NCBI RefSeq assembly: GCF_001547935.1
Contig: NZ_AP014635.1
Location: 2,108,001-2,172,000, forward strand
Length of the DNA stretch: 64,000 nucleotides
Direction: 5' to 3'
Origin: Vibrio tritonius
GTDB taxonomy: Bacteria > Pseudomonadota > Gammaproteobacteria > Enterobacterales > Vibrionaceae
A program made the position numbers and the translations under genes. Shown piece after piece: positions 1 through 64,000 of this stretch (its first letter is position 1; every line of letters begins with the position of its first letter). The notes under the pieces were generated by a model. That model saw only the letters and a program-made list of their open reading frames with translations. It was not told the origin of the DNA and made no database searches.

Positions 1-1
1 T

Positions 2-523
2 GGCGGTAAAACTCTGCTTATTAAAGACATCGAAGTAACCACTCCAGGCGGTCGCGGCGGCTCAAAAATTTACAAACTACGTTGTACTGACCTAGCAACA
101 GGTGCTCGCGTTGACGAACGTTTCAAATCTGACGATTTTCTAGATACCGTTGATATGAACAAGCGCTCTGTGTCATTCTCTTATGTTGATGGTGATGATC
201 AAATCTTCATGGATAATGAAGACTACTCACAATTCACGTTCAAAACTGAAGAGATTCAAGAAGAACTATTGTTCATCACTGAAGACATCAAAGGCATGCA
301 AGTTGTTCTCGTTGACGGCAAAGCAGTTGCCTTAGAACTACCAGCATCTGTTGAGATGGTAATCGAAGAAACTGACCCATCCATCAAAGGCGCTTCAGCT
401 TCTGCACGTACGAAACCTGCACGTTTCGCAACAGGTCTTGTTGTTCAAGTTCCTGAGTACATCGCAACAGGTGAACGCGTAGTGATCAACACTACTGAAC
501 GTAAATTCATGAGCCGAGCATAA
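2..523 (+). CDS. efpL: Elongation factor P-like protein EfpL (YeiP), 5' end cut by the window
   Basis: The frame is open from base 2 and ends at the TAA at 521-523, so the first ~15 codons lie outside the window. The product is an EF-P paralogue that binds the ribosome and relieves stalling at difficult peptide bonds. The visible part reads through the end of the KOW-like domain, the first OB domain (FSYVDGDDQIFMDNEDY, like E. coli YeiP) and the C-terminal OB domain with GASASARTKPA and VQVPEYIATGERV, ending in MSRA as YeiP-type proteins do. An ATG at 155 lies inside the gene and is not the start. The next gene starts 8 bp downstream, so the two are probably cotranscribed. Confidence 0.93.
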   Translation, partial: GGKTLLIKDIEVTTPGGRGGSKIYKLRCTDLATGARVDERFKSDDFLDTVDMNKRSVSFSYVDGDDQIFMDNEDYSQFTFKTEEIQEELLFITEDIKGMQVVLVDGKAVALELPASVEMVIEETDPSIKGASASARTKPARFATGLVVQVPEYIATGERVVINTTERKFMSRA

Positions 524-530
524 GAGACGA

Positions 531-851
531 ATGACTGATTTAATTTCTTACGACGATATTATCGAAACTGCCTATGACATCTTTTTAGAGATGGCACCTG
601 ATAACCTAGAGCCAGCAGACGTCATTCTGTTTACAGCCCAATTTGAAGATCGTGGCGCGGCAGAAGTGGTCGAAATTGGTGAAGATTGGGTGGAACATGT
701 AGGTTTCGAAATCGACCAAGAAATTTATGCGGAAGTTCGCATAGGGCTAGTCAATGAAGAGAACGATGCGCTTGACGATGTGTTTGCGCGCCTACTTCTA
801 AGCCGCGACCCAGATCAGAAATTCTGTCATATGCTTTGGAAGCGTGACTGA
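531..851 (+). CDS. YciU/HI1450-type DUF440 protein, putative dsDNA mimic
   Basis: This 106-residue acidic protein matches the DUF440 family in length and in the blocks AYDIFLEMAPDNLEPADVI, GEDWVEHVGFEI and DVFARLLLSRD. Family members carry a surface of acidic residues that mimics double-stranded DNA; the Haemophilus member HI1450 has been reported to bind HU. The function here is inferred only from family membership. It begins 8 bp after efpL and is followed by a strong terminator, which marks the end of the transcription unit. Confidence 0.85.
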   Translation: MTDLISYDDIIETAYDIFLEMAPDNLEPADVILFTAQFEDRGAAEVVEIGEDWVEHVGFEIDQEIYAEVRIGLVNEENDALDDVFARLLLSRDPDQKFCHMLWKRD

Positions 852-856
852 TGTTC

Positions 857-885
857 AAAAGCCAACCTCACGGTTGGCTTTTTTG
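857..885 (+). terminator. Rho-independent terminator after the DUF440 gene
   Basis: GCCAACC (861-867) pairs with GGTTGGC (872-878) across a four-base loop and is followed by a run of T. It ends the efpL-DUF440 unit. Confidence 0.9.
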
Positions 886-905
886 TTGCGATACCTTAAC
901 TGAAC

Positions 906-1220
906 TCAACGAGGGTTAACAATATGAAAAGTCAACACATACAGCTCTTCAACTCCAGGATAAATCTCATCAATTACCCGTTTTAATTCAGGTAACGTCA
1001 TATTTTCTTGCTGAGCATGAAATTCCGTAAGTTGTGAGAAACCGACCGGCTTAACCGACTCAATTTCAATGGTGCAGAAATAGCGATTGTCTTCAAACGT
1101 CGCCACTCGAACTACATCACCTGTTTGGTAGTCTTTCTCGCTATCGTCACGGATGGTGATAACCTTTTTACCCGCTACAATATCCGCTTCAAATCGTTCA
1201 AAAAATGTAATGTGCTTCAT
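906..1220 (-). CDS. yqfB: N4-acetylcytidine amidohydrolase (ASCH domain, YqfB)
   Basis: This 104-residue single-domain ASCH protein aligns along its whole length with E. coli YqfB, which hydrolyses N4-acetylcytidine to cytidine and acetate. The N-terminal block ITFFERFEADIVAGKKVITI carries the lysine (K19) and threonine (T22) that correspond to the catalytic K21 and T24 of E. coli, and HAQQENMTLPELK supplies the glutamate (E72) corresponding to E74. It is a stand-alone gene facing the efpL unit, with no obvious operon partner. Confidence 0.9.
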   Translation of the reverse strand: MKHITFFERFEADIVAGKKVITIRDDSEKDYQTGDVVRVATFEDNRYFCTIEIESVKPVGFSQLTEFHAQQENMTLPELKRVIDEIYPGVEELYVLTFHIVNPR

Positions 1221-1538
1221 GATATTCGTATGCTTATCTTTTGCTTTGAGTTGCTATGTTAACGTGTTCTTGCCGCAGGCTCATGCATTTCTTTACATGA
1301 CGAAAAAATACAAGCTGGATCAGCTCTCCAGGCCGCCAACCCATATAACGTGACTATTCTTTTATTCAACAAAGAGAAAAATTGAATCATTCCATACAAA
1401 ATAACTACCTACAACTAACGAATAATTAACCTAACCGTATTAATTATTAGAGATCGATAGATTTATTTCACTGGATAGACCATTTATGGCAATTTGTCGG
1501 GTATAATGCCGCACGGTTTCGATGACGTAGCGTATATT
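1221..1538. promoter_or_regulatory. Intergenic region with a promoter for the DUF3581 gene
   Basis: About 320 bp between yqfB and the DUF3581 gene. The clearest signal is a perfect TATAAT at 1502-1507, preceded by GG, about 30 bp upstream of the ATG at 1539. The rest is AT-rich with no other gene-like signal. The -10 box argues against the upstream in-frame ATG at 1494 being a real start. Confidence 0.55.
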
Positions 1539-2267
1539 ATGTTTCTAACTCCTTATTTTTCATCTCACGATGCTCAAATCCAGTTTACTCGCCAACAAGC
1601 GAGCCACTTTGCTAAAAAAGTAGCTGGTGACTTTAACCCAATTCATGACGAAGACAGCAAACGTTTCTGTGTTCCTGGTGATTTGTTGTTTGCGGTACTG
1701 CTTCAGCAGGAAGGCATCAGCCAAAAAATGCGTTTCGACTTTTCTGGTATGGTGAGCGATGGTGTACTTCTACACATCGATAATCGTAACGAGGAAGAAA
1801 GCGCTGTTGTTGACGCTGCTGGCAAAGAATATCTGCACCTAAACCGCTCTGGCGAAACCAGTCACAATGCTGATTTTATCGAACATGTTGTGACAAATTA
1901 CGTACGATTTTCTGGCAAAAATTTCCCACACATCATGGTTCCTCTAATGGAAGAGAAACAAATGATGATTAACTGCCAGCGCCCACTCGTCATTTACGAA
2001 AGTATGGAAGTCGAATTCGATCGCCTAGACCTAACTCATCCAGAAGTTGAATTTACTGGTGCAACATTTGATGTTGATGGTAAACGTGGGGTGGTTACCC
2101 TAAACTTTGCCTTTAAAGAAGATGGCATTGTGATTGGCAAAGGGGTGAAACGTATGGTAGCCAGCGGCCTGAAGCCATACAACCAAGAAGATATCGATGA
2201 CCTAGTGGCTCGCTTTAACGAACGTAAGAACGCTTTTCTTACAGAGCACTGTTCAGCAGTAGCGTAA
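1539..2267 (+). CDS. DUF3581 family protein
   Basis: This 242-residue soluble protein begins MFLTPYFSSHDAQIQFTRQQ, the usual start of the gammaproteobacterial DUF3581 family. I chose ATG 1539 because a -10 box lies over the upstream alternative at 1494. The conserved block FAKKVAGDFNPIHDED recalls hotdog-fold enzymes of the MaoC type, where a GDxNPIH segment binds acyl-CoA, so an acyl-CoA-related role is possible but unproven. It is monocistronic, with a terminator immediately downstream. Confidence 0.8.
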   Translation: MFLTPYFSSHDAQIQFTRQQASHFAKKVAGDFNPIHDEDSKRFCVPGDLLFAVLLQQEGISQKMRFDFSGMVSDGVLLHIDNRNEEESAVVDAAGKEYLHLNRSGETSHNADFIEHVVTNYVRFSGKNFPHIMVPLMEEKQMMINCQRPLVIYESMEVEFDRLDLTHPEVEFTGATFDVDGKRGVVTLNFAFKEDGIVIGKGVKRMVASGLKPYNQEDIDDLVARFNERKNAFLTEHCSAVA

Positions 2268-2289
2268 CAGGCAATAAAAATTTTAACAA

Positions 2290-2317
2290 AAAGCCCAATC
2301 TCTGATTGGGCTTTTTT
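2290..2317 (+). terminator. Rho-independent terminator of the DUF3581 gene
   Basis: AAGCCCAATC and GATTGGGCTT form a stem with a short loop followed by TTTTT. Confidence 0.9.
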
Positions 2318-2340
2318 GCATAGACTCTTCACTAAACAAG

Positions 2341-2808
2341 CTATAACCAACGTCTTACTTTAGCTTGGTAATCACGATAGACATCACCAAAATGTTGAAC
2401 CAAAAAACGCTCTTCAGGTTCAATTTGAAAACGTTGTAGATACAAAACAAACAGCCAAACCACCACCAACGCCGCCACATTCTGTAAATAATAGGCAATC
2501 CCAAGCAACAAAAACGCTAAGCCTACATACATAGGGTTACGACTAAATCGAAATACTCCCCCGGTCACCATAGTGGTCGTTTTTTCTAAGCGAATCGGGT
2601 CAACCGTAGTTTTTGCGACATAGAAAGCCCACACACCGCCTAAACCGAAACCAAGCGAAAACAGCAAGCAAACACCGTATCCTATCAGAGGAAATGGCCA
2701 GAATACGGTAAGGTTTTCAAACCATTGCAACGAAAAATATTGTGCAGCGAGTGCAATCACAAACAAGATGACTGGTGGTATTTTTCGTTCTAGTGGATGA
2801 TGTTGCAT
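2341..2808 (-). CDS. Isoprenylcysteine carboxyl methyltransferase family membrane protein
   Basis: This 155-residue integral membrane protein has about four hydrophobic segments. It has the C-terminal signature of the ICMT/PEMT superfamily: GGVFRFSRNPMYVGLAFLLL, then EPEERFLVQHFGDVYRDY. Bacterial members are putative SAM-dependent methyltransferases with mostly unknown substrates. The start ATG at 2808 follows no striking ribosome binding site. It stands alone between two terminators. Confidence 0.8.
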   Translation of the reverse strand: MQHHPLERKIPPVILFVIALAAQYFSLQWFENLTVFWPFPLIGYGVCLLFSLGFGLGGVWAFYVAKTTVDPIRLEKTTTMVTGGVFRFSRNPMYVGLAFLLLGIAYYLQNVAALVVVWLFVLYLQRFQIEPEERFLVQHFGDVYRDYQAKVRRWL

Positions 2809-2865
2809 GCGTAAACCCCCTCGCCCGCCAAACCATCTACATTATACCCAAGCCCCAAAAAGGAC

Positions 2866-2895
2866 AATAAAAAGCTCGACAACACGTCGAGCTTT
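2866..2895 (-). terminator. Terminator downstream of ydiJ
   Basis: On the minus strand AAAGCTCGAC and GTCGAGCTTT form a 10-bp stem followed by TTTATTG, about 40 bp after the ydiJ stop. Confidence 0.8.
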
Positions 2896-2935
2896 ACCTA
2901 TCTGAGGCAATATATCATGAGGGTTTTACGCGCCA

Positions 2936-5900
2936 TTAAACCAAATTCAACAGTGCCTGCAGCGGATGTTTAGGTTTGATATGCTCAAATCGTTTTACTT
3001 GACTTCTGCAGCTATAACCGGAGATCAAGCAACGATCTGTTGGTAACTTGTTGAGATTTGGTTTCCAACTTAACGCATAGATATCTTTGGACATCTGTAA
3101 CTTATCCACTTCATGGCCAAAGGTCCCAGCCATGCCACAGCACCCAACTGGTACAGATTGTAGTGTGGCACCAAAGTGGTTAAAAATAGCCCCCCACTCT
3201 TTTTCTGTATTGGGCAGTTTTGTCTTTTCGGTACAGTGTGCAAAAAGATACCAAGGCGCACTATCTTGTTGCGGCGCTTTGGCGGTAAATTGCGCTAGAC
3301 GTGGCATCAGCCATTCATGAACCATTAAGACATTGAACTGGCCAAGTCGGTCACCGAGTAGCTCAGCGTATTCATCTCGATAACAGAGCACTAATGCTGG
3401 ATCCACCCCAACCATGGGAATACCAAGTTGAGCCACTTCATTTAAAAAAGCAGCAGCCGATTCTGCAGTAGATTTAAACTGCTTTAAGAACCCTTTAATG
3501 TGCTGTGCCTTACCATTAGGCTTAAACGGCAACAACACCGGCTTCTTACCCAGTTTGACCAACAGAGCAATAAAATCTTCGACTACATCTGCTTCGTAGT
3601 AACTGGTAAACGGATCTTGAACAATAATGGTGTAATTATCACGCTCTTGCTCTGACAAAGCAGCGAGGCGCTGCATGTCAAAGTTTTCTAGAGGATGTCG
3701 ACGAATCCTTTTGGCTAATGTTGGGACCGAAAGCAGCGGTGCATCGACATACCCAACCGTCGAAGCAGTCAGGTTCTTCACCCAACCTTGTTCAAGCATG
3801 GCATTAACCACTTTGGGCACACGAGCCATTAGTGGCAGCATGGTTTCAATATTCGCCACCAAATAATCTTTCATCGGGCGCTGATAACGAGAGTGGTAAA
3901 TATTAAGAAAACGAGAGCGGAAACTTGGCACATCGACCTTAATTGGGCATTGGCTAGCGCATGCTTTACACGCCAAACAACCATTCATTGCCTCATAAAC
4001 TTCATGAGAAAAATCATACTCATGCCGTTTGTTGATTCGATTACGAACACGGTCAATAAGCCCTTTTATTGAGGCGTTATTCTGGTAGGTTTCTTGTTCC
4101 AAACTGAGGATATCTACCCCTTGTTCGGTTAATTGACGCAGCCATTCACGCACCAGACCAGCACGACCTTTCGGCGAATGGCGTCGATCCGCCAACACTT
4201 TCATTGAAGGACACATTGGCGAAGCAGTATCGTAGTTAAAGCACAAGCCGTTACCATTACATTCCATTGCTTGTTTAAAACTATCACGCACTTGAACGTC
4301 GATTTGACGGTCATAATGACCACGCATCACACTGGCCACTTTCACCAACTCTGCGTCGGAATCAAGAGGGGTACAAATTTTACCCGGGTTCATTTTATTG
4401 CTTGGATCAAATGCAGCTTTAACACGGCGCAGCTCTTTATATAACTCTTCACCAAAAAAAGCGGGGCTGTATTCAGAACGGTAACCTTTACCGTGCTCAC
4501 CCCACATCAAGCCGCCATACTTGGCAACCAGCTTGACTACTTCATCGGAGATTTCGAGCATCATACGCTCTTGCTCTGGGTCACACATATCCAACGCTGG
4601 ACGAACGTGCAACACCCCGGCATCCACGTGACCAAACATCCCGTAGGCAAGGCCTTTAGAATCAAGCAATGCGCGAAATTCGACAATGTAGTCCGCCAGA
4701 TGCTCCGGTGGAACACAAGTATCTTCAGTAAATGGAATCGGTTTAGCGCGACCTTTTGCTGCACCAAGAAGCCCCACAGCTTTCTTACGCATGCCGTAAA
4801 TACGATTGATACTTGGCAAGTCATCACACACTTGATAGCCGATAATACCCGCTTCGCCTTGCGCTAATGTCTCATCAAGCGATGCCACCAGCTTACTTAC
4901 CAACTCATTGACTTGTGCTTGATCTTGATCTGCAAACTCAACAATGTTGATCCCCTGCATCTCTTTGCCCGGGACATCAGTAATCAACTCTTTCACACTG
5001 TGCCAAACAATATCCTGTTTAGCTAAGTTAAGTACTTTAGAGTCGACCGTTTCCACTGACAATGCGTTGGCTTGCACCATGAGAGGCGCATTGCGCAGCG
5101 CTGAATCAAAACTATCGTATTTGATGTTAACCAACGTACGGGCTTTAGGAATGCGGGTTAAATTAAGTTTGGCTTCTGTAATGAAGGCCAGTGAACCTTC
5201 TGCACCACACAAGACTCGCGTGATATCAAACCGATCACTTTCTTCATCGATCGCATTTTTTAGGTCATAGCCCGTTAAAAATCGGTTTAATGGCGGAAAT
5301 TTATCCACAATTTGCTGGCGTTTGTCACGGCACACTTGCTCAGTGACATCATAAGCTTGTGCTGCATAGCCCTCAGTGGGGTGCCCCGCAGAAAGATCCG
5401 TTTCCAAAATCGAACCATCAACAAACACGGCTTGTAAAGAGAGAACATGATCAGAGGTTTTACCGTATTTCAATGAACCCTGACCCGATGCATCCGTGTT
5501 AATCATCCCACCTAATGTCGCGCGGTTACTGGTGGAAAGCTCTGGGGAGAAAAAATAGCCGTAAGGGCGAATCGCATCGTTTAACTGGTCTTTAATCACG
5601 CCAGCCTGAACACGAACCCAACCATCTTCTTCATTTATTTCAAGAACTTTGTTCATATGTCGCGACAAATCAACGACAATACCTTTAGTCAGGGATTGTC
5701 CATTTGTTCCCGTACCGCCACCACGAGGTGAAAAAGTGATCGCCGAAAAGTTCGGTTTTGAACTAATCTTTCCTATTAAGGAGACGTCCTCGGTGGTTCG
5801 CGGATGAATCACTGCCTGAGGGAGTTGTTGATATACACTATTATCAGTGGCAACCGAGAATCGACTTGAATATTGAGTCTCGATGTCACCAGTAAAGCCA

Positions 5901-5974
5901 GCAGCTTCCAGTTCGTGCAAATACGTATGCACGACCGGGTCAATATCAGATTGGTGGTGAAGTCTTGGTAACAT
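2936..5974 (-). CDS. ydiJ: FAD-binding and FeS oxidoreductase YdiJ (D-2-hydroxyglutarate dehydrogenase type)
   Basis: This protein of about 1012 residues has the architecture of E. coli YdiJ: a FAD-binding PCMH domain near the N terminus (FSPRGGGTGTNGQSLTKG), a FAD-oxidase C-terminal domain (GHVDAGVLHVRP, MWGEHGKGYRSEY), a ferredoxin-like [4Fe-4S] motif CLACKACASQCPIKV, and a CCG-type domain near the end (VGCCGMAGTFGHEVD). Such enzymes oxidise D-2-hydroxyacids, with D-2-hydroxyglutarate proposed for YdiJ. I moved the start to the ATG at 5974, which has AGGA a few bases upstream and gives MLPRLHHQSD as in relatives; the longer frame to 6004 has no ribosome binding site. Confidence 0.9.
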   Translation of the reverse strand: MLPRLHHQSDIDPVVHTYLHELEAAGFTGDIETQYSSRFSVATDNSVYQQLPQAVIHPRTTEDVSLIGKISSKPNFSAITFSPRGGGTGTNGQSLTKGIVVDLSRHMNKVLEINEEDGWVRVQAGVIKDQLNDAIRPYGYFFSPELSTSNRATLGGMINTDASGQGSLKYGKTSDHVLSLQAVFVDGSILETDLSAGHPTEGYAAQAYDVTEQVCRDKRQQIVDKFPPLNRFLTGYDLKNAIDEESDRFDITRVLCGAEGSLAFITEAKLNLTRIPKARTLVNIKYDSFDSALRNAPLMVQANALSVETVDSKVLNLAKQDIVWHSVKELITDVPGKEMQGINIVEFADQDQAQVNELVSKLVASLDETLAQGEAGIIGYQVCDDLPSINRIYGMRKKAVGLLGAAKGRAKPIPFTEDTCVPPEHLADYIVEFRALLDSKGLAYGMFGHVDAGVLHVRPALDMCDPEQERMMLEISDEVVKLVAKYGGLMWGEHGKGYRSEYSPAFFGEELYKELRRVKAAFDPSNKMNPGKICTPLDSDAELVKVASVMRGHYDRQIDVQVRDSFKQAMECNGNGLCFNYDTASPMCPSMKVLADRRHSPKGRAGLVREWLRQLTEQGVDILSLEQETYQNNASIKGLIDRVRNRINKRHEYDFSHEVYEAMNGCLACKACASQCPIKVDVPSFRSRFLNIYHSRYQRPMKDYLVANIETMLPLMARVPKVVNAMLEQGWVKNLTASTVGYVDAPLLSVPTLAKRIRRHPLENFDMQRLAALSEQERDNYTIIVQDPFTSYYEADVVEDFIALLVKLGKKPVLLPFKPNGKAQHIKGFLKQFKSTAESAAAFLNEVAQLGIPMVGVDPALVLCYRDEYAELLGDRLGQFNVLMVHEWLMPRLAQFTAKAPQQDSAPWYLFAHCTEKTKLPNTEKEWGAIFNHFGATLQSVPVGCCGMAGTFGHEVDKLQMSKDIYALSWKPNLNKLPTDRCLISGYSCRSQVKRFEHIKPKHPLQALLNLV

Positions 5975-6182
5975 GTGCTTCCTGCCCCTACATCGCTGAT
6001 CCAATCAGCCGTGGGTGATGGGTTAATTTATAAATTAATCTTTGAGTTTGGTCACTTTACAACATTTAAAAAGGTGTTCAAAACAGAATCTGAATGACAG
6101 AATGAATTGAAGCGAAAATTTATGCTACAAATACGTTGTCTATTTCGTTTCTCATAACAGTTTTTTTTGACGGATTAAAATA

Positions 6183-6863
6183 ATGAGTAAAAACAAGACC
6201 ATCACTACCGAAGACATTTTGTTGAAATTGTGTCAATCGGTTTCAACCGTGCTAAGCTCAGCAACAGGTGAGAGAATCACCTATTCTGCCATGGTACAAA
6301 AAATCACCAAAACGTCGCTAAAGCCAGATTTCGGTTGTTTCGTACTCTTTGATGGCGGATTCTCAGGTCTGGTTGTCATTAACTTTACCTCTAAAGCCGC
6401 TCTTGAACTTTACTCCAGTTACATGCGTAATATGGGTATTCCTGAAGAAGAATTAGCGGTATTACACACATCCGACGAAGTGGGCGATGTGCTTGGGGAA
6501 CTGATGAACCAATTGGTCGGCGATTTCACAAACAAAGTGCGTAAAGAACTGCAAACCAATATCACCCAAAACCAACCTAAGATGTTGTCTTTAAACAAAC
6601 AAGTTAATTTGTCGGTTGACACCAATCTAGACCGTCCTCAAGCTCGTCGAGTTACCTTCTCAACTCAAAACAACAACATTTTCTATCTTGAGTTAGCGAT
6701 GGACAAAACCGAGTTCATCCAGTTGGAAGATTTTGAAGTTCGTGAAGACGAAAGCCCTGATGCAATCTTAGAAGCCGCTCGCAAACAAATGTCACAAGAC
6801 AAGCCAGCGCCAGCCGCAAGCGATGATTCAAACGATGATTTGCTCGACTCACTCGGTATTTAA
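6183..6863 (+). CDS. DUF3334 family protein, CheX-like
   Basis: This 226-residue acidic cytoplasmic protein matches the DUF3334 family of vibrios and relatives. The middle part (SDEVGDVLGELMNQLVGDF) resembles the conserved helix of CheC/CheX phosphatases, with E and N residues spaced as in their ExxN motif, so a link to chemotaxis or phosphorelay signalling is plausible but is inference. The C terminus is a low-complexity acidic tail. It is divergent from ydiJ, and a hairpin follows it. Confidence 0.75.
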   Translation: MSKNKTITTEDILLKLCQSVSTVLSSATGERITYSAMVQKITKTSLKPDFGCFVLFDGGFSGLVVINFTSKAALELYSSYMRNMGIPEEELAVLHTSDEVGDVLGELMNQLVGDFTNKVRKELQTNITQNQPKMLSLNKQVNLSVDTNLDRPQARRVTFSTQNNNIFYLELAMDKTEFIQLEDFEVREDESPDAILEAARKQMSQDKPAPAASDDSNDDLLDSLGI

Positions 6864-6876
6864 TTCACTTTTCTTT

Positions 6877-6915
6877 GGCTATCTCGCACAGAGATAGCCT
6901 CTTCCCTTTCTATTT
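6877..6915 (+). terminator. Hairpin after the DUF3334 gene
   Basis: GGCTATCTC (6877-6885) pairs with GAGATAGCC (6891-6899), followed by a T/C-rich stretch. Probably a terminator, though the T run is interrupted. Confidence 0.6.
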
Positions 6916-6972
6916 TTTCCTAAAAACGTTAAAATAACGGACTTTTCCAAACGCCATAAATCGTTTTTTCGC

Positions 6973-7662
6973 ATGCCTATAGATAAACAAAAAGCGCTCA
7001 AGAAAATTGCTAAATGTCTTGAACTGGGTAATTCAGCTAACGTAAACGAAGCGGCGAATGCCATAAAAATGGCACACCGTTTGATGATGAAATACGGTCT
7101 CGATAAAGACGACATCGAATTCATCAAAATGGGTAAAACGCAATCTACCCATCTACTCCCCGCCAATATTGGTTCTAACATCCTGCGCATTATTCGTGGT
7201 ATCAACACGAAATTTGGTGTTGAAGCGGTGCTTCTCAACCATAAAGGACTCAAACGCGTTGAGTTTATCGGTGAAGCGGATCGTGCCATCTTCGCAGCTT
7301 TTGCCTTTGATATTATTTATCGTGAGATGAATGAGCAAACCGGTCAATTTCGTAACAGTTTTGCGGGCAGTGGCACCTCGTCGACAGAAGTTACTCGACG
7401 AGTGAACTCCTTCCTCTCCGGTTGGATTGAAGGCGCGCTTGAGAAATTACCAGAAATCGCACCCGATGAAGACTCAGCCAACAAAATCAATAGCTATATT
7501 GATAAAGAGTTTGAAAACATCGACCGTGAAACCTTTAAACAACAAATGCGTGAAGCAATAAAAAACCTCACAGAAGATTACGAAGTGGGATTAAAAAAAG
7601 GCCGCCGCGTTTCAGTTAGCCGCCCTATTGATGGTGCGCAAGCGCCTAAAATGCTTAAGTAA
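6973..7662 (+). CDS. DUF2786 domain protein
   Basis: This 229-residue protein begins with the DUF2786 signature: KQKALKKIAKCLELGNSANV followed by NEAANAIKMAHRLMMKYGL, a short helical domain also found in phage-related proteins. The C-terminal part is basic (LKKGRRVSVSRPI). No catalytic motif is visible and the role is unknown. The upstream gap is short. A small hairpin (GGTGTGG and CCACACC, 7692-7712) lies downstream and may end transcription. Confidence 0.75.
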   Translation: MPIDKQKALKKIAKCLELGNSANVNEAANAIKMAHRLMMKYGLDKDDIEFIKMGKTQSTHLLPANIGSNILRIIRGINTKFGVEAVLLNHKGLKRVEFIGEADRAIFAAFAFDIIYREMNEQTGQFRNSFAGSGTSSTEVTRRVNSFLSGWIEGALEKLPEIAPDEDSANKINSYIDKEFENIDRETFKQQMREAIKNLTEDYEVGLKKGRRVSVSRPIDGAQAPKMLK

Positions 7663-7879
7663 CAAACAAGTTTTAGTGAAGGTGTTATTAAGTGGTGTGG
7701 TAATCCACACCATTTGCCTCTATTCTTTGTAGTGTCTATCCAGCAGACAAAACTCGTGGCTTATCCATGCATTGCTTTACATCAAACGTGCGTGCACAGC
7801 CCTGTAATTTGCATGTTGGCATATCGATAGACAAGATCTCATTTTCCGTTCCAGCGGTTGATTACCACCGCACGTTAGC

Positions 7880-9004
7880 GTGTGTAACACCCTTTTTCAT
7901 CATGGATTGACGACTGTGTTGCGATTGTTTGTTCTGTTAGCTCTGTTTTTCACTCCTTTAACTCACGGTGCCGATATATCGGTGCTTCTCACTCAAGCTC
8001 AAGCCAATAGCGTTCAGGCCCAATATGCCCTAGGTTTAGCCTACCAACAGGGAAAAGACACGACTCGCAGCCTTCCCGATGCCTTTTACTGGTTTGAGAA
8101 AGCCGCAGAGCAAGGTCATAACAAAGCTATAGAACAAGTCGCGGAGGCGTATCTCTACGGTTTGGGAACAGACAAAGATCCGCAGCAGGCCGTCTATTGG
8201 CTCACTAAACTTGCCACATTGGGACAAACCACCGCGCAAGCAACATTAGGTGACTACTATCAAAAGCTCGGAGCCCAGCGTATCGACGCGCAAGATTTAG
8301 CCCAGGTTTGGTATCGCATTGCCAGCGCAAAAGATCCTCAAGCCGAGGCGAAGTATACAAAAATCCTAGAAAACAAGTTCAATCAACAGCGTGCTAAGCA
8401 AGTCGCATCGATTAAACAGCTAGAACAAGCGATTCCAACTCCCTCACAAAACGACACCGAATTATTAAACAACGCTCAACCTAGCGCATCGTCAGATGAT
8501 ATTCCCAATGGCAGTGGTTCTGTTGCTAGTGATTACTTACTTTTGGCGGGCCTATTAATTATTATCTTCTCCTCAATGTGGAGTATGACTTTGTGGCGAC
8601 GTCGGAAACAGAAAAAAGTACAGCATCAACAAGATGAAAAGCACGCACAACAACAGCTATTCAATCAACAAAAAAAGCAACTGAAGAAGCAGAAACAGCA
8701 GTTAGAAACCCTATTTAACGAGGTTTCTCGCTTACAAAGTGACAAACAAAAGCTAACCCGATTATTAGCAAAAAAGACACAAACACCTCCCTCACCACAA
8801 TCACCGCCTCAAACCAATCAAAACCTCGCCGTGGCATGCGCGCTATTTGGCTTTATGCCTAATCAGATTCCTGATGAAAAGGCGATTAAACTGCGCTACA
8901 AACAGCTCTCAAAAATCTACCATCCTGATATGAAGGGCTCTGAAGAAGAGATGAAACGCCTCAATAGTGCAGTCAAGATAGTCATGGCCCATCGCAAGCG
9001 ATAA
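7880..9004 (+). CDS. Sel1-repeat protein with a C-terminal J-domain
   Basis: The protein is about 374 residues if translation begins at the GTG at 7880; a start some 12-15 codons later is also possible, just before the hydrophobic signal segment. The order is signal sequence, two or three Sel1-like repeats (ALGLAYQQGKDTT, DAFYWFEKAAEQGHNKAIEQ, AEAYLYGLGTDKDPQQAVYW), a transmembrane segment near residues 213-235, a long basic Q/K-rich coiled coil, and a C-terminal DnaJ domain with the HPD motif (KIYHPDMKGSEEEM). The J-domain would stimulate a DnaK-type chaperone on the cytoplasmic side while the Sel1 repeats face the periplasm. The client is unknown. Confidence 0.8.
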   Translation: MCNTLFHHGLTTVLRLFVLLALFFTPLTHGADISVLLTQAQANSVQAQYALGLAYQQGKDTTRSLPDAFYWFEKAAEQGHNKAIEQVAEAYLYGLGTDKDPQQAVYWLTKLATLGQTTAQATLGDYYQKLGAQRIDAQDLAQVWYRIASAKDPQAEAKYTKILENKFNQQRAKQVASIKQLEQAIPTPSQNDTELLNNAQPSASSDDIPNGSGSVASDYLLLAGLLIIIFSSMWSMTLWRRRKQKKVQHQQDEKHAQQQLFNQQKKQLKKQKQQLETLFNEVSRLQSDKQKLTRLLAKKTQTPPSPQSPPQTNQNLAVACALFGFMPNQIPDEKAIKLRYKQLSKIYHPDMKGSEEEMKRLNSAVKIVMAHRKR

Positions 9005-9187
9005 TTTGAAAATAGCCCTAAAGAAGAAGTGTTTTTCCATCAAAACGTAACATAATGGCAGTACGCTTAAGCAATCAATTTCTGTTCCAGTTCTGTCACA
9101 GTTGCGAAGAACCCCTTTGGTCACTTCGCCTTTTATGAAATAATACACATAACTATTAACGCCTTAGTTCAAGGTGGGAGAGAAAAA

Positions 9188-9385
9188 ATGATACTCAAAC
9201 AACGGGTATGTGATTGGTGTAAACGCCCGGGTCAATTAACAAAACACGAATACTTTGATGGCAAAGCGTTCTACGCCTGTGAAGGATGTAATGAGCATGC
9301 GCGTTTAGACGTACGCCAATATAACTTAGAAGAACTGGCCTTTCGCCAGCAAGTGAAAAACTCACCTTCAGCCCCGACATTATAA
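9188..9385 (+). CDS. Small zinc-ribbon-like protein
   Basis: This 65-residue protein has two CxxC pairs (CDWCKRPG and CEGCNEHA) about 22 residues apart, consistent with one bound zinc ion. It has a good start, with GGGAG upstream of the ATG. I do not recognise a named family. A terminator follows closely, so it is probably a monocistronic gene. Confidence 0.65.
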   Translation: MILKQRVCDWCKRPGQLTKHEYFDGKAFYACEGCNEHARLDVRQYNLEELAFRQQVKNSPSAPTL

Positions 9386-9404
9386 GTACACATTTTGAAG
9401 CACT

Positions 9405-9432
9405 AAGCGCCTTTGATGGCGCTTTTTTGTTT
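9405..9432 (+). terminator. Terminator after the small zinc-ribbon gene
   Basis: AAGCGCC (9405-9411) and GGCGCTT (9418-9424) with a TTTTTTG tail. Confidence 0.9.
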
Positions 9433-9686
9433 TCTGCCTTTGCTCCACCAGTGGTTGAACATCATCAGTAATGAGCAGAAAATAGTGGTAACCACTGTAT
9501 AAACCACGAACAAAAAACGTGCAGAAAGTCACAATCCAAACCGTTCTCTCACTCAGTAGCACAAAACCGCTATTATTTTATTTAACTATTAATTCAATTA
9601 GTTAGCTCGACAAACCTCAATCAAAAATAGCAACTTGTGTAAATTACGCACAAATAAACACTTGATCAGCTACCTGTATAGATATA

Positions 9687-9702
9687 CTGTATACACATAC
9701 AG
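9687..9702 (+). promoter_or_regulatory. LexA box (SOS operator) upstream of the sulA-like gene
   Basis: CTGTATACACATACAG is a 16-bp palindromic match to the LexA consensus CTG-N10-CAG. It lies 21 bp upstream of the ATG at 9724, where it would overlap the promoter. Confidence 0.9.
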
Positions 9703-9723
9703 CATGTGTAAAAGGACAGTATT

Positions 9724-10116
9724 ATGATTCACCTAAATCGTTCTCTCCCCTCATTGGCTCAAGAGCACTTTGTTTCTTCTTTTGTTAATGCCAACACCAG
9801 CCTCAACATGATGACGCGTCTAGAACGTTTGTCTCAGCAGCAACAATGGATTCTGTTTACTGCCGAATGCCGCCGCCCTCGAGTGAATGAGCTGGCAGCC
9901 TATCGTATTCGGTGTGAAAAAATCATCCATATGAAGCCTTCTCAATCGCGTGATGAATTATCGATTGCCATTCAAGCCATTGAAAGTGGTAATGCTAGTG
10001 CGGTGGTTGTCTCGAAAGCAATCCGCGAGGCAGATCGAGAACGCTTAGTCCAACTGGGCCGACAATACCAATGCGAAGTCTTTTTTGTTGATTCACAAAG
10101 TAGTGCGCTTCACTAA
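9724..10116 (+). CDS. SulA-like cell division inhibitor, SOS regulated
   Basis: This 130-residue protein is encoded directly downstream of a LexA box. Segments such as QQQQWILFTAECRRPRVNEL and HMKPSQSRDELSIAIQAIESGNASAVVVS follow the RecA-like core of SulA, which binds FtsZ and blocks septation after DNA damage. It is shorter than E. coli SulA (169 residues), as many Vibrio versions are. SulA is the best guess given the SOS box and the fold-like pattern; another RecA-like SOS protein cannot be excluded. Confidence 0.75.
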   Translation: MIHLNRSLPSLAQEHFVSSFVNANTSLNMMTRLERLSQQQQWILFTAECRRPRVNELAAYRIRCEKIIHMKPSQSRDELSIAIQAIESGNASAVVVSKAIREADRERLVQLGRQYQCEVFFVDSQSSALH

Positions 10117-10310
10117 ATTCACTGCCCTTTGCAACACATTTACTGTAACTTTCTCTCCTACTATGCTGTAGACAACGCTCATATACGCATGAGTTTGTCG
10201 TAGGAGACTTTTTCTTCAAGCCATACACGACTCAATGGCGATTGAGACTTACATCATCCCCTCTTAAAAACTGCGCTAACGCATCAAAACAGTGAAAAAA
10301 TTCATTAATT

Positions 10311-10326
10311 AGGCAAACGTTTGCTT
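10311..10326 (+). promoter_or_regulatory. PurR operator upstream of purC
   Basis: AGGCAAACGTTTGCTT matches the PurR consensus ACGCAAACGTTTGCGT at its whole 12-base core GCAAACGTTTGC. It lies about 110 bp before purC, consistent with purine repression. The rest of 10117-10434 shows no further gene. Confidence 0.88.
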
Positions 10327-10434
10327 TTTCTCTGGCGGCGCAGGACAGTTCTGGTATCATGCACGCAGTAAACGATATCTCTCCTGTTTGATATCTCTTC
10401 TCAACGACGTTTGAAATAAGATAGGAATGTCTAA

Positions 10435-11541
10435 ATGAGCCTTGCAGATCAAGTCCTTGCCGTCAACGACGACCTCCCAATTCGTACACACCAACCCGTT
10501 CATAGCGGTAAAGTTCGTTCAGTCTATTGGCTAACTGAAGAAGATAGCCGCCGTCTGATCCAAGAAAAAGGATATGACGTAGCACCCGATGCCCCGCTTG
10601 CCATCATGGTGATCAGTGACCGTATCTCTGCGTTTGACTGTGTGTGGCATGCAGAAGGTGGCCTTAACGGTGTTCCAGGCAAAGGCGCAGCATTAAATGC
10701 TATCTCTAATCATTGGTTTGATCTGTTTAAACAAAATGGTTTGGCTGACAGCCACATTCTGGATATTCCACATCCATTTGTTTGGATCGTACAAAAAGCC
10801 AAACCCGTAAAAGTTGAAGCAATTTGTCGCCAGTACATCACCGGCTCAATGTGGCGTGCCTACACGAAAGGTGAACGCGAATTCTGCGGCATCCAATTAC
10901 CTGAAGGCTTAGAAAAAGATTCTCGCCTGCCTAATTTGCTGATGACGCCATCAACCAAAGGCATCCTTCGCGGCATTCCTGGAGTTCCTGAAGCAGATGA
11001 TGTAAACATCACTCGCCAGGATTTGGAAAACAATTTTGCGGCGTTCAACTTTAGCAAAGCAGCGGATATCGATTTGTATGAAACCCTGCTTCAACAAGGT
11101 TTCAACGTGATCAGTGATGCTCTAGCGGCAATTGATCAAATCTTCGTTGATACCAAATTTGAATTTGGTTACGTTTCAGATGCCAAAGGCGTTGAAAAAC
11201 TGATCTACATGGATGAAGTTGGCACTCCGGATTCTTCTCGTATTTGGGATGAAGCGGAATACCGCAACGGTAAGATCGTGGAAAACTCAAAAGAAGGCTT
11301 CCGCCAGTTCCTACTCAACTACTTCCCAGATCCAGATATTCTGCTTAACAAAGAACGTATGCCTGAACGTGAAGCACTCGCTCGTGATAATGCACTACCG
11401 CTTGAAGCTTTGATGGATATTTCGCGCACTTACTTGGGTATTGCTGAAAAAATCATTGGTAAGCCAATTGAACTCAGTAACAACCCTAAACAAGAAATCA
11501 TTGATATCTTGGATAAAGAATACGGACTAATTGCCCACTAA
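10435..11541 (+). CDS. purC: Phosphoribosylaminoimidazole-succinocarboxamide synthase
   Basis: This 368-residue SAICAR synthetase condenses CAIR with aspartate using ATP in purine biosynthesis. It is the longer form found in vibrios, not the ~237-residue E. coli form. Visible signatures include [10 protein letters not shown] (nucleotide-binding loop), [38 protein letters not shown] split by conserved residues, and [14 protein letters not shown]. The PurR box upstream and the terminator downstream indicate a single-gene, purine-repressed unit. Confidence 0.95.
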
Positions 11542-11567
11542 GCACTTAACCTTTCCAAAGATCGAGA

Positions 11568-11592
11568 ACGGGGCTTGTGCCCCGTTTTTTTT
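11568..11592 (+). terminator. purC terminator
   Basis: ACGGGGC and GCCCCGT stem with an eight-T tail. Confidence 0.92.
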
Positions 11593-11695
11593 ACAAATAG
11601 ATTATCTAAACAAAGAGCTCATCTGAACAAGGTTGTTCCTCAATCAAGACTCGCGCTTGAAGTAGATAGTGGTCTCAATAACGTGATTAGCCCCA

Positions 11696-12097
11696 CTATT
11701 CTGCCGCTTCTAAATGGCTCGACACTTCCACCACAAATTCATCACTTGCGGAACAATGAATTCGCACCTTGCCTTTTTGCTCGATGATATCGATCTGCTG
11801 CTCTTCTAGTGCGTAAGGCATAATCAATTTAATTTGGTCGATCCCCTCTTGGCGAGCAAGACGGAACAAGTTAATCAAATTCGACTCATCACTACGTCGA
11901 CTGGAAAGCCGATCTAATGCGATATCCCATAAACGTTCTTCTGGATCTTTTTGACTGTTAGGCACATGTTTAACCATTGCCCCAGACAATGGATACAGCG
12001 AGCCGAGCACATCGGCAAAGGTCCACTTTTTAGTGCACGACGCCCCTAAAAAGCTGGTGTAATCAAATGTTGCATTTATTTTCTTATGCTCTTCCAT
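11696..12097 (-). CDS. Hypothetical protein, 133 aa
   Basis: I do not recognise the family. The ATG at 12097 is well supported by GGAGGCAAC immediately upstream. The protein is soluble and mildly acidic, and contains ERLWDIALDRLSSRRSDESN and IKLIMPYALEEQQIDIIEQK, which look like a helical region followed by a small alpha/beta region. It lies between purC and galR, convergent with purC, with no sign of an operon. Confidence 0.65.
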   Translation of the reverse strand: MEEHKKINATFDYTSFLGASCTKKWTFADVLGSLYPLSGAMVKHVPNSQKDPEERLWDIALDRLSSRRSDESNLINLFRLARQEGIDQIKLIMPYALEEQQIDIIEQKGKVRIHCSASDEFVVEVSSHLEAAE

Positions 12098-12566
12098 GTT
12101 GCCTCCGACCTAATGACGTCCGACATCATTAAATATTGAGCAATTAGGTGCTTATAGCAATGTGATATTAGAAAATGGTCTGATATGACGATTAAACCTA
12201 TCTAAGAGCTATTAAAGCCACAGCTTAGCAACATCCAGTGTACAAACCCATCATAAGTGTTGGCTATTTTATTAATAAGCACACGAACGAATTCGCAATT
12301 CATTGGCAAAACAGGAATAAATAACAGAAATGACCACCATGCTTTATCCTAAGCATGCTTTAAAGGCACAACAGATAGTTGATGTAGCGCTCCATTTTAG
12401 CTCAGCAAATGGGTCATCACGCCCCCGAGGCAAATGACTTCAAGTACAATCTCAAAAATTGGCTTATTTCTCATCGATCTAACGCATAAAATACCCACTC
12501 AAATTTGCCATAATTCATTGAAAAGTGTTTAATTCTAATTAATTACGAATTGTTGAGTTAGGTGTT
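12098..12566. other. Intergenic region upstream of galR, no gene seen
   Basis: About 470 bp, AT-rich, between the divergent hypothetical gene and galR. I see no convincing small ORF, RNA gene or repeat. The last 60 bp are very AT-rich and probably contain the galR promoter. Confidence 0.5.
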
Positions 12567-13568
12567 ATGGCCACCATTAAAGATGTCGCGAAAGCGGCCG
12601 GCGTTTCAGTCGCTACCGTGTCACGCGTGATCAATAAATCTCCCAAAGCCAGTGCTTCTTCTATTGAAGCCGTTACCAAAGCAATGAGCGAACTGGGTTA
12701 CCGCCCAAACGCTGCTGCGCGCGCTTTAGTTAATCAAAGCACAGAGACAATGGGAGTCTTGGTCTCAGATGTGTCTGACCCTTTTTTTGGTACCTTGGTC
12801 AAAGCCGTAGATATGGTTGCTCATCAAAATGGCAAACATGTTCTGATCGGTAATGGATACCACAACGAAGAGGGTGAACGCCAAGCGATCGAACTGTTGA
12901 TCAACAACCGCTGTGATGCATTAGTCATTCACTCCAAAGCATTGAGCGATGCCGAGTTAATTGAGTTTGCCAAAGAAGCAAAAGGAATGGTGCTGATTAA
13001 TCGCCATATTCCTGAAATCGCTCACCGTTATATCTCCTTAGATAACTTCAAAGGAGCCTATTTAGCGACGGAATTTTTGATTCGTAGTGGTCACAGGCAT
13101 ATTGCGTGTATCGCTTCAAATCATCCAATTGAGGACGTCGACCAACGTATCAATGGCTACAAAGCCGCATTAGCTGATAATGGTATTGTCCTTTCCGAAG
13201 ACTATATTGATTATGGCGCACCAAGTTTAGAAGGTGGCGAAGCGGCCATGACCAATTTGTTAACTAAATCCATCCCAATCACTGGCGTGGTGGGTTATAA
13301 CGATTACATGGCGGCGGGCGCACTCTCTATTTTGGATGAAAATGGCATCGCGATTCCAGATCAAATGTCCATTGTTGGTTTCGATGACGGATTAATTGCT
13401 CGTTACATGAAACCAAGGCTAACTACCGTGCGCTACCCAATTAGCATGATGGCCGAAAAAGCCGCTTTGTTAGCGTTGCAGTTATCACGAGATGAAGCGA
13501 TTAACCCTGATATTTCAACTCGCTATTCTCCAACCATGGTCAAACGTGACTCCGTAAAGCCGTGCTAA
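12567..13568 (+). CDS. galR: LacI-family repressor GalR
   Basis: This 333-residue regulator has an N-terminal helix-turn-helix (ATIKDVAKAAGVSVATVSRV, hinge ALVNQS) and a periplasmic-binding-protein-like effector domain (VLVSDVSDPFFGTLV, GFDDGLIARYMKPRLTTVRYP). It is closest in form to GalR/GalS. The galETK operon with three GalR-like operators lies 6 kb downstream, so repression of galactose use relieved by galactose is the likely role. It ends at a strong terminator. Confidence 0.85.
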   Translation: MATIKDVAKAAGVSVATVSRVINKSPKASASSIEAVTKAMSELGYRPNAAARALVNQSTETMGVLVSDVSDPFFGTLVKAVDMVAHQNGKHVLIGNGYHNEEGERQAIELLINNRCDALVIHSKALSDAELIEFAKEAKGMVLINRHIPEIAHRYISLDNFKGAYLATEFLIRSGHRHIACIASNHPIEDVDQRINGYKAALADNGIVLSEDYIDYGAPSLEGGEAAMTNLLTKSIPITGVVGYNDYMAAGALSILDENGIAIPDQMSIVGFDDGLIARYMKPRLTTVRYPISMMAEKAALLALQLSRDEAINPDISTRYSPTMVKRDSVKPC

Positions 13569-13587
13569 AGAATTGAACAGATAAAAA

Positions 13588-13614
13588 AACACCGTGATAT
13601 CACGGTGTTTTTTT
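13588..13614 (+). terminator. galR terminator
   Basis: AACACCGTGA and TCACGGTGTT form a near-continuous stem followed by TTTTT. The next gene converges on it, and the flanking A run means it could act in both directions. Confidence 0.9.
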
Positions 13615-13628
13615 ATGCTTATTATGCG

Positions 13629-13928
13629 TTATCCGATAATCACAGTGCCAGATCCAACAGCGATAGTCCCGCCACAATCGACAGCATCACCAAGACGCGC
13701 AGCCGCAACACCGTTAATTTTAACTGTACCAGACCCCGCAGCGACACTGCGCCCATGAAGGCCGTGAGGTGTTTTGGGACATGGGCAAGAATGCAACTGC
13801 AGTGGGTCACCTACACGCGCTGCCGCAATACCATCGATAAAAACATCACCACTACCCGCTGTAATCGCGGTGGGAGGAAAACAGCCGTGCCCTGTATCGA
13901 TATCACCAACTCTTGCTGCTCCAGGCAT
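13629..13928 (-). CDS. PAAR-domain protein (type VI secretion spike tip)
   Basis: This 99-residue protein consists of a single PAAR domain: MPGAARVGDIDTGHGCFPPT, then repeated AAARVGD/AAARLGD and GSGTVxI motifs with conserved His and Cys residues for the zinc at the tip. PAAR proteins cap the VgrG spike of the type VI apparatus. No vgrG, effector or immunity gene is adjacent, so this is an orphan that would serve a T6SS encoded elsewhere. It converges on galR. Confidence 0.9.
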   Translation of the reverse strand: MPGAARVGDIDTGHGCFPPTAITAGSGDVFIDGIAAARVGDPLQLHSCPCPKTPHGLHGRSVAAGSGTVKINGVAAARLGDAVDCGGTIAVGSGTVIIG

Positions 13929-14343
13929 AGAAACTCCTAAATCCTAATCTTTATCAACCAAAGAGAAAACTATCCTCTTTATAAAGCCTTCAGCTGGCAT
14001 ATAAGTAGATAGCTCATCATAAGTGTTGTTTAAAGTATGCAATATACGCACCGAACAACACCTCGCTTAATATCAATAAGTTAGCATTAAACCATAAGCA
14101 ATAATTTACCCAGCGAGCAAGTTGTTGCCTATCACTCCGTTTAGTGGGCAAACAATCGACATCCCCAAAAAGCAACGTTCTATTGGCTACAGGTTAGTCA
14201 AATGAAATAGATTACTCCACAAACCCACAAATAGAGAAAAATATACTGCATATTGCGATTTTATATCAAAACAAAGCAAAACATTTCTCAAGTAGGGTCG
14301 GTATAGTTTTACCTTAACCTAAGCTGGAAAATAAGGATAATCG
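13929..14343. other. Intergenic region, divergent PAAR and cyuA promoters
   Basis: About 415 bp, AT-rich and without a credible ORF. It separates the divergent PAAR and desulfidase genes, so both promoters should lie here, but I cannot assign them with confidence. Confidence 0.45.
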
Positions 14344-15639
14344 ATGAAAACGCAAGCATGGGAAAGTTTACTCTCCGTATTAAAAAAAGAAGTGGTTCCA
14401 GCATTAGGTTGCACTGAGCCTGTTTCAGTGGCGCTGGCGGCAGCAAAAGCGCGTACTTTATTGCCTAATCCCCCACGCTTTATCGATGTGTTTGTTTCTC
14501 CTAACCTAATGAAAAATGGCATGGGTGTTGGTGTTCCGGGAACCGGCACTGTGGGTTTGCCCATTGCCGCTGCAGTTGGAGCTTTAGCAGGCAATTGCGA
14601 AGCTGGATTAGAAGTTCTAAAAGCGATCACCCCTGACGATGTTAGCGCGGCTAAAGCAATGTTGGATCAAGGTGTGGTTCGCGTTCAGGTTGCTAGCGTT
14701 TCCAATATTCTCTATGCCAAAGTGGTCCTATCTGACGGTGAAAATACCGTAACCGTCACCATTGCCGACAGCCATACCCAAATTGTCTCTATCGAAGAGA
14801 ATGGCATCACTACTTATCGTCAAGCGCTGGTACAACAAAGTGACACTGAACAGGTCTCCACTAACCCATTCGAGTCGCTCTCTGCACAAGACGTGTATGA
14901 GTTTGCACTCAATGTGCCACTTGAAGACATTCGCTTTATTGAACAAGCAAAAGTGCTCAACGATGCCCTGTCTCAAGAAGGTTTATCTGGTCACTATGGT
15001 CTGAGAATCGGTGCCACCTTTGCTCGTAACGTAGAGCGCGGTCTGCTGTCTGGCGGCCTATTAACCGACATTCTTGCAAGAACTTCAGCGGCATCCGATG
15101 CTCGTATGGATGGTGCGATGAAACCAGCTATGAGCAACTCTGGTTCAGGGAACCAAGGTATTGCGGCCACTATGCCCGTCGTCGTTACCGCCGATTTTCT
15201 CAAATCGAGTGAAGAAGAGACCTTACGTGCATTGGTGTTGGCAAACTTGATGGCAATTTACATCAAAAGCCACCAACACAAACTTTCAGCTTTATGCGGT
15301 GCAACAACTGCATCAATGGGCGCAGCTGCTGGCATGACCTATCTGCTAGGGGGTAATTTCGCCCAAATAGGGCAAACGATCAGCAGTATGATTGGTGACA
15401 TTGCTGGGATTATTTGTGATGGAGCCAAAACCAGTTGCGCGATGAAAGTCTCTTCCTCTGCAGGTGCAGCAGTGAAAGCCTCACTCATGGCTTTAGATGG
15501 CGTGTTTGTAACGGGTAATGAAGGGATTGTAGCGAACGATGTGGATACCTCAATCCGCAATTTATCGGCCTTAGCAAATGGTTCTATGACCCAAACCGAC
15601 GTGCAAATTCTGGATATTATGGTGCGTAAAACCGCTTAA
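14344..15639 (+). CDS. cyuA: UPF0597 / CyuA-type L-cysteine desulfidase
   Basis: This 431-residue enzyme is of the SDH-alpha-like family (YhaM/CyuA) that degrades L-cysteine to pyruvate, sulfide and ammonia with a [4Fe-4S] cluster. Candidate cluster cysteines are visible in VPALGCTEPVSVAL, LCGATTASMGAAAG and IICDGAKTSCAMKVSSSAG, and the glycine-rich MSNSGSGNQGIAATMPV is characteristic. The family was formerly called UPF0597. E. coli cyuA lies next to a transporter gene; no transporter is adjacent here. A hairpin without a T run (15661-15691) follows. Confidence 0.85.
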   Translation: MKTQAWESLLSVLKKEVVPALGCTEPVSVALAAAKARTLLPNPPRFIDVFVSPNLMKNGMGVGVPGTGTVGLPIAAAVGALAGNCEAGLEVLKAITPDDVSAAKAMLDQGVVRVQVASVSNILYAKVVLSDGENTVTVTIADSHTQIVSIEENGITTYRQALVQQSDTEQVSTNPFESLSAQDVYEFALNVPLEDIRFIEQAKVLNDALSQEGLSGHYGLRIGATFARNVERGLLSGGLLTDILARTSAASDARMDGAMKPAMSNSGSGNQGIAATMPVVVTADFLKSSEEETLRALVLANLMAIYIKSHQHKLSALCGATTASMGAAAGMTYLLGGNFAQIGQTISSMIGDIAGIICDGAKTSCAMKVSSSAGAAVKASLMALDGVFVTGNEGIVANDVDTSIRNLSALANGSMTQTDVQILDIMVRKTA

Positions 15640-15718
15640 TTAAGTTGTACTGCTTAAATCATGACGGGAACAACAACATAGTCCCGTCATGAGCTAATCA
15701 ACAGAGCAATATCATCAT

Positions 15719-16102
15719 CTAGGCAGATAACACATGCGCTGCACACAATTTATTACCAAACGGGTCGCGTAAGTAAGCAAGATATAACTGACGTGTACCG
15801 TTTACACGCAATCCTGGTGGGTTTTCACAAGTGGTGCCGCCATTGGCGATACCTGCCGCATGCCAAGCATTTACTTGCTCTTCTGATGTCGCAGCAAAAC
15901 CGATGGTCATGCCATTACCATAAGTGGCCTTTTCACCATTGATGGGTTTGGTGATCATAAAGCGTCCGCCGTTGCCACTGTAGGCAATACGTCCTTTGGC
16001 ATCAATAACACCTGCTGGGTAACCTAACTCTTGCATAACCGCATCGTAAAAACGCTTTGACTGCTCAATATCATCTGAGCCCAACATAATATGGCTAAAC
16101 AT
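15719..16102 (-). CDS. VOC-family (glyoxalase-like) protein
   Basis: This 127-residue protein shows the paired beta-alpha-beta-beta-beta modules of the vicinal oxygen chelate superfamily: FSHIMLGSDDIEQSKRFYDA at the start and LAYLRDPFGNKLCAAH at the end. Related proteins include glyoxalases, dioxygenases and resistance proteins. The substrate cannot be read from the sequence. It is a monocistronic gene between cyuA and galK. Confidence 0.8.
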   Translation of the reverse strand: MFSHIMLGSDDIEQSKRFYDAVMQELGYPAGVIDAKGRIAYSGNGGRFMITKPINGEKATYGNGMTIGFAATSEEQVNAWHAAGIANGGTTCENPPGLRVNGTRQLYLAYLRDPFGNKLCAAHVLSA

Positions 16103-16268
16103 GTAAATCCCTTATTTTAAAAAGATATGGTCTTATGCTGCGCTTGCTACACAGCGGCTTGCTTTAGCAAATCAGGTAAGCACTTTCTCTGTGCGAATAG
16201 GCTAAAGTCCACCACCACATTAACGCGCTATATCGAATTCGTCACCTAATAAACAGGATGAACCAATA

Positions 16269-16300
16269 AAAAAACTGGCCCAACTGGACCAGCTTTTATT
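16269..16300 (-). terminator. galETK terminator
   Basis: On the minus strand AAAAGCTGGTCC and GGGCCAGTTTTTTT form a stem with G-U pairs followed by a T run, just after galK. Confidence 0.8.
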
Positions 16301-16317
16301 GGCATTAGATCAATTAG

Positions 16318-17472
16318 TTAGGCAACCAGACCTGCCCCATCCGTTGCATGACAGACGTAGATGGTTTCTTTTAGGCCAGTTTTCGCTTCATACTGAGCAG
16401 CAATCGCACCTTTTACATCATTCACCAATGCAGGTGGCACCAACGCAACCACGCAACCACCAAAACCGCCGCCTGTCATACGCACGCCACCTTGAGTACC
16501 AACAACTTCCTTAACGATATCGACTAAGGTATCAATCTCTTTTACGGTGATTTCGAAATCATCACGCATTGAAATATGAGATTGCTCCATAAGCTCAGCC
16601 ATACGCTTCATATCACCTGCAGCTAAGGCTTGTGCGGCTTCTTCAGTACGGTCATTTTCGGTGATCACATGACGAGCACGTTTAGCCACAACAGGATCAA
16701 GCTCGTTTTCTTTCATCACAAACTGCTCGATGCTAACGTCGCGCAGTGCTTTAACGCCGAAGATACGCGCAGCTTCTTCACATTGCTCGCGGCGAGTGTT
16801 GTATTCACTATCCACTAAGCCACGTTTTTTGTTGGAGTTAATAATCACAACCGCCATATCTTCAGGCATAGAAACCGCCGTTGTTTCAAGACTACGACAA
16901 TCAATCAATAACGAGTGATTAGCTTGCCCTTCAGCAGAAATAAGCTGATCCATGATACCGCAGTTACAACCCACAAATTGGTTTTCCGCTTGCTGACCAT
17001 TCAAAGCAATTTCAGCTTGGGTGATATTCAAGCTGTAGAGTTCTTTGAATGTTTGGCCAATCACCACTTCCAACGCAGCTGAAGAACTCAAACCAGCACC
17101 TTGAGGTACGTTGCCAGAAACAGCGATATCCGCACCATTAAATTGGTAGCCGCGCTCAATCAAAAACTTCACAACGCCACGGATGTAGTTCGCCCACAGT
17201 TTGTTTTCGATAAACTCGATCGGCGCATCTAATGAAAACTCATCTTGTGCATCTTCGTAGTCACACGCGACAACACGCACGATACGATCGTCACGTTTCG
17301 CCGCAGCCACCACCGTTTGGTAGTTAATTGCACATGGTAAAACAAAACCGTCGTTATAGTCGGTATGTTCACCAATTAGGTTAACGCGGCCAGGTGCTTG
17401 AATACGATAATCAGGTTGGTACGCAAACACACGTTCAAAAGAATTGTTCACATTTTGCATAGGTTCAGACAT
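16318..17472 (-). CDS. galK: Galactokinase
   Basis: This 384-residue GHMP kinase phosphorylates alpha-D-galactose at C1 in the Leloir pathway. It carries the galactokinase signature [17 protein letters not shown], the phosphate-binding loop [14 protein letters not shown] and the C-terminal [18 protein letters not shown] chose ATG 17472 (MSEPMQN) over 17478 because GAG lies nine bases before it and Vibrio GalK begins MSE. It is the last gene of galETK. Confidence 0.95.
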
Positions 17473-17530
17473 GGTCATTTACTCTTTTTATCAAGACTCA
17501 AGACAGCGCTTAAGTCTATGGTTGTAGGGT

Positions 17531-18583
17531 TTATTGTTCTTTAAAGTGAATGTCGCTGACATCACGAAGGCGCGCTGCTGCTTGTTCTGCGGTTAAATCA
17601 CGTTGTGATTCCGCCAACATTTCATAGCCCACCATAAATTTGCGCACCGTTGCACTACGTAACAGAGGTGGGTAGAACAGTGCATGTAGCTGCCAATGGT
17701 CGATATTGGTGCCTTCATCAAAGAAAGGCGCATAGTGCCATCCCATTGAATAAGGGAATGAGCATTGGAATAGGTTGTCGTAACGACTGGTCAGTTTTTT
17801 CAGCGCAACAGCCAGATCATCACGTTGCGCTTCGGTGAGCTCGCTCATGCGGCGCACATGAGTCTTAGGTAATAACATTGTTTCAAACGGCCATGCTGCC
17901 CAATAAGGCACTACTGCCAACCAGTGTTCGGTTTCGACTACGGTGCGTGAACCATCTTTCAGCTCCGCATTCACATAATCCACCAGCAAGTTAGAACCTT
18001 GTTGATCGAAGTAGGCTTTGAGATTTTTCTCTTTGCGTTCGATTTCATTTGGTAAGAAGCTGTTCGCCCAAACTTGACCGTGTGGGTGAGGTTGAGAACA
18101 GCCCATGGTCTCGCCCTTGTTTTCAAATACTTGAACCCAAACATACTCTTTACCTAGCTCTTCAATCTGGTCATTCCAAGTATCAATCACTTGGCGAATG
18201 GCTGGCACTGGTAGTTCTGGCAAGGTTTTGCTGTGATCAGGAGAAAAACAGATCACTCGGCTTAAGCCACGTGCACTTTGGGTACGAAACAGCGGATTGG
18301 TCGATTCAGGCGCCTCAGGTGTATCTTCGGTCAACGCAGCAAAATCGTTACCAAACACGTAGGTGCCTTGATAATCTGGGTTAGCATCACCCGACACACG
18401 CTTATTGGTTGGACATAAAAAACAGTGTTCATCGTATTTAGGCAGTACCTTGATTGCAGGTTTTTCATCTTGGCCACTCCAAGGGCGTTTAGCACGGTGT
18501 GGTGAAACCAAAATCCACTGCCCCGTTAATGGATTGTATCGACGGTGTGGATGATCAACAGGATTAAACGTAATTTCAGACAT
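17531..18583 (-). CDS. galT: Galactose-1-phosphate uridylyltransferase
   Basis: The enzyme exchanges UMP between UDP-glucose and galactose-1-phosphate. The active-site HPHGQVW, with the nucleotidylated histidine, is present. The family 1 zinc/iron-binding regions ([28 protein letters not shown]) are also visible. I placed the start at the ATG at 18583 ([20 protein letters not shown]), which has GAGAG at good spacing; the longer reading frame begins at TTG inside that ribosome binding site. It lies between galE and galK. Confidence 0.95.
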
Positions 18584-18618
18584 TCTCATTTCTCTCAATA
18601 TTCGGTAAACAGCACAGC

Positions 18619-19635
18619 CTATTTTTCGTAGCCGTTAGGATTATTGGATTGCCATAACCATGTATCTGCAGTCATCTGCGCAATGGTACGTGTCGCTTTC
18701 CAGCCTAATTCGGCTTCTGCTTTTTCGGTACTTGCCCAACACTCTGCAATGTCACCCGGACGGCGTGGGCAGAGTTTGTAAGGCACATCATGACCACACG
18801 CGGTGGCAAAAGCGTGCACCATATCAAGCACACTCGACCCTTGACCTGTGCCGAGATTGTAAATATGCAAGCCAGCTTTCGAGCCTACACTGTTGAGCGC
18901 AGCAATGTGCCCATCGGCCAAATCAAGCACATGGATATAGTCACGAACGCCCGTGCCATCAGGGGTTGGGTAATCATTACCAAATACGGCTAACTCGGCG
19001 CGACGACCGACCGCCACTTGGGCAATAAATGGCATCAGATTATTAGGGATGCCTTTCGGATCTTCCCCCATGGTGCCAGATGGATGCGCGCCAACCGGGT
19101 TGAAATAACGCAGTAGTGTGATGCTCCAATCAGGCTCAGCCTGGAACAGATCACTTAAACACTGCTCAACCATGTACTTACTGCGTCCGTATGGATTGGT
19201 AGTATTGCCAGTGGGAAAAGCTTCGGTAATTGGCACAGAGGCTGGGTCGCCGTACACCGTTGCAGACGAGCTAAAGACTAAGCTTTTGACGCCCGCTTTA
19301 CGCATTGCACGAGCCAACACCAATGAGCCATTAACGTTGTTATCATAATATTCAAGAGGTTTTGCGACCGATTCGCCAACCGCTTTAAGCCCAGCGAAAT
19401 GAATGACTGCGTCGATCTCTTGTTCGCTAAACACGTGATCGAGAAAAGCTTCATCACGTACATCACCTTGGTAAAAAACAGGAGTTACATCCGTTAAAGC
19501 TTGAATTCGGTTTAACACTTCTTTATTGGCGTTACACAGGTTATCGACAATCACTGGCGTAATTCCAGCTTGGATCATTTGCACACATGTGTGACTACCG
19601 ATATACCCCATACCACCGGTGACAAGTACGTTCAC
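18619..19635 (-). CDS. galE: UDP-glucose 4-epimerase
   Basis: This 338-residue extended short-chain dehydrogenase interconverts UDP-galactose and UDP-glucose. It has the NAD-binding [11 protein letters not shown], the catalytic SSSATVYG and [10 protein letters not shown] (YxxxK), and the conserved [13 protein letters not shown]. The start is a GTG at 19635 preceded by GAGAGG. It is the first gene of galETK, downstream of the GalR-like operators in the 470-bp gap shared with maeA. Confidence 0.95.
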
Positions 19636-19740
19636 ATTCCACCTCTCAATTCAGTCAGTTTAAGCACCAAAGTCCGTATGTTTGCACAATTAGGCGCTCT
19701 GAAATTGAGCTCAGTTTAGCAACCTCTTAGGCTTTCTTTC

Positions 19741-19756
19741 TGTGATATTTGACACA
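19741..19756 (-). promoter_or_regulatory. Candidate CRP site upstream of galE
   Basis: TGTGATATTTGACACA matches TGTGA-N6-TCACA with one mismatch. It lies about 105 bp upstream of galE and directly abuts the first GalR-like operator, as expected for a sugar operon under catabolite control. Confidence 0.55.
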
Positions 19757-19758
19757 TT

Positions 19759-19774
19759 GTGTAAACGTTACCAC
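19759..19774 (-). promoter_or_regulatory. GalR-like operator 1
   Basis: GTGTAAACGTTACCAC fits the GalR consensus GTGnAAnCGnTTnCAC with one mismatch. Confidence 0.8.
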
Positions 19775-19859
19775 TAAAAATCTTATCATCACCTTAATCA
19801 ACTTCTCAATAAACAAGTTAACCTATTGGTTTAAATAAAATATTTGGTTTTTTACATTA

Positions 19860-19875
19860 AATTAAACGTTTACAT
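19860..19875. promoter_or_regulatory. GalR-like operator 2
   Basis: A site centred on AAACGTTTACA, 101 bp from operator 1. The right half and centre fit the GalR consensus, while the outer bases diverge. The spacing resembles the external and internal gal operators of E. coli, where a repression loop forms. Confidence 0.55.
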
Positions 19876-19932
19876 TGATTAACAGGCAGCACTCAATAAT
19901 CCCTCAATCAGGTCAAGTAGCTTCTTTTTTAC

Positions 19933-19948
19933 GTGGAACCGTTTGCGT
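19933..19948. promoter_or_regulatory. GalR-like operator 3, on the maeA side
   Basis: GTGGAACCGTTTGCGT fits the consensus except for the last two bases. It lies about 66 bp from operator 2 and 160 bp from maeA, so GalR could also affect the malic enzyme gene. Confidence 0.55.
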
Positions 19949-20105
19949 ATGAGTTTGCTTAATTAGAGAAAATTGATGTAAATCGTTATGAAAAGATTAC
20001 ATAAATATGATGAATAATGTCTTATTCGTTAAGGCTTTCTATTTACAATAACAAGTCTAATCCGTATCATTTTTGGGTCTTCTTTCACCCCTACTAAGGC
20101 CGAAA

Positions 20106-21794
20106 ATGAACAACGACAAACGTCCTCTATATTTACCGTATGCTGGGGCAGCTCTAATGAGTACCCCACTACTGAACAAAGGCAGTGCGTTTACTGCTGA
20201 CGAACGCGCAACATTTAACCTTGAAGGCCTTCTGCCAGAAGCAACCGAAACCATCCAAGAACAAGTCGTACGTGCTTACCAACAATATTGCAGTTTCGAA
20301 AGTGATATGGATAAACATATCTATCTTCGTAACATACAAGACACTAACGAAACTCTTTTCTACCGCCTTGTTCAAAATCACATCTCTGAAATGATGCCTA
20401 TCATTTACACTCCAACAGTGGGTGCAGCATGTGAAAACTTCTCTAATATTTATCGCCGTGGACGCGGTCTTTTTGTTTCTTACGAAAACCGCGATCGTAT
20501 TGATGACCTACTTAACAACGCAGCGAACCAAAACGTAAAAGTCATCGTTGTAACCGATGGTGAACGTATTCTTGGCCTAGGCGACCAAGGTATTGGTGGT
20601 ATGGGGATTCCAATTGGTAAACTGTCTCTGTATACCGCTTGTGGTGGTATCAGCCCAGCTTACACTCTTCCAGTCGTTCTTGATGTAGGTACTAACAACC
20701 CGCAACGCCTAGCTGACCCAATGTACATGGGCTGGCGTCACACTCGTATCGAAGGTGCCGAATACGACGCATTCGTTGAAGAATTCATCGAAGCAGTTAA
20801 ACGTCGTTGGCCAGATGCTTTGATTCAGTTTGAAGACTTCGCGCAGAAAAACGCGATGCCTCTACTACAACGCTACAAAGACCGCGTATGTTGTTTTAAC
20901 GACGACATTCAAGGTACTGCGGCGATTGCAGTAGGTTCTTTGCTAGCAGCATGTAAAGCCGCTGGAACAAAACTGTCTGATCAACGTATTACCTTCTTAG
21001 GTGCAGGCTCTGCCGGTTGTGGTATCGCAGAAGCGATCATCGCGCAAATGGTGTCGGAAGGCATCAGCGACGAAAAAGCTCGCTCACAGGTTTACATGGT
21101 AGACCGTTGGGGACTACTGGAAGAAGGTATGCATAACCTTCTCGATTTCCAACAACGCCTAATGCAGAAGAAATCCAATACCGCAGATTGGACAGCTGAA
21201 GGCAATGGCTTCTCACTACTTGATGTAGTTCGTGAAGCAAAACCAACCGTGCTCATCGGCGTTTCAGGCGCTCCTGGTCTATTCAGCGAAGAAGTGATTA
21301 AGACCATGCACGCCAATTGCCCTCGTCCAATCGTGTTCCCACTGTCTAACCCAACTAGCCGTGTTGAAGCAACACCTGCTGACATTCTACGTTGGACGAA
21401 TGGTGAAGCGCTTGTGGCAACCGGTAGCCCATTTGATCCAGTACAATTGGATGGTAAAACTTACCCAATTGCACAATGTAACAACAGCTACATTTTCCCA
21501 GGTATTGGCCTAGGCGTACTTGCGGTAGGTGCTCGCCGTGTTACCGATGAAATGTTGATGGTATCAAGCCGTGCATTAGCAGAAACCTCGCCATTAGCTA
21601 TCAATGGCCATGGTGCACTACTGCCACCACTTGAATCTATTCACTCAGTATCGAAGAAAATTGCTTTTGCTGTCGCGAAAGTCGCAATCGAACAAGGTGT
21701 TGCACCAGCTCGTACTGATGAAGCCATTACTGAAGCGATTGAACAACATTTCTGGCAACCAGAATATCGTCGCTACAAACGTACTGCGTTTTAA
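20106..21794 (+). CDS. maeA: NAD-dependent malic enzyme
   Basis: This enzyme of about 562 residues oxidatively decarboxylates malate to pyruvate. The N-terminal malic domain has [20 protein letters not shown] and [19 protein letters not shown], and the NAD domain has [15 protein letters not shown] and [15 protein letters not shown]. The start at 20106 ([12 protein letters not shown]) has AAGG seven bases upstream. It is divergent from galE. The terminator at 21804-21830 ends it. Confidence 0.93.
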
Positions 21795-21803
21795 GCCATA
21801 CTT

Positions 21804-21830
21804 AAGCCCCTACTTCAGGGGCTTTTTTAT
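21804..21830 (+). terminator. maeA terminator
   Basis: AAGCCCC and GGGGCTT stem with a six-T tail. Confidence 0.92.
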
Positions 21831-21839
21831 TTTGTGATT

Positions 21840-22172
21840 ATGATGACTTTATTCCATTATTTTGCGCCAGCTGGCCAGTTTATCGCACCGTACCTTTCTG
21901 ATATTTCAATCGCTTTTATCGCTTGTTTGTTAGTGATGCTAGGCGGAGAAATCAATGCGGCGATTCGTCGCCTTATGCGCCAACAGCATTTTTTGGTTCG
22001 CACCCTAATTTTTATTCTTATTAACGCGTTTGGTTACGGATTAATCATCGTAAAAGCAAGCCCTTACCTAGCTCGGACACTAGCCCAGCTTGAAAGAGGC
22101 ATGATGTTCCTTATCGTGGTAATCAGCTTTATTGTTATTGGCCTATGGGCACAAAGAAATCGTCAAATCTAA
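21840..22172 (+). CDS. DUF3392 small inner-membrane protein
   Basis: This protein of about 110 residues has three hydrophobic segments (ISIAFIACLLVMLGG, VRTLIFILINAFGYGLIIV, MMFLIVVISFIVIGLW) and the pattern of the DUF3392 family. The exact start is uncertain: ATG 21840 or 21843, with GTG 21834 also in frame. Its 3' end overlaps the start of sanA by 28 bp, which suggests translational coupling. Function unknown. Confidence 0.75.
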   Translation: MMTLFHYFAPAGQFIAPYLSDISIAFIACLLVMLGGEINAAIRRLMRQQHFLVRTLIFILINAFGYGLIIVKASPYLARTLAQLERGMMFLIVVISFIVIGLWAQRNRQI

Positions 22173-22921
22173 GTCGTCAATCGACTCAACTCTCTCGTTT
22201 CTCGCGTTTTAAACGTGCGCTGCGCCGCTGCGTATTGCTCAGTGGCGTTGCGGTCATAGCAGGCGGCGCTTGTCTTATCGGTGTTGATAGATGGATAGCT
22301 TGGCAAACCCAAAACAACATTATGACCGACATTGATGATGTCTCGCATTATCAAGTTGCCGTGGTGCTGGGCACCAGTAAATATCTCGGCAAAACCCTTA
22401 ACGACTACTATATGAATCGCATTAACGCAGCGATCAAGCTTTTTCATGAGGGGAAAGTCAGTAATTTTTTGCTTAGTGGGGATAATGCTCACCGTTCTTA
22501 TAACGAACCGTGGACGATGAAACGCGATTTGCTCAAAGCAGGGATTCCTGAAAGTGCTATTCATCTCGACTACGCCGGTTTTCGCACCTTAGATTCCATT
22601 GTGCGAGCCAAGCGAATTTTCGATACCAGTCACTTTCTCATTATTACTCAAGGCTTTCACTGTGAACGAGCACTCTACATCGCCCATTATCACGACATCC
22701 AAGCCTCTTGCCTTGCTGTTGCTGGTCCAACACATTTTTCCGGTATGAGCGTCCGTGTAAGAGAAGTCTTTGCGCGCGCAAAAGCCTTTGTTGACCTCTA
22801 TTTATTGAATACTCAACCTAAATTCCTCGGCCCTAAACAGCCCATCACCCCACTAAATGAAGACAACAAAGAACCGTCGCTCGAAGCAAGTGAACCAGAG
22901 ATGACGAATGCCAATCCGTGA
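22145..22921 (+). CDS. sanA: SanA/YdcF-family protein, envelope barrier function
   Basis: This protein of about 258 residues has an N-terminal transmembrane anchor (RCVLLSGVAVIAGGACLIGV) and a DUF218 domain: VAVVLGTSKYLG, FLLSGDNAHRSYNE, and TQGFHCERALYIA. E. coli SanA contributes to outer-envelope exclusion of vancomycin at high temperature, and the family fold suggests a role in envelope precursor metabolism. The Q/E/P-rich C-terminal tail is an extension. It overlaps the DUF3392 gene and ends at a bidirectional terminator. Confidence 0.85.
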   Translation: MGTKKSSNLSRQSTQLSRFSRFKRALRRCVLLSGVAVIAGGACLIGVDRWIAWQTQNNIMTDIDDVSHYQVAVVLGTSKYLGKTLNDYYMNRINAAIKLFHEGKVSNFLLSGDNAHRSYNEPWTMKRDLLKAGIPESAIHLDYAGFRTLDSIVRAKRIFDTSHFLIITQGFHCERALYIAHYHDIQASCLAVAGPTHFSGMSVRVREVFARAKAFVDLYLLNTQPKFLGPKQPITPLNEDNKEPSLEASEPEMTNANP

Positions 22922-22946
22922 CCTCAAATAAACCCGTGACCACAAA

Positions 22947-22980
22947 TAAAAAGTGCGCTAGTAAGCCTGCGCACTTTTTT
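22947..22980. terminator. Bidirectional terminator between sanA and the ars operon
   Basis: AAAAAGTGCGC and GCGCACTTTTTT form a symmetric stem with A and T runs on both sides, placed between convergent transcription units. Confidence 0.9.
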
Positions 22981-22987
22981 ACCAAAA

Positions 22988-24208
22988 CTACTGTGCCAGC
23001 CTCTTATCTCGCACAGGCAAACCCAATGAGATAATAGTGGTCAGCAGAATAAAGGCGAAGGAGACCCATAAACACTCTGCCATACCGTAGCCTTGAAACA
23101 CCCAACCAGATAACACCGTGCCAATAAGGCGTCCCATGGCATTCGCCATATAGTAAAAGCCTACATCCAACGACACCCCATCGCCTTTCGCATAACTAAC
23201 AATTAAATATGAATGCAGTGATGAGTTGACCGCAAATGCCGCGCCAAACACCATTAAGCCAATCACAATAACCCATTGCGGATGCCATGCTTGACCGATG
23301 GCCAATGCAATGCCTGCCGTAATCACTGCCAGTAAACTTGCCCATTTGACTGCACTTCGACCATCGGGGATCGTATCTGAGCGACTTCCGGTTACTTTAG
23401 GTGCAACACCTTGCACAACGCCGTAGGCAATCACCCATAACGCTAGAAAGCCCCCCACCGCACTGTGATCCCAACCAAACACCGTAGCCAAATAGATAGG
23501 CAGTGCCACCACAAACCACACATCTCGTGCGCCAAACAAAAACAACCGCGCCGCAGATAGAATGTTAACTGAGCGAGACTTAGAAAACAGCTCGCCAAAC
23601 TTTGGTTTGCTTTTGGCTTTACCCAAATCCCCTTTTAAGCTGACGATGCTGCCAATAAACACCAACAAGAGAACAGCCGCCATCAATAACACGGAATAAC
23701 GAAAACCAAGCAGTGATAAAAGTGCCCCACCAAGGAAAAAACCAACGCCTTTGAGCGCGTTTTTTGATCCTGTCAGTAAAGCCACCCAACGAAAGAGCGC
23801 ACCTTGTGCGTTCTCTGGCACTAAGGTCTTAATGGCGCTTTTCGCACTCATTTTATTGAGATCTTTCGCAATGCCTGAGAGGGCTTGCGCGAACATGACC
23901 CAAGGAATAGAGAGCATGGCAATAGGAACCGCTAGCATCAGCAAGGCAATGATTTGCATACCAAGACCGATGTTCATCGTCCGGTTAAGCCCTAAATGCG
24001 CCCCAAGCCAACCACCAATCAAATTCGTGACCACACCAAAGAATTCGTAAAACAGAAATAGCGATGCGATTTCGAGTGTTGAATACCCTAAATCATAAAA
24101 ATAGAGCACCACCAACATGCGCAGTGCACCATCGGTTAAGGTGAAGTTCCAGTAATTAAACGTCACCAACATGTATTGGCGAACGTTAGCATTTAGCTGC
24201 GACAACAT
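22988..24208 (-). CDS. arsJ: Organoarsenical efflux MFS transporter ArsJ
   Basis: This 406-residue major facilitator protein has about 12 transmembrane segments and the ArsJ-type start VRQYMLVTFNYWNFTLTDGA. ArsJ exports 1-arseno-3-phosphoglycerate, the unstable product formed by a partner glyceraldehyde-3-phosphate dehydrogenase when arsenate replaces phosphate. The gapdh gene two positions upstream on the same strand and the ArsR-type regulator make this assignment firm. It is the last gene of the four-gene operon. Confidence 0.9.
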   Translation of the reverse strand: MLSQLNANVRQYMLVTFNYWNFTLTDGALRMLVVLYFYDLGYSTLEIASLFLFYEFFGVVTNLIGGWLGAHLGLNRTMNIGLGMQIIALLMLAVPIAMLSIPWVMFAQALSGIAKDLNKMSAKSAIKTLVPENAQGALFRWVALLTGSKNALKGVGFFLGGALLSLLGFRYSVLLMAAVLLLVFIGSIVSLKGDLGKAKSKPKFGELFSKSRSVNILSAARLFLFGARDVWFVVALPIYLATVFGWDHSAVGGFLALWVIAYGVVQGVAPKVTGSRSDTIPDGRSAVKWASLLAVITAGIALAIGQAWHPQWVIVIGLMVFGAAFAVNSSLHSYLIVSYAKGDGVSLDVGFYYMANAMGRLIGTVLSGWVFQGYGMAECLWVSFAFILLTTIISLGLPVRDKRLAQ

Positions 24209-24213
24209 AGTGA

Positions 24214-24711
24214 TTATTCAGCTCTCAGTAGTTGGTGAACATACTCAATCTGCTTGGTTTTGGTAAACGCACCGGGACGCAGAGCTTGAACTTCCGCTAT
24301 CACTTTATCTACAGGCCAATCTTGCTCACCTAATAGATGAGCCGCGAGTAAACCGGTTCTTCCTGAACCTCCCATACAGTGCAGTGCTACTTTTTCGCCC
24401 AGCTTCAGAGCACGATGTAGGTTCGGAGAAGCCAAATGCCACAGGCGAGCAAATTGTGCATCAGGCACATCATCGTCTTCAATGGGTGCACTAAACCACT
24501 GTAAGCCTTGAGCCGCGACAACATTAGGTAGGTCACCGACGCCAGCTTGCTCCATTTCTATGCCACTCAAGGCGGTAACGACAACCGTCACGCCTTGCGC
24601 TTTCAGTTGCTCGATACTCTCTACTAAAGAGACCCCTTTGGTGCCCGGGCATGGGGTAAGCACAAGCCCGGCACTATTATCGAGTGGTAATAACCACGTT
24701 GGATGCTCCAT
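24214..24711 (-). CDS. Dual-specificity phosphatase-like protein of the ars operon
   Basis: This 165-residue cysteine phosphatase has the CX5R loop HCMGGSGRTGLLAAHLL. AAAGGAG precedes its ATG, and only 5 bp separate it from arsJ. Arsenate reductases of the low-molecular-weight phosphatase type also use CX5R, but this one looks like the tyrosine/dual-specificity phosphatase fold, with KTKQIEYVHQLL at the end. Its role in arsenate handling is inferred from operon position only. Confidence 0.75.
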   Translation of the reverse strand: MEHPTWLLPLDNSAGLVLTPCPGTKGVSLVESIEQLKAQGVTVVVTALSGIEMEQAGVGDLPNVVAAQGLQWFSAPIEDDDVPDAQFARLWHLASPNLHRALKLGEKVALHCMGGSGRTGLLAAHLLGEQDWPVDKVIAEVQALRPGAFTKTKQIEYVHQLLRAE

Positions 24712-24736
24712 TCTTTGCTCCTTTATTCACAACGCC

Positions 24737-25738
24737 TTAGGACAAACCGACTTGACGAACCAGCTCTGCGGTTCGAGTGGCGTAGCCCATTTCGTTGTCA
24801 TACCACGCGTAGATTTTCACCATGCGTTTTCCAACAAGCATGGTCGACAATGCATCGACAACCGTTGAACGTTGATCGCCTTTGTAATCGATAGAGACCA
24901 ATGGTTTTTCTTCAAAACCTAAAATACCTTTGAGCTCGCCTTCAGAGGCCTCTTTGAGCAGTTGGTTTACCTCATCAACCGTAGTATCGCGTTTTACATC
25001 AAACACAATATCGGTTAACGAAGCATTGGCGAGGGGCACTCGCACCGCATGACCATTAATCTTGCCAGCCAAATCAGGGAAAATTTCGATGATCGCGGTG
25101 GCAGAACCCGTCGTGGTGGGAATTAAGCTCATACCGCATGCACGAGCACGACGCAGATCTTTATGTGGCGCATCCAAAATAGTTTGGGTATTGGTCAAGT
25201 CATGAATGGTCGTAAATGCCGCCTGTTCAATGCCCAATTTTTCATGAATGACTTTTACAATTGGAGCAATACAGTTCGTCGTGCATGACGCCGCCGTCAC
25301 AATGCGATGAATACTAGGATCGAATATACCGTCATTCACGCCAACCACAATATTCGCTACGCCTTCCGCTTTCACCGGAGCAGACACCACCACGCGTTTT
25401 ACGCCCTGAGCAAGATATTGATTGAGCAGGTTAACGTCACGATGCTTACCTGTCGCTTCAATCACCACATCGCAACCAGACCAATCCACAGCATCAATGG
25501 CTTTTTGTTGTGTTGTTCGTATCGCTTTACCATCAATGATGATGGCTCCGTCCTTGGCAGACACACTGTGATGCCAACGGCCTTGAATAGAATCAAACTC
25601 AAGAAGGTGCGCCAAGGTTGCTGCATCACCTGCCACATCATTAATCTGAACAAACTCCAACTCAGGCCAATCAAAACTTGCACGCAGAGCTAAACGTCCG
25701 ATACGACCAAATCCATTAATTCCTACTTTAATTGCCAT
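24737..25738 (-). CDS. ArsJ-associated glyceraldehyde-3-phosphate dehydrogenase
   Basis: This 333-residue GAPDH has the Rossmann motif [16 protein letters not shown], the catalytic [10 protein letters not shown], and [16 protein letters not shown] at the C terminus. Placed next to arsJ, it is expected to make 1-arseno-3-phosphoglycerate from glyceraldehyde-3-phosphate and arsenate for export. It is presumably distinct from the housekeeping gapA elsewhere in the genome. It is the second gene of the operon, 9 bp after arsR. Confidence 0.92.
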
Positions 25739-25747
25739 GTTTTTTTC

Positions 25748-26092
25748 CTATGCTTGACAACAACTTGAGTGCTCACGCGCAGTGGCGTATCGCTCGATAT
25801 CTTGCTGGTACTCGCGGGCTAAACATTGCGAATCGACCAGACCTTGAATCTGTTTTTTCATCCAACCCGGAAGGTCGTCACTAATAGAGTAAAACACCCA
25901 CTGTCCTTGGCGACGATTGAATACAATGCCACTTGAACGCAATAAGGCTAAATGACGTGACACTTTAGGCTGGCTCTCATGCAAAGCTTCCGCCAAATCA
26001 CCCACACAGATATTTGGGTAACGAGCGATCAGCAGTAAGCATCGCACTCGCGTTTCATCCGCGAGCAATTTAAAAAAGTCATGAGGTAACAT
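25748..26092 (-). CDS. arsR: ArsR-family metalloregulator of the arsenate operon
   Basis: This 114-residue winged-helix repressor has ESQPKVSRHLALLRSSGIV as recognition helix and GQWVFYSI as wing. The classical ELCVCDL metal motif is reduced to NICVGDL, with a single cysteine. Other cysteines lie at VDSQC and in a CC pair near the C terminus, so arsenite or a product is probably sensed through those. First gene of the operon. Confidence 0.85.
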   Translation of the reverse strand: MLPHDFFKLLADETRVRCLLLIARYPNICVGDLAEALHESQPKVSRHLALLRSSGIVFNRRQGQWVFYSISDDLPGWMKKQIQGLVDSQCLAREYQQDIERYATAREHSSCCQA

Positions 26093-26106
26093 TAGTACAT
26101 CTCCAT

Positions 26107-26126
26107 ATATGCATATCCATATATTA
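26107..26126 (-). promoter_or_regulatory. Possible ArsR operator
   Basis: An AT-rich region just upstream of arsR contains the palindrome ATATGCATAT (26107-26116) followed by a further ATATAT repeat. The position fits autoregulation, but the sequence is too simple for high confidence. Confidence 0.35.
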
Positions 26127-26194
26127 ATAGATAAAAAAGTGAAAACAATTGCCTAATGCCGATGTCATAAAAAATTCAAAAAGAGAGAGAAACG

Positions 26195-26220
26195 ACAAAA
26201 GGGGCGCAAGCGCCCCTTCA
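26195..26220 (-). terminator. Terminator of the histidine phosphatase gene
   Basis: On the minus strand AAGGGGCG, a TTG-containing loop and CGCCCCTTTT form a GC-rich stem with a short T run, just after the stop at 26237. Confidence 0.85.
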
Positions 26221-26236
26221 TCGTTAATTTTGTACT

Positions 26237-27529
26237 CTATTTGGTTTGAAACAGTGCCAATTGCAGACCGTCATTAACCAACAGATGGCTAGCACGCTTA
26301 ACCACAGTATCCAGCGGACATAGCACGCCAACATCCGTTGCTTCACAGCCAGCTACGTTGAGATCTTGATGTGGCAGGGGTTGCTGGTTATTCAATGGTG
26401 ATAGAGAGCGCCATTGGTCTAAGGTACGAGCCTCAAAGCGCACGCGGACAAACTCTTGGTCACTCCACGCTTTATGAAAGCGAGCAAAGCTAAGAGTAGC
26501 ACCTGGAGGAATATCATTGGCAGGATAATTAGGCAGTTCCCACTTCATTCCTAACATCGTTTGAATTTCAGCAATATTAGTATCATGACCAAATAACATG
26601 ACAAGAGGACGCTCTAAACGCTTATCTCCAGACCACTGTTTGGATAACTCAGTTCCTGACGTGATAGCCGACAGCATTTGGCGCATTAGTAACGAACCAG
26701 CATGAGATGCAAACTCTGGTGTATCCAGAGCGAGATCGTATTGCGCCGCATGCATTGCCATCAGCGCTTTAACGGCTTTCGCATCCACACCATGACCAAA
26801 TGCCACATCGCTAATGGGCATGTTATCGCTATATTGCAACCGAATAGTTTCGCCTATTGTCGCTCCTAATTCGCCCGGCCCTTTTAGCTTGGGTTTACCA
26901 GTATCTTTAAATTTTACACCCCAAGGTTTATCAAGAAATTCACAACTTGGTTTATCTTGAGCGCACACTGTTTTACGTAGTAACTCTGTCGAAGCTTTGT
27001 AACGTTCGGCCGCTTGCTCTGGAGTGCCAATACGGGCCATGATCTGTTGCTTCATTATGGCTTGGTCAGGATGCGATTCATGCAAATGATACAACTCAAA
27101 TAAGGGGCCATATTTAGCGTTCACACTTAATGGTGCAACACCACACCCTGGAAACATACCATCGGCCATGGCTTTGCCTGTCGCTTTAATACGCGGGGAC
27201 GGGCTGGTCCACAAAAAGAACTGTTCTTGATTCGGACACTGGCTTTGAATATTGAGACCTTGCTGTTGCCATTGTGTGAACAGATAAGCCCCTTGCTGCA
27301 TCATCCCTGCGTACCCATGACCGGTAAGGTTACCATCCGCCACATCAAACTTTGGCCACTCAAGCTGTGTCGCTTTATCAAGCTTTTCCGTGTTGGTCTG
27401 TGGACGAACGCCATGGCGCGTGAGGCTTACGACTTTATCCAATGTCCAAGTGCTTGCTAGCGCAGGCGAAATCGTTGCCAACAAGCTGATGAACAGACCC
27501 GCCAATTGCATTTGCGATCTTAATTTCAT
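26237..27529 (-). CDS. Periplasmic histidine acid phosphatase (glucose-1-phosphatase / phytase type)
   Basis: This protein of about 430 residues has a signal peptide (LAGLFISLLATISPALAS). The histidine acid phosphatase motifs RHGVRPQT, with the nucleophilic histidine, and GHDTNIAEIQ (the HD proton donor) are present. It resembles Agp/AppA. I chose ATG 27529 because the signal peptide starts there; the longer frame to 27574 overlaps the upstream gene. It follows the porin gene by about 16 bp, so porin and phosphatase are probably coexpressed for scavenging phosphorylated sugars or phytate. Confidence 0.85.
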   Translation of the reverse strand: MKLRSQMQLAGLFISLLATISPALASTWTLDKVVSLTRHGVRPQTNTEKLDKATQLEWPKFDVADGNLTGHGYAGMMQQGAYLFTQWQQQGLNIQSQCPNQEQFFLWTSPSPRIKATGKAMADGMFPGCGVAPLSVNAKYGPLFELYHLHESHPDQAIMKQQIMARIGTPEQAAERYKASTELLRKTVCAQDKPSCEFLDKPWGVKFKDTGKPKLKGPGELGATIGETIRLQYSDNMPISDVAFGHGVDAKAVKALMAMHAAQYDLALDTPEFASHAGSLLMRQMLSAITSGTELSKQWSGDKRLERPLVMLFGHDTNIAEIQTMLGMKWELPNYPANDIPPGATLSFARFHKAWSDQEFVRVRFEARTLDQWRSLSPLNNQQPLPHQDLNVAGCEATDVGVLCPLDTVVKRASHLLVNDGLQLALFQTK

Positions 27530-27545
27530 CTCTTTGTTCCTCTCC

Positions 27546-28235
27546 TTAAATCTTGTATTTAAAGCCCACTTCAAATTCCGTTTGGCGTTGTTCGGTGTGC
27601 TTGCTTACCGATTCATTCGTCAACTCAATAAACGGAGTAAACGTTTTAGAGGCTTTGTATTTCAACTCAATCGCATGCTCATAATCGGTTTCTCGATTGT
27701 TATACAGTTCGGCATTGGCGCGATAGAGAGTAAGCGTGTATCCCAAAGAAAACTGACCGATTTTACGGCTAATGCCCGCATCAAACCGGTTAACACGCTT
27801 GGTTTCTTTAAAGGCATAATCTGAAATTTCATAGCGGTAACGTGAAGACAGTTCTACATCAGGAGTTAACGCATAATCCATTGATAAAGAGGGCTTATAC
27901 TTGTATTCATCTTGTTTTCTTGCCCAAGTAAAACCTGGTTCAATAGAGAGTTTTTCATTAATGTTGACACTGTAATTTACGCCTAACGCCGTTTCTTTCC
28001 AACGTTCATCATGAAAGGCAATACCCGCATCGCCGCTCTTTTCATCGTTTGGCGAAAATTTCAATTTAACCGACGCACCAATACCCGATTCAAAACCGTG
28101 GCTCAGTTTTAACTCATCTGTGTGCCCTTTTGAAACGTCTTCATATTTATGCGCATAGGAAAAACTCGTCGCATAAGCAGTCGACGTACTCGCCAGTCCC
28201 AATAATACGATGGTCAATAATTTGCTCGAATTCAT
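27546..28235 (-). CDS. KdgM-family outer membrane porin
   Basis: This protein of about 229 residues has a clear signal peptide (LLTIVLLGLASTSTAYA) and alternating beta-strand character to the end, finishing with the aromatic-polar strand EFEVGFKYKI expected for BamA recognition. The pattern (FSYAHKYEDVSKGHTDELK, LSSRYRYEIS) is that of KdgM, the monomeric oligogalacturonate porin. The substrate here is unknown; the phosphatase gene downstream suggests phosphorylated saccharides. Confidence 0.75.
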   Translation of the reverse strand: MNSSKLLTIVLLGLASTSTAYATSFSYAHKYEDVSKGHTDELKLSHGFESGIGASVKLKFSPNDEKSGDAGIAFHDERWKETALGVNYSVNINEKLSIEPGFTWARKQDEYKYKPSLSMDYALTPDVELSSRYRYEISDYAFKETKRVNRFDAGISRKIGQFSLGYTLTLYRANAELYNNRETDYEHAIELKYKASKTFTPFIELTNESVSKHTEQRQTEFEVGFKYKI

Positions 28236-28775
28236 TATTCAACTCCACAACAAAAATAAAATCCGTTTTCTACTCATTGAAGTGACGGAAAATTCCAAAA
28301 CACCATAAACATAGGAAAACGAAATAAGGCAATATCGTATGTAGAAAAGCCGGCTCTCACAGCGGCAACTCTACTAAGTTTGCAAGTAGGTTCTTATTTA
28401 ACACTCAACCACCAGCAAACGGACATGTAAAATTTTCATTTAATTTCATTAAGTTAATGTCAAACCATTACTTAACGACGAATAGAATAATAGCGAAGCA
28501 TGACAACGCAGTGACAGATTTGCACATATGTGCAGACATTTTTATGACGATTTTATTTCAAACTTAAATCATGAAAGGATAATAAAACGTGGCTTTAATT
28601 GAATAATATTCAACTGAGTAAATATATAGAAAGACAATAGCTAAATAATAATGAGAGCCAGTTAAATAACTGTTCTTAAATATGAGTCATTTAAGAACAG
28701 TGAGTTAGAGAAAAAGGTAACTTGGGCATAAGTGCTCTTCAATTTTGCTCAATCAAGCAATACTGACGGGCTGAG
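28236..28775. promoter_or_regulatory. 540-bp regulatory gap upstream of the porin gene
   Basis: No ORF is supported. A perfect 14-bp palindrome TGCACATATGTGCA lies at 28521-28534, about 290 bp upstream of the porin start, and may be an operator for an unidentified regulator. The remainder is AT-rich, with long A and T tracts. Confidence 0.4.
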
Positions 28776-29963
28776 CTATAACTTAGTAATTCGCATCCAG
28801 TTCAGGCTAAATCCTCCGGTTTGAGCATAAATACCGAAATTATAACTGCCTGCATTGAGCGTAACTTCTTGAGTGATCGTTTGCCAAGTTTGCGTGCCCC
28901 CTGTTGATCCGAGGTCAACATAGCCAACGACATTGGCGCCAGCGTTGTAATCCAAAGAGAGACGCGCTGCACTGTTGGTGCTCGCTACTCGATACTCAAT
29001 TTGGTATTTACCTGACGTTGGAAGTGTAATGTTGCTGTATGCCACCCAATCCCCCGTATCAAACGAGCTAACATCAGAACCACCATCCATATCACTCGTA
29101 CTTTCTGTGGTTACACCACTCATATTGGCGTAATTTTCTGCTTCCACTTGTGTTGAGAACATTGTCGAATTCGCCGTTCCCGTGTGAGTACTGGCCGTAT
29201 TCGAACTGTCTTGATACACGCGGACGTAATCCACATACATTTTGGCAGGTAAAACAGAGTCATCAACGGTGAAACCTGGCCAATTGCCCCCTACGGCAAG
29301 GTTAAGTAACAGATAAAACTCTTTGTGAAACTCATCGGTATCACCCACATTATTTAAAATGCTCATTTCATGAAACAGCACTCCGTCGACATACCATTTC
29401 ATCATGCTCGCATCCCACTCAACGGTGTAAACATGATATTGACTCATATCTAATGCGGTACTGGTTCCGGAATAACTGGCATGTAAATTGGCCCACCAAT
29501 GTACGGTGCCATACACCACGTTTTCCGTATTAATGCGCTCCATAATGTCGATTTCACCGGAATAAGGCCAACCTACACTTCCCATGTTCGATCCTAGCAT
29601 CCAAAATGCAGGCCATAACCCTGTGCCAGTGGGAAGTTTTATCCGCGCTTCAATCTTCCCGTATTTGAATGATTGACTACCCGATGTATTCATTCGAGCC
29701 GACGTATAGCTGTACCCACCTGTGGATTCCTTTTTGGCAGTAATCACCAAGTTGCCGTTTTCAACGGTAGCGTTCTCGGCCAGATAATATTCAAGTTCGT
29801 TATTCCCCCAACCTGATGAACCATTTCCGGTTTCAAACGTCCAACTTGATCCTACGCTATCAGTAAATTCATCATCCCATACCAGTTGCCAATCTGCGCT
29901 ATTGGCTGAAAAAGAAGCCCCCAGCCCAGCGAGCAATATGATCGCAGCTTTATTATGTTTCAT
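28776..29963 (-). CDS. Secreted GH16 glycoside hydrolase with CBM6 (laminarinase-like)
   Basis: This 395-residue protein has a signal peptide (AAIILLAGLGASFSANS), then a GH16 catalytic domain with the active-site SGEIDIMERIN (the ExDxxE pattern) and WPAFWMLGSNMG. After an S/T-rich linker comes a C-terminal CBM6 domain (VEAENYANMSG, DTGDWVAYSNITLP, SFNLNWMRI-like end). The catalytic part resembles beta-1,3-glucanases of marine bacteria, so laminarin or related algal glucans are likely substrates; agar-specific activity is less likely. It stands alone, with AGGAG before the ATG. Confidence 0.88.
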   Translation of the reverse strand: MKHNKAAIILLAGLGASFSANSADWQLVWDDEFTDSVGSSWTFETGNGSSGWGNNELEYYLAENATVENGNLVITAKKESTGGYSYTSARMNTSGSQSFKYGKIEARIKLPTGTGLWPAFWMLGSNMGSVGWPYSGEIDIMERINTENVVYGTVHWWANLHASYSGTSTALDMSQYHVYTVEWDASMMKWYVDGVLFHEMSILNNVGDTDEFHKEFYLLLNLAVGGNWPGFTVDDSVLPAKMYVDYVRVYQDSSNTASTHTGTANSTMFSTQVEAENYANMSGVTTESTSDMDGGSDVSSFDTGDWVAYSNITLPTSGKYQIEYRVASTNSAARLSLDYNAGANVVGYVDLGSTGGTQTWQTITQEVTLNAGSYNFGIYAQTGGFSLNWMRITKL

Positions 29964-30148
29964 CGTTATCGACTCCTATCCTTTATTTGTCCCATGGTTT
30001 CATTCACCTTGAATCAGTAATAGCAGAGTAACCTTATAAAACTCATGGTGTTTGATTATTTATTGATCAGGACGAATAGTGAGAGGATTTAAGACAATTT
30101 ATTGCCCAAACAGCCCGCCACAGAGTTAGCTTTTAACGACACCAAAGA

Positions 30149-30180
30149 AAAAACCAGTGAAGTCTCGCTCACTGGTTTTA
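30149..30180 (-). terminator. Terminator of the pterin synthase-like gene
   Basis: AAAACCAGTGA and TCACTGGTTTT form an 11-bp stem. On the minus strand it ends in TTTTTTCTTT. Confidence 0.88.
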
Positions 30181-30210
30181 GGCATGCAGAATGTATAACC
30201 GATGTTTGAA

Positions 30211-31026
30211 TTACAGCAGCGTCACCGCACCTTTAGATAGGCCTTCACTCACGCGCACTTGAATGGACGTGGCGTTAGGTTGCAAAGTGTGTACTTTCTT
30301 GGCAATGTGGCGGGAGATGTTTTCGATGGAAGGTTCACCTTCAACCAGTTCAAGCAATGCGTTAGGCAACTGAACTTCAAAATTACCTTGGGATGCACTG
30401 TATCGAATCATTGAGCGACCAGAATCAAACATCACATCACTTTCATTAAAAAAGTGCTTACCGTTCAAGCTAGAGGCGATCAATCGATGGGTTTCAACAC
30501 AAGGCTTACCATCAATGATCACTTGCAGATCCGCACTGTGGCCATGAATAATGCGCTGACAGTTTCCATCATGCAGCTTTAAGCCATGATTGTATTGAAA
30601 GCTAGGCGTTGGGTTCGGCTTAAGCTCAATCTGGAAATCAAACATTGGCATCTCAGCGCTGAATTTCTCCAGTAAGAAGCTTTTGATGTTGTCCAGATAA
30701 TGCTCAGCTGTCATGGCAATTGGGCAATACATCTGGATGGGTCCCATCGAGCTAATCACTCCAGCAGACACCGGAAACTCGCCCTGGCCAATACCATCTT
30801 GCACAGAAATAAATTGTGGGTCACACACCAAACGGTGGTCGACTTCTTTATCACAAATCGCTTTGAGTCTGGGTTTGATTTTGCCGAAATCGGAGATCAT
30901 ACCGGAGTCGTTACGATCACCAGCTACAACAACGCAAAGCGAGACGCTGTCTCCGCGGATTTCACCACCGTGATAAACTGAAAAATCAATTGCAGTAAGA
31001 TCGTCAATGTACATCGCAGTTTTCAC
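30211..31026 (-). CDS. Two-domain 6-pyruvoyl/6-carboxytetrahydropterin synthase-like protein (QueD/PTPS fold)
   Basis: At 271 residues it is about twice the usual QueD length. The N-terminal half keeps the middle motif of the family (SGMISDFGKIKPRLKAI, then VDHRL), but where the zinc site should be it has YHGGEIRGDSVSL. The C-terminal half has the Cys plus HGH site (NCQRIIHGHSADLQVI) and the closing SIENISRHIAKKV and VRVSEG. The active site may therefore be assembled from both halves. The substrate, a queuosine precursor or folate-type pterin, is uncertain. Confidence 0.75.
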   Translation of the reverse strand: MKTAMYIDDLTAIDFSVYHGGEIRGDSVSLCVVVAGDRNDSGMISDFGKIKPRLKAICDKEVDHRLVCDPQFISVQDGIGQGEFPVSAGVISSMGPIQMYCPIAMTAEHYLDNIKSFLLEKFSAEMPMFDFQIELKPNPTPSFQYNHGLKLHDGNCQRIIHGHSADLQVIIDGKPCVETHRLIASSLNGKHFFNESDVMFDSGRSMIRYSASQGNFEVQLPNALLELVEGEPSIENISRHIAKKVHTLQPNATSIQVRVSEGLSKGAVTLL

Positions 31027-31204
31027 GACACTACCTCTTCAATAAATGAGCCTATTGGCTAAAACCGGCGGATTGTCGGTAAACTGGCTCAGTTTTTCAA
31101 GCGCGTTATTGATTTACAAAAAAGTTATTTACATAGCCATTAATAAGATTTATCGATTAACTTAACAGCATAACGAAGTGTTATACCATAACAGTTTTTT
31201 CGTG

Positions 31205-31846
31205 CTAAAAATCTTCTCGGCCTTGCAACTCAGTAAAATCACTCATCACCCATTTTTGATAGCCCGGGCGACTTTGTAGCAAGTCAAACCATCTTGCGAC
31301 TTGCGGCGGCAGTGTAATAGGTAAGCCCTGAGCAGTGAGTCGATAAAGCACAGCTCCAGCACAAATGTCTGCAAGCGAGATATGTTCGCCAATCAAAAAA
31401 CGGTTTTCCGTTAATTGCTGCTCTAACTGTGCAAGGCACTCTTCACATTTAGCTAAGTGGCTATTCACTTCTGCCATGTTCCGCTTGGAAGCTGGCATAC
31501 GATAGTAGCCCCAAAAGGTGCCCATAAAAGCTTGTTGAAAAATCAGATGTGACCAATCCATCCAGCGTTCATAAAGAGAACGTTCATAAGCATCCTTCGG
31601 ACACCATTGCTCATCCCCGTAAGCAGCAGCCAAATAGCGCAAAATGGTGTGTGATTCCCACACGGATTTGTCGCCATCGATCAACACTGGGACTTTACGC
31701 ATAGGATTGAATTCACCAAACTCAGGCGCATCAAGCCCGCCAAACCGGCCGCCCAGCTCCACATGCTCATAATTTAGTTCGAGTTCATCGAGTAACCACA
31801 ACACTTTTTGCACATTAAACGATGTGGTTCGTCCATACAATTTCAT
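31205..31846 (-). CDS. Glutathione S-transferase
   Basis: This 213-residue protein has an N-terminal thioredoxin-like domain (MKLYGRTTSFNVQKVLWLLDE, cis-proline in RKVPVLIDGDKSVWESHTIL) and an all-helical C-terminal domain with LIGEHISLADI. This is a typical cytosolic GST that conjugates or reduces with glutathione; the substrate is not visible. The next gene on the strand is a glutathione-linked GFA-type protein, which may be coincidental. Confidence 0.88.
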   Translation of the reverse strand: MKLYGRTTSFNVQKVLWLLDELELNYEHVELGGRFGGLDAPEFGEFNPMRKVPVLIDGDKSVWESHTILRYLAAAYGDEQWCPKDAYERSLYERWMDWSHLIFQQAFMGTFWGYYRMPASKRNMAEVNSHLAKCEECLAQLEQQLTENRFLIGEHISLADICAGAVLYRLTAQGLPITLPPQVARWFDLLQSRPGYQKWVMSDFTELQGREDF

Positions 31847-31869
31847 CCTAAACTCCGTTTACTATCTCT

Positions 31870-32280
31870 CTAACTATTAGGAAATCCTGCTTTTTTCTCT
31901 GCGCTCAACCCGACCTGATACCAATGAGGCTGCTCAACACAAAACAATTGGGCATCCACTTGTTTTGATGGCTCTTCATCCAAACATCCCGCTGGCACCA
32001 CCATGGTGTTACTGGCTTTGGATATGTATGGTAGCGGTGAACCGCATTCAGGGCAGAAGGCTTTGGTAAAAGCACGATGGGGGTCATCATAGCGTTTCAC
32101 CAACTCTGCACCTTTTAGCCAAGTGAGATTGTCGACTTCTGTAAACAAATTCGCTGCATGAGCGGTGCCCATCATCTTGCGGCGCTGGTCACAATGACAG
32201 AAATAGAAACGAGAAAACTCGTCTTTGACAATAAACATGATTTTTTGGCAGTAACAACTACCGTGAATCAACTTTGACAT
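31870..32280 (-). CDS. GFA/CENP-V-family protein lacking one zinc cysteine
   Basis: This 136-residue protein is of the glutathione-dependent formaldehyde-activating enzyme-like (Mss4-like) fold. It keeps the first pair GSCYCQKI and the last pair FCPECGSPL. The central motif, normally CHCxxCRK, reads CHCDQRRKMMGT, so one of the three central cysteines is an arginine. The catalytic zinc site is therefore probably altered. It lies 23 bp upstream of the GST gene and may be cotranscribed. Confidence 0.8.
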   Translation of the reverse strand: MSKLIHGSCYCQKIMFIVKDEFSRFYFCHCDQRRKMMGTAHAANLFTEVDNLTWLKGAELVKRYDDPHRAFTKAFCPECGSPLPYISKASNTMVVPAGCLDEEPSKQVDAQLFCVEQPHWYQVGLSAEKKAGFPNS

Positions 32281-32300
32281 AACGTACTCCCTGTACTGGA

Positions 32301-32471
32301 TTATTCCCTGGTATCACTCCCTTTGAGTGAATTTCGATTCGGTTTCTTTGACATAAAGAAACCGCAAGCATCACGCTTAGCCTGTGTGGGCTGATCCCAC
32401 GCTCCGCACTGATCTTTTAGATTCTCTTTCGCCCGGACGAAATGCCGACACTGACCACAGTAATTTCCCAC
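32301..32471 (-). CDS. Small four-cysteine protein, 56 aa, GTG start
   Basis: A reading frame from the GTG at 32471 to the TAA at 32301 encodes 56 residues. It starts GNYCGQCRHF and continues DQCGAWDQPTQ and DACGFFMSKK, giving cysteines at 5, 8, 22 and 36. AAGGA lies seven bases before the GTG. The Cys spacing suggests a small metal-binding protein. I do not recognise a named family. Composition and the ribosome binding site support a real gene, one easily missed because of its size and start codon. Confidence 0.65.
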   Translation of the reverse strand: MGNYCGQCRHFVRAKENLKDQCGAWDQPTQAKRDACGFFMSKKPNRNSLKGSDTRE

Positions 32472-32571
32472 AACTTATCCTTCGTCCTTGGAAAAATTCT
32501 GTTATCCGTCAATGCTAGGATGAACTCAAGCGACTGCCTCACAAAAGCTAAAGATCAGCGTGTTAGGGCAA

Positions 32572-32997
32572 TTACGATTGACCAAGATAAGGGGTGAGAA
32601 ACTGGGAAACCACCGCACCTTCTACGCCGATGTCGACTTTGATGCCAGCATCTTCCAAGATGGCGATACCTTTGCCACTATTGCGCGGATCAGGATCCAA
32701 CATTGCCACCACAACATGCTTTATCCCTGTGCTTACCAAGGTTTTGGCACACGCTGAAGTTCGGCCGACAAAGGAACAGGGTTCTAAAGTGACATACGCC
32801 GTCATACCATTAAATGAACCTTGGTAGGCGTTTAATGCTTCCACTTCGGCGTGATTGCCACCAATAGCTTGTGTGTAACCCTCCGCGACAATCACATTGT
32901 CTTTTACCAACACACAACCGACCGGCGGATTTGGCCGACATTTTGGCAACGCTTGTTGCGAAATTTCCAAGGCGCGCAACATAAATGAGTTAGACAT
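32572..32997 (-). CDS. RibD-like deaminase domain protein
   Basis: This protein of about 141 residues consists of one cytidine deaminase-like domain with the zinc motifs NHAEVEAL and LEPCSFVGRTSACAKTL, the latter typical of the RibD pyrimidine deaminase. The reductase domain of RibD is absent, so it is a stand-alone deaminase, perhaps for a riboflavin-like or other pyrimidine. The start at 32997 has GGGAGAG upstream. It lies among many small accessory genes. Confidence 0.8.
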   Translation of the reverse strand: MSNSFMLRALEISQQALPKCRPNPPVGCVLVKDNVIVAEGYTQAIGGNHAEVEALNAYQGSFNGMTAYVTLEPCSFVGRTSACAKTLVSTGIKHVVVAMLDPDPRNSGKGIAILEDAGIKVDIGVEGAVVSQFLTPYLGQS

Positions 32998-33028
32998 TGA
33001 CTCTCCCTTCACTCCTAGAAATTAGGAT

Positions 33029-33463
33029 TTATTGAACATCGGTGCGATAACTCATCGCAATTAATGGATGGCCACCAACCACTTCACACGTATCTACGTA
33101 TTTAAAACCAAAATTTTCGTAGTAACCACGTAGGTGCTGATGAGCATGAATGTCGATATGGTGAACACGCTGTTTAATCGCGTAATCAATAGCTTTTTGA
33201 ATCACCGCTTTCGCAACACCCGCACCACGAAAAGCTTTCAATACTGCCACGCGGGCTAAGATAGCTGAAGAAGCCGAGGAAAATGAGAGTCGTGCGGTAG
33301 CTACCGGCGTGGAATCGTCAGTCACCAAAAGATGCATTGATTCTTGGTCAAGTCCATCTAAATCTAACTCTTGTGGAATCAACTGTTCCTGAACAAACAC
33401 GGCATAACGTATTTGCTGTGCTTGCTTAATGATCTGTGCACTGTTACCAATAACCACATCCAT
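33029..33463 (-). CDS. GNAT-family N-acetyltransferase
   Basis: This protein of about 144 residues has the acetyl-CoA motif AVLKAFRGAGVAKAVIQKAI and the C-terminal YYENFGFKYV. The start at 33463 (MDVVIGNSAQ) is supported by AAAGGA; the longer frame to 33547 would overlap the neighbouring gene. The substrate is unknown. Confidence 0.82.
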   Translation of the reverse strand: MDVVIGNSAQIIKQAQQIRYAVFVQEQLIPQELDLDGLDQESMHLLVTDDSTPVATARLSFSSASSAILARVAVLKAFRGAGVAKAVIQKAIDYAIKQRVHHIDIHAHQHLRGYYENFGFKYVDTCEVVGGHPLIAMSYRTDVQ

Positions 33464-33483
33464 ATTCGTTATCCTTTTATCGG

Positions 33484-33810
33484 CTATTTTTCCTCTGGTA
33501 GCGCTTTGCGATAGTAATAGTTTTGAATCACCACAAATAGCAACCAAGCCACACTAATGATGGTAAGCACCGAGCCTAGCGGTAACGAGACCAACATTAA
33601 CCAACCAAAAACCAACATGCTGTAAAGAATGTCGCCGACATCGACACCAAAAATGATGCATGGGTTGACAGCACCTTCATCCAGAAGACAGTGCTTAACA
33701 TTGGCAATCGCGCCAGCCACCATTACCGAGATCAACGGCAACACAGAGAAAAATAGCGAGCATATCACTGCAATGATCGGCAGCTTCATCTTACGTTTCT
33801 TAGCGTTCAT
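33484..33810 (-). CDS. Small membrane protein, 108 aa
   Basis: The protein has a basic N terminus (MNAKKRKMK) and two or three hydrophobic segments (LPIIAVICSLFFSVLPLISVM and MLVFGWLMLVSLPLGSVL, each within a longer stretch). Its start overlaps the end of the upstream acetyltransferase by 4 bp, so the two are probably translationally coupled. I do not recognise a family. Confidence 0.65.
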   Translation of the reverse strand: MNAKKRKMKLPIIAVICSLFFSVLPLISVMVAGAIANVKHCLLDEGAVNPCIIFGVDVGDILYSMLVFGWLMLVSLPLGSVLTIISVAWLLFVVIQNYYYRKALPEEK

Positions 33811-34238
33811 ACTAACTCTCTTTGAAACACTATCTTTCCACTTGTCGGGGTTTGGCCTGCTTCGTAATCCGTGATCTGGTAACCGCTGGCAATCAAAAGA
33901 CGCAGCATATTAGGGTACGCATTCATCGACTTTACCGTGATAAATTGATAGCCCGATGTTCGCGCCCAATGTTCTTGATACCGGCGTAGCTCAGATGCAA
34001 CACCTTGTTGGCGATGGGACGGGATAACACCGCCTATCCAACTGTAAAACTCCAAACTTGAAAGCTGATAACCGACTTTATACCCAACGATTTGCCCATC
34101 GATTTTAGCCAGTAAAATCAAATGCGGAATGCCTGACAAACGCTCATTAAGACGTTCGCGCGTATTACGCCCATCAAATTCGGGAATCAGTGCATCAATA
34201 AACAAAATATCATCAATTGAGCCTTGTTCAATCAACAT
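33807..34238 (-). CDS. GNAT-family N-acetyltransferase
   Basis: This 143-residue GNAT protein has the motif A-like VIPSHRQQGVASELRRYQEHW and ends in GKIVFQRELV. It overlaps the membrane protein gene downstream by 4 bp. The substrate is unknown. Confidence 0.82.
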   Translation of the reverse strand: MLIEQGSIDDILFIDALIPEFDGRNTRERLNERLSGIPHLILLAKIDGQIVGYKVGYQLSSLEFYSWIGGVIPSHRQQGVASELRRYQEHWARTSGYQFITVKSMNAYPNMLRLLIASGYQITDYEAGQTPTSGKIVFQRELV

Positions 34239-34376
34239 ACGCCATCAACCATCTACAACACAATAAGTTAGCTGCGTTTATAGCACATTTAACAGGGTAT
34301 AGGAAAAGAGAGTCTGTTGGGGGAAGTCATAGAGAAAGAAAGAAGAGCAGAGCAAAAACCAAAGCCCGTAAAAAAG

Positions 34377-34407
34377 AAAACGCATAGAACCGAGATTCTA
34401 TGCGTTA
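34377..34407 (-). terminator. Terminator of the DUF3297 gene
   Basis: AACGCATAGAA and TTCTATGCGTT form an 11-bp stem. On the minus strand it is followed by TTCTTTTTT. Confidence 0.85.
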
Positions 34408-34427
34408 TTAATTCAACTCAATTCAGC

Positions 34428-34676
34428 TTATTTGTAGAACGCTTCTACTTCGCCTTTCAGAGTGATTAGCATTGGGTTACCGTAGCGGTCTTTTGCTTTT
34501 GGTGAAGGAATTTTTACCCAACCTTCGCTGATGCAATACTCTTCCACGTCGGTGCGTTCTTTACCGTTAAGAAGAATACCAATGTGGTGTTCAAAACACT
34601 CTTCAACAAAGAATTTGCTACGTGGGTTACCAGACAAACGATCTGGCAGGGTTGGCTTTGCGCTAGCGTCGCTCAT
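34428..34676 (-). CDS. DUF3297 family protein
   Basis: This 82-residue protein matches DUF3297: LPDRLSGNPRSKFFVEECFE, GILLNGKERTDVEEYC, and EGWVKIPSPKAKDRYG. It is widespread in proteobacteria and of unknown function. It is monocistronic with its own terminator. Confidence 0.85.
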   Translation of the reverse strand: MSDASAKPTLPDRLSGNPRSKFFVEECFEHHIGILLNGKERTDVEEYCISEGWVKIPSPKAKDRYGNPMLITLKGEVEAFYK

Positions 34677-34826
34677 AGTTATAACCTGAAAAAAATGAAT
34701 GGTGGCGCATTGTAGTCAATACACCTAGCCGCGACAAGGTAACAATGCGCAAAGTGAATAGGATAGCGGCTAATAAATGGTTTTTACCCACCAGCGAGCG
34801 TGGATATCCCTAAAGTGCACCGCTCA

Positions 34827-35279
34827 TTACAACGTGAATGCCAACGCATGGCTCACCTTACCAAAGTCGTAAAAAAGGTCGTCTTCACCAAGCACTTTAA
34901 AACCATAGGTTCGATACAATTTAACGGCACGTTGATTGTTCTTAAAGCAGCTTAATGTCACCGCTTTACCCTCACCTGCGGCCATCCGTTCCAATTGAAC
35001 CAAGACTTGCTGCGCGTAGCCATGGCCTTGGTACGGACGAAAAATTGCCAAAAAGTGGATATGCAAACTCGCTTCTTTGTAACGATGACAAACCACCCCA
35101 ACGCGCTCACCATCGACTTCAGCCCAATAAAACCACTCCGGCTTTAAGTGCTGCTTAAAATTGCTCTCCTGAAATTCCTCATCCCAGCCTAGGGCTTCAT
35201 CAATAATGGGATGCATAGATACTTTAAACAGCTCAAACATCTGAGCAAATTCTTCTGGTTTAATTGGGGTTAAGTCCAT
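34827..35279 (-). CDS. GNAT-family N-acetyltransferase
   Basis: This 150-residue protein has the acetyl-CoA binding motif FRPYQGHGYAQQVLVQLERM and the C-terminal NNQRAVKLYRTYGFKVLGED. GGAAAGC precedes the ATG. The substrate is unknown. It lies directly downstream of a NUDIX gene with 22 bp between them. Confidence 0.85.
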   Translation of the reverse strand: MDLTPIKPEEFAQMFELFKVSMHPIIDEALGWDEEFQESNFKQHLKPEWFYWAEVDGERVGVVCHRYKEASLHIHFLAIFRPYQGHGYAQQVLVQLERMAAGEGKAVTLSCFKNNQRAVKLYRTYGFKVLGEDDLFYDFGKVSHALAFTL

Positions 35280-35301
35280 GCATTGCTTTCCTATGCTCTT
35301 T

Positions 35302-35688
35302 TTACAAAAATTGCTCTAACTGATGTTCAATAAAATCGGCATCCGCTGCATGAAATTCATCAACTGGAATCTGGGTAGGCTCGAACCAGAAGAACGTTTG
35401 CTGACGCGTGCTATCTACTTCTGTCGGCGTGGTTGAACGGTTTCCTTCAAAGACAATGTAATGAATTTTTCCACCAAATTCATTTTCAGCTTGGAAAGCC
35501 CCCTTCACTGCGAGTTGCTCTAGGCCTGTTTCTTCCCACAATTCACGTGCGGCGGCCACTTCCGGCGTTTCACCGCTATCAATCGAACCACCCGGGAACT
35601 CAAGCACCATGCCTTCGCTACGTCGAAAGCGCTCTTGAATTAAAACTCGACCTTCCCTAACAACGACGGCCATGGAAAGATTTTTCAT
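35302..35688 (-). CDS. NUDIX hydrolase
   Basis: This 128-residue protein contains a Nudix box: GGSIDSGETPE followed by AARELWEETG, fitting GX5EX7REUXEEXGU. Nudix enzymes cleave nucleoside diphosphates linked to another group; the substrate is not visible. It lies in a tandem of acetyltransferase genes. Confidence 0.88.
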   Translation of the reverse strand: MKNLSMAVVVREGRVLIQERFRRSEGMVLEFPGGSIDSGETPEVAAARELWEETGLEQLAVKGAFQAENEFGGKIHYIVFEGNRSTTPTEVDSTRQQTFFWFEPTQIPVDEFHAADADFIEHQLEQFL

Positions 35689-35733
35689 TGGCTACCATCC
35701 TTACTATTGGTGAAATACAATCGTTATAACCAG

Positions 35734-36201
35734 TTAATCCAGTAGCTGGCACATGATATGAGACTGATTAACAAAGCCAAGCTGCGTGTAAAACTGCTGC
35801 GCTGACTCATTAAACGCCATCACTTCTAATCGAATTTGCTCCGCACCCTGCTCTTTTGCCCAGTTGCGGCATGCTTGCATCAAATGTTGACCAATGCCTT
35901 GAGAGCGGCAATGTTCATCAACCACTATGGTTCCAATGCGGCAAATACGGCAGCGAACCAAAAATGAGATAGTCTCATTTTGAGTGATCGTCGCAGTAAT
36001 ATAACCGACGACGTTTTTATCAATCTCAGCCACCAAAAACAGGTATGATTCATCTTTTAACGCATTCATTAAAAGGGCTTTATCCGCTTCACTAGGCAGT
36101 GCAAAAGCTTCCGGAGCATTCGCAAAATGTAGGTTTCCTATCTGCATATTGAGAGTAAACAAAGCCTCAATATCAGCAGCCGTTGCTTGGCGAATAATCA
36201 T
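35734..36201 (-). CDS. GNAT-family N-acetyltransferase
   Basis: This protein of about 155 residues has VVDEHCRSQGIGQHLMQACR as acetyl-CoA site and FNESAQQFYTQLGFVNQSH at the end. The start at 36201 (MIIRQATAAD) is preceded by AAGGAAA. The substrate is unknown. Confidence 0.85.
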   Translation of the reverse strand: MIIRQATAADIEALFTLNMQIGNLHFANAPEAFALPSEADKALLMNALKDESYLFLVAEIDKNVVGYITATITQNETISFLVRCRICRIGTIVVDEHCRSQGIGQHLMQACRNWAKEQGAEQIRLEVMAFNESAQQFYTQLGFVNQSHIMCQLLD

Positions 36202-36241
36202 GGGTATTTCCTTTAATTTATCTTGCCCAACCATTAGACAA

Positions 36242-37030
36242 TCACAAGCAGTTCTCTATCGTGTTAAGCCACATGGGAAGATGCGTTCTATACCAATTGA
36301 AATAACGTTCAGCACCTGCTTTCTGGCGTATTTTTAGTAGGTTCGTCACTTCAATCGCAATCCACATTTTGGCGATAATCAATTGCTTTAATAAAGATCT
36401 ATCAGATAGCGATGAATTATAAAACAGATATTTTTCAATAATATGTAGATAATCATCTAGCGAGCCCATCCCTTTCACCAAGGGGGCTAAGTCAATAGCG
36501 GGGCTTCCAAAGCCAAACCGTTCCCAATCAAATAAAACCAGCTCACCAGAATCTCTTACTCCCCAATTGCCATCGTTTGAATCGCCGGAGATCAGCCCAC
36601 TCGGACCAAAAAGATCCGCTGAACATGCTTGAATTGAACGAACCATTTCTTCGCACATGTCTGGCAAACCCAATGTAGCTAAAGCGAATTCGGTATCTAC
36701 CAATTGCCAGCGGTGCTGCTTTACGGGGAAAGAGGGTTGATAGTCGGATTGATGAATCAATGACAGCTGTTTAAAAACACTCTTATGTTCAACGAGCTGT
36801 TCTAAAGAAACCTTCCTAGGAATAAATTCGAGATACAAATCATGCTGATCTAACCAAACCAATTTTGGTGTATTCACACCTTTCAATTCAGAAGCTGCAA
36901 ACTGATAAAAACCCGTTTCAACAGAATTAGCACCCTGCTTACGAATACAGGTTCTACCTTGATATTCAACTAAGGTAACTTTGGATTCACCCATCTGTGA
37001 AAGATCGTTAACCTTACGCCTATTCCCCAT
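36242..37030 (-). CDS. Phosphotransferase of the aminoglycoside/choline kinase-like fold
   Basis: This 262-residue protein has the kinase-like catalytic pattern SGDSNDGNWGVRDSG (a variant of the HGDxxxxN loop with H replaced by S) and LVLFDWERFGFGSPAIDLAP (the DxD/DW metal site). The family phosphorylates small molecules, including aminoglycosides and choline. The HGD to SGD change may affect activity. The start is uncertain, with no clear ribosome binding site at 37030 or at the alternative ATG 36994. Confidence 0.72.
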   Translation of the reverse strand: MGNRRKVNDLSQMGESKVTLVEYQGRTCIRKQGANSVETGFYQFAASELKGVNTPKLVWLDQHDLYLEFIPRKVSLEQLVEHKSVFKQLSLIHQSDYQPSFPVKQHRWQLVDTEFALATLGLPDMCEEMVRSIQACSADLFGPSGLISGDSNDGNWGVRDSGELVLFDWERFGFGSPAIDLAPLVKGMGSLDDYLHIIEKYLFYNSSLSDRSLLKQLIIAKMWIAIEVTNLLKIRQKAGAERYFNWYRTHLPMWLNTIENCL

Positions 37031-37039
37031 TACAGAGTC

Positions 37040-37642
37040 TCAATCCACCAGCTCGATACCTAAACATTCCAACAAACTCAGCGCTTCAAAACGCGTGAAT
37101 TTCGCTCCTTTGACTTGGTTCTCTAATACATCAATCGTGTAGTTAGTCGACTCACTAAAATCAACTTGCTGCAGATTGGTTCGCATAAACAAGCTGTTGG
37201 TGAAATCACAGTAGGTCATAGTGGAATCAGGAAACTTCCCTTCTCGAAAATCAACATCGTGTAGTTTGCATTCGTCCAACACCAATTCATGCAGCGTTAA
37301 ACCATAGAAAGAGTTATCAGTCATAATGCAGCGCTTAAATGTCAATTCAAAGTCGACGTGAAACACCGGCCAAGTTACCTTAGTCCAGTCCACCCCCACC
37401 AATTTGCACTCAGTAAACGTCATGCCAAAGACTTTCGTATTGGGCAACGACACCAAACTCACATTGCAACGCTCAAATTCACAGTTAGTGAATTTGCAGT
37501 TTTTAAATTCGGCACCAGAAAAATCACAATCTTCGAAACGGCACTCCTCAAATTCGCTATTTTTCAGTCGCAAGTCATCACTCACTAGCTTGCTAAAACA
37601 GGCATCAAAATAGCTTTCGCCATCGGTTAAGGTATCCATCAT
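37040..37642 (-). CDS. Pentapeptide-repeat protein (Qnr-like fold)
   Basis: This protein of about 200 residues consists of A(D/N)LXX-type pentapeptides: FEECRFEDCDFSGAEFKNCK, then KFTNCEFERCNVS, FTECKLVGVDWTKVTW, LDECKLHDVDF. These form a right-handed quadrilateral beta-helix. The break between two repeat blocks and the C-terminal helix resemble Qnr proteins, which protect gyrase and are natural to Vibrionaceae, but a Qnr role is unproven. GGAG lies five bases before the ATG at 37642; the longer frame to 37699 adds no family sequence. Confidence 0.82.
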   Translation of the reverse strand: MMDTLTDGESYFDACFSKLVSDDLRLKNSEFEECRFEDCDFSGAEFKNCKFTNCEFERCNVSLVSLPNTKVFGMTFTECKLVGVDWTKVTWPVFHVDFELTFKRCIMTDNSFYGLTLHELVLDECKLHDVDFREGKFPDSTMTYCDFTNSLFMRTNLQQVDFSESTNYTIDVLENQVKGAKFTRFEALSLLECLGIELVD

Positions 37643-37718
37643 GTTCTCCGGTGGATTTAAGGAAAATGAATTTGGCAAACACAATACCAACTCACACAAG
37701 TTATCGCATTGTTTTCTC

Positions 37719-37820
37719 TCACAACAATCGTTTTTGCATGATGTGCTGAGGGCCAGCCGGGCCGCCTAAGTACAGTTCGTTGGTATCTTCAAATCCACAT
37801 TTTGTAGCAACCGACTTATT
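37719..37820 (-). pseudogene. C-terminal remnant of a GNAT acetyltransferase gene
   Basis: The minus strand reads NKSVATKCGFEDTNELYLGG then PAGPQHIMQKRLL and a stop, the typical end of a GNAT protein (a motif B-like segment). There is no start or N-terminal two thirds, because the HAD gene ends immediately upstream. It is a gene fragment left by recombination. Confidence 0.7.
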
Positions 37821-38451
37821 AAAGTGTGGTGGCAATATGATTGCTTAATTCGGACATATGACGAATTTGCACGCTAGCCAGTTCATGCTGCACAGACAAG
37901 TTAGGCGCATAGTAGATACTTTTCATTTGTGCACTCTTTGCCGCCTGTAAGCCGATAACGCTGTCTTCAACAACGCAGCAATCTTTAGGATCGGATTTCA
38001 TCTGCTGCGCCGCATGTAGAAACAGTTGTGGATCTGGCTTCCATGAGCCCACATCGTAAGAACTAAAAATGTTATCGCCAAAATAGTTGGTTAAACCAGT
38101 AATCTCTAACGCTCGATCTATCTTGGCTTTTGGCGCAGATGAAGCAATGCAACATGGGATAGAAAGCGACTCTAACATCTCTTTTACGCCATCGTTGGGT
38201 TTTAAATGTTCATCGAATAATGCAGTCATTTTCGCCCGATATTCTGCTTCAAATGTTACAGGGAAAACGACTCTGCACTCTTGTTCAAGGCTTGCAATAA
38301 TTGATGCGAGTTTTCCTCCACGGAATTTTGCCAACAGCTCATCAACACCGTAATGAATATCGAATTGGGCAAGTTGCTGCTGTAGCGCCAAATTACCCAA
38401 ACGTTCGCTATCAACCAGCGTGCCATCACAATCAAAAATAACTAACTTCAT
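37819..38451 (-). CDS. HAD-superfamily hydrolase (phosphoglycolate/sugar phosphatase type)
   Basis: This protein of about 210 residues has the HAD motifs VIFDCDGTLVDSER (I), IASSAPKAK (II), and CCVVEDSVIGLQAAK (IV), with a small helical cap. It probably dephosphorylates a sugar phosphate or similar metabolite. The start at 38451 (MKLVIFDCD) has AAAGGATG upstream. Its 3' end abuts a GNAT fragment. Confidence 0.85.
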   Translation of the reverse strand: MKLVIFDCDGTLVDSERLGNLALQQQLAQFDIHYGVDELLAKFRGGKLASIIASLEQECRVVFPVTFEAEYRAKMTALFDEHLKPNDGVKEMLESLSIPCCIASSAPKAKIDRALEITGLTNYFGDNIFSSYDVGSWKPDPQLFLHAAQQMKSDPKDCCVVEDSVIGLQAAKSAQMKSIYYAPNLSVQHELASVQIRHMSELSNHIATTL

Positions 38452-38484
38452 ACCATCCTTTGTGTTTTGTTCTCTTTTCCCCAA

Positions 38485-39216
38485 CTAGGCAAAAAAGGTT
38501 TCATGCTTTTTATAAGGACCCGCATTGTTGGTGGGTAAAAATGATTGCAGCCCTTTCGCATCATGACATGCCTCAACCATTTGTCGGTTGAAGCTGGCAC
38601 TGGTTTCGTCTAACAGATAATCGTCAACCGATATCCATTTTGCTTCAGCCACTTCTTCCATGTCTTGGATGCTTATCTCATCGGAAATGGCGTGAAGTCG
38701 ACAAACAAAATAGAGATTGGTTTTACCAAATTGAAATGGATGACGAGTCGTAAAGCCAACTATCGCATGAAACGCTGCGGCCACACCCGTTTCCTCGGCC
38801 ACTTCGCGAATAATCGCTGTTTCTATTTTCTCCCCTAATTCAACATGGCCGCCAGGCAATTTAAACCCTTTCATTCCATGCTCGCGGATGACCAATAGCT
38901 CTCCTGCTGCATTTTTCACAATCGCACCAGCGCCTATAGTATGAGTGGGAATAAAAGGAATGAATGTGGTCTCTGCTGCTTTATGAATGAGGGTTAATTC
39001 CTCTTCGAGGCAATTATGAAAAACAAAACCCAACTTTGTTGCCGCGGAGACGAAATGAGATAGATGAATCGGTAAGGTTAACCAAATAATGTTTTTCTTT
39101 TCTACTTGAGAAAAGGTGACGATGTTTTCTAGTTCAGCAGTAAACATGTCAATATTGTGCGGAAAATCGTCTTGGCTGATAATAATGCCATTAAATTTAT
39201 CAAGTTCAAATTTCAA
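38485..39216 (-). CDS. NUDIX hydrolase with an N-terminal pre-Nudix domain
   Basis: This protein of about 243 residues has an N-terminal alpha/beta region (FELDKFNGIIISQDDFPHNI) and then a NUDIX domain with GGHVELGEKIETAIIREVAE and EETGVAAAFH. It resembles the eukaryotic NUDT6-like family. The start is a TTG at 39216, overlapping the upstream acetyltransferase stop by 11 bp. The substrate is unknown. Confidence 0.8.
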   Translation of the reverse strand: MKFELDKFNGIIISQDDFPHNIDMFTAELENIVTFSQVEKKNIIWLTLPIHLSHFVSAATKLGFVFHNCLEEELTLIHKAAETTFIPFIPTHTIGAGAIVKNAAGELLVIREHGMKGFKLPGGHVELGEKIETAIIREVAEETGVAAAFHAIVGFTTRHPFQFGKTNLYFVCRLHAISDEISIQDMEEVAEAKWISVDDYLLDETSASFNRQMVEACHDAKGLQSFLPTNNAGPYKKHETFFA

Positions 39217-39670
39217 AACTGTTTCTCATCATAATAAAAATACCCGGCTCAGTTTCATGCAGAGGATGAAAACCAAATTGCTGATACAGAATCCTATTTT
39301 TGTCTTCCGTTTGTAAATACAGATAGCGAATACCTAAACCATCAGCGTGATGAAGAGCCTTTGTAATTAATGCCTTAGCAACCCCTTGTCGACGATAATT
39401 AGGGCTAACAAAAACGCCGCCCAACCAGTGCTCATAATCTGGATAACCTTTGTGTTCTCGATACTTGAGCTCAGCCACTCCGGCAAGAGTGGTATCACTC
39501 AAGGCAATATAAGAGAGTGGTAACAAAGATTTGCTGTGGGATTTTGCGATTACGTCAGCAATCACTCGCTCGATAGACGCATGGGGAGACAGACAAGCCC
39601 ATTCATCAAAGTACCATTGCGCTATTTCTGGGCAATATTGTGGGTGCTCAGCCAATAAACAAATGTTCAT
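39206..39670 (-). CDS. GNAT-family N-acetyltransferase
   Basis: This protein of about 154 residues has VSPNYRRQGVAKALITKALH and LYQQFGFHPLHETEPG. The start at 39670 (MNICLLAEHP) has AGGAGAGAA directly upstream. It overlaps the following NUDIX gene, so they are a coupled pair. Confidence 0.87.
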   Translation of the reverse strand: MNICLLAEHPQYCPEIAQWYFDEWACLSPHASIERVIADVIAKSHSKSLLPLSYIALSDTTLAGVAELKYREHKGYPDYEHWLGGVFVSPNYRRQGVAKALITKALHHADGLGIRYLYLQTEDKNRILYQQFGFHPLHETEPGIFIMMRNSFEI

Positions 39671-39714
39671 TTCTCTCCTATTGATGAGCAATACTTCTCA
39701 TCGTCTGGATGTGT

Positions 39715-40230
39715 TTAAATCGATAAATCAGCGCCAATCATAACAACGTATTCATTCACATCACTTTGGTCCGTATTAAGGCGCTCGGTAAACCCCAATT
39801 TTCGTAACACCCTTTGGCTGCGGTGATTCCAGTTATGGACACCTGCCCAAATTAAACCGCGGTAACCAGAAAGACTTGCTTGCCTTAACACAGCTTGACA
39901 CATTTCAACTGCAATACCTTGCCCCCAATATTGAGGACTAATCCAATAGGCTAGAGCCAATTGGTGAGATTGAGGCAGGAGGGTAACTTGTCCAACGGTA
40001 GATAGGTCACAAATACGACGACATGTCCAAACAAAACAATCCCCAGTGAGCCACTGTGCCGCTCTGTCGGCACACCATTGTTTGGCGTCATCTAACGTAG
40101 AAAGACGTGATAACGGAAGTGAATTAGGAAATGAATTAGAACTGACAGAATCAAAAAGTGCAGCCCCATCTTCAACGCAAATAGGGCGGAAAAGTAGCTC
40201 ATGAGAACAAAATTCTTCCTTGATATCCAC
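39715..40230 (-). CDS. RimJ/RimL-type GNAT acetyltransferase
   Basis: This 171-residue protein is of the ribosomal-protein-acetyltransferase-like subgroup: LLFRPICVEDGAALFDSV, YWISPQYWGQGIAVEMCQA, and HNWNHRSQRVLRKLGFTE. A stretch coding for WAGVHNWN (39824-39848) is repeated almost exactly at 43132-43156. Upstream lies a decayed copy of the 103-residue gene found at 43432. Confidence 0.83.
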   Translation of the reverse strand: MDIKEEFCSHELLFRPICVEDGAALFDSVSSNSFPNSLPLSRLSTLDDAKQWCADRAAQWLTGDCFVWTCRRICDLSTVGQVTLLPQSHQLALAYWISPQYWGQGIAVEMCQAVLRQASLSGYRGLIWAGVHNWNHRSQRVLRKLGFTERLNTDQSDVNEYVVMIGADLSI

Positions 40231-40241
40231 TAATGACTCCT

Positions 40242-40380
40242 AGTCGTGGTGAGTACAGGTTACTGATTCAGCTAAATCATACTCGGCAAGTAACTGAACA
40301 AACTCTTAAATCAAACACATTACATAATGCGTGTTCACATCATCCTTGATGGAATAGAAAATATTATCAGTTGTCACAAA
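40242..40380 (-). pseudogene. Decayed 5' copy of the 43432-43743 gene
   Basis: On the minus strand the frame opens with GTG where the parent has ATG and reads TDNIFYSIKDDVNTHYVMCL before an in-frame TAA, then continues EFVQLLAEYDLAESVTCT. This is clearly the first ~40 residues of the 103-residue protein at 43432-43743. The upstream sequence to 40450 is also shared. The rest of the gene is missing. Confidence 0.85.
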
Positions 40381-40439
40381 CACATCCCTTTGGAGAATAC
40401 CCTCTACTCACAACTCATCAATATGCTATGGTTGAAATT

Positions 40440-40820
40440 TTAATGCCAATGCTCTCCAGAAAAACGATCTCGCCCATCCCAGAATGGACACTCTGGGCAC
40501 GCCTCACCTAGAGGGTAGTCAATGCCTTCTTCATGAGGACAACCAATAATGCCATCGGTCATACCGACCGTTTTTGCTCCATTGTCATTGATGAATTCAA
40601 AGACTTCTTTAAGTACCGATTCTGATTTTCTCAGATCCGATGAGGCAAACCACTTTTTCAGAGGCTCTGGTTCCGCATCTTTAAAAGGCATTATTGCGCA
40701 TACTAACTTCGTTGCAACTTTATCGTTTGGACCATAAAAGGCGATGGTAGCAATAGGGTAACCTTTAGCCCCCTTACGAACCATTTTTGTGATCAATTTT
40801 TTATAACGACTTTGAGCCAT
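40440..40820 (-). CDS. Hypothetical protein with cysteine-rich C terminus, 126 aa
   Basis: This soluble protein has a basic N terminus (MAQSRYKKLITKMVRKGAKG) and the C-terminal sequence GIIGCPHEEGIDYPLGEACP then ECPFWDGRDRF, with three cysteines and histidines that could bind metal. It resembles uncharacterised proteobacterial proteins seen in several genomes, but I cannot name the family. Confidence 0.7.
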   Translation of the reverse strand: MAQSRYKKLITKMVRKGAKGYPIATIAFYGPNDKVATKLVCAIMPFKDAEPEPLKKWFASSDLRKSESVLKEVFEFINDNGAKTVGMTDGIIGCPHEEGIDYPLGEACPECPFWDGRDRFSGEHWH

Positions 40821-40921
40821 TTACTATTCCCCTTACTTGAATATACCCAAATGACCTCAACATGCAGAATTCAGGGCTTAGTCAACGAGCACAGGTCAAG
40901 CTCAATGACGGCAGGAATGGG

Positions 40922-41446
40922 TCATTCCCTTTCAACGTCATTTGGCACAGAAATGGACTTATTGATGAGCTCCCAACGAAAATACGGACGTTGGCCATCC
41001 ATTCGCTCGATATAAGCACCTAACTTTTTATAGAAGTCGTGGGCCTTGTTGTTATTTGGACTGGCTGTCCATGAAATATGGGAAGCAAGTAAACACTTGG
41101 CTTCCACTTTCAAAGCCAACATAAGTTGTCTGCCATACCCATTTGACCTCAGAGCTTCTAGCACGAATAAATCATCAAGCCAAATAGAAGGATCGCCACT
41201 AAACGAAGAATAACGATAGTGAAACAACGCAACCCCCTGCACTTGCCCATCGCGTTCCAATAACAGAGCATGAGCAACTGGAGACTCTCCAAATAACGTA
41301 CGTTCAATTTTCTCTGTGGTGGTAGAGACTACGCCTGCAAAGCCTTTCATGCTACGGTCAAACTCAGCTTTTTGTTTGATAAGTGCTAACAACTCACTTG
41401 CGTCTTCTTTGGACGCTTTCCTCACGTTCACCCCATTCTCCATCAC
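40922..41446 (-). CDS. GNAT-family N-acetyltransferase (diamine acetyltransferase-like)
   Basis: This protein of about 174 residues has WLDDLFVLEALRSNGYGRQL as acetyl-CoA site and ASPNNNKAHDFYKKLGAYIE. The DDLFV segment and length recall the spermidine/diamine acetyltransferase subgroup. The start is either of two consecutive ATGs. Confidence 0.83.
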   Translation of the reverse strand: MMENGVNVRKASKEDASELLALIKQKAEFDRSMKGFAGVVSTTTEKIERTLFGESPVAHALLLERDGQVQGVALFHYRYSSFSGDPSIWLDDLFVLEALRSNGYGRQLMLALKVEAKCLLASHISWTASPNNNKAHDFYKKLGAYIERMDGQRPYFRWELINKSISVPNDVERE

Positions 41447-41479
41447 TCTGTCCCTACTGACAATGAATACGCATCATTC

Positions 41480-41574
41480 ACAACGCTCTCATTTGTGGCT
41501 GATTCGGAGTACAACAGCAAACCTGCCCAACAACATATGTTTGCTAAGTGACTATTGCTTACCTAATGCTATTT
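41480..41574 (-). repeat. Degenerate attC-like block, copy of 43811-43904
   Basis: About 95 bp matches 43811-43904, including 32 identical bases (41543-41574 and 43873-43904). The identical part includes the last codons of the LysE-family gene, so here it is a LysE 3' fragment fused to the end of the PhzF gene. The left edge CAACGC resembles a cassette core site. Confidence 0.65.
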
Positions 41575-42321
41575 CCGTAATGTTGCATTTGCTAACAACA
41601 CAATTGAATCATCTGCAATACGCCTTACGCCGAAATAGCCACCTAATGATGAAAGTTGATGTACCTGAAGTGAATCTGAGTTAAGTCTGTTAAACCAATA
41701 TGGAGCTAAAGAGCATTGAGCAGAACCTGTCGCCAGTTCTTCAGATATACCAATTTTGGGTGCAAAATATCTTAATACATACCCATTTTCACCGTTTGCT
41801 GCAGTCACGATTAAAGCATGGTACTTAGCAAGCTGTTTAAAACGCATATCATCAGGCTTAAAACTTCTTACAGATTCTATAGAGGGTAAGACTATAACTA
41901 AGTCTCGAGTTGAAAATACGTCAATAGCATCAACAGCTAAGTCTGCTATTTCTGGTGGGACAGCACATATTTCACCTTTCCAGCTAGGCAACTCCAGGGT
42001 ATATACACCATTCTTTTTCGCAATTTTGACGCTCCCGTATTTGCTACTAAAAAGTACATTATCGAGTTTGTACTTAGAGATTATTGCAGCACCAGCCCCT
42101 AAGCTACCATGACCACACAGGTTAATTTCTCCATCCTGCGAAAACCAGCGAATGTGAAACTGCCCATTATTTTTTATAACAAAAGAGGTAACTGGCAGCC
42201 CTGCTTCATAAGTTATTTTCTTTAGCTCTTCATCAGAAAGCCATCTATCAAGCTCTAATACACCACAAGGGTTACCAGAAGCCGACTCTCCCCCAAACAC
42301 GTCATATGTATCTATTTTTAT
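41569..42321 (-). CDS. PhzF-family isomerase/epimerase-like protein, start codon unclear
   Basis: The protein has the PhzF motifs GESASGNPCGVLEL, INLCGHGSLGAG and EELATGSAQCSLAPY. The frame continues upstream of the GTG at 42300 through KIDTYDV, which is conserved in the family, to an ATA at 42321 where family members have ATG. The initiation codon has probably mutated, or a non-standard start or the GTG at 42300 is used. The stop codon lies in a fragment copied from the LysE gene end, so the C terminus is also altered. It may be a dying gene. Confidence 0.7.
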   Translation of the reverse strand: MKIDTYDVFGGESASGNPCGVLELDRWLSDEELKKITYEAGLPVTSFVIKNNGQFHIRWFSQDGEINLCGHGSLGAGAAIISKYKLDNVLFSSKYGSVKIAKKNGVYTLELPSWKGEICAVPPEIADLAVDAIDVFSTRDLVIVLPSIESVRSFKPDDMRFKQLAKYHALIVTAANGENGYVLRYFAPKIGISEELATGSAQCSLAPYWFNRLNSDSLQVHQLSSLGGYFGVRRIADDSIVLLANATLRK

Positions 42322-42449
42322 AAACCACCACCCTCAATTGTAATTAACGCATGCAACAGCACTAACCTAGAATCAGAGCGATAAATTCGCCCAAGGGAAT
42401 TACATGACGCTTACAATAACATCTAACTTCAAGAATTCATTAGCTAAAT

Positions 42450-43076
42450 TTAAATTTCGTTATCTAACTGCTGTAAATAAAGTTGCATAAATTCCGTTCT
42501 TTTTTGTGCTTCAAGCTGGGCTGAGTGGGTATGCATGATATCTTTTAATTTCAATAACTTTACGTAAAAGTGGTCAATGGCGTAGCTCTTATCATCTGGC
42601 AGCCTTGAAGCACAAAAAGGATCATCTGCCTGATATAAGCCGACTCCCATGCTGCTATTGACCTGAATACACCGTGCAATACCAATAGCACCTAAAGCAT
42701 CTAACCGGTCTGCATCTTGAACAATTTTGGCCTCAAGAGAATTGGCTTTAATATTGGCACTAAAACTGTGTGCTTCGATAGCGTGGTAGATAGCGGGTAA
42801 ATAATCCTGCGGATAACCAATACTGCTCAAAAAATCATTGGCCTTTTGTGCGGCAAGCTGGGAGCTTTTCTTTTTCTCGGGGTGATGTTTAGGAAAGGAA
42901 AAACAGTCGTGTAAGTAAGCGGCTGGCACCACTATTTCCATAATGCCACCTTCGCGGTCACAGAGTGATTTAGCCGTTTTTACCACCCGCAAGACATGGT
43001 TTATATCGTGCGCCAAATCCTGCTTCATTTCTCTTTGAATAAAATCCAAAAACTGTTGCTCGTATTGCTCTAACAC
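42450..43076 (-). CDS. HD-domain phosphohydrolase (YedJ-like)
   Basis: This protein of about 208 residues has the HD metal motifs DINHVLRVVKTA, VPAAYLHDCFSF and KIVQDADRLDALGAIGIA. E. coli YedJ-like proteins share this arrangement; the substrate is unknown. The start is GTG at 43076. Sequence upstream of its 3' end (42340-42400) resembles a decayed attC, so it is probably an old cassette gene. Confidence 0.83.
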   Translation of the reverse strand: MLEQYEQQFLDFIQREMKQDLAHDINHVLRVVKTAKSLCDREGGIMEIVVPAAYLHDCFSFPKHHPEKKKSSQLAAQKANDFLSSIGYPQDYLPAIYHAIEAHSFSANIKANSLEAKIVQDADRLDALGAIGIARCIQVNSSMGVGLYQADDPFCASRLPDDKSYAIDHFYVKLLKLKDIMHTHSAQLEAQKRTEFMQLYLQQLDNEI

Positions 43077-43139
43077 GATACATCCTTTTTATCTCTGCTA
43101 ATCATACCGTTGGTTCTGTCTGTTGAGTGCCGATTCCAG

Positions 43140-43445
43140 TTACGGACGCCTGCCCATAAATTCTTTGATCAACTCTTCCGTTTTTCCCATATCAGTAAGA
43201 AAAGGCTGCTGATAATGACTCGATGTTTCTATGTATCCTCTCGCAAGATGTAGAAGTGCGATTAAAGAGGGAATAATTTGGGCCGTGTCTTCGGGTGAAA
43301 TTAGCACACTAAGCGCCACACGGTAACGCTCTAGATAGTTAGCTGGTAGCCGCTCTTTAGATGTGGAAACCTTGGTTTCTAAACTTTGAATCGTCTTCTC
43401 TATTTGAAGAATCAGTTCGCTATTTGTCCTATCAGAATGATTCAC
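43140..43445 (-). CDS. Hypothetical protein, 101 aa
   Basis: An unrecognised small helical protein (ELILQIEKTIQSLETKVSTS, YLERYRVALSVLISPEDTAQ). The GTG start overlaps the end of the upstream 103-residue gene, indicating coupling. Its last codons lie in a block shared with the acetyltransferase gene at 39.8 kb, so its C terminus (GRRP) may be a fusion artefact. Confidence 0.6.
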   Translation of the reverse strand: MNHSDRTNSELILQIEKTIQSLETKVSTSKERLPANYLERYRVALSVLISPEDTAQIIPSLIALLHLARGYIETSSHYQQPFLTDMGKTEELIKEFMGRRP

Positions 43446-43743
43446 TAAACGTGACCTTAAACTCTTTTGTTGACTTCATAAGCTCAGCGTGAGGATGCTC
43501 ATTCATCAATGTTCTTCTGACGGTATCAAACGATTCATTCATATGATCTTGATTACGAAAGTTAACCGCCAAATGAAAATCGGGCATTTCAGGGAAGTTT
43601 CCCTTGTTGGTTAGCTTGCTACAGGTCACTGATTCAACTAAATCATGTTCGGAAAGTAACTGAACAAACTCTTGGGTTAAACACGTAACATAATGCGTGT
43701 CTACATCATCCTTGATGGAATAAAAAACGTTATAGCTTGTCAT
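43432..43743 (-). CDS. Hypothetical protein, 103 aa, duplicated in the array
   Basis: I do not recognise the family. The protein (YNVFYSIKDDVDTHYVTCLT, FRNQDHMNESFDTVRRTLMN) looks like a small ferredoxin-like alpha-beta fold. A broken copy of its first 40 codons lies at 40242-40380. It is coupled to the 101-residue gene downstream. The upstream 70 bp are also duplicated. Confidence 0.65.
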   Translation of the reverse strand: MTSYNVFYSIKDDVDTHYVTCLTQEFVQLLSEHDLVESVTCSKLTNKGNFPEMPDFHLAVNFRNQDHMNESFDTVRRTLMNEHPHAELMKSTKEFKVTFSESF

Positions 43744-43810
43744 AAACTCATCCCTTTAGAGAATATCGTACTCACAACTCATCAATATGCAAAGGTTAAA
43801 ATCTTAATGC

Positions 43811-43904
43811 CAACGCACGCATATGTGACTGATTTGGCGCACGACGGCAAACCAGCCCAACAATATGCCTTGGCTAAGTGACTATTGCTTACCTAATGCT
43901 ATTT
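43811..43904 (-). repeat. Degenerate attC-like site after the LysE gene
   Basis: The block from GCCAACGC to the LysE stop region is the parent of the copy at 41480-41574. In cassette orientation it follows the LysE gene, where an attC is expected. The right core is degenerate (GGCTAAG, not GTTRRRY). Confidence 0.55.
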
Positions 43905-44508
43905 TGCCAGCCAAACCGATAAGCAGAACTCCGGACACCCCTTCTATAATTCGTGAATAACGGTTAGCTTGAGCACCTTTTAATAACCAGCTTCCCACTA
44001 CCGCATAAACAATATTGCATAATGTCGCTAACCCACTGAAGAACAAGCCTAAGATTAACAATTGTATATTGACTGAGCTAGCTGTCATATCAATAAATTG
44101 AGGCAGAAATGATAGGAAAAATAACGCAACTTTTGGGTTTAATACGCTAACCACTATGCCCTGTTTAAATACACTACCTCGAGCCTTATTCTCTGTTTGT
44201 TGAGTTAATTTCGAACCACCTTTCCACATAGACTGTAGTGAACTGAAACCTAAATAAAGAAGGTAGATAGCACCAAGCCATTTAATAATGCTGAATGCAA
44301 ACGCTGAACTTAAAATCACGGCCGATAGCCCCAACACTGCGGCTAAGGTATGCACGAAATAACCAACACCTAAACCTAGCGCAGCTTTCATGCCACCAAT
44401 CATTTTTCCTTTCATAGCATTGGAAACAATATAGATTACATCAGGTCCTGGTATTAAGTTTATCGATAAGCTTGCTACTGCAAATAGCAAAAGTGTATGT
44501 AACTCCAT
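43882..44508 (-). CDS. LysE-family amino-acid exporter
   Basis: This 208-residue inner-membrane protein has about six hydrophobic segments and the family motif NLIPGPDVIYIVSNAMKGK near the N terminus, with VVSVLNPKVALFFLSFLPQF in the middle. Members (LysE, RhtB, RhtC) export amino acids. The specific substrate is unknown. It lies on the minus strand within the cassette array. Confidence 0.87.
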   Translation of the reverse strand: MELHTLLLFAVASLSINLIPGPDVIYIVSNAMKGKMIGGMKAALGLGVGYFVHTLAAVLGLSAVILSSAFAFSIIKWLGAIYLLYLGFSSLQSMWKGGSKLTQQTENKARGSVFKQGIVVSVLNPKVALFFLSFLPQFIDMTASSVNIQLLILGLFFSGLATLCNIVYAVVGSWLLKGAQANRYSRIIEGVSGVLLIGLAGKIALGKQ

Positions 44509-44535
44509 TTACTTTTCCTGTCTTAAGTTAATTAA

Positions 44536-44613
44536 TTAGTTAATATTGCAGCGCTTGCATGCGCACCCAGTAAACCGACGCCCTATTTATTGTGTCGCTG
44601 GCTTTTGTTAGGT
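44536..44613 (-). repeat. attC site of the phosphatase cassette (left edge degenerate)
   Basis: GTTAGGT at 44607-44613 is a good core, and GTAAACCGACG and CGTCGCTGG-like arms can fold. The other core is not clear. The stop of the phosphatase gene lies directly beside the core, as usual for cassettes. Confidence 0.55.
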
Positions 44614-44615
44614 CG

Positions 44616-45146
44616 TTACACCAGCTCCAATTGTCTATAACTACCACAATCTATCCCACACTCTTGGTAACCAGCCAAGCTTTCAAAAACATTGAAATGA
44701 GATACGATAATTATTCTTGAATATTCGCTATATTTTCTGAGCACATTTTCAGCTCTGATTTTTAATTCCGCCCAAGATTCATAGGAAATATTTTGCGGGT
44801 GTATATTGTTTTTTAGCGTTTCTCTATGTTCTTGCCAACGGCGATCTCTTTCCGATAATTCAATATAACCACCAGATAAGTCTGCACGCCATTCTCGCAA
44901 ATCGTGTTCAACGAATAATTCTAACCCCAAACTACGATTTAGGATTTCCGCCGTTTGTAATGCTCTGGTATATGGTGACGAGATAATTATTTGCGCATTT
45001 TCATTGCGTAATTCTTCCGCAGTCGCACAAATTTGAGGAATTCCAGCGCGATTAAGTGGAGCATAATCTTTTTCAAGTTGACTCATTTGGCGCTCGTCAG
45101 ATAACGAATAGTCAGGTACGCCATGTCTCACAAATATGACTTCCAT
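44616..45146 (-). CDS. Histidine phosphatase superfamily protein (cassette gene)
   Basis: This protein of about 176 residues has the phosphoglycerate-mutase-like RHG motif VIFVRHGVPDYSL and IISSPYTRALQTAEIL, with SHFNVFESL supplying the second histidine. The start at 45146 (MEVIFVRH) is chosen over the TTG nine bases upstream. It is encoded in cassette orientation next to an attC core. Confidence 0.82.
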   Translation of the reverse strand: MEVIFVRHGVPDYSLSDERQMSQLEKDYAPLNRAGIPQICATAEELRNENAQIIISSPYTRALQTAEILNRSLGLELFVEHDLREWRADLSGGYIELSERDRRWQEHRETLKNNIHPQNISYESWAELKIRAENVLRKYSEYSRIIIVSHFNVFESLAGYQECGIDCGSYRQLELV

Positions 45147-45174
45147 TTTTCTCAAAACTCCTTTTTACCGAATC

Positions 45175-45190
45175 GGGCTAACGCCGCAAA
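45175..45190 (-). repeat. Truncated attC edge
   Basis: GGGCTAACGCCGC carries a cassette core (RYYYAAC in plus-strand reading), but the opposite arm and second core are missing between here and the phosphatase gene. It is a partial attC. Confidence 0.5.
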
Positions 45191-45201
45191 CAGTGGCACT
45201 T

Positions 45202-45333
45202 TCACCTTTGCTCTCCATACACATCCACGGTATCGATAAGAATCGTAAGACCCACCTTCGAATCAGAAATACTATAGATATCACTTTCATGTCTATCCTG
45301 AGTACGCTTTGGTCCTAAACCTTCTACTTCCAT
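45202..45333 (-). CDS. Mini-cassette ORF, 43 aa
   Basis: ATG 45333 to TGA 45202 encodes a 43-residue peptide (MEVEGLGPKRTQDRHESDIY then SISDSKVGLTILIDTVDVYG). It fills the space between two cassette edges, with no other candidate gene there. It could be a real small cassette gene or the tail of a larger one. No family recognised. Confidence 0.4.
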   Translation of the reverse strand: MEVEGLGPKRTQDRHESDIYSISDSKVGLTILIDTVDVYGEQR

Positions 45334-45349
45334 GCTCGATCCCTAAGAT

Positions 45350-45456
45350 GCATAACGCCCCACACAATTGCGCACTTCGCTGAAAGTGAAGCGAATAGAT
45401 TACTTTTAACCGCAACTGCCGCTGCTAACTGCATCAATTGCAGTGGATTGTTAGTT
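45350..45456 (-). repeat. attC site of the toxin-antitoxin cassette
   Basis: A 107-bp site bounded by GCATAAC (45350-45356) and GTTAGTT (45450-45456). CACAATTGCG on one side and GCATCAATTGCAG on the other give the imperfect inverted repeat of a Vibrio attC. It shares length and end sequence with the site at 52178-52284. Confidence 0.85.
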
Positions 45457-45489
45457 TACTTTTCGCTCAAATCGCACGATTTAATCACA

Positions 45490-45517
45490 TTGACCAATTC
45501 GCACCACAGGTTATAAT
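45490..45517 (+). promoter_or_regulatory. Promoter of the toxin-antitoxin operon
   Basis: TTGACC (45490-45495) and TATAAT (45512-45517) with a 16-bp spacer. It lies inside the cassette, so the module does not depend on the integron promoter. Confidence 0.75.
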
Positions 45518-45548
45518 CTAAAACATATACAAACATGGAGCTCTGTTT

Positions 45549-45791
45549 ATGCGCACACTAACAGCCAATGACGCCAAACGAAACTTCGGTGAACTCCTTT
45601 TGAGTGCCCAACGTGAACCCATAAAAATTAGCAAAAACAGCAAAGACGCTGTTGTTGTTATTTCCATTCAAGATTTCGAAGAACTTGAAGCGATGAAAGC
45701 TGATTACCTTAAACACTGTTTTGAATCAGCAAAAAAAGATTTAGCCAACGGAAACGTCGTTGATGGTGAAAACTTCCTAAATTCTCTTTAA
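45549..45791 (+). CDS. Phd/YefM-family antitoxin
   Basis: This 80-residue protein begins MRTLTANDAKRNFGELLLSA, the Phd/YefM DNA-binding fold, and has an acidic C-terminal part that would wrap the toxin. It binds and neutralises the toxin and usually represses its own operon. GGAG lies eight bases before the ATG, and it has a consensus promoter. It is oriented opposite to the surrounding cassettes and 17 bp before the toxin gene. Confidence 0.87.
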   Translation: MRTLTANDAKRNFGELLLSAQREPIKISKNSKDAVVVISIQDFEELEAMKADYLKHCFESAKKDLANGNVVDGENFLNSL

Positions 45792-45808
45792 CTTAGCTTT
45801 ACCTCGAT

Positions 45809-46111
45809 ATGCCGAATAAATCTTATAAATTGAGCCGTCTAGCTCAAGGACATTTGCTCAAAATTAAAAATTACACTGTCGAAAATTTTTCAGATACGCA
45901 ATGGACTAAATATAAAGCGGCTTTACTTACTGCTTTTCAAGCTTTAGCTGATAACCCTGAATTAGGGAAAAATTGTTATGACATTTACCGCAGCGGCTTC
46001 TACTTTCATGTGGGTAAGCACACCGCTTACTATACCAAAGAAGATGGCTTTATCCTCATAGTTGCAGTACTGGGGCAATCCCAACTTCCTCAGAAACATC
46101 TACATTCATAA
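45809..46111 (+). CDS. ParE/RelE-superfamily toxin
   Basis: This 100-residue basic protein has the ParE pattern: YKLSRLAQGHLLKIKNYTVE, ALADNPELGKNCYDIYRSGF, and ILIVAVLGQSQLP at the end. ParE toxins poison gyrase, while RelE relatives cleave mRNA; the sequence fits ParE better. With the antitoxin it forms an addiction module, common in Vibrio integrons, that would select against loss of cassettes. Confidence 0.87.
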   Translation: MPNKSYKLSRLAQGHLLKIKNYTVENFSDTQWTKYKAALLTAFQALADNPELGKNCYDIYRSGFYFHVGKHTAYYTKEDGFILIVAVLGQSQLPQKHLHS

Positions 46112-46160
46112 CGAACTCGCCTCTGAATGTCATTTTGGAGACAATGATACTGATGAAGTA

Positions 46161-46249
46161 AACTAACGCTGAGAACAGTTGCAAAATATTTGGCGCGTCA
46201 TTTTGCTCTGCAAAATTCGTGACATGTATTTTGTCAATTGATGCGACTT
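46161..46249 (-). repeat. attC site, left arm, interrupted by IS element A
   Basis: AACTAAC at 46161-46167 starts an attC whose arm continues through GTCAATTGATGCGACTT (ending 46249). The last core GTTAGGC is now at 47790-47796, on the far side of an IS110-family element. The uninterrupted relative at 51367-51456 reads GATGCGACTTGTTATAT, which fixes the insertion point. Confidence 0.8.
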
Positions 46250-46308
46250 ATAGTTACTCCATTCCACAAGTTCTGGTTTACCAAAACCAATGAAAGGTGG
46301 AACATGCT

Positions 46309-46375
46309 TCTACTGATTACGAATATGCATGCGTAAAGCATTCGATGCTTTTAACAATAGATTCGAATCAGTAGA
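46309..46375 (+). ncRNA. Predicted bridge RNA target loop of IS element A
   Basis: TCTACTGATTACGAAT (46309-46324) pairs with ATTCGAATCAGTAGA (46361-46375) with one bulged A. The enclosed loop contains ATGCG (46329-46333), a 7-bp hairpin AAAGCAT-TCG-ATGCTTT, then TAACAA (46352-46357). ATGCG equals the left flank (GATGCGACTT), and TAACAA is the reverse complement of TTGTTA across the insertion point into the right flank. This is the layout of an IS110 bridge RNA target-binding loop. Confidence 0.65.
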
Positions 46376-46494
46376 GGCTACTCGATTTCCTAACGCATAC
46401 TCAGGGATTGCCGCTTCATCGACTCTCTATAATATCTGCGAGAAACGAGTTTTCAGCACGTTCCAACAATCACTTTACTCTTAGGAGGCTTACC

Positions 46495-47757
46495 ATGAAA
46501 GCTTTCTCTCCCTCCGATTTCGCCGTCTTAATTGGTATCGATTGGGCTGACCAAAAACATGACATTTGCGAAATACTTCCTAACCAAAAAACTCCTAAAT
46601 TCTATGTTATTTCCTCTAACCCGAAAGCCATTCATGAATGGGCAAACCAACTCAAAACCCGATTCCCTGGGCAAAAAATAGCGGTCGCTTGTGAGTTAAA
46701 AAAAGGCCCTCTAATCTACGCATTGGAGAAGTACGATCACATCGTTTTGTTTCCCATCAACCCCGTGACGGTCTCTCAAGTTAGAAAAGCATTTGCCAAT
46801 AGTGGTGCCAAAGATGACCCTAGCGACGCTTTCATTATCGCCCAGCTAATCGAGCGGAACATGGATAAATTCATGCCTCTTGAAGCGGATAAACCCGCTA
46901 TCAGAGCCATTGCCCGTCTCGTCGAAGGCCGTAGAAAGTTCGTTCAAAATAGAGTAAAACTCACCAATCGAATCGTCTCCCTTCTCAAAGAATACTATCC
47001 TCAACCTATTGAATGGTTTAAAGAAAAAGACACCGAAATCTTCTGTGACTTTATCACTCAATGGCCCACTCTTGAACGCGCACAACAAGCTAGACCTTCC
47101 TCATTACTGAAGTTTTTCAACGCACATAATGCCCACTACCCCGAACGAAACCAACAACGTGTAGAACAGATAAAATCGGCGATATCACTCACTCAAGACC
47201 AAGGCATCATGGCCCCAAACACGTTTATGGTGATTATCTGCATTGAGCAGTTACGTCTACTTATCCGAGCTATTACCGTCATCGATAAAGAAATTAAACG
47301 TCGCTACAAGGAGCAGAAAGACCGCGTTATTTTTGATAGCTTTCCCGGTGCAGGACCTCAGTTAGCACCACGATTGCTTGTGGCATTTGGTACTAATAGA
47401 GACCGATACAATAACGCCGCTGAATTGCAAAAATACGCGGGTATTGCACCTGTGATTGAACGGAGCGGCAAAAAATCATGGACTCATTGGCGCTATAGTT
47501 GCCCCAAGTTCTTACGCCAAACGTTCATTGAATGGGCTGGACTCTCCGTTCGTTTTTCATTCTGGGCCAAAGCGTTCTATCAGCAACAAATTGAAAAAGG
47601 TAAACCGCATAACACCGCTATACGAGCACTCGCTTTTAAATGGATTCGGATAGCTTTTTGCTGTTGGAAAACTAACACTCCCTACGATGAAACAAAGTAT
47701 CTAAACGCTTTAAAAACAAAGGGGTCACAGTTACTAAACTATGCTGTCCATTGTTGA
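46495..47757 (+). CDS. IS110-family transposase (DEDD), element A
   Basis: This protein of about 420 residues begins at the ATG at 46495, which follows a strong AGGAGG; the frame upstream is not coding. The N-terminal RuvC-like domain has VLIGIDWADQKHD and DDPSDAFIIAQLIE. The C-terminal Transposase_20 domain has DSFPGAGPQLAPRLLVAFG and KYAGIAPVIERSGKKS, containing the catalytic serine region. The gene appears intact. Confidence 0.93.
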   Translation: MKAFSPSDFAVLIGIDWADQKHDICEILPNQKTPKFYVISSNPKAIHEWANQLKTRFPGQKIAVACELKKGPLIYALEKYDHIVLFPINPVTVSQVRKAFANSGAKDDPSDAFIIAQLIERNMDKFMPLEADKPAIRAIARLVEGRRKFVQNRVKLTNRIVSLLKEYYPQPIEWFKEKDTEIFCDFITQWPTLERAQQARPSSLLKFFNAHNAHYPERNQQRVEQIKSAISLTQDQGIMAPNTFMVIICIEQLRLLIRAITVIDKEIKRRYKEQKDRVIFDSFPGAGPQLAPRLLVAFGTNRDRYNNAAELQKYAGIAPVIERSGKKSWTHWRYSCPKFLRQTFIEWAGLSVRFSFWAKAFYQQQIEKGKPHNTAIRALAFKWIRIAFCCWKTNTPYDETKYLNALKTKGSQLLNYAVHC

Positions 47758-47798
47758 AATTTTACTTGTTGTCCATCTCAGGGCGTGTTGTTAGGCAT

Positions 47799-48194
47799 TT
47801 ACACACCAGAGTATACTTTTGCCTTGTTAAAACATTCTGTAAATACCTGAATATCATTAGCTGAAAAGGTATTGATATCTAACCTTTTTCTAGCATTATC
47901 AAGGTAAGAGTAAAGCTCTTTTTCAAACGGTGACCCCACTTTAACGAATGCGGCAGAATGATCAGTATGATGTTGTCCAAAACATAGACGCCCTAATTCA
48001 CGGTCAAAAAAGAATTCGATTCTATCTCCACCATTTGCTTTTATTGTTACGCCTACTGTTCCTCCATCACGATATATGAGTATATCAATAATTTCTTCTG
48101 GGAAGATTGGCTGTTTAGGCCAACCATAAATTTCAGGATAGCCAGGAATTTCAGCATCTAATCGCGGGGTTATATTTTTATCTTTTTTCATCAA
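47799..48194 (-). CDS. Hypothetical cassette protein, 131 aa
   Basis: I do not recognise the family. It is soluble, with YPEIYGWPKQPIFPEEIIDI near the start, GGTVGVTIKANGGDRIEFFF in the middle and a helical C terminus. The stop lies two bases from an attC core, which marks it as a cassette gene. Its attC is split by IS element A. Confidence 0.65.
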   Translation of the reverse strand: MMKKDKNITPRLDAEIPGYPEIYGWPKQPIFPEEIIDILIYRDGGTVGVTIKANGGDRIEFFFDRELGRLCFGQHHTDHSAAFVKVGSPFEKELYSYLDNARKRLDINTFSANDIQVFTECFNKAKVYSGV

Positions 48195-48206
48195 TGTTAC
48201 CTAGAT

Positions 48207-48326
48207 GCCTAACGTTTGGGATAATAGGACTAATTACAGGCAAGGAGAACAAGCCTACACGAGGGTCGAAAACCTCCAGAACCAAGAGACGCCTGTAATT
48301 TGTTCCTATTCATCCCTTTGTTAGCT
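48207..48326 (-). repeat. attC site of the kinase-like cassette
   Basis: A 120-bp site with cores GCCTAAC (48207-48213) and GTTAGCT (48320-48326). ATAATAGGACTAATTACAGG and CTGTAATTTGTTCCTATT form the long imperfect inverted repeat. The TAA stop of the kinase gene falls inside the core. Confidence 0.88.
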
Positions 48327-48932
48327 GCATGCTGGGTTTGGGATTGTTTTCAATAGCCAATTTTTAATCTTATTTGTTTGTTCTTGAAACGTTAAGTTAG
48401 TAACATCTAATATATCAATGCTTTTGTTCTTTAAAAACCATTCTTCATATATTCTGAAGGCATCCAGGTTGAAAGTTGAGCGCCCTCGAGTATTGTCTAA
48501 TGACATTCTCTTTTTCAATTCATCATCTGACGCTGTAAGGAATAGTATTTTGTCGACCTCACACTGTCTAAGCTCGAGCAATTCTCTCTTCAAAATCTCA
48601 TGGACCTTCCATTTCTTGTTTGTGAGTTTTGGATAATTCAAAGTGTAACACTCTGTATCTTCCGGCCCACGGTCAAAAACTGTGACTCCACTTGGTAAAG
48701 AGCTGTACCTTTCAATTTCTGCACTTATAAAAATCCTTTGATTCTCAATGAATCCACTTTCCTCATTGATGTTAATTTTGAGAGAATTTCTCTTCTTTAC
48801 AATAGGTGATGGATTCTCGTAAGAGAAGTTAATTTCCGGAAGGGTTGGCTCTAGTTGCCTTAAGCAGGTAGTCTTGCCTACTGCCATAGGGCCTTGAACA
48901 GATATTATGAATTTATTTTGATCAGTTGTCAT
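48321..48932 (-). CDS. P-loop nucleotide kinase-like protein (cassette gene)
   Basis: This protein of about 203 residues has a Walker A GPMAVGKTTCLRQL and VTVFDRGPEDTECY as a likely Walker B/DxG region, with ILFLTASDDELKKR resembling the core of deoxynucleoside or dephospho-type kinases. The substrate is unknown. ATG 48932 is preferred over the upstream 48983, which would start inside the neighbouring attC. The stop codon is within the core of its attC. Confidence 0.78.
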   Translation of the reverse strand: MTTDQNKFIISVQGPMAVGKTTCLRQLEPTLPEINFSYENPSPIVKKRNSLKININEESGFIENQRIFISAEIERYSSLPSGVTVFDRGPEDTECYTLNYPKLTNKKWKVHEILKRELLELRQCEVDKILFLTASDDELKKRMSLDNTRGRSTFNLDAFRIYEEWFLKNKSIDILDVTNLTFQEQTNKIKNWLLKTIPNPACS

Positions 48933-48940
48933 AAAAATGC

Positions 48941-49049
48941 TGCTAGCGTCTAATTCAATGGTGCATAAACACCAGTATTTCAAAGGATAAATAACTTAAA
49001 ACAAAGAATGCCAAACGCTATATGCATCCATTGAAATTTCTTGTTAGCA
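48941..49049 (-). repeat. attC site of the acetyltransferase cassette
   Basis: A 109-bp site bounded by TGCTAGC (48941-48947, one mismatch to the core) and GTTAGCA (49043-49049). TCTAATTCAATGGTGCATAA and ATGCATCCATTGAAATTTCT form the inverted repeat. Confidence 0.78.
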
Positions 49050-49460
49050 ATCGGTCGTGTGACAGAAAACAAACTCGGCTTCACCATCGAAGTTGAAGTC
49101 CTTGATTTCAGCAACTTGTTCGAATCCGAGATGTCGTAGCAAGGACTGCATCTTGGTGTTACTCACTTCTGTCGTCGTGTAAACCTTGTGCCAGGTTGCT
49201 TGGTCGATAGCAGATTTTATCAGCTCGGTTGCTACCCCTTTTCCCCGGTAATCAGGATGAGTGTTGACGATCGAGATCAGTGGTTTATTGAAGAATTCGT
49301 TGCACGTAAGCTTGGCATAACCGACACACGAGTTGGAGCCAAGATCTGCAATCAGTAACTCACCGCGTTCCATATCCATTCTGCGATCACCTGCAAATTC
49401 ATCGAAATCTCGAAGAACTGGGTAATCACTAATTTTACTTTTTCTTATGTGCAATTCCAT
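49044..49460 (-). CDS. GNAT-family N-acetyltransferase (cassette gene)
   Basis: This 138-residue protein has VNTHPDYRGKGVATELIKSA as acetyl-CoA motif and SNTKMQSLLRHLGFEQVAEI. Its TAA stop lies within the attC core at 49043-49049, the classic sign of a cassette gene. The substrate is unknown. Confidence 0.87.
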   Translation of the reverse strand: MELHIRKSKISDYPVLRDFDEFAGDRRMDMERGELLIADLGSNSCVGYAKLTCNEFFNKPLISIVNTHPDYRGKGVATELIKSAIDQATWHKVYTTTEVSNTKMQSLLRHLGFEQVAEIKDFNFDGEAEFVFCHTTDC

Positions 49461-49476
49461 GCGATTTCCTTGAGAT

Positions 49477-49561
49477 TGCTAACGTGTAGTTCAATTGCCG
49501 ACTGCTGGCGCTAATTTTGGGAACCAAAATTCGTGACAGTAGGAGGTCAATTGGAACGTTT
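49477..49561 (-). repeat. attC site cut short by an IS remnant
   Basis: TGCTAAC (49477-49483) opens an attC whose arms TTCAATTGCCGACTGCTGGC and GTCAATTGGAACG pair. The final GTTAGGC-type core is missing; an IS end follows directly. Confidence 0.75.
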
Positions 49562-49604
49562 TGTATGGATAATAATTACCGATTTAGGGTAATGTGAGAC
49601 CCAG
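49562..49604 (+). mobile_element. Left-end remnant of an IS110-family element like element C
   Basis: About 43 bp matches the left end of element C (53457-53509) at roughly 80 percent: both read TGTATGGATAATAA, then TTAGGGTAA, then GTGAGACCCA and CTTTAGCT. The rest of the element and the attC core are deleted, joining it to the MAPEG gene, whose stop codon lies in the remnant. Confidence 0.75.
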
Positions 49605-49606
49605 CT

Positions 49607-49996
49607 TTAGCTCGGAATACATTCCCAAATAATGGCTAGTGAACAGCCGAATGAAATTACCCAAACGAGTGATCGCAAGCTACTTTTATCCATCAAATAC
49701 AGTATGTTATAAACAACTCTCGAGCCAATATGAATTATTGCCAATAACTGAACAATTTCCCCCGTTGTTCCCGTAGTTACAGCCAGCAAAATTGCTGTCG
49801 CAAAAATAATAAGAGATTCAAAAGTGTTTTGGTGTGCAGCTAAAGCTCGGGCACCAAATCCTTTTAAACTCGCTTGCTGTTCCCTAGGATAATGATTGTC
49901 GTAACCACCCGCTCTATTCATTGCAATAACTAACGGGATGCGTCCTATATACGGTAGTAATACCGCTATAATTAAACACCAAATTAATGTTATCAA
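49607..49996 (-). CDS. MAPEG-family membrane protein (cassette gene)
   Basis: This 129-residue protein has four hydrophobic segments and the MAPEG pattern: NRAGGYDNHYPREQQASLKG, RALAAHQNTFESLIIFATA. The superfamily includes glutathione-linked membrane enzymes, but bacterial members are uncharacterised. The start is TTG at 49996 with GGAG about ten bases upstream. The last codon and stop are provided by an IS remnant, so the natural C terminus may be slightly changed. Confidence 0.83.
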   Translation of the reverse strand: MITLIWCLIIAVLLPYIGRIPLVIAMNRAGGYDNHYPREQQASLKGFGARALAAHQNTFESLIIFATAILLAVTTGTTGEIVQLLAIIHIGSRVVYNILYLMDKSSLRSLVWVISFGCSLAIIWECIPS

Positions 49997-50108
49997 TCTA
50001 AATTATCTCCGTACCTGAATAACCATTTAACGAATGATATGGACTCCCTCTTCCCAAGCCACCACGTGCCATACTTAACCATGACGCGTTGATCATTTGG
50101 AGGTTGCT

Positions 50109-51137
50109 ATGTCCACCATTCAAACTATTGGCATTGACCTTGCCAAGAATGTTTTTAGTATTCATGGCGTTGATACATATGGCAAGTGTGTTCTTAAAAA
50201 AACTGTCAAAAGAAACAAACTGTTAGAGGTGTTTGCTAACTTACCACCATGCTTAATTGGTATGGAGGCTTGCTCCGGTGCCCACTACTGGGCTAGAGAA
50301 CTGATTAAACTTGGTCATGACCCGAGAATAATGGCCCCTAAGTTCGTCATTCCATACCGCCAAAATGAAAAGAATGATGCGAATGACGCTGAAGCCATTT
50401 GCGAAGCTGTTGGCAGGCCAAAAACTCGTTTTGTCAGTATCAAAAGCCCTGAACAACAAGCCGTGCTTTGTCTTCATCGTATTCGACAAGGCATTATTAA
50501 AAGCCGTACAGCTACCATTAACCAACTACGTGGATTGCTATCTGAATTTGGTATTGTAATACCTCAAGGTCGCTTCACATTACAAAATTCCATTGGCTCT
50601 ATTTTAGAAGATGCCGAAAATGGTATTCCTGATTTAGCTCGCGAGTTACTCTTTGATTTGGTTCAACGCATACGAAATGCGAACGACGAGGTTTTACGTT
50701 ACGACCGTAAAATTTACGCCATCGTTAAACACATGGAAACCGCACAGAAACTGATGACCATTCCTGGAGTCGGTGAACACAGCGCTACAGCGATTGTCGC
50801 AACGGTTGCCGATGGTAAACAGTTCAAATCCAGCCGCCAATTTGCCGCATGGATAGGTTTAGTGCCAAGACAATTCTCTACTGGTGGTCATTCTAAGCTC
50901 GGACATATCAGTAAACGAGGTGATAAGCATATTCGAACTTTGCTTGTCCATGGTGCACGAGCCGTGATTGCTCGATGCAAAGATAAAACCGACAGAAACA
51001 GCCTCTGGTTACAAAAATTGGTTGAACGACGTGGCTATACACGAGCCATTGTCGCTTTGGCTGCTAAGAACGCCCGAATTATTTGGGCATTACTGACTTC
51101 GGGAAAAGAATACCAAGCTGACTACATAACCAGTTAG
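50109..51137 (+). CDS. IS1111-group transposase (IS110 family), element B
   Basis: This protein of about 342 residues has TIGIDLAKNVFSIHGVD, EKNDANDAEAICEA, PGVGEHSATAIVATV and AAWIGLVPRQFSTGGHSKLG, covering the DEDD domain and the Transposase_20 domain with the catalytic serine. The ATG at 50109 follows GGAGG. The gene is intact. Confidence 0.95.
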   Translation: MSTIQTIGIDLAKNVFSIHGVDTYGKCVLKKTVKRNKLLEVFANLPPCLIGMEACSGAHYWARELIKLGHDPRIMAPKFVIPYRQNEKNDANDAEAICEAVGRPKTRFVSIKSPEQQAVLCLHRIRQGIIKSRTATINQLRGLLSEFGIVIPQGRFTLQNSIGSILEDAENGIPDLARELLFDLVQRIRNANDEVLRYDRKIYAIVKHMETAQKLMTIPGVGEHSATAIVATVADGKQFKSSRQFAAWIGLVPRQFSTGGHSKLGHISKRGDKHIRTLLVHGARAVIARCKDKTDRNSLWLQKLVERRGYTRAIVALAAKNARIIWALLTSGKEYQADYITS

Positions 51138-51196
51138 CTCACACCGAGTCAACACAATAGCTATTGATGACAATACGGTCAGACCGAGGTGCTAAA

Positions 51197-51241
51197 GCCT
51201 GTTGTGCTCAGAAGTAGAAAATACTGTCTAACGAATGAGGC
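51197..51241 (+). ncRNA. Predicted seekRNA target loop of IS element B
   Basis: GCCT (51197-51200) and AGGC (51238-51241) close a loop that contains TGTGCTCAG (51203-51211), a small hairpin AGTA-GAAAA-TACT, and TAACGAATGA (51229-51238). TGTGCTCAG is the exact reverse complement of the right flank CTGAGCACA (51367-51375). TAACGAATGA is identical to the left junction (50028-50037). It lies in the 3' non-coding region, where IS1111-group elements encode their guide RNA. Confidence 0.7.
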
Positions 51242-51366
51242 AAGCATCAAGCGAAAATCATCAGGGTAATGGCAAGTAAGCCAGTTAAATACCGAATGTA
51301 GATCTGCTGTCCGATCCTCTGTTGTCTAAGAGAGCTATTGTTGACAAAAAGAGGGAGTCCATGTAG

Positions 51367-51456
51367 CTGAGCACAGTTGCAAAAATATATGGCGCTATAT
51401 TTTGGGTACCAAAAATCGTGACATGTATTTTTGTCAATTGATGCGACTTGTTATAT
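51367..51456 (-). repeat. attC site (right part) interrupted by element B
   Basis: The site runs from CTGAGCACAGTTGC to GTTATAT (51450-51456). The missing first core TTTAACG is at 50026-50032, left of the IS. The arms GTTGCAAAAATATATGGCGC and GACATGTATTTTTGTCAATT match the site at 46161 closely. Confidence 0.82.
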
Positions 51457-51458
51457 GC

Positions 51459-52133
51459 CTACGCATCAGTCAAAATGATCTGTTCAACTACCGCCCCCAT
51501 TGTTAACTCATTAATATCTGTTTTTCTATACAACGGATTATAAATAGAACCAGTTCGATTTATATAAGCGGCTTTTAAACCTGCACACATTGCACCATGT
51601 GTATCCCAGTCATGAGTAGCAACTAACCTTAGGTCGCTTGCATCGCATTTGAGTTTTTCTGATGCAAATTTATAAGCATCAAAACTAGGTTTAAAGGTGT
51701 TTACTTCTTCTACTGAAATGACTTCATCAAAATATTCATTTAATCCAGCATTAGTTATTTGTTTTGTGATTAAATTTCGTGATGAATTCGAAAGAGCAAC
51801 AACTTTAAACCCAGCAGATCTTAACTGTGCTAATGCCGGCTTAATATCGTCATGTGGAGGTAAACTAGCGAAAGTGTTTAAAACATCATCTAACTTTTGA
51901 TTAGTTACGTTTACACTCAATTTCGAAGCTAAAGATTCCAGTGTGATTCGAGATAATGTACCAAAATCCGTTTTGACCGATGTTACTAAAGAAACGGTGG
52001 AGGTATGAAGCAACATAGCAAACCATGTATCCATAAAATTTTCATCTCCAAACAAATCCTTAAACTTTGGTCTTAACATTTGGAGGTTTAAAACTGTTTC
52101 ATTAATATCAAACAATACTACTGTTTGTTTCAA
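51459..52133 (-). CDS. HAD type II haloacid dehalogenase-like protein (cassette gene)
   Basis: This 224-residue protein has VVLFDINETVLNLQML as HAD motif I (FDxNxT as in (S)-2-haloacid dehalogenases), VVALSNSSRNLI and EVNTFKPSFDAYKFA, and LVATHDWDTHGAMCAGL. Activity on haloacids or a phosphorylated compound is possible. The stop is three bases from the core of its attC. Confidence 0.83.
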   Translation of the reverse strand: MKQTVVLFDINETVLNLQMLRPKFKDLFGDENFMDTWFAMLLHTSTVSLVTSVKTDFGTLSRITLESLASKLSVNVTNQKLDDVLNTFASLPPHDDIKPALAQLRSAGFKVVALSNSSRNLITKQITNAGLNEYFDEVISVEEVNTFKPSFDAYKFASEKLKCDASDLRLVATHDWDTHGAMCAGLKAAYINRTGSIYNPLYRKTDINELTMGAVVEQIILTDA

Positions 52134-52177
52134 AGTTAACTCCTCAATATTGTGTTTTTATATTTTGTGTGCAGAGC

Positions 52178-52284
52178 ATATAACGTCCCAATCAATTGCG
52201 CATTGCACGGTGACTAAAGCGTTTGAAAAACTTTGAAACGCAACAACGAAGATTGACTGTGTCGATTGCATTGGATTGTTAGGC
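52178..52284 (-). repeat. attC site
   Basis: A 107-bp site bounded by ATATAAC (52178-52184) and GTTAGGC (52278-52284). CAATCAATTGCGCATTGC and GTGTCGATTGCATTGG form the outer arms. It is of the same class and length as the site at 45350-45456. Confidence 0.88.
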
Positions 52285-52686
52285 ATATGGTGTACCAGCT
52301 GCTACACCATCAGCTTTTTTGCTCGGATCTGTTTCCATTAGATACAATTCCCAACATTCTTTCACAAATGCTTCTCTGGCTGTTTCCAACGATTCATGTT
52401 GACTAAATACGTTAAAATGACCATGTTCTCCATAACCAAATAGCCATTTCCCATTGTCTTCGACGATATAAAATTTATCATTACCGCCGCTGACACCTTC
52501 ATCTAAGATAGTTCTGGGGATACCAAATTCCTTCGCATATTCCCAAAGCTCTTGATAGGTCAACTCTAAAATGGACTTAGGGTCGCCTTTTTTATGCCAA
52601 TCTGCTCCAAAGAAATCTGATAGAAAGTAGGTCATTCTCAATTTCAAAATGGCTTTAATTAATTCTAATTTACTCGGAAGTTTCAT
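52279..52686 (-). CDS. Hypothetical cassette protein, 135 aa
   Basis: I do not recognise the family. It is soluble and contains SILELTYQELWEYAKEFGIP and GNDKFYIVEDNGKWLFGYGE, a strand-rich pattern reminiscent of SUKH/SMI1-type immunity proteins, but the similarity is weak. The TAA stop is inside the attC core GTTAGGC. Confidence 0.7.
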   Translation of the reverse strand: MKLPSKLELIKAILKLRMTYFLSDFFGADWHKKGDPKSILELTYQELWEYAKEFGIPRTILDEGVSGGNDKFYIVEDNGKWLFGYGEHGHFNVFSQHESLETAREAFVKECWELYLMETDPSKKADGVAAGTPYA

Positions 52687-52693
52687 TTAATAT

Positions 52694-52764
52694 GCCTAAC
52701 GCTTGCAACAGCAGCAAACTAGAGCCTAAGCGATTAATTTGTCTGTTGGTTGCTCTTGTTATAT
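52694..52764 (-). repeat. Short attC site
   Basis: A 71-bp site with cores GCCTAAC (52694-52700) and GTTATAT (52758-52764); GCAACAGCAG and CTGTTGGTTGC pair. It follows the 188-residue cassette gene. Confidence 0.75.
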
Positions 52765-52782
52765 TCGTTCTAACGTTGCTGA

Positions 52783-53349
52783 CTAATACTTTTCAAGGCT
52801 ATAGAAGTAACGAATTGCAAAACAGAACTTCAATATGTCCATTTTTATATGCCAACAATTCTTACCTAAACGACCTTTTAGTGAGCACTTTCCATTCCAG
52901 TATTTAGGGGTTCCATCAGAAGAAGCAAACTCTAGCTCAAATGTTTCAGCATGAATTATTTTATTACAGCACTCTCTAACAGAGGGATAAAAATTGCCTG
53001 ATATTACTTCCACGACATCAGTTATGTGCTCGTAAGCTTCTTTATCTGATGAATATAATTCGTCATCATCGCTATCTACATATGTGTCCTGATAAATTCG
53101 AGTTTGAGTAGCGCATTGAATTAGTAGCGAACTCACATTTTCATACAACCAACCAAAATACTCATCATATGCCAAATCTAAATTCGTACATTCATAGTCA
53201 TAATTTTTCTCGACAAAATACTCTTTATGTAGAGAAGTGACATATGCTTCACTGCCTGACACAATCTGTTCCAAAAACATTGCGTCATTACATATCTTAT
53301 TGAAATATATAGGGTGACTCAAATTCTTCTCCAAAGAATAAAACGCCAC
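52783..53349 (-). CDS. Hypothetical cassette protein, 188 aa
   Basis: I do not recognise the family. It is acidic, with tyrosine- and glutamate-rich stretches (NYDYECTNLDLAYDEYFGWL, DSDDDELYSSDKEAYEHITD), and has no membrane segment or catalytic motif that I can see. The AT-rich composition differs from core genes, as usual for cassettes. Confidence 0.65.
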   Translation of the reverse strand: MAFYSLEKNLSHPIYFNKICNDAMFLEQIVSGSEAYVTSLHKEYFVEKNYDYECTNLDLAYDEYFGWLYENVSSLLIQCATQTRIYQDTYVDSDDDELYSSDKEAYEHITDVVEVISGNFYPSVRECCNKIIHAETFELEFASSDGTPKYWNGKCSLKGRLGKNCWHIKMDILKFCFAIRYFYSLEKY

Positions 53350-53359
53350 ATTAAGGTGT

Positions 53360-53455
53360 GAGCAACGCTACCACGAAACTTAACCATACCACCGTAAACA
53401 CAAAACCCAACGATGGAATGAAAAATGCCAAGCATTGGGAATCACTCTTAAATGC
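53360..53455 (-). repeat. attC site, left arm, interrupted by element C
   Basis: From GAGCAAC (weak core) through AACCCAACGATGG to TTAAATGC. The second core GTTAGGT is at 54644-54650 beyond the IS. The arm sequence is less conserved than at other sites, but the far core and the cassette gene beside it support the assignment. Confidence 0.6.
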
Positions 53456-53523
53456 TTGTATGGATAATAACTACTCAAATTAGGGTAAAGTGAGACCCAT
53501 ACTTTAGCTGCAACTAAAGCCCT

Positions 53524-53593
53524 CTATGTCGTAGTTCGATTGAATGCAGGCTCCTCTATCGAGAGACCGATAACAAACATGAACGCGACATAG
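53524..53593 (+). ncRNA. Predicted bridge RNA target loop of IS element C
   Basis: CTATGTCG (53524-53531) and CGACATAG (53586-53593), extended by GTTC and GAAC, enclose AATGC (53543-53547), a hairpin CTCT-ATCG-AGAG, and TAACAAAC (53571-53578). AATGC equals the left flank TTAAATGC. TAACAAAC is the reverse complement of GTTTGTTA at the right junction (54640-54647). The order matches element A. Confidence 0.65.
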
Positions 53594-53665
53594 AACTCCA
53601 AGCATCAAACTCGAATACTCGACTGGGTCTCGAACCCGCATTACGCAAGCAAGAGTTAGCTTATT

Positions 53666-54622
53666 ATGAATACAAACACACTTCAAAACATTAATGTCGG
53701 TGTTGATACTGGCAAGGCAAATCTTGATATTTACATCCGTCCGCTCGATATATTTTTCACTGTATCTAATAATGAAAAAGGCATTAAAGACGCAATCAAA
53801 ACCATCAAAAAACACCACCCTCAACGAATTGTGATAGAAGCGACTGGTCGTCTCGAAATGCCGTTTATTTTAGCCTGCTCTAAAGCTAATTTGCCTTTCG
53901 TTATCGCCAATCCTATCCACATTAAACGCTTTGCTGGAGCGATTGGACGTAGAGCAAAAACGGACAAGCTCGATGCACAATTGATTGCCCATTATAGCGA
54001 GGTTATCCAGCCTAAACTCTCTCAATTGAAACCTGAAATCATGCGTTTAATGAGTGACTTAGTTGCTAGAAGACACCAAATTCTAACAATGCAAACCATG
54101 GAGAAGAATCGGTTACAACAACTCCCCAAAACGCTTCATTCTACAATCAACCCAATCATTACCGCATTCAAAAAGCAGATAGAAAAAATTGAAACTCTTA
54201 TCGTTTCTCTTATCGAAAATACACCTGACTATCAGAACAAAAATATCATATTACAAAGCGTCCCAGGCATTGGAAAAGTGAGTGCAGCTGCCATCATAAG
54301 TAATGTTCCTGAACTCGGTTATATCAACAATAAACAAGCAGCATCTTTGATTGGCGTCGCCCCCATGAATCGAGAAAGTGGTCGCTATAAAGGCAAACGG
54401 ATTATTCAAGGCGGACGTGCTCAAGTACGCACAGTTCTGTATATGGCCATGATGTCTGCAATGCAATCTAACCCTGTTTTTAAGGCGACTTACCAACGGC
54501 TACATGATGCAGGAAAACCAAAAAAAGTGGCGATAATTGCCTGCGTTAGAAAGATGGTAGTGATCCTTAATTCAATGCTCAGAGATGGTGCTATGTGGGA
54601 CGAAAATATCGCGAAAAATTAG
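53666..54622 (+). CDS. IS110-family transposase, element C
   Basis: This 318-residue protein has INVGVDTGKANLDIYI, AKTDKLDAQLIAHYSEV, QSVPGIGKVSAAAIISNV and SLIGVAPMNRESGRYKGKR, giving the DEDD domain and Transposase_20 domain with the catalytic serine. It is shorter than the element A transposase and clearly a different lineage. The gene appears intact. Confidence 0.94.
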   Translation: MNTNTLQNINVGVDTGKANLDIYIRPLDIFFTVSNNEKGIKDAIKTIKKHHPQRIVIEATGRLEMPFILACSKANLPFVIANPIHIKRFAGAIGRRAKTDKLDAQLIAHYSEVIQPKLSQLKPEIMRLMSDLVARRHQILTMQTMEKNRLQQLPKTLHSTINPIITAFKKQIEKIETLIVSLIENTPDYQNKNIILQSVPGIGKVSAAAIISNVPELGYINNKQAASLIGVAPMNRESGRYKGKRIIQGGRAQVRTVLYMAMMSAMQSNPVFKATYQRLHDAGKPKKVAIIACVRKMVVILNSMLRDGAMWDENIAKN

Positions 54623-54657
54623 TTATTGACGCCATACTCGTTTGTTAGGTTAATGGC

Positions 54658-55125
54658 TTAACGCGCAAGAATAACTCGCATTTTTATATATCGTATTTCT
54701 GAGTGCCCCTGTGTTTTAATACCTACACCAATTTGCTGAAAGCCCACACGCTTGTAACATGATATCGCTCGTTGATTAGCGTCTCGAACATTTAAATATA
54801 CTGTCCCAAACCACTTCTGAGCTTTTAAGTAGGAGAACAGTAATTGTATGCTACTTGACCCAATACCTTTACTGAAGTAATTAGAGCTAAAAAGCATCAT
54901 ACCTAAAACCGTACATTCCGGTTTATCAGTTCGATCAAGCCAAATCACACCAGCAGCTTCTGAATCGACCTCGATAATTTTCCAAGCTAATGTATTTTCA
55001 AGCATCTGCTCGTAGGTGTTGCCGCTCGGTAAATAGCGAGACATGTACTGACCTGCTTCAATCATATTTGCACTTTTGTGCAAGTTATCGATATCTGACA
55101 AAAGCACATCTCTTAATGAAATCAT
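54658..55125 (-). CDS. GNAT-family N-acetyltransferase, first cassette of the array
   Basis: This 155-residue protein has MLFSSNYFSKGIGSSSIQLL and VRDANQRAISCYKRVGFQQI. It lies next to the integrase, so it is the most recently inserted position and should be the best transcribed cassette. Its attC is split by element C. Confidence 0.87.
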   Translation of the reverse strand: MISLRDVLLSDIDNLHKSANMIEAGQYMSRYLPSGNTYEQMLENTLAWKIIEVDSEAAGVIWLDRTDKPECTVLGMMLFSSNYFSKGIGSSSIQLLFSYLKAQKWFGTVYLNVRDANQRAISCYKRVGFQQIGVGIKTQGHSEIRYIKMRVILAR

Positions 55126-55132
55126 CTTATTA

Positions 55133-55200
55133 ACCTAACAGTTCTTAGACAGACAACGTTTGTATTTTCTTGTCTATCTATATTTTACGTTCTTTCCTAC
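55133..55200 (-). other. Probable attI site and first cassette junction
   Basis: ACCTAAC (55133-55139) is the junction core between the first cassette and the integrase-side sequence. The following TTCTTAGACAGACAACG and CTTGTCTATCT can pair. By position this is attI. The cassette promoter should lie between here and intI but cannot be pinned down. Confidence 0.6.
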
Positions 55201-55315
55201 TACTTTTCCCTCATCATTAACAGCCAAGTATGAGAGAAGTAGGGTTTTACGCTTTCGTGATCAAAAAATACCGACATTGTCTGTTTAATCTATCCACAGG
55301 CATAATTTACAATAA

Positions 55316-55331
55316 CTGTATATTTAAACAG
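55316..55331 (+). promoter_or_regulatory. LexA box upstream of the integron integrase
   Basis: CTGTATATTTAAACAG is a perfect CTG-N10-CAG LexA site, 13 bp before the intI ATG. SOS control of integron integrases is known in vibrios. Confidence 0.92.
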
Positions 55332-55344
55332 TATTGGTATTTGT

Positions 55345-56232
55345 ATGAAATCGCCTTTTTTAACTAGCCTAAAAGAGTTCATGTTGGCGCGACATTACGC
55401 TCGCAAAACCATTCAAACGTATCTGTATTGGATAGTACAGTACATCCGTTTTCATCAGAATCAGCACCCGAGTAAACTAACCAATGCCGATGTTGAGCAA
55501 TTTTTGACTTTTCTTGTCTCTCAGGCAAACGCTTCGGCTTCTACGCAAAATATTGCATTAAACGCCTTAGTTTTTCTTTATAAGGAGTATCTCCAACAAC
55601 CTCTTGATATTGATTTACGGTTTAGAAAATCGACCAAACACAAAAATTTGCCTGTGGTACTCACCCCACGAGAGGTGAAGTTATTATTCGATGTTATCCC
55701 GTCTCAATCTTTGCTTCCTTATCAACTGATGTATGGCTCTGGCTTACGTTTGATGGAAACCGTCCGCTTACGTGTAAAAGATATCGATTTTGATTATGGT
55801 GCACTGCGAATTTGGCAAAGCAAAGGCGGAAAAAACCGTGTGGTTACCTTAGCAAGAGAGCTACATTCGGCCTTACATCAACAAATTCAAATTGTTCGTC
55901 ATATCCACCAGCTCGACCTACAAAATCCGCTTTATGAAGGAGTTAAATTGCCGACTCGCTTGAAGGAGAAATTTCCCAATGCCGATAAATCATTGGGTTG
56001 GCAGTTTCTTTTCCCTGCAAGGCATCTTGCTCAATATGGGATAGATGAAGGTTGGTATCGCCATCATATTCATGAAACATCTTTACAAAAAATGATCGCG
56101 AGATCTCAAAGCAAGCTTAACTTAAACAAGTCGATTTCTTGCCATACGTTACGTCATTCATTTGCTACCCATTTACTAGAGTCGGGGGCGGATATCCACA
56201 CAGTGTTTTCCCCACGCTACCGCCCTACTTAA
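55345..56232 (+). pseudogene. intI: Integron integrase IntI, C-terminal catalytic part missing
   Basis: This 295-residue tyrosine recombinase is of the IntI type; Vibrio relatives have about 320 residues. Present are the SAM-like N domain, box I GSGLRLMETVRL (R135), K160 in WQSKGGKNR, the IntI-specific insert (WQFLFPARHLAQYGIDEGWY split by an acidic region) and HTLRHSFATHLLESGADIHT (H267, R270). After that the expected EQLGHxDVKTTxIYTHV, with the histidine and the catalytic tyrosine, is absent, and the frame jumps to VFSPRYRPT. An in-frame deletion of about 25-30 codons explains this. The protein should be unable to recombine. Confidence 0.88.
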
Positions 56233-56390
56233 ACCGACGTCAGAGCAACGAATCACGAAAGCATTTGTTTGATACAATTTGCATATGGTTATACCAGATT
56301 TATTCGTCATTGCCCATTCTTGATACACATAATGCCCTAACGATTACGGTTCTCATTAAGCGTTTGTTACTATGGTCAAAACCAATAAAA

Positions 56391-57233
56391 ATGATGAGTA
56401 ATGTCATGTCGTTAATTGCTACAGGCGTATTAAATAAAATGCGCGCGCAACTCAACACTCAAACCCAGTATCAATTGCCGGTGGGCGACGCTTTTGTCGA
56501 GCTAAACCCATTGATTGGTCATCATATTGAATTGCACCATACGGGCAATATTTTCTGCTGTTCGTGTGGTAAGAAAACCAAGAAAAGCTATTCCCAAGGT
56601 CATTGTTTTGTCTGTATGAAAAAGCTGGCAAGTTGCGACATGTGTATCATGAAGCCTGAAACCTGCCACTATGCTCAAGGCACCTGCCGCGAACCAGAAT
56701 GGGCGCAAGACCACTGCATGGTGGATCACTACGTTTACCTATCGAATACTTCGGGCTTAAAAGTGGGTATCACTCGTCATACGCAAATTCCAACCCGTTG
56801 GATAGATCAAGGCGCCGTACAAGGTTTACCTATTTTTAAAGTAAAGACGCGTCAAATCTCTGGTCTGATTGAAGTAGAACTTGCCAAGCACATTGCAGAT
56901 AAAACCAACTGGCGCACACTGCTTAAAGAAGAAGCCAGCCCAATGCCGTTACTTGATGAGTTTCATGCGTTGCGACCACTGCTAACCGACAAAATTGCAG
57001 AGATTCGTAGTGAGTTTGGTGATGATGCTGTGCAAGAACTGCAAGAAGAGTCGACCGAGATTCGTTATCCAGTGACGCAATACCCAAGCAAAATAGTGTC
57101 ACACAATTTCGATAAACAACCAGTAGTCGCTGGCGTGTTACAAGGAATTAAAGGCCAATACCTAATCCTCGACACAGGCGTGATTAATATCCGTAAATTC
57201 ACTTCTTACGAAGTGGAATTTCATGCCGACTAG
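56391..57233 (+). CDS. DUF2797 family protein
   Basis: This protein of about 280 residues has a cysteine-rich region (FCCSCGKKTKKSYSQGHCFV, then CMKKLASCDMCIMKPETC and CREPEW) likely to bind zinc, and a GIY-YIG-like segment (DHYVYLSNTSGLKVGITRHT). This fits DUF2797, found in vibrios and actinobacteria. The start is one of two adjacent ATGs (56391 or 56394) or the ATG at 56406. The upstream 150 bp contain the end of the broken intI and no other gene. Confidence 0.82.
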   Translation: MMSNVMSLIATGVLNKMRAQLNTQTQYQLPVGDAFVELNPLIGHHIELHHTGNIFCCSCGKKTKKSYSQGHCFVCMKKLASCDMCIMKPETCHYAQGTCREPEWAQDHCMVDHYVYLSNTSGLKVGITRHTQIPTRWIDQGAVQGLPIFKVKTRQISGLIEVELAKHIADKTNWRTLLKEEASPMPLLDEFHALRPLLTDKIAEIRSEFGDDAVQELQEESTEIRYPVTQYPSKIVSHNFDKQPVVAGVLQGIKGQYLILDTGVINIRKFTSYEVEFHAD

Positions 57234-57243
57234 TGCTTAACAG

Positions 57244-57277
57244 TATTGCCGCTTAGTCTGTTTACTAAGCGGCAATA
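57244..57277. terminator. Hairpin between convergent genes
   Basis: TATTGCCGCTTAG and CTAAGCGGCAATA form a 13-bp stem between the DUF2797 gene and the aminotransferase gene; no long T run. Confidence 0.75.
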
Positions 57278-57289
57278 TGATAGAAACCA

Positions 57290-58519
57290 CTAACTTAGCC
57301 AAGGACGCAACCAACCAAAAAAGCGTTCTATTTCCTGTTCAGTGTTGTAATGCATACAACCAACACGTAACACGCCCTCTTTTTGATCAATTCCCAAAGC
57401 ATTGATTAAACCAATCGCGTAAAAATGCCCACTCCAAACACAGATATGTTTTGCCCCAAGCGCCTGTGCCAATTCTTGTGGTGTGTGACCATTAAAGCGC
57501 AGCGCAAAGGTTGGAGTACGTAGATGATGATTGGCTTGAGTTCTCCCAATTAAACGCGCATTAGGCAGCGATTTTAATTCGCTAAGAAAACGAGACGACA
57601 AACTCTGCTCATAATCACCAATATATTGGTAAGCCTGCTTTAACCGCGTACGTAATCCACCTTGCTCACCAAGGCTTGCTAAATAATCGATCGCCCCTGT
57701 CACGCCGGCAATTTGCGCAAAACTCTGCGTTCCGGTTTCAAATCGCCCAGGGCCAACATTGGGGGCAGGTTCAACTTTATAGGGTTCGACAATTTCAAGC
57801 CATGGCGATGCGACATACGCAATCCCCACTTGAGGACCAAAGAATTTATACGCCGAACAGACTAGAAAATCGCAATCCCACTCTTGTACATCAATCAAAT
57901 GGTGCGGGGCAAAATGCACAGCATCCAAATAAACTTGAGCACCAAATCGATGCGCGGTTTCGATAATAGGTTTGATATCGGTTATCGAACCTGTGGTATT
58001 TGAGGCACAACTTACTGCTACCAAACGTGTATTGTCGTTAATCAACGACAATAAGTGCTCAACATCTAAGCTGCCATCGTTGCGATTAATATGGGCGTAT
58101 TTAATGGTTGCCCCGCGGTCTTCGGCAGCTTGTTTCCAAGGGGAGACATTGGCGTAGTGGTCAAGCTCTGTGACAATCACTTCATCATCACTGTGCCAAT
58201 CCCGGCTAATGGCGCGGCTCAATGAAAAGGTTAATGTCGTCATATTTGCGCCAAACACTATGTTGGATGCCGAGGGAGCATTGAGTAGCGCTTGGCAATA
58301 ACTGCGCGCCTCTAACACAATTTTGGTGATCGCTTTACTGCTGGCAAATGCGCCGCCCAAATTGCTATTGCCCTTTATCCACACATCGCTCATGCGATGG
58401 ATGACTCTATCTGGCACTTGAGTTCCGCCCGGGCCGTCAAGAAAGCAGATAGGCCGCCCATCAGAGACCTGATGTAAAGCGGCAAATTGTTCTCGAAGTT
58501 GAACCACATCAAAAGGCAT
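57290..58519 (-). CDS. Class V aminotransferase-fold PLP enzyme (cysteine desulfurase-like)
   Basis: This 409-residue protein has FLDGPGGTQVPDRVIHRM, AVSCASNTTGSITDI, YLDAVHFAPHHLIDV and the PLP lysine in VCSAYKFFGPQVGIAYV. It is of the CsdA/SufS-like superfamily, but the active-site cysteine loop is not obvious, so desulfurase activity is uncertain. Its ATG overlaps the stop of the dioxygenase gene (TAATG), so the two are translationally coupled. Confidence 0.83.
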   Translation of the reverse strand: MPFDVVQLREQFAALHQVSDGRPICFLDGPGGTQVPDRVIHRMSDVWIKGNSNLGGAFASSKAITKIVLEARSYCQALLNAPSASNIVFGANMTTLTFSLSRAISRDWHSDDEVIVTELDHYANVSPWKQAAEDRGATIKYAHINRNDGSLDVEHLLSLINDNTRLVAVSCASNTTGSITDIKPIIETAHRFGAQVYLDAVHFAPHHLIDVQEWDCDFLVCSAYKFFGPQVGIAYVASPWLEIVEPYKVEPAPNVGPGRFETGTQSFAQIAGVTGAIDYLASLGEQGGLRTRLKQAYQYIGDYEQSLSSRFLSELKSLPNARLIGRTQANHHLRTPTFALRFNGHTPQELAQALGAKHICVWSGHFYAIGLINALGIDQKEGVLRVGCMHYNTEQEIERFFGWLRPWLS

Positions 58520-59160
58520 TAGTGCCTCCTCGCTGTCAGCACAAATAGATCCATATGACCTTCTTCATTATGGTCTATCGTGCGAATCGGACAAGCGTTG
58601 TGCCATAACTCTCGATCGGCCAACATCGCAACTTCCCCATTTTCCAATACCTTACGGAAAAAAGGCGCTTCGTGATTATCTCGATACAACATAATCTCAC
58701 CGCCAACAATGTTATGCCTATCAATCCCGATGATCGCAATATGGTCAAAACCGTCTTGATGCACGCCCTCTGGGGAGACTAAGGTTTCGTCAAATACCGA
58801 GGCAATTCGCATCTGGTGAATCTCTATCTCTTGACCATCGGGCAGTTCATTGTGCGAGACAAACAGATCGCACATTTCACGTAAACCTTCGCTGTGTAGC
58901 GTGCTGTTAAGCAGCGGTTCAAAATGGCGTTTGATATTGCCTTGGTAATGGTTGATTTTGCTGCTTTGTACAAAATCGTGTTTGCTGGTTTCCACCACAT
59001 CCCCGTGATAAAACTGAATCACGGAATAGCGTCTGAGGCGAAACTCACCATCAGCATGTTCGGTATGAGGCAGATAAGCAAAGGATGGAGCCAGTTGATG
59101 TACCGCTCCATGGGTCAGTTGACTGAGGTTCATTGTATGGTCGTGGTGATGCATCATCAT
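58519..59160 (-). CDS. 2OG-Fe(II) dioxygenase (BsmA / isoleucine dioxygenase-like)
   Basis: This protein of about 213 residues has the family core: EGVHQDGFDHIAIIGIDRHN with the HxD iron ligands, GGEIMLYRDNHEAPFF, and LWHNACPIRTIDHNEEGHMD with the distal histidine and 2-oxoglutarate arginine. Relatives in this Pfam group hydroxylate free aliphatic amino acids. The start follows AAGGAGTCA, at one of three consecutive ATGs. It is coupled to the PLP enzyme downstream, which suggests that its product is the PLP enzyme's substrate. Confidence 0.83.
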   Translation of the reverse strand: MMMHHHDHTMNLSQLTHGAVHQLAPSFAYLPHTEHADGEFRLRRYSVIQFYHGDVVETSKHDFVQSSKINHYQGNIKRHFEPLLNSTLHSEGLREMCDLFVSHNELPDGQEIEIHQMRIASVFDETLVSPEGVHQDGFDHIAIIGIDRHNIVGGEIMLYRDNHEAPFFRKVLENGEVAMLADRELWHNACPIRTIDHNEEGHMDLFVLTARRH

Positions 59161-60533
<1,373 letters not shown>

Positions 60534-60587
60534 AACTGATAGTTATAAACTTTAGAAAAGTTATTTTTCATTTTTACTCTTGATACG

Positions 60588-60622
60588 CAAAGCCCGACGG
60601 TATATCCGTCGGGCTTTCTTTT
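60588..60622 (+). terminator. trxB terminator
   Basis: AAAGCCCGACGG and CCGTCGGGCTTT form a 12-bp stem followed by CTTTTG. Confidence 0.92.
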
Positions 60623-60670
60623 GTATACTACGTGCTCGCTCAAAATACGATTCTAAAATAAGCCTTCATA

Positions 60671-62455
60671 ATGGATAAGAAAAAACAACGCAGCTTGAAC
60701 CAATGGCTCAAACAGCAAAGTAAACTGGCAAAGCGCTGGCTTATGATTGCCGTGGGGCTTGGCGTATTATCAAGCTTTTTCCTCGTAGCACAGGCAGCAT
60801 TACTTGCTTCCATTCTGCATCAGCTCATTATTGAGCATGTCGACAAATCACAACTCGTTCCCCATTTTCTTGGCCTACTGGCGTTAATCGCTGTGCGAGC
60901 CGGATGTTCTTGGGGCCGAGAAATCGCAGGTTTCCACTGCGGCGAACAAATTCGCGTTTATATCCGTCAGCTCATCATGGATAAACTGCGTGAACTAGGG
61001 CCTGCTTACATAAAAGGAAAACCCGCTGGCACATGGGCCGCCTTGCTTTTAGAGCAGGTTGAGAACATGCACGATTTCTTCGCGCGTTACCTACCACAAA
61101 TGGCGCTTTCAGTGATGATTCCGGTAGTGATATTGGTCGTCGTCTTCCCTGTTAACTGGGCTGCTGGACTGATCTTCCTCATCACCGCGCCACTGGTTCC
61201 GCTCTTTATGGCATTGGTTGGTATTAAGGCGGCAGACGCTGGGCGTAAGAACTTCAAAGCGCTACAACGTTTGTCTGGTCACTTTTATGACCGTTTACAA
61301 GCCATGACCACCATTCGTTTATTTGATCGCGCGAAAGCCGAGACAGAGCTAATGCGCGGCGCATCTGAGGTGTTCCGCTCACGCACCATGGATGTATTAC
61401 GCATAGCATTCCTATCATCTGCGGTATTGGAGTTTTTCACTTCCATTTCTATCGCGTTAACCGCGGTGTACTTTGGTTTTAGCTTTATCGACAAACTCGA
61501 TTTTGGCTATTACGGCGTGGGCGTTACTCTCTTCTCTGGGATGTTTATTCTGATTTTGGCGCCAGAGTTTTATCAACCACTGCGCGACCTTGGTACTTTC
61601 TACCATGCGAAACAGCTGGCTGTTGGCGCTGCAGAAAGCATCGTTGAATTCCTTGAAGTCGATGTGAGCAAAGTGAAATCTGGCGCAACTGCGATGAACA
61701 ACGCTGATAACATCGAAATCAAAGCGCACGACTTAAAAGTACTGAGCCCTGAAGGCTCAACTTTGGTTGGCCCGATATCCTTTACCCTCAGTGCCAATAA
61801 GGTGACCGCACTTGTCGGCCCAAGTGGTGCAGGTAAAACCAGCCTTATCAATGCCATCCTTGGGTTTATGCCTTATGAAGGTAGCCTAACCATCAATGGT
61901 ATTGAGATGAGTGAACTCAACCATGACGAGTGGCGCAGTTACATTAGCTGGGTTGGACAAAACCCGCTGCTATTGAATGGCTCAATTCGTGACAACGTCA
62001 CTATGGGTAAAGAGGTTTCTGACTCAATTCTTAAAGAGACGCTCGATCGCTCATTCGCTAGTGAATTTGTTGACCAACACGGTCTGGATTATCACATCAG
62101 CGATCGCTCTGGCGGTTTGTCGGTGGGTCAAGCACAACGCTTAGCGTTAGCGCGAGCTATGATTCAAAACGGCTCGTTCTGGTTATTAGATGAACCGACT
62201 GCCAGCCTTGATGCACGTAGCGAGCAGCTCGTAATGCAAGGTTTGGATAATCAAATTCATGGTAAAACTGCGCTATTGGTTACCCACCAACTGGCACCAC
62301 TGAAATCAGTGGATCATATCCTAGTGATGCAAAGCGGCGCCATCGTGCAAGACGGCGATTTTGCCACGCTCAGTTCTGAAGAAGGTTTGTTTGCTTCGAT
62401 GCTAAAAGCCAATCAAGTCCGTCAAGAAGAGGATAAGGGGAATCTCGATGCGTGA
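60671..62455 (+). CDS. cydD: Glutathione/cysteine ABC exporter subunit CydD
   Basis: This 594-residue half-transporter has an N-terminal six-helix membrane domain and a C-terminal ATPase domain: Walker A VGPSGAGKTSLINA, Q-loop WVGQNPLL, signature GGLSVGQAQRLALA, Walker B FWLLDEPTAS, and switch LLVTHQ. CydDC exports glutathione and cysteine to the periplasm and is needed to assemble cytochrome bd. It overlaps cydC by 8 bp. trxB lies upstream, as in E. coli. Confidence 0.94.
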   Translation: MDKKKQRSLNQWLKQQSKLAKRWLMIAVGLGVLSSFFLVAQAALLASILHQLIIEHVDKSQLVPHFLGLLALIAVRAGCSWGREIAGFHCGEQIRVYIRQLIMDKLRELGPAYIKGKPAGTWAALLLEQVENMHDFFARYLPQMALSVMIPVVILVVVFPVNWAAGLIFLITAPLVPLFMALVGIKAADAGRKNFKALQRLSGHFYDRLQAMTTIRLFDRAKAETELMRGASEVFRSRTMDVLRIAFLSSAVLEFFTSISIALTAVYFGFSFIDKLDFGYYGVGVTLFSGMFILILAPEFYQPLRDLGTFYHAKQLAVGAAESIVEFLEVDVSKVKSGATAMNNADNIEIKAHDLKVLSPEGSTLVGPISFTLSANKVTALVGPSGAGKTSLINAILGFMPYEGSLTINGIEMSELNHDEWRSYISWVGQNPLLLNGSIRDNVTMGKEVSDSILKETLDRSFASEFVDQHGLDYHISDRSGGLSVGQAQRLALARAMIQNGSFWLLDEPTASLDARSEQLVMQGLDNQIHGKTALLVTHQLAPLKSVDHILVMQSGAIVQDGDFATLSSEEGLFASMLKANQVRQEEDKGNLDA

Positions 62456-64000
62456 TCTACTGCCTTACTTAAAACTGTATAAAAAGCATTGGTTCGGCTT
62501 AAGCCTTGGGATGATTTTGGCTTTTCTAACCCTGTGCTGCTCTATCGGTCTATTAACCATCTCTGGCTGGTTCCTCTCTGCAGCCGCAGTAGCAGGGTTA
62601 ACGATCGCCAAAGAGACATTCAACTTCATGCTACCGAGTGGCTTTGTCCGTGGCTTTGCTATTGGCCGAACTGCGGGTCGCTGGGGTGAACGTGTTGTCA
62701 GCCATAATGCAACCTTTAAGCTTCTGACTGACCTGCGTATTTTCTTCTTTGAGAAACTGACTCCGCTTATTCCTGGTCGCATTTCTAACCTACGTAATGC
62801 TGACCTTCTCAACCGCGTCGTGGCGGATATCGACGCAATGGATCACATCTATCTGCGTTTGATTAGCCCGATCACCATTGCCATTTGCGGTATCGCAGGG
62901 ATCACCTTCTTGGTCACTCGCTTTGATATGCATTTGGGTTTGATTCTCGGCGCTATCTTGTTGTGTATCGTGTTGGTATGGCCGGTATTGTTCTACAAGT
63001 TGGGTAAACGTAATGGGGCAGAGTTAACGCAAAACAAAGCGGATTTTCGTATTACCACGCTCGATTGGATTGAAGGCTTTAGTGAGCTGACCATCTTTGG
63101 CGCTGAATCGCGTTATCGCCAAGCAATGGATTCTGCGCAGGCTCGCCTAATCAATAACCAGCGTATCAATGCTCATATATCTGGTCTTGCTATGGCGCTA
63201 TTGATGCTGGCGAACGGTTGGACCTTGGTGTTGATGCTGTGGCTTTCCGCCGACGGTGTGGGTGGCAATGCGCCAGATCCACTGATTGCGTTGGTGGTCT
63301 TTGCCACCATGGCCAGTGTTGAACTGCTGATGCCAATCGCTGGCGCATTCCAATACTTGAGCCAAACGCTCTCTTCAGCACGTCGCTTAAATGATGTTAT
63401 TTTGGCTGAGCCTGAAGTGCGTTTCCCAACAGGGGCAACGCAACACAGCGGTCAATTTGGCATTGAGTTCGACAATGTCTCTTACGCGTACAATAGCGAG
63501 CAGCGTAAAGCGGTTGAAGAGGTATCACTTTCTATTCCCGCGGGCCACAAAGTGGCGATCGTTGGTCAAACCGGCTCTGGTAAATCAACGCTGATTCAGC
63601 TTTTGAATCGCTACTGGGATACACAAGCTGGTGAAATTCGTATTGCTGGCACGCCATTGAAATCATGGAATGAAAGCGACTTACGCGCTGCTATCAGTGT
63701 TGTAAGCCAACGTGTTGATATCTTAAACGGTACACTTCGCGACAACTTGCTGCTAGCAAAAGACGATGCAACCGATGCTGAGCTTGCAACCATGCTTACT
63801 CAAGTGGGTTTGGAAAAATTGCTTGAAGCACCAGGGCTAGATGCTTGGCTTGGTGACGGCGGTCGTCAGCTTTCTGGTGGTGAAAAACGCCGAATTGGTA
63901 TTGCGCGCGCCCTGCTTCATCAAGGTCCTATCTTGCTGCTTGATGAACCTACCGAAGGTTTGGATAAGCAGACAGAGCAACAGATTTTGGCGCTATTCCG
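62448..64000 (+). CDS. cydC: Glutathione/cysteine ABC exporter subunit CydC, 3' end outside the window
   Basis: The frame runs from the ATG at 62448 to the end of the window (517 codons). It starts MRDLLPYLKLYKKHW, has the membrane domain, then Walker A VGQTGSGKSTLIQL, a Q-loop ISVVSQRVDIL, signature QLSGGEKRRIGIARA, and Walker B ILLLDEPTEG. The missing part is only the last ~55 residues. It is coupled to cydD by overlap. Confidence 0.94.
   Translation, partial: MRDLLPYLKLYKKHWFGLSLGMILAFLTLCCSIGLLTISGWFLSAAAVAGLTIAKETFNFMLPSGFVRGFAIGRTAGRWGERVVSHNATFKLLTDLRIFFFEKLTPLIPGRISNLRNADLLNRVVADIDAMDHIYLRLISPITIAICGIAGITFLVTRFDMHLGLILGAILLCIVLVWPVLFYKLGKRNGAELTQNKADFRITTLDWIEGFSELTIFGAESRYRQAMDSAQARLINNQRINAHISGLAMALLMLANGWTLVLMLWLSADGVGGNAPDPLIALVVFATMASVELLMPIAGAFQYLSQTLSSARRLNDVILAEPEVRFPTGATQHSGQFGIEFDNVSYAYNSEQRKAVEEVSLSIPAGHKVAIVGQTGSGKSTLIQLLNRYWDTQAGEIRIAGTPLKSWNESDLRAAISVVSQRVDILNGTLRDNLLLAKDDATDAELATMLTQVGLEKLLEAPGLDAWLGDGGRQLSGGEKRRIGIARALLHQGPILLLDEPTEGLDKQTEQQILALF

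Follow-up and report, generated by a model that had tools for sequence, protein, structure and literature searches.

Three lineages of IS110-family elements that appear to use guide RNAs to land at integron attC sites in Vibrio tritonius

Three insertion sequences (IS) of Vibrio tritonius, here termed A, B, and C, very probably represent three distinct RNA-guided lineages that insert at integron attC sites by means of a structured, guide-carrying RNA. Each encodes a DEDD recombinase together with a predicted structured RNA in a non-coding end (upstream of the transposase gene in A and C, downstream in B), and one internal loop of this RNA would hold two guides that pair with opposite strands flanking the insertion point. 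TAACAA, the right guide of A and C, would read TTGTTA at the R'' box, their left guide would read the adjoining attC arm, and an extra RNA segment matches the element's own right end. Of the two guides of B, one has the sense of TAACG at the R' box, and its partner would read the adjoining arm. The core-reading guide appears nearly fixed within each lineage, and its partner appears to be readjusted to whichever attC subtypes the host carries. Expression of the RNA, its binding, and catalysis are presumed for all three elements.

Three elements at the edges of attC sites

The elements lie in the window (the whole stretch of 64,000 nucleotides of contig NZ_AP014635.1 that was analysed), and a check against the sequence bore out their coordinates:

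46164..46249 (+), left part of the attC interrupted by A; the R'' box GTTAGGC resumes at 47790
46250..47789 (+), element A, IS110-type IS at the attC R'' end; ends set by homologue comparison
46495..47757 (+), A transposase, 420 aa, DEDD and Transposase_20 (Pfam PF01548, PF02371; NF033542)
50033..51366 (+), element B, IS1111-type IS at the attC R' end, with 14-bp sub-terminal inverted repeats kept in homologues
50039..50052 (+), B left sub-terminal inverted repeat ATGGACTCCCTCTT
50109..51137 (+), B transposase, 342 aa (Pfam PF02371, PF01548; NF033542)
51349..51362 (+), B right sub-terminal inverted repeat AAGAGGGAGTCCAT
51367..51456 (+), attC adjoining B; attC model match 51364-51454, R' box TAACG at 50028-50032
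53341..53458 (+), left part of the attC interrupted by C; attC model match of 97.6 bits, R'' box resumes at 54645
53459..54644 (+), element C, IS110-type IS at the attC R'' end; ends kept in homologues
53666..54622 (+), C transposase, 318 aa, IS621-related by sequence match to the IS621 and ISCro4 structures

Element A is flanked by GCGACTT (left) and GTTAGGC (right), its homologues share ATAGTT at the left end and CTCAGGGCGTGTT immediately before GTTA at the right, and a TT core common to both sides leaves an ambiguity of 2 bp. The flanks of B are TAACG (left) and CTGAGCACAG (right), and those of C are AAATGCTTG (left) and TTAGG (right), with a TTG core common to both sides of C and homologues that run from TATGG to CCATA...TTG, a terminal repeat of just 5 bp (CCATA/TATGG).

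All three proteins pass the cut-off of the NCBIfam model NF033542 ('IS110 family RNA-guided transposase') and are mutually about 27% identical; by sequence match, the C transposase aligns over nearly its full length with the solved IS621 (E 2.2e-30) and ISCro4 (E 1.3e-31). A and C have the organization of the IS110 group, with a DEDD N-terminal domain and Transposase_20, a long non-coding region upstream of the transposase gene (245 nt in A, 207 nt in C), and a short one downstream (32 and 22 nt), and they lack the IS1111-type transposase and sub-terminal inverted repeats of the IS1111-attC group. B has the organization of the IS1111 group, with the 14-bp sub-terminal repeats and a long downstream region (229 nt past the stop codon) that holds both guides of its predicted RNA. 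In the transposase tree, the attC-associated group of each element forms a single clade (A, 100/100; B, 99/91; C, 100/100) with long branches between them, in agreement with the distinct transposase lineages named in the preliminary description. A and C fall outside the B clade, together on one side of the tree, and each has relatives that are not at attC, which suggests separate origins of the attC habit.

The same description placed each element at the edge of an attC, and this is borne out, with A and C adjoining the gene-side R'' box and B the opposite, mirror-image R' box. The attC covariance model was built from sites beside B-family elements; the attC of B, which matches it, is itself one of the 16 source sequences. 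The site of A gave no model match at E ≤ 0.1 and is called an attC on its likeness to the attC beside B (73 identities in 88 aligned columns; 0/500 shuffles as high). Rfam returned nothing for positions 46000-55500 at E ≤ 1.

Predicted guide RNAs and their targets

A loop of stem, guide, hairpin, and guide had been proposed for the non-coding end of each element. Compensatory changes support it in A and C, and in B it is a structure prediction; the alignments used 12/13 (A), 9/11 (B), and 16/18 (C) non-redundant sequences. The predicted features are:

46307..46377 (+), A target-binding loop in the predicted bridge RNA, in which a hairpin separates the left from the right guide and an outer stem encloses all three (RNAalifold, 12 non-coding regions)
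46326..46337 (+), A left target guide, containing ATGCG as in the left flank GATGCGACTT; covaries with the left flank
46352..46357 (+), A right target guide TAACAA, complementary to TTGTTA; covariation with the right flank across the A clade and its sister clade
46400..46406 (+), A putative donor guide CTCAGGG, identical in sequence to the right end at 47777-47783
51203..51211 (+), B first guide TGTGCTCAG, complementary over 9 nt to the right flank CTGAGCACA, with which it covaries
51229..51238 (+), B second guide TAACGAATGA, equal to the left flank TAACG plus the left end AATGA
53492..53631 (+), C predicted bridge RNA, closed by GAGACCCA/TGGGTCTC (RNAalifold, 16 non-coding regions)
53540..53547 (+), C left target guide TTGAATGC, set against the left flank TTAAATGC; covaries with the left flank
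53571..53576 (+), C right target guide TAACAA, complementary to TTGTTA over 6 nt
53615..53621 (+), C left donor guide ATACTCG, the same sequence as the right end (54634-54640); sequence match across loci

In the A loop, helices 3 and 4 contain all 10 of the pairs changed on both sides, and in the C RNA 11 of 47 pairs are changed on both sides. Counted by cells, changes on both sides numbered 15 in A, compared to 3.0 in shuffled alignments, and 31 in C, compared to 7.9, values that 0/500 shuffles reached in either case. The count of further pair types exceeded the shuffles weakly in A (14/500) and was no higher than the shuffles in C (28 vs 27.8; 295/500).

The two guides of each element match the two sides of its own insertion site, as first described: A with 5 nt on the left (ATGCG) and 6 nt on the right (TAACAA/TTGTTA), C with 8 nt including one G-U pair on the left and 6 nt on the right, and B with 9 nt on one side and TAACG on the other. 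The match of A is short by itself, and significance is drawn from the homologues. The proposal that the second guide of all three elements contains TAAC complementary to GTTA holds for A and C, where it pairs with the top strand; the TAAC of B runs in the sense of the left target, and its pairing partner would be the bottom strand. The C donor guide matches the element's own right end in 61/64 loci with four sequence variants, whereas that of A, being constant in the 12 aligned non-coding regions, allowed no test of covariation.

Across homologues, the left guides of A and C have the sense of the left target, the right guides complement the right target, and guide and flank change together. 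Under permutations that ignore shared ancestry, the mean longest match exceeded expectation, with 0/5000 permutations as high, for the left guide of A (4.92 vs 3.97; 25 unique pairs), the left guide of C (5.84 vs 5.01; 50 unique pairs), the first guide of B (6.03 vs 4.81; 38 unique pairs from 48/50 loci, with the non-attC locus L142 included), and the right guide of the A lineage, comprising the A clade and its sister clade (5.19 vs 3.69; 47 pairs reduced to 26 unique). The last test excluded L145-L147 (which repeat L201-L203), L200, and L248, dropped L203, L217, L220, L224, and L225 for missing loops or flanks, and did not use L222, which has no readable right end. Individual matches vary in length: among the unique B pairs, 15/38 match over at least 7 bases and 23/38 over 3-6 bases, and the left-guide match is just 2-3 exact bases at L003, L237, L198, L232, L083, L025, L026, and L108. 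Left-guide matches shift by one base between GCTTG and GCTTTG targets, and in the B family the guide has at least five variants, which track attC subtypes.

That the same six bases occur in A and C, are invariant in the C alignment, and belong to elements on one side of the tree could mean that TAACAA is a structural element conserved among IS110 RNAs and that the attC habit descends from a common ancestor. The non-attC relatives argue against this, as they carry different guides that match their own sites. The sister clade of A has CCGCTT, CTCTTT, or CAATTT in place of TAACAA at sites with AAGCGG, AAAGAG, or AAATTG, and in L196, the one of four fetched distant relatives of C (L193-L196) for which the target was worked out, an RNA segment complements GCTTTAAA in its own right flank. 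With A and C also forming separate clades, each with such relatives, common ancestry is considered highly improbable. The likely reading is that attC is a convergent landing site: the guide RNAs of at least three lineages would have been reprogrammed to the integron core, with two IS110-type groups, apparently unreported, reading GTTA on the gene side and one IS1111 group reading TAACG at the opposite end. In each, the core guide would be frozen and the partner guide retuned.

Insertion sites across homologues

Insertion is base-precise and in a single orientation. GTTA lies to the right of the element in 27/27 loci of the A clade and in 67/68 readable loci of the C family (63/64 parsed loci and four more read directly, L084, L094, L110, and L111), and TAACG, the one fixed attC end of B, lies to the left in 45/50 loci of the B family. 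The parsed C loci were 64 of 73, and those uncounted were L010, L112, and L122 (no right end seen), L120 (N), and L107. The right end of L107 passes into IS1111-like sequence.

An attC model match ended within 20 nt of the left junction in 47/65 C loci tested (all 73 except L029, L044, L049, L112, L114, L119, L120, and L122), and the model detected no attC at the junction in the other 18/65. Any attC model match was present in 19/25 A-clade loci compared to 2/27 sister-clade loci, covering 25 of 27 A-clade places (without L200 and L203) and 27 of 28 sister places (without L248). The junction and any-match counts for C were compiled by hand from the lists of model matches. By eye, some of the 18 model-negative C loci are other attC types or partial attC sites. 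A palindrome-complementarity test for attC (p ≤ 0.01 in 16/59 C, 15/25 A, and 1/23 sister sites) was too weak, and the covariance model was used in its place for this reason.

Because all three elements lie at the edges of attC sites, which are imperfectly palindromic, the folded hairpin could be recognized by its structure, as it is by group II introns of class C (the sections of PMC9229058 drawn on here mention class C-attC introns), and the guide matches would then be incidental. Such recognition is judged very unlikely, since the guides covary with flanking sequence and sister elements with other guides occupy other sites with matching bases. Moreover, a few C loci (such as L024, L027, L035, and L088) appear to be non-attC and nonetheless keep the guide-matching bases, L024, L027, and L088 among them at sites without a detected attC. 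Elements with unchanged guides at non-attC sites were looked for as evidence against guided targeting: there were none among the 27 A-clade loci, and the one C locus of 68 without GTTA (L113) precedes CATGG, retaining TAACAA with a changed left guide.

Integron cassettes are largely dispensable DNA, and insertions could be tolerated at attC edges and lost elsewhere, leaving only an apparent preference. Set against the base-precise insertion in one orientation, and against relatives of A from one search that persist outside attC, survivorship is the least probable of the alternatives to guided targeting. Relatives of A were found in plasmid records, named genomes, other genomes, and protein collections; with one genome sampled per species, A was detected only in its own genome among 296 genomes of its family at E ≤ 1e-20 and among 369 genomes of its class at E ≤ 1e-100.

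Relation to known systems and genomic context

REP elements are the natural target of IS621, which is associated with them, whereas the target of C is an integron attC read by a right guide directed at GTTA. In the parts of PMC11208160 drawn on here, IS621 and ISCro4 (IS110 group) resemble C in having an upstream RNA, a target loop with left and right guides as defined there, a donor guide identical to the element end, and a core common to both sides; sub-terminal inverted repeats of the IS1111 group measure 7-17 bp in the same source. Attachment-site targeting is already known for the IS1111-attC group (ISKpn4, ISPst6, ISPa25, ISPa21), which like B is IS1111-type, with sub-terminal inverted repeats, a downstream non-coding region, and one attC end; B differs in a first guide matched to one attC subtype, with the further variants in its family, and A and C differ in not being IS1111-type. 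The sections of PMC11187229 consulted describe ISKpn4 with the guide order of B, top strand and then bottom strand, and describe the IS110-type seekRNAs of ISEc21 and ISMch6 with the arrangement of A and C (an upstream non-coding region and a bottom-strand match 5' of the top-strand match) and with targets naturally redirected by guide change, as here, although the ISEc21 site lies inside IS3-family transposase genes. A (420 aa) falls in the length class of the IS110-type subgroup with transposases of 395-455 aa, for which those sections of PMC11187229 name no attC-targeting member. Among the matches listed from the open-access literature, no IS110-type attC group was found, nor any such elements at the R'' end occupied by A and C, and these two groups are apparently unreported.

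Chromosomal integrons are regarded as a reservoir for resistance integrons. Separation of the R'' box from the remainder of the site would likely cost that cassette its recombination; insertion between the gene and the remaining attC would lock the cassette in place, and the elements could influence which cassettes stay mobile in an integron and may freeze or fuse cassettes in chromosomal integrons. The related elements form a natural series of reprogramming in which guides and targets changed together, with sister clades divided between AAGCGG-type sites and the integron core, so that the way RNA-guided transposons gain new targets can be traced in genomes and put to the test in existing bridge-RNA assays.

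The suggestion that every cassette array offers many landing sites was overstated, as the left guide (A and C) or first guide (B) fits particular attC subtypes. A pattern search of the genome, allowing up to 1 mismatch and with a reversed control pattern, found very few well-matched empty sites: GATGCGACTTGTTA gave one exact match, the empty R'' end of the attC of B, and three one-mismatch matches (control, 4), TAACGCTGAGCACAG gave three one-mismatch matches, one being the attC of A (control, 1), and TTAAATGCTTGTTA gave five one-mismatch matches (control, 2). The genome also holds four copies of another IS110-type element (L005-L008), and the window contains one remnant:

49564..49612 (+), left end of a second C-family element, 87% identical over query bases 1-52

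The sequence to the left of this remnant gave no match to the attC model and is attC-like by eye only.

Positions of the elements in the cassette array

Comparative sequence analysis indicates that three RNA-guided insertion sequence (IS) lineages, represented by A (46250-47789), B (50033-51366), and C (53459-54644), very probably use the integron cassette recombination sites (attC) as landing sites. A and C are IS110-type elements with the non-coding region upstream of the transposase gene, and B is IS1111-type with this region downstream. The genome consists of two contigs (3.43 and 1.79 Mb), with the window on the first (G000:C1:2108001-2172000). Two further features of the array are:

55345-56232, integron integrase gene
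49564-49612, remnant (left end) of a second C-family element, next to a minus-strand MAPEG-family gene (49607-49996) on that gene's 3' side

Most cassette genes in the window are on the minus strand, heading away from the integrase gene, such that in the plus-strand view, from left to right, each attC opens with an R' box (TAAC...) and closes with an R'' box (GTTA...). The R'' box adjoins the stop codon of the gene to which the attC belongs, and the R'' assignment at these sites rests on gene orientation. A and C are located directly left of a GTTAGG box (at 47790 and 54644, respectively), separating it from the remaining attC, and B is located directly right of TAACG (50028-50032). The integrase cuts at R' and is not known to cut at R''. 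The preliminary description had placed each element at an attC edge, and all three are at attC ends, though not at one end, as A and C are opposite to B.

An attC covariance model, built solely from sites beside B-family elements, strongly matched the site of C and also matched the site of B, which was part of the model. The site of A had no match to the model and was identified as an attC through its likeness to the attC of B (73 identities in 88 aligned columns). A and B occupy one and the same attC subtype (CTGAG.ACAG ... GATGCGACTT), each reading from a different end. The integrase frame matches TIGR02249 only up to position 282 of 315, followed by a short unrelated tail, and thus is missing the C-terminal part, which contains the catalytic tyrosine; with such an integrase, the array may be locked.

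Insertion sites of homologous elements

At E<=1e-60, the B and C families were present in 136 and 68 of 296 Vibrionaceae genomes, respectively (own genome counted), and none of the 295 other Vibrionaceae genomes searched matched A at E<=1e-20. Records of Thalassolituus, Colwellia, Thalassotalea, and Pseudoalteromonas contain relatives of A (61-66%), and 39 of 325 genomes from the family of the Colwellia genome have an A-clade or sister-clade match at E<=1e-60. Defining the A clade by identities of 57% or more (A itself counted) and the sister clade by 43-49%, the element end reads GTGTT|GTTA in all 27 distinct A-clade places vs none of 27 readable sister-clade right ends with GTTA at the junction (L222 was unreadable and L217 offered two bases only). 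The sister-clade right flanks instead read GCGG, GCAG, AGAG, ATTG, GGGG, and similar, and the attC model matched 19 of 25 A-clade loci vs 2 of 27 sister loci. Several sister members (L218, L243, L244, L240, L241, L227, and others) are followed by sequences similar to GCGGACGTT or AGAGACCTTAACCT, apparently other repeated sites.

For the C family, 73 loci were examined (64 parsed for flanks, four more read separately, and five not counted). TTA directly follows the shared TTG in 63 of the 64 parsed loci, and the four further loci read GTTA. At 47 of 65 loci, a match to the attC model ended no more than 20 nt from the left junction, and at 54 of 65 a match occurred anywhere; several loci had no detectable attC (L024, L027, L035, L088), yet bases matching the guides were present. 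The other contig of the own genome has two more full-length copies, one at a model-supported attC (L003) and one at an attC judged by eye only (L004), and the genome also has a 3'-truncated copy (L010). The exception among readable loci, L113, has the right flank CATGG despite retaining the right guide TAACAA. It is the sole member with an altered right flank (G036:C100), and its left guide is altered too, containing CATGGC. At L107, the right end passes into sequence like an IS1111 sub-terminal repeat (TGGACTCCC), which suggests putative stacked insertions.

TAACG is ahead of the left end in 45 of 50 B-family loci examined. L142 (44% identical to B) has different flanks, L075 has TATCG, and at L071, L080, and L133 the repeat detected was not the end of the element.

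Guides and predicted RNA structures

The proposed anatomy, a predicted stem-guide-hairpin-guide loop with a TAAC-containing guide, was borne out for A, B, and C. Relatedness among sequences remains in the shuffle controls for A and C: from 16 non-coding regions of C, 47 pairs were predicted, 11 changed on both sides (31 cells with two-sided changes vs 7.9 in shuffles, 0/500), and from 12 regions of A, 40 pairs, 10 changed on both sides (15 cells vs 3.0, 0/500). Slid controls for C drop to 26-41% paired. Further pair types were not above shuffles for C (28 vs 27.8) and weakly above for A (19 vs 16.4, 14/500). In both, the helix richest in two-sided changes closes the loop (stem, ~9-12 unpaired, hairpin, ~10 unpaired, stem). 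Nine regions of B gave 60 predicted pairs, eight changed on both sides, and a similar predicted loop.

Guide-target matching: mean longest match, observed vs permuted; the permutations ignore ancestry
Right guide, A lineage: 5.19 vs 3.69, 0/5000 (26 unique pairs)
Right guide, sister clade alone: 4.69 vs 3.66, 1/5000
Left guide, A clade: 4.92 vs 3.97, 0/5000 (25 unique pairs)
Left guide, C family: 5.84 vs 5.01, 0/5000 (50 unique pairs)
First guide, B: 6.03 vs 4.81, 0/5000 (38 unique pairs)

When right guides were swapped, attC-clade guides on sister targets scored 3.03 and sister guides on attC targets 2.76. The strength of the guide-target case lies in several distinct guide-target pairs inside each lineage. 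In one host genus, the C-family guide GTTGATGCAT stands at four sites that also read GTTGATGCAT (L116-L118 and L121), and at L115 the same guide stands at a site reading TTAAATGC. The A-clade guide TTTGAGC of L197 is at target TTTGAGC, and variants of the B first guide pair as TGTGCTCAG with CTGAGCACA, TTAATTGGG with CCCAATTAA, CTATAAAG with CTTTATAG, TTAGCTTGG with CCAAGCTAA, and TTAATGCGG with CCGCATTAA. B first guides match over 7 bases or more in only 15 of 38 unique pairs and are found also at poorly matching subtypes (e.g., CCCTGTTAAG); 37 of 38 have TAACGAATGA, or a sequence close to it, as their second guide. At several loci the left-guide match is just 2-3 exact bases, and the same left guide tolerates a one-base-longer target (GCTTG and GCTTTG). 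On the donor side of C, the segment that follows GAATA in the RNA is identical to the bases following CCATA at the right end in 61 of 64 loci (four variants; 25.9 expected), a count that overstates independence because RNA and element end are inherited together. L196, a distant C relative, has GCTTTAAA in its right flank, and a segment of its RNA is the complement of this sequence.

The earlier suggestion that every array offers many landing sites has to be narrowed, as the second guide restricts them and the own genome offers few matches: the left-plus-right target of A is matched exactly at one site only, the unoccupied R'' end of the attC of B, and no site exactly matches the target of C.

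Separate lineages and known attC targeting

All three proteins possess the IS110 domains DEDD and Transposase_20 and the NCBIfam name 'RNA-guided transposase', with only about 27% identity among them. The C protein aligns with the solved IS621 and ISCro4 recombinases across nearly its full length, and the A protein matches them in the C-terminal part only. The distinctness of the lineages claimed initially is upheld by a 65-protein tree, in which attC-targeting members form one clade per lineage (support: A, 100/100; B, 99/91; C, 100/100); due to long branches the deep joins are unsure, but these clades are well supported. Tree neighbors are L142 and two more family members for B, relatives on Nostoc, Rhizobium, Deinococcus, and Xenorhabdus plasmids for C, and relatives from cyanobacteria, planctomycetes, and others for A. 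As A and C share one side of the midpoint root, separate gain of attC targeting is argued from the non-attC relatives and not from the tree alone; the attC habit was likely acquired independently.

Targeting of attC by IS1111-type elements is established (PMC11187229, PMC11616780, PMC11089894, PMC9229058), and B is a member of this IS1111-attC kind, with the guide order reported for ISKpn4. The 'IS110' at attC in PMC11616780 is ISPa21, of the IS1111 group, and Shewanella integrons are reported to contain IS110-family elements, none interrupting attC (PMC9229058). Among the listed titles and abstract openings from an open-access library, no description of IS110-type (upstream-RNA) elements at attC was found, and named members of the A and C groups or earlier reports may exist. 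Set against these descriptions, A and C would be apart from known IS1111-type attC targeting, within the known RNA-guided IS kind.

On the Pseudoalteromonas plasmid pPBSW1 (L143, 710-1864), a third IS110-family element (384 aa) seems, on visual inspection, to adjoin the R' end of an attC whose R'' end holds an A-type element, with a C-type element about 3.5 kb away. This third element is related (40%) to one that has four copies in the window's genome. The 384-aa element may represent a further, putative attC-associated lineage, as judged by eye.
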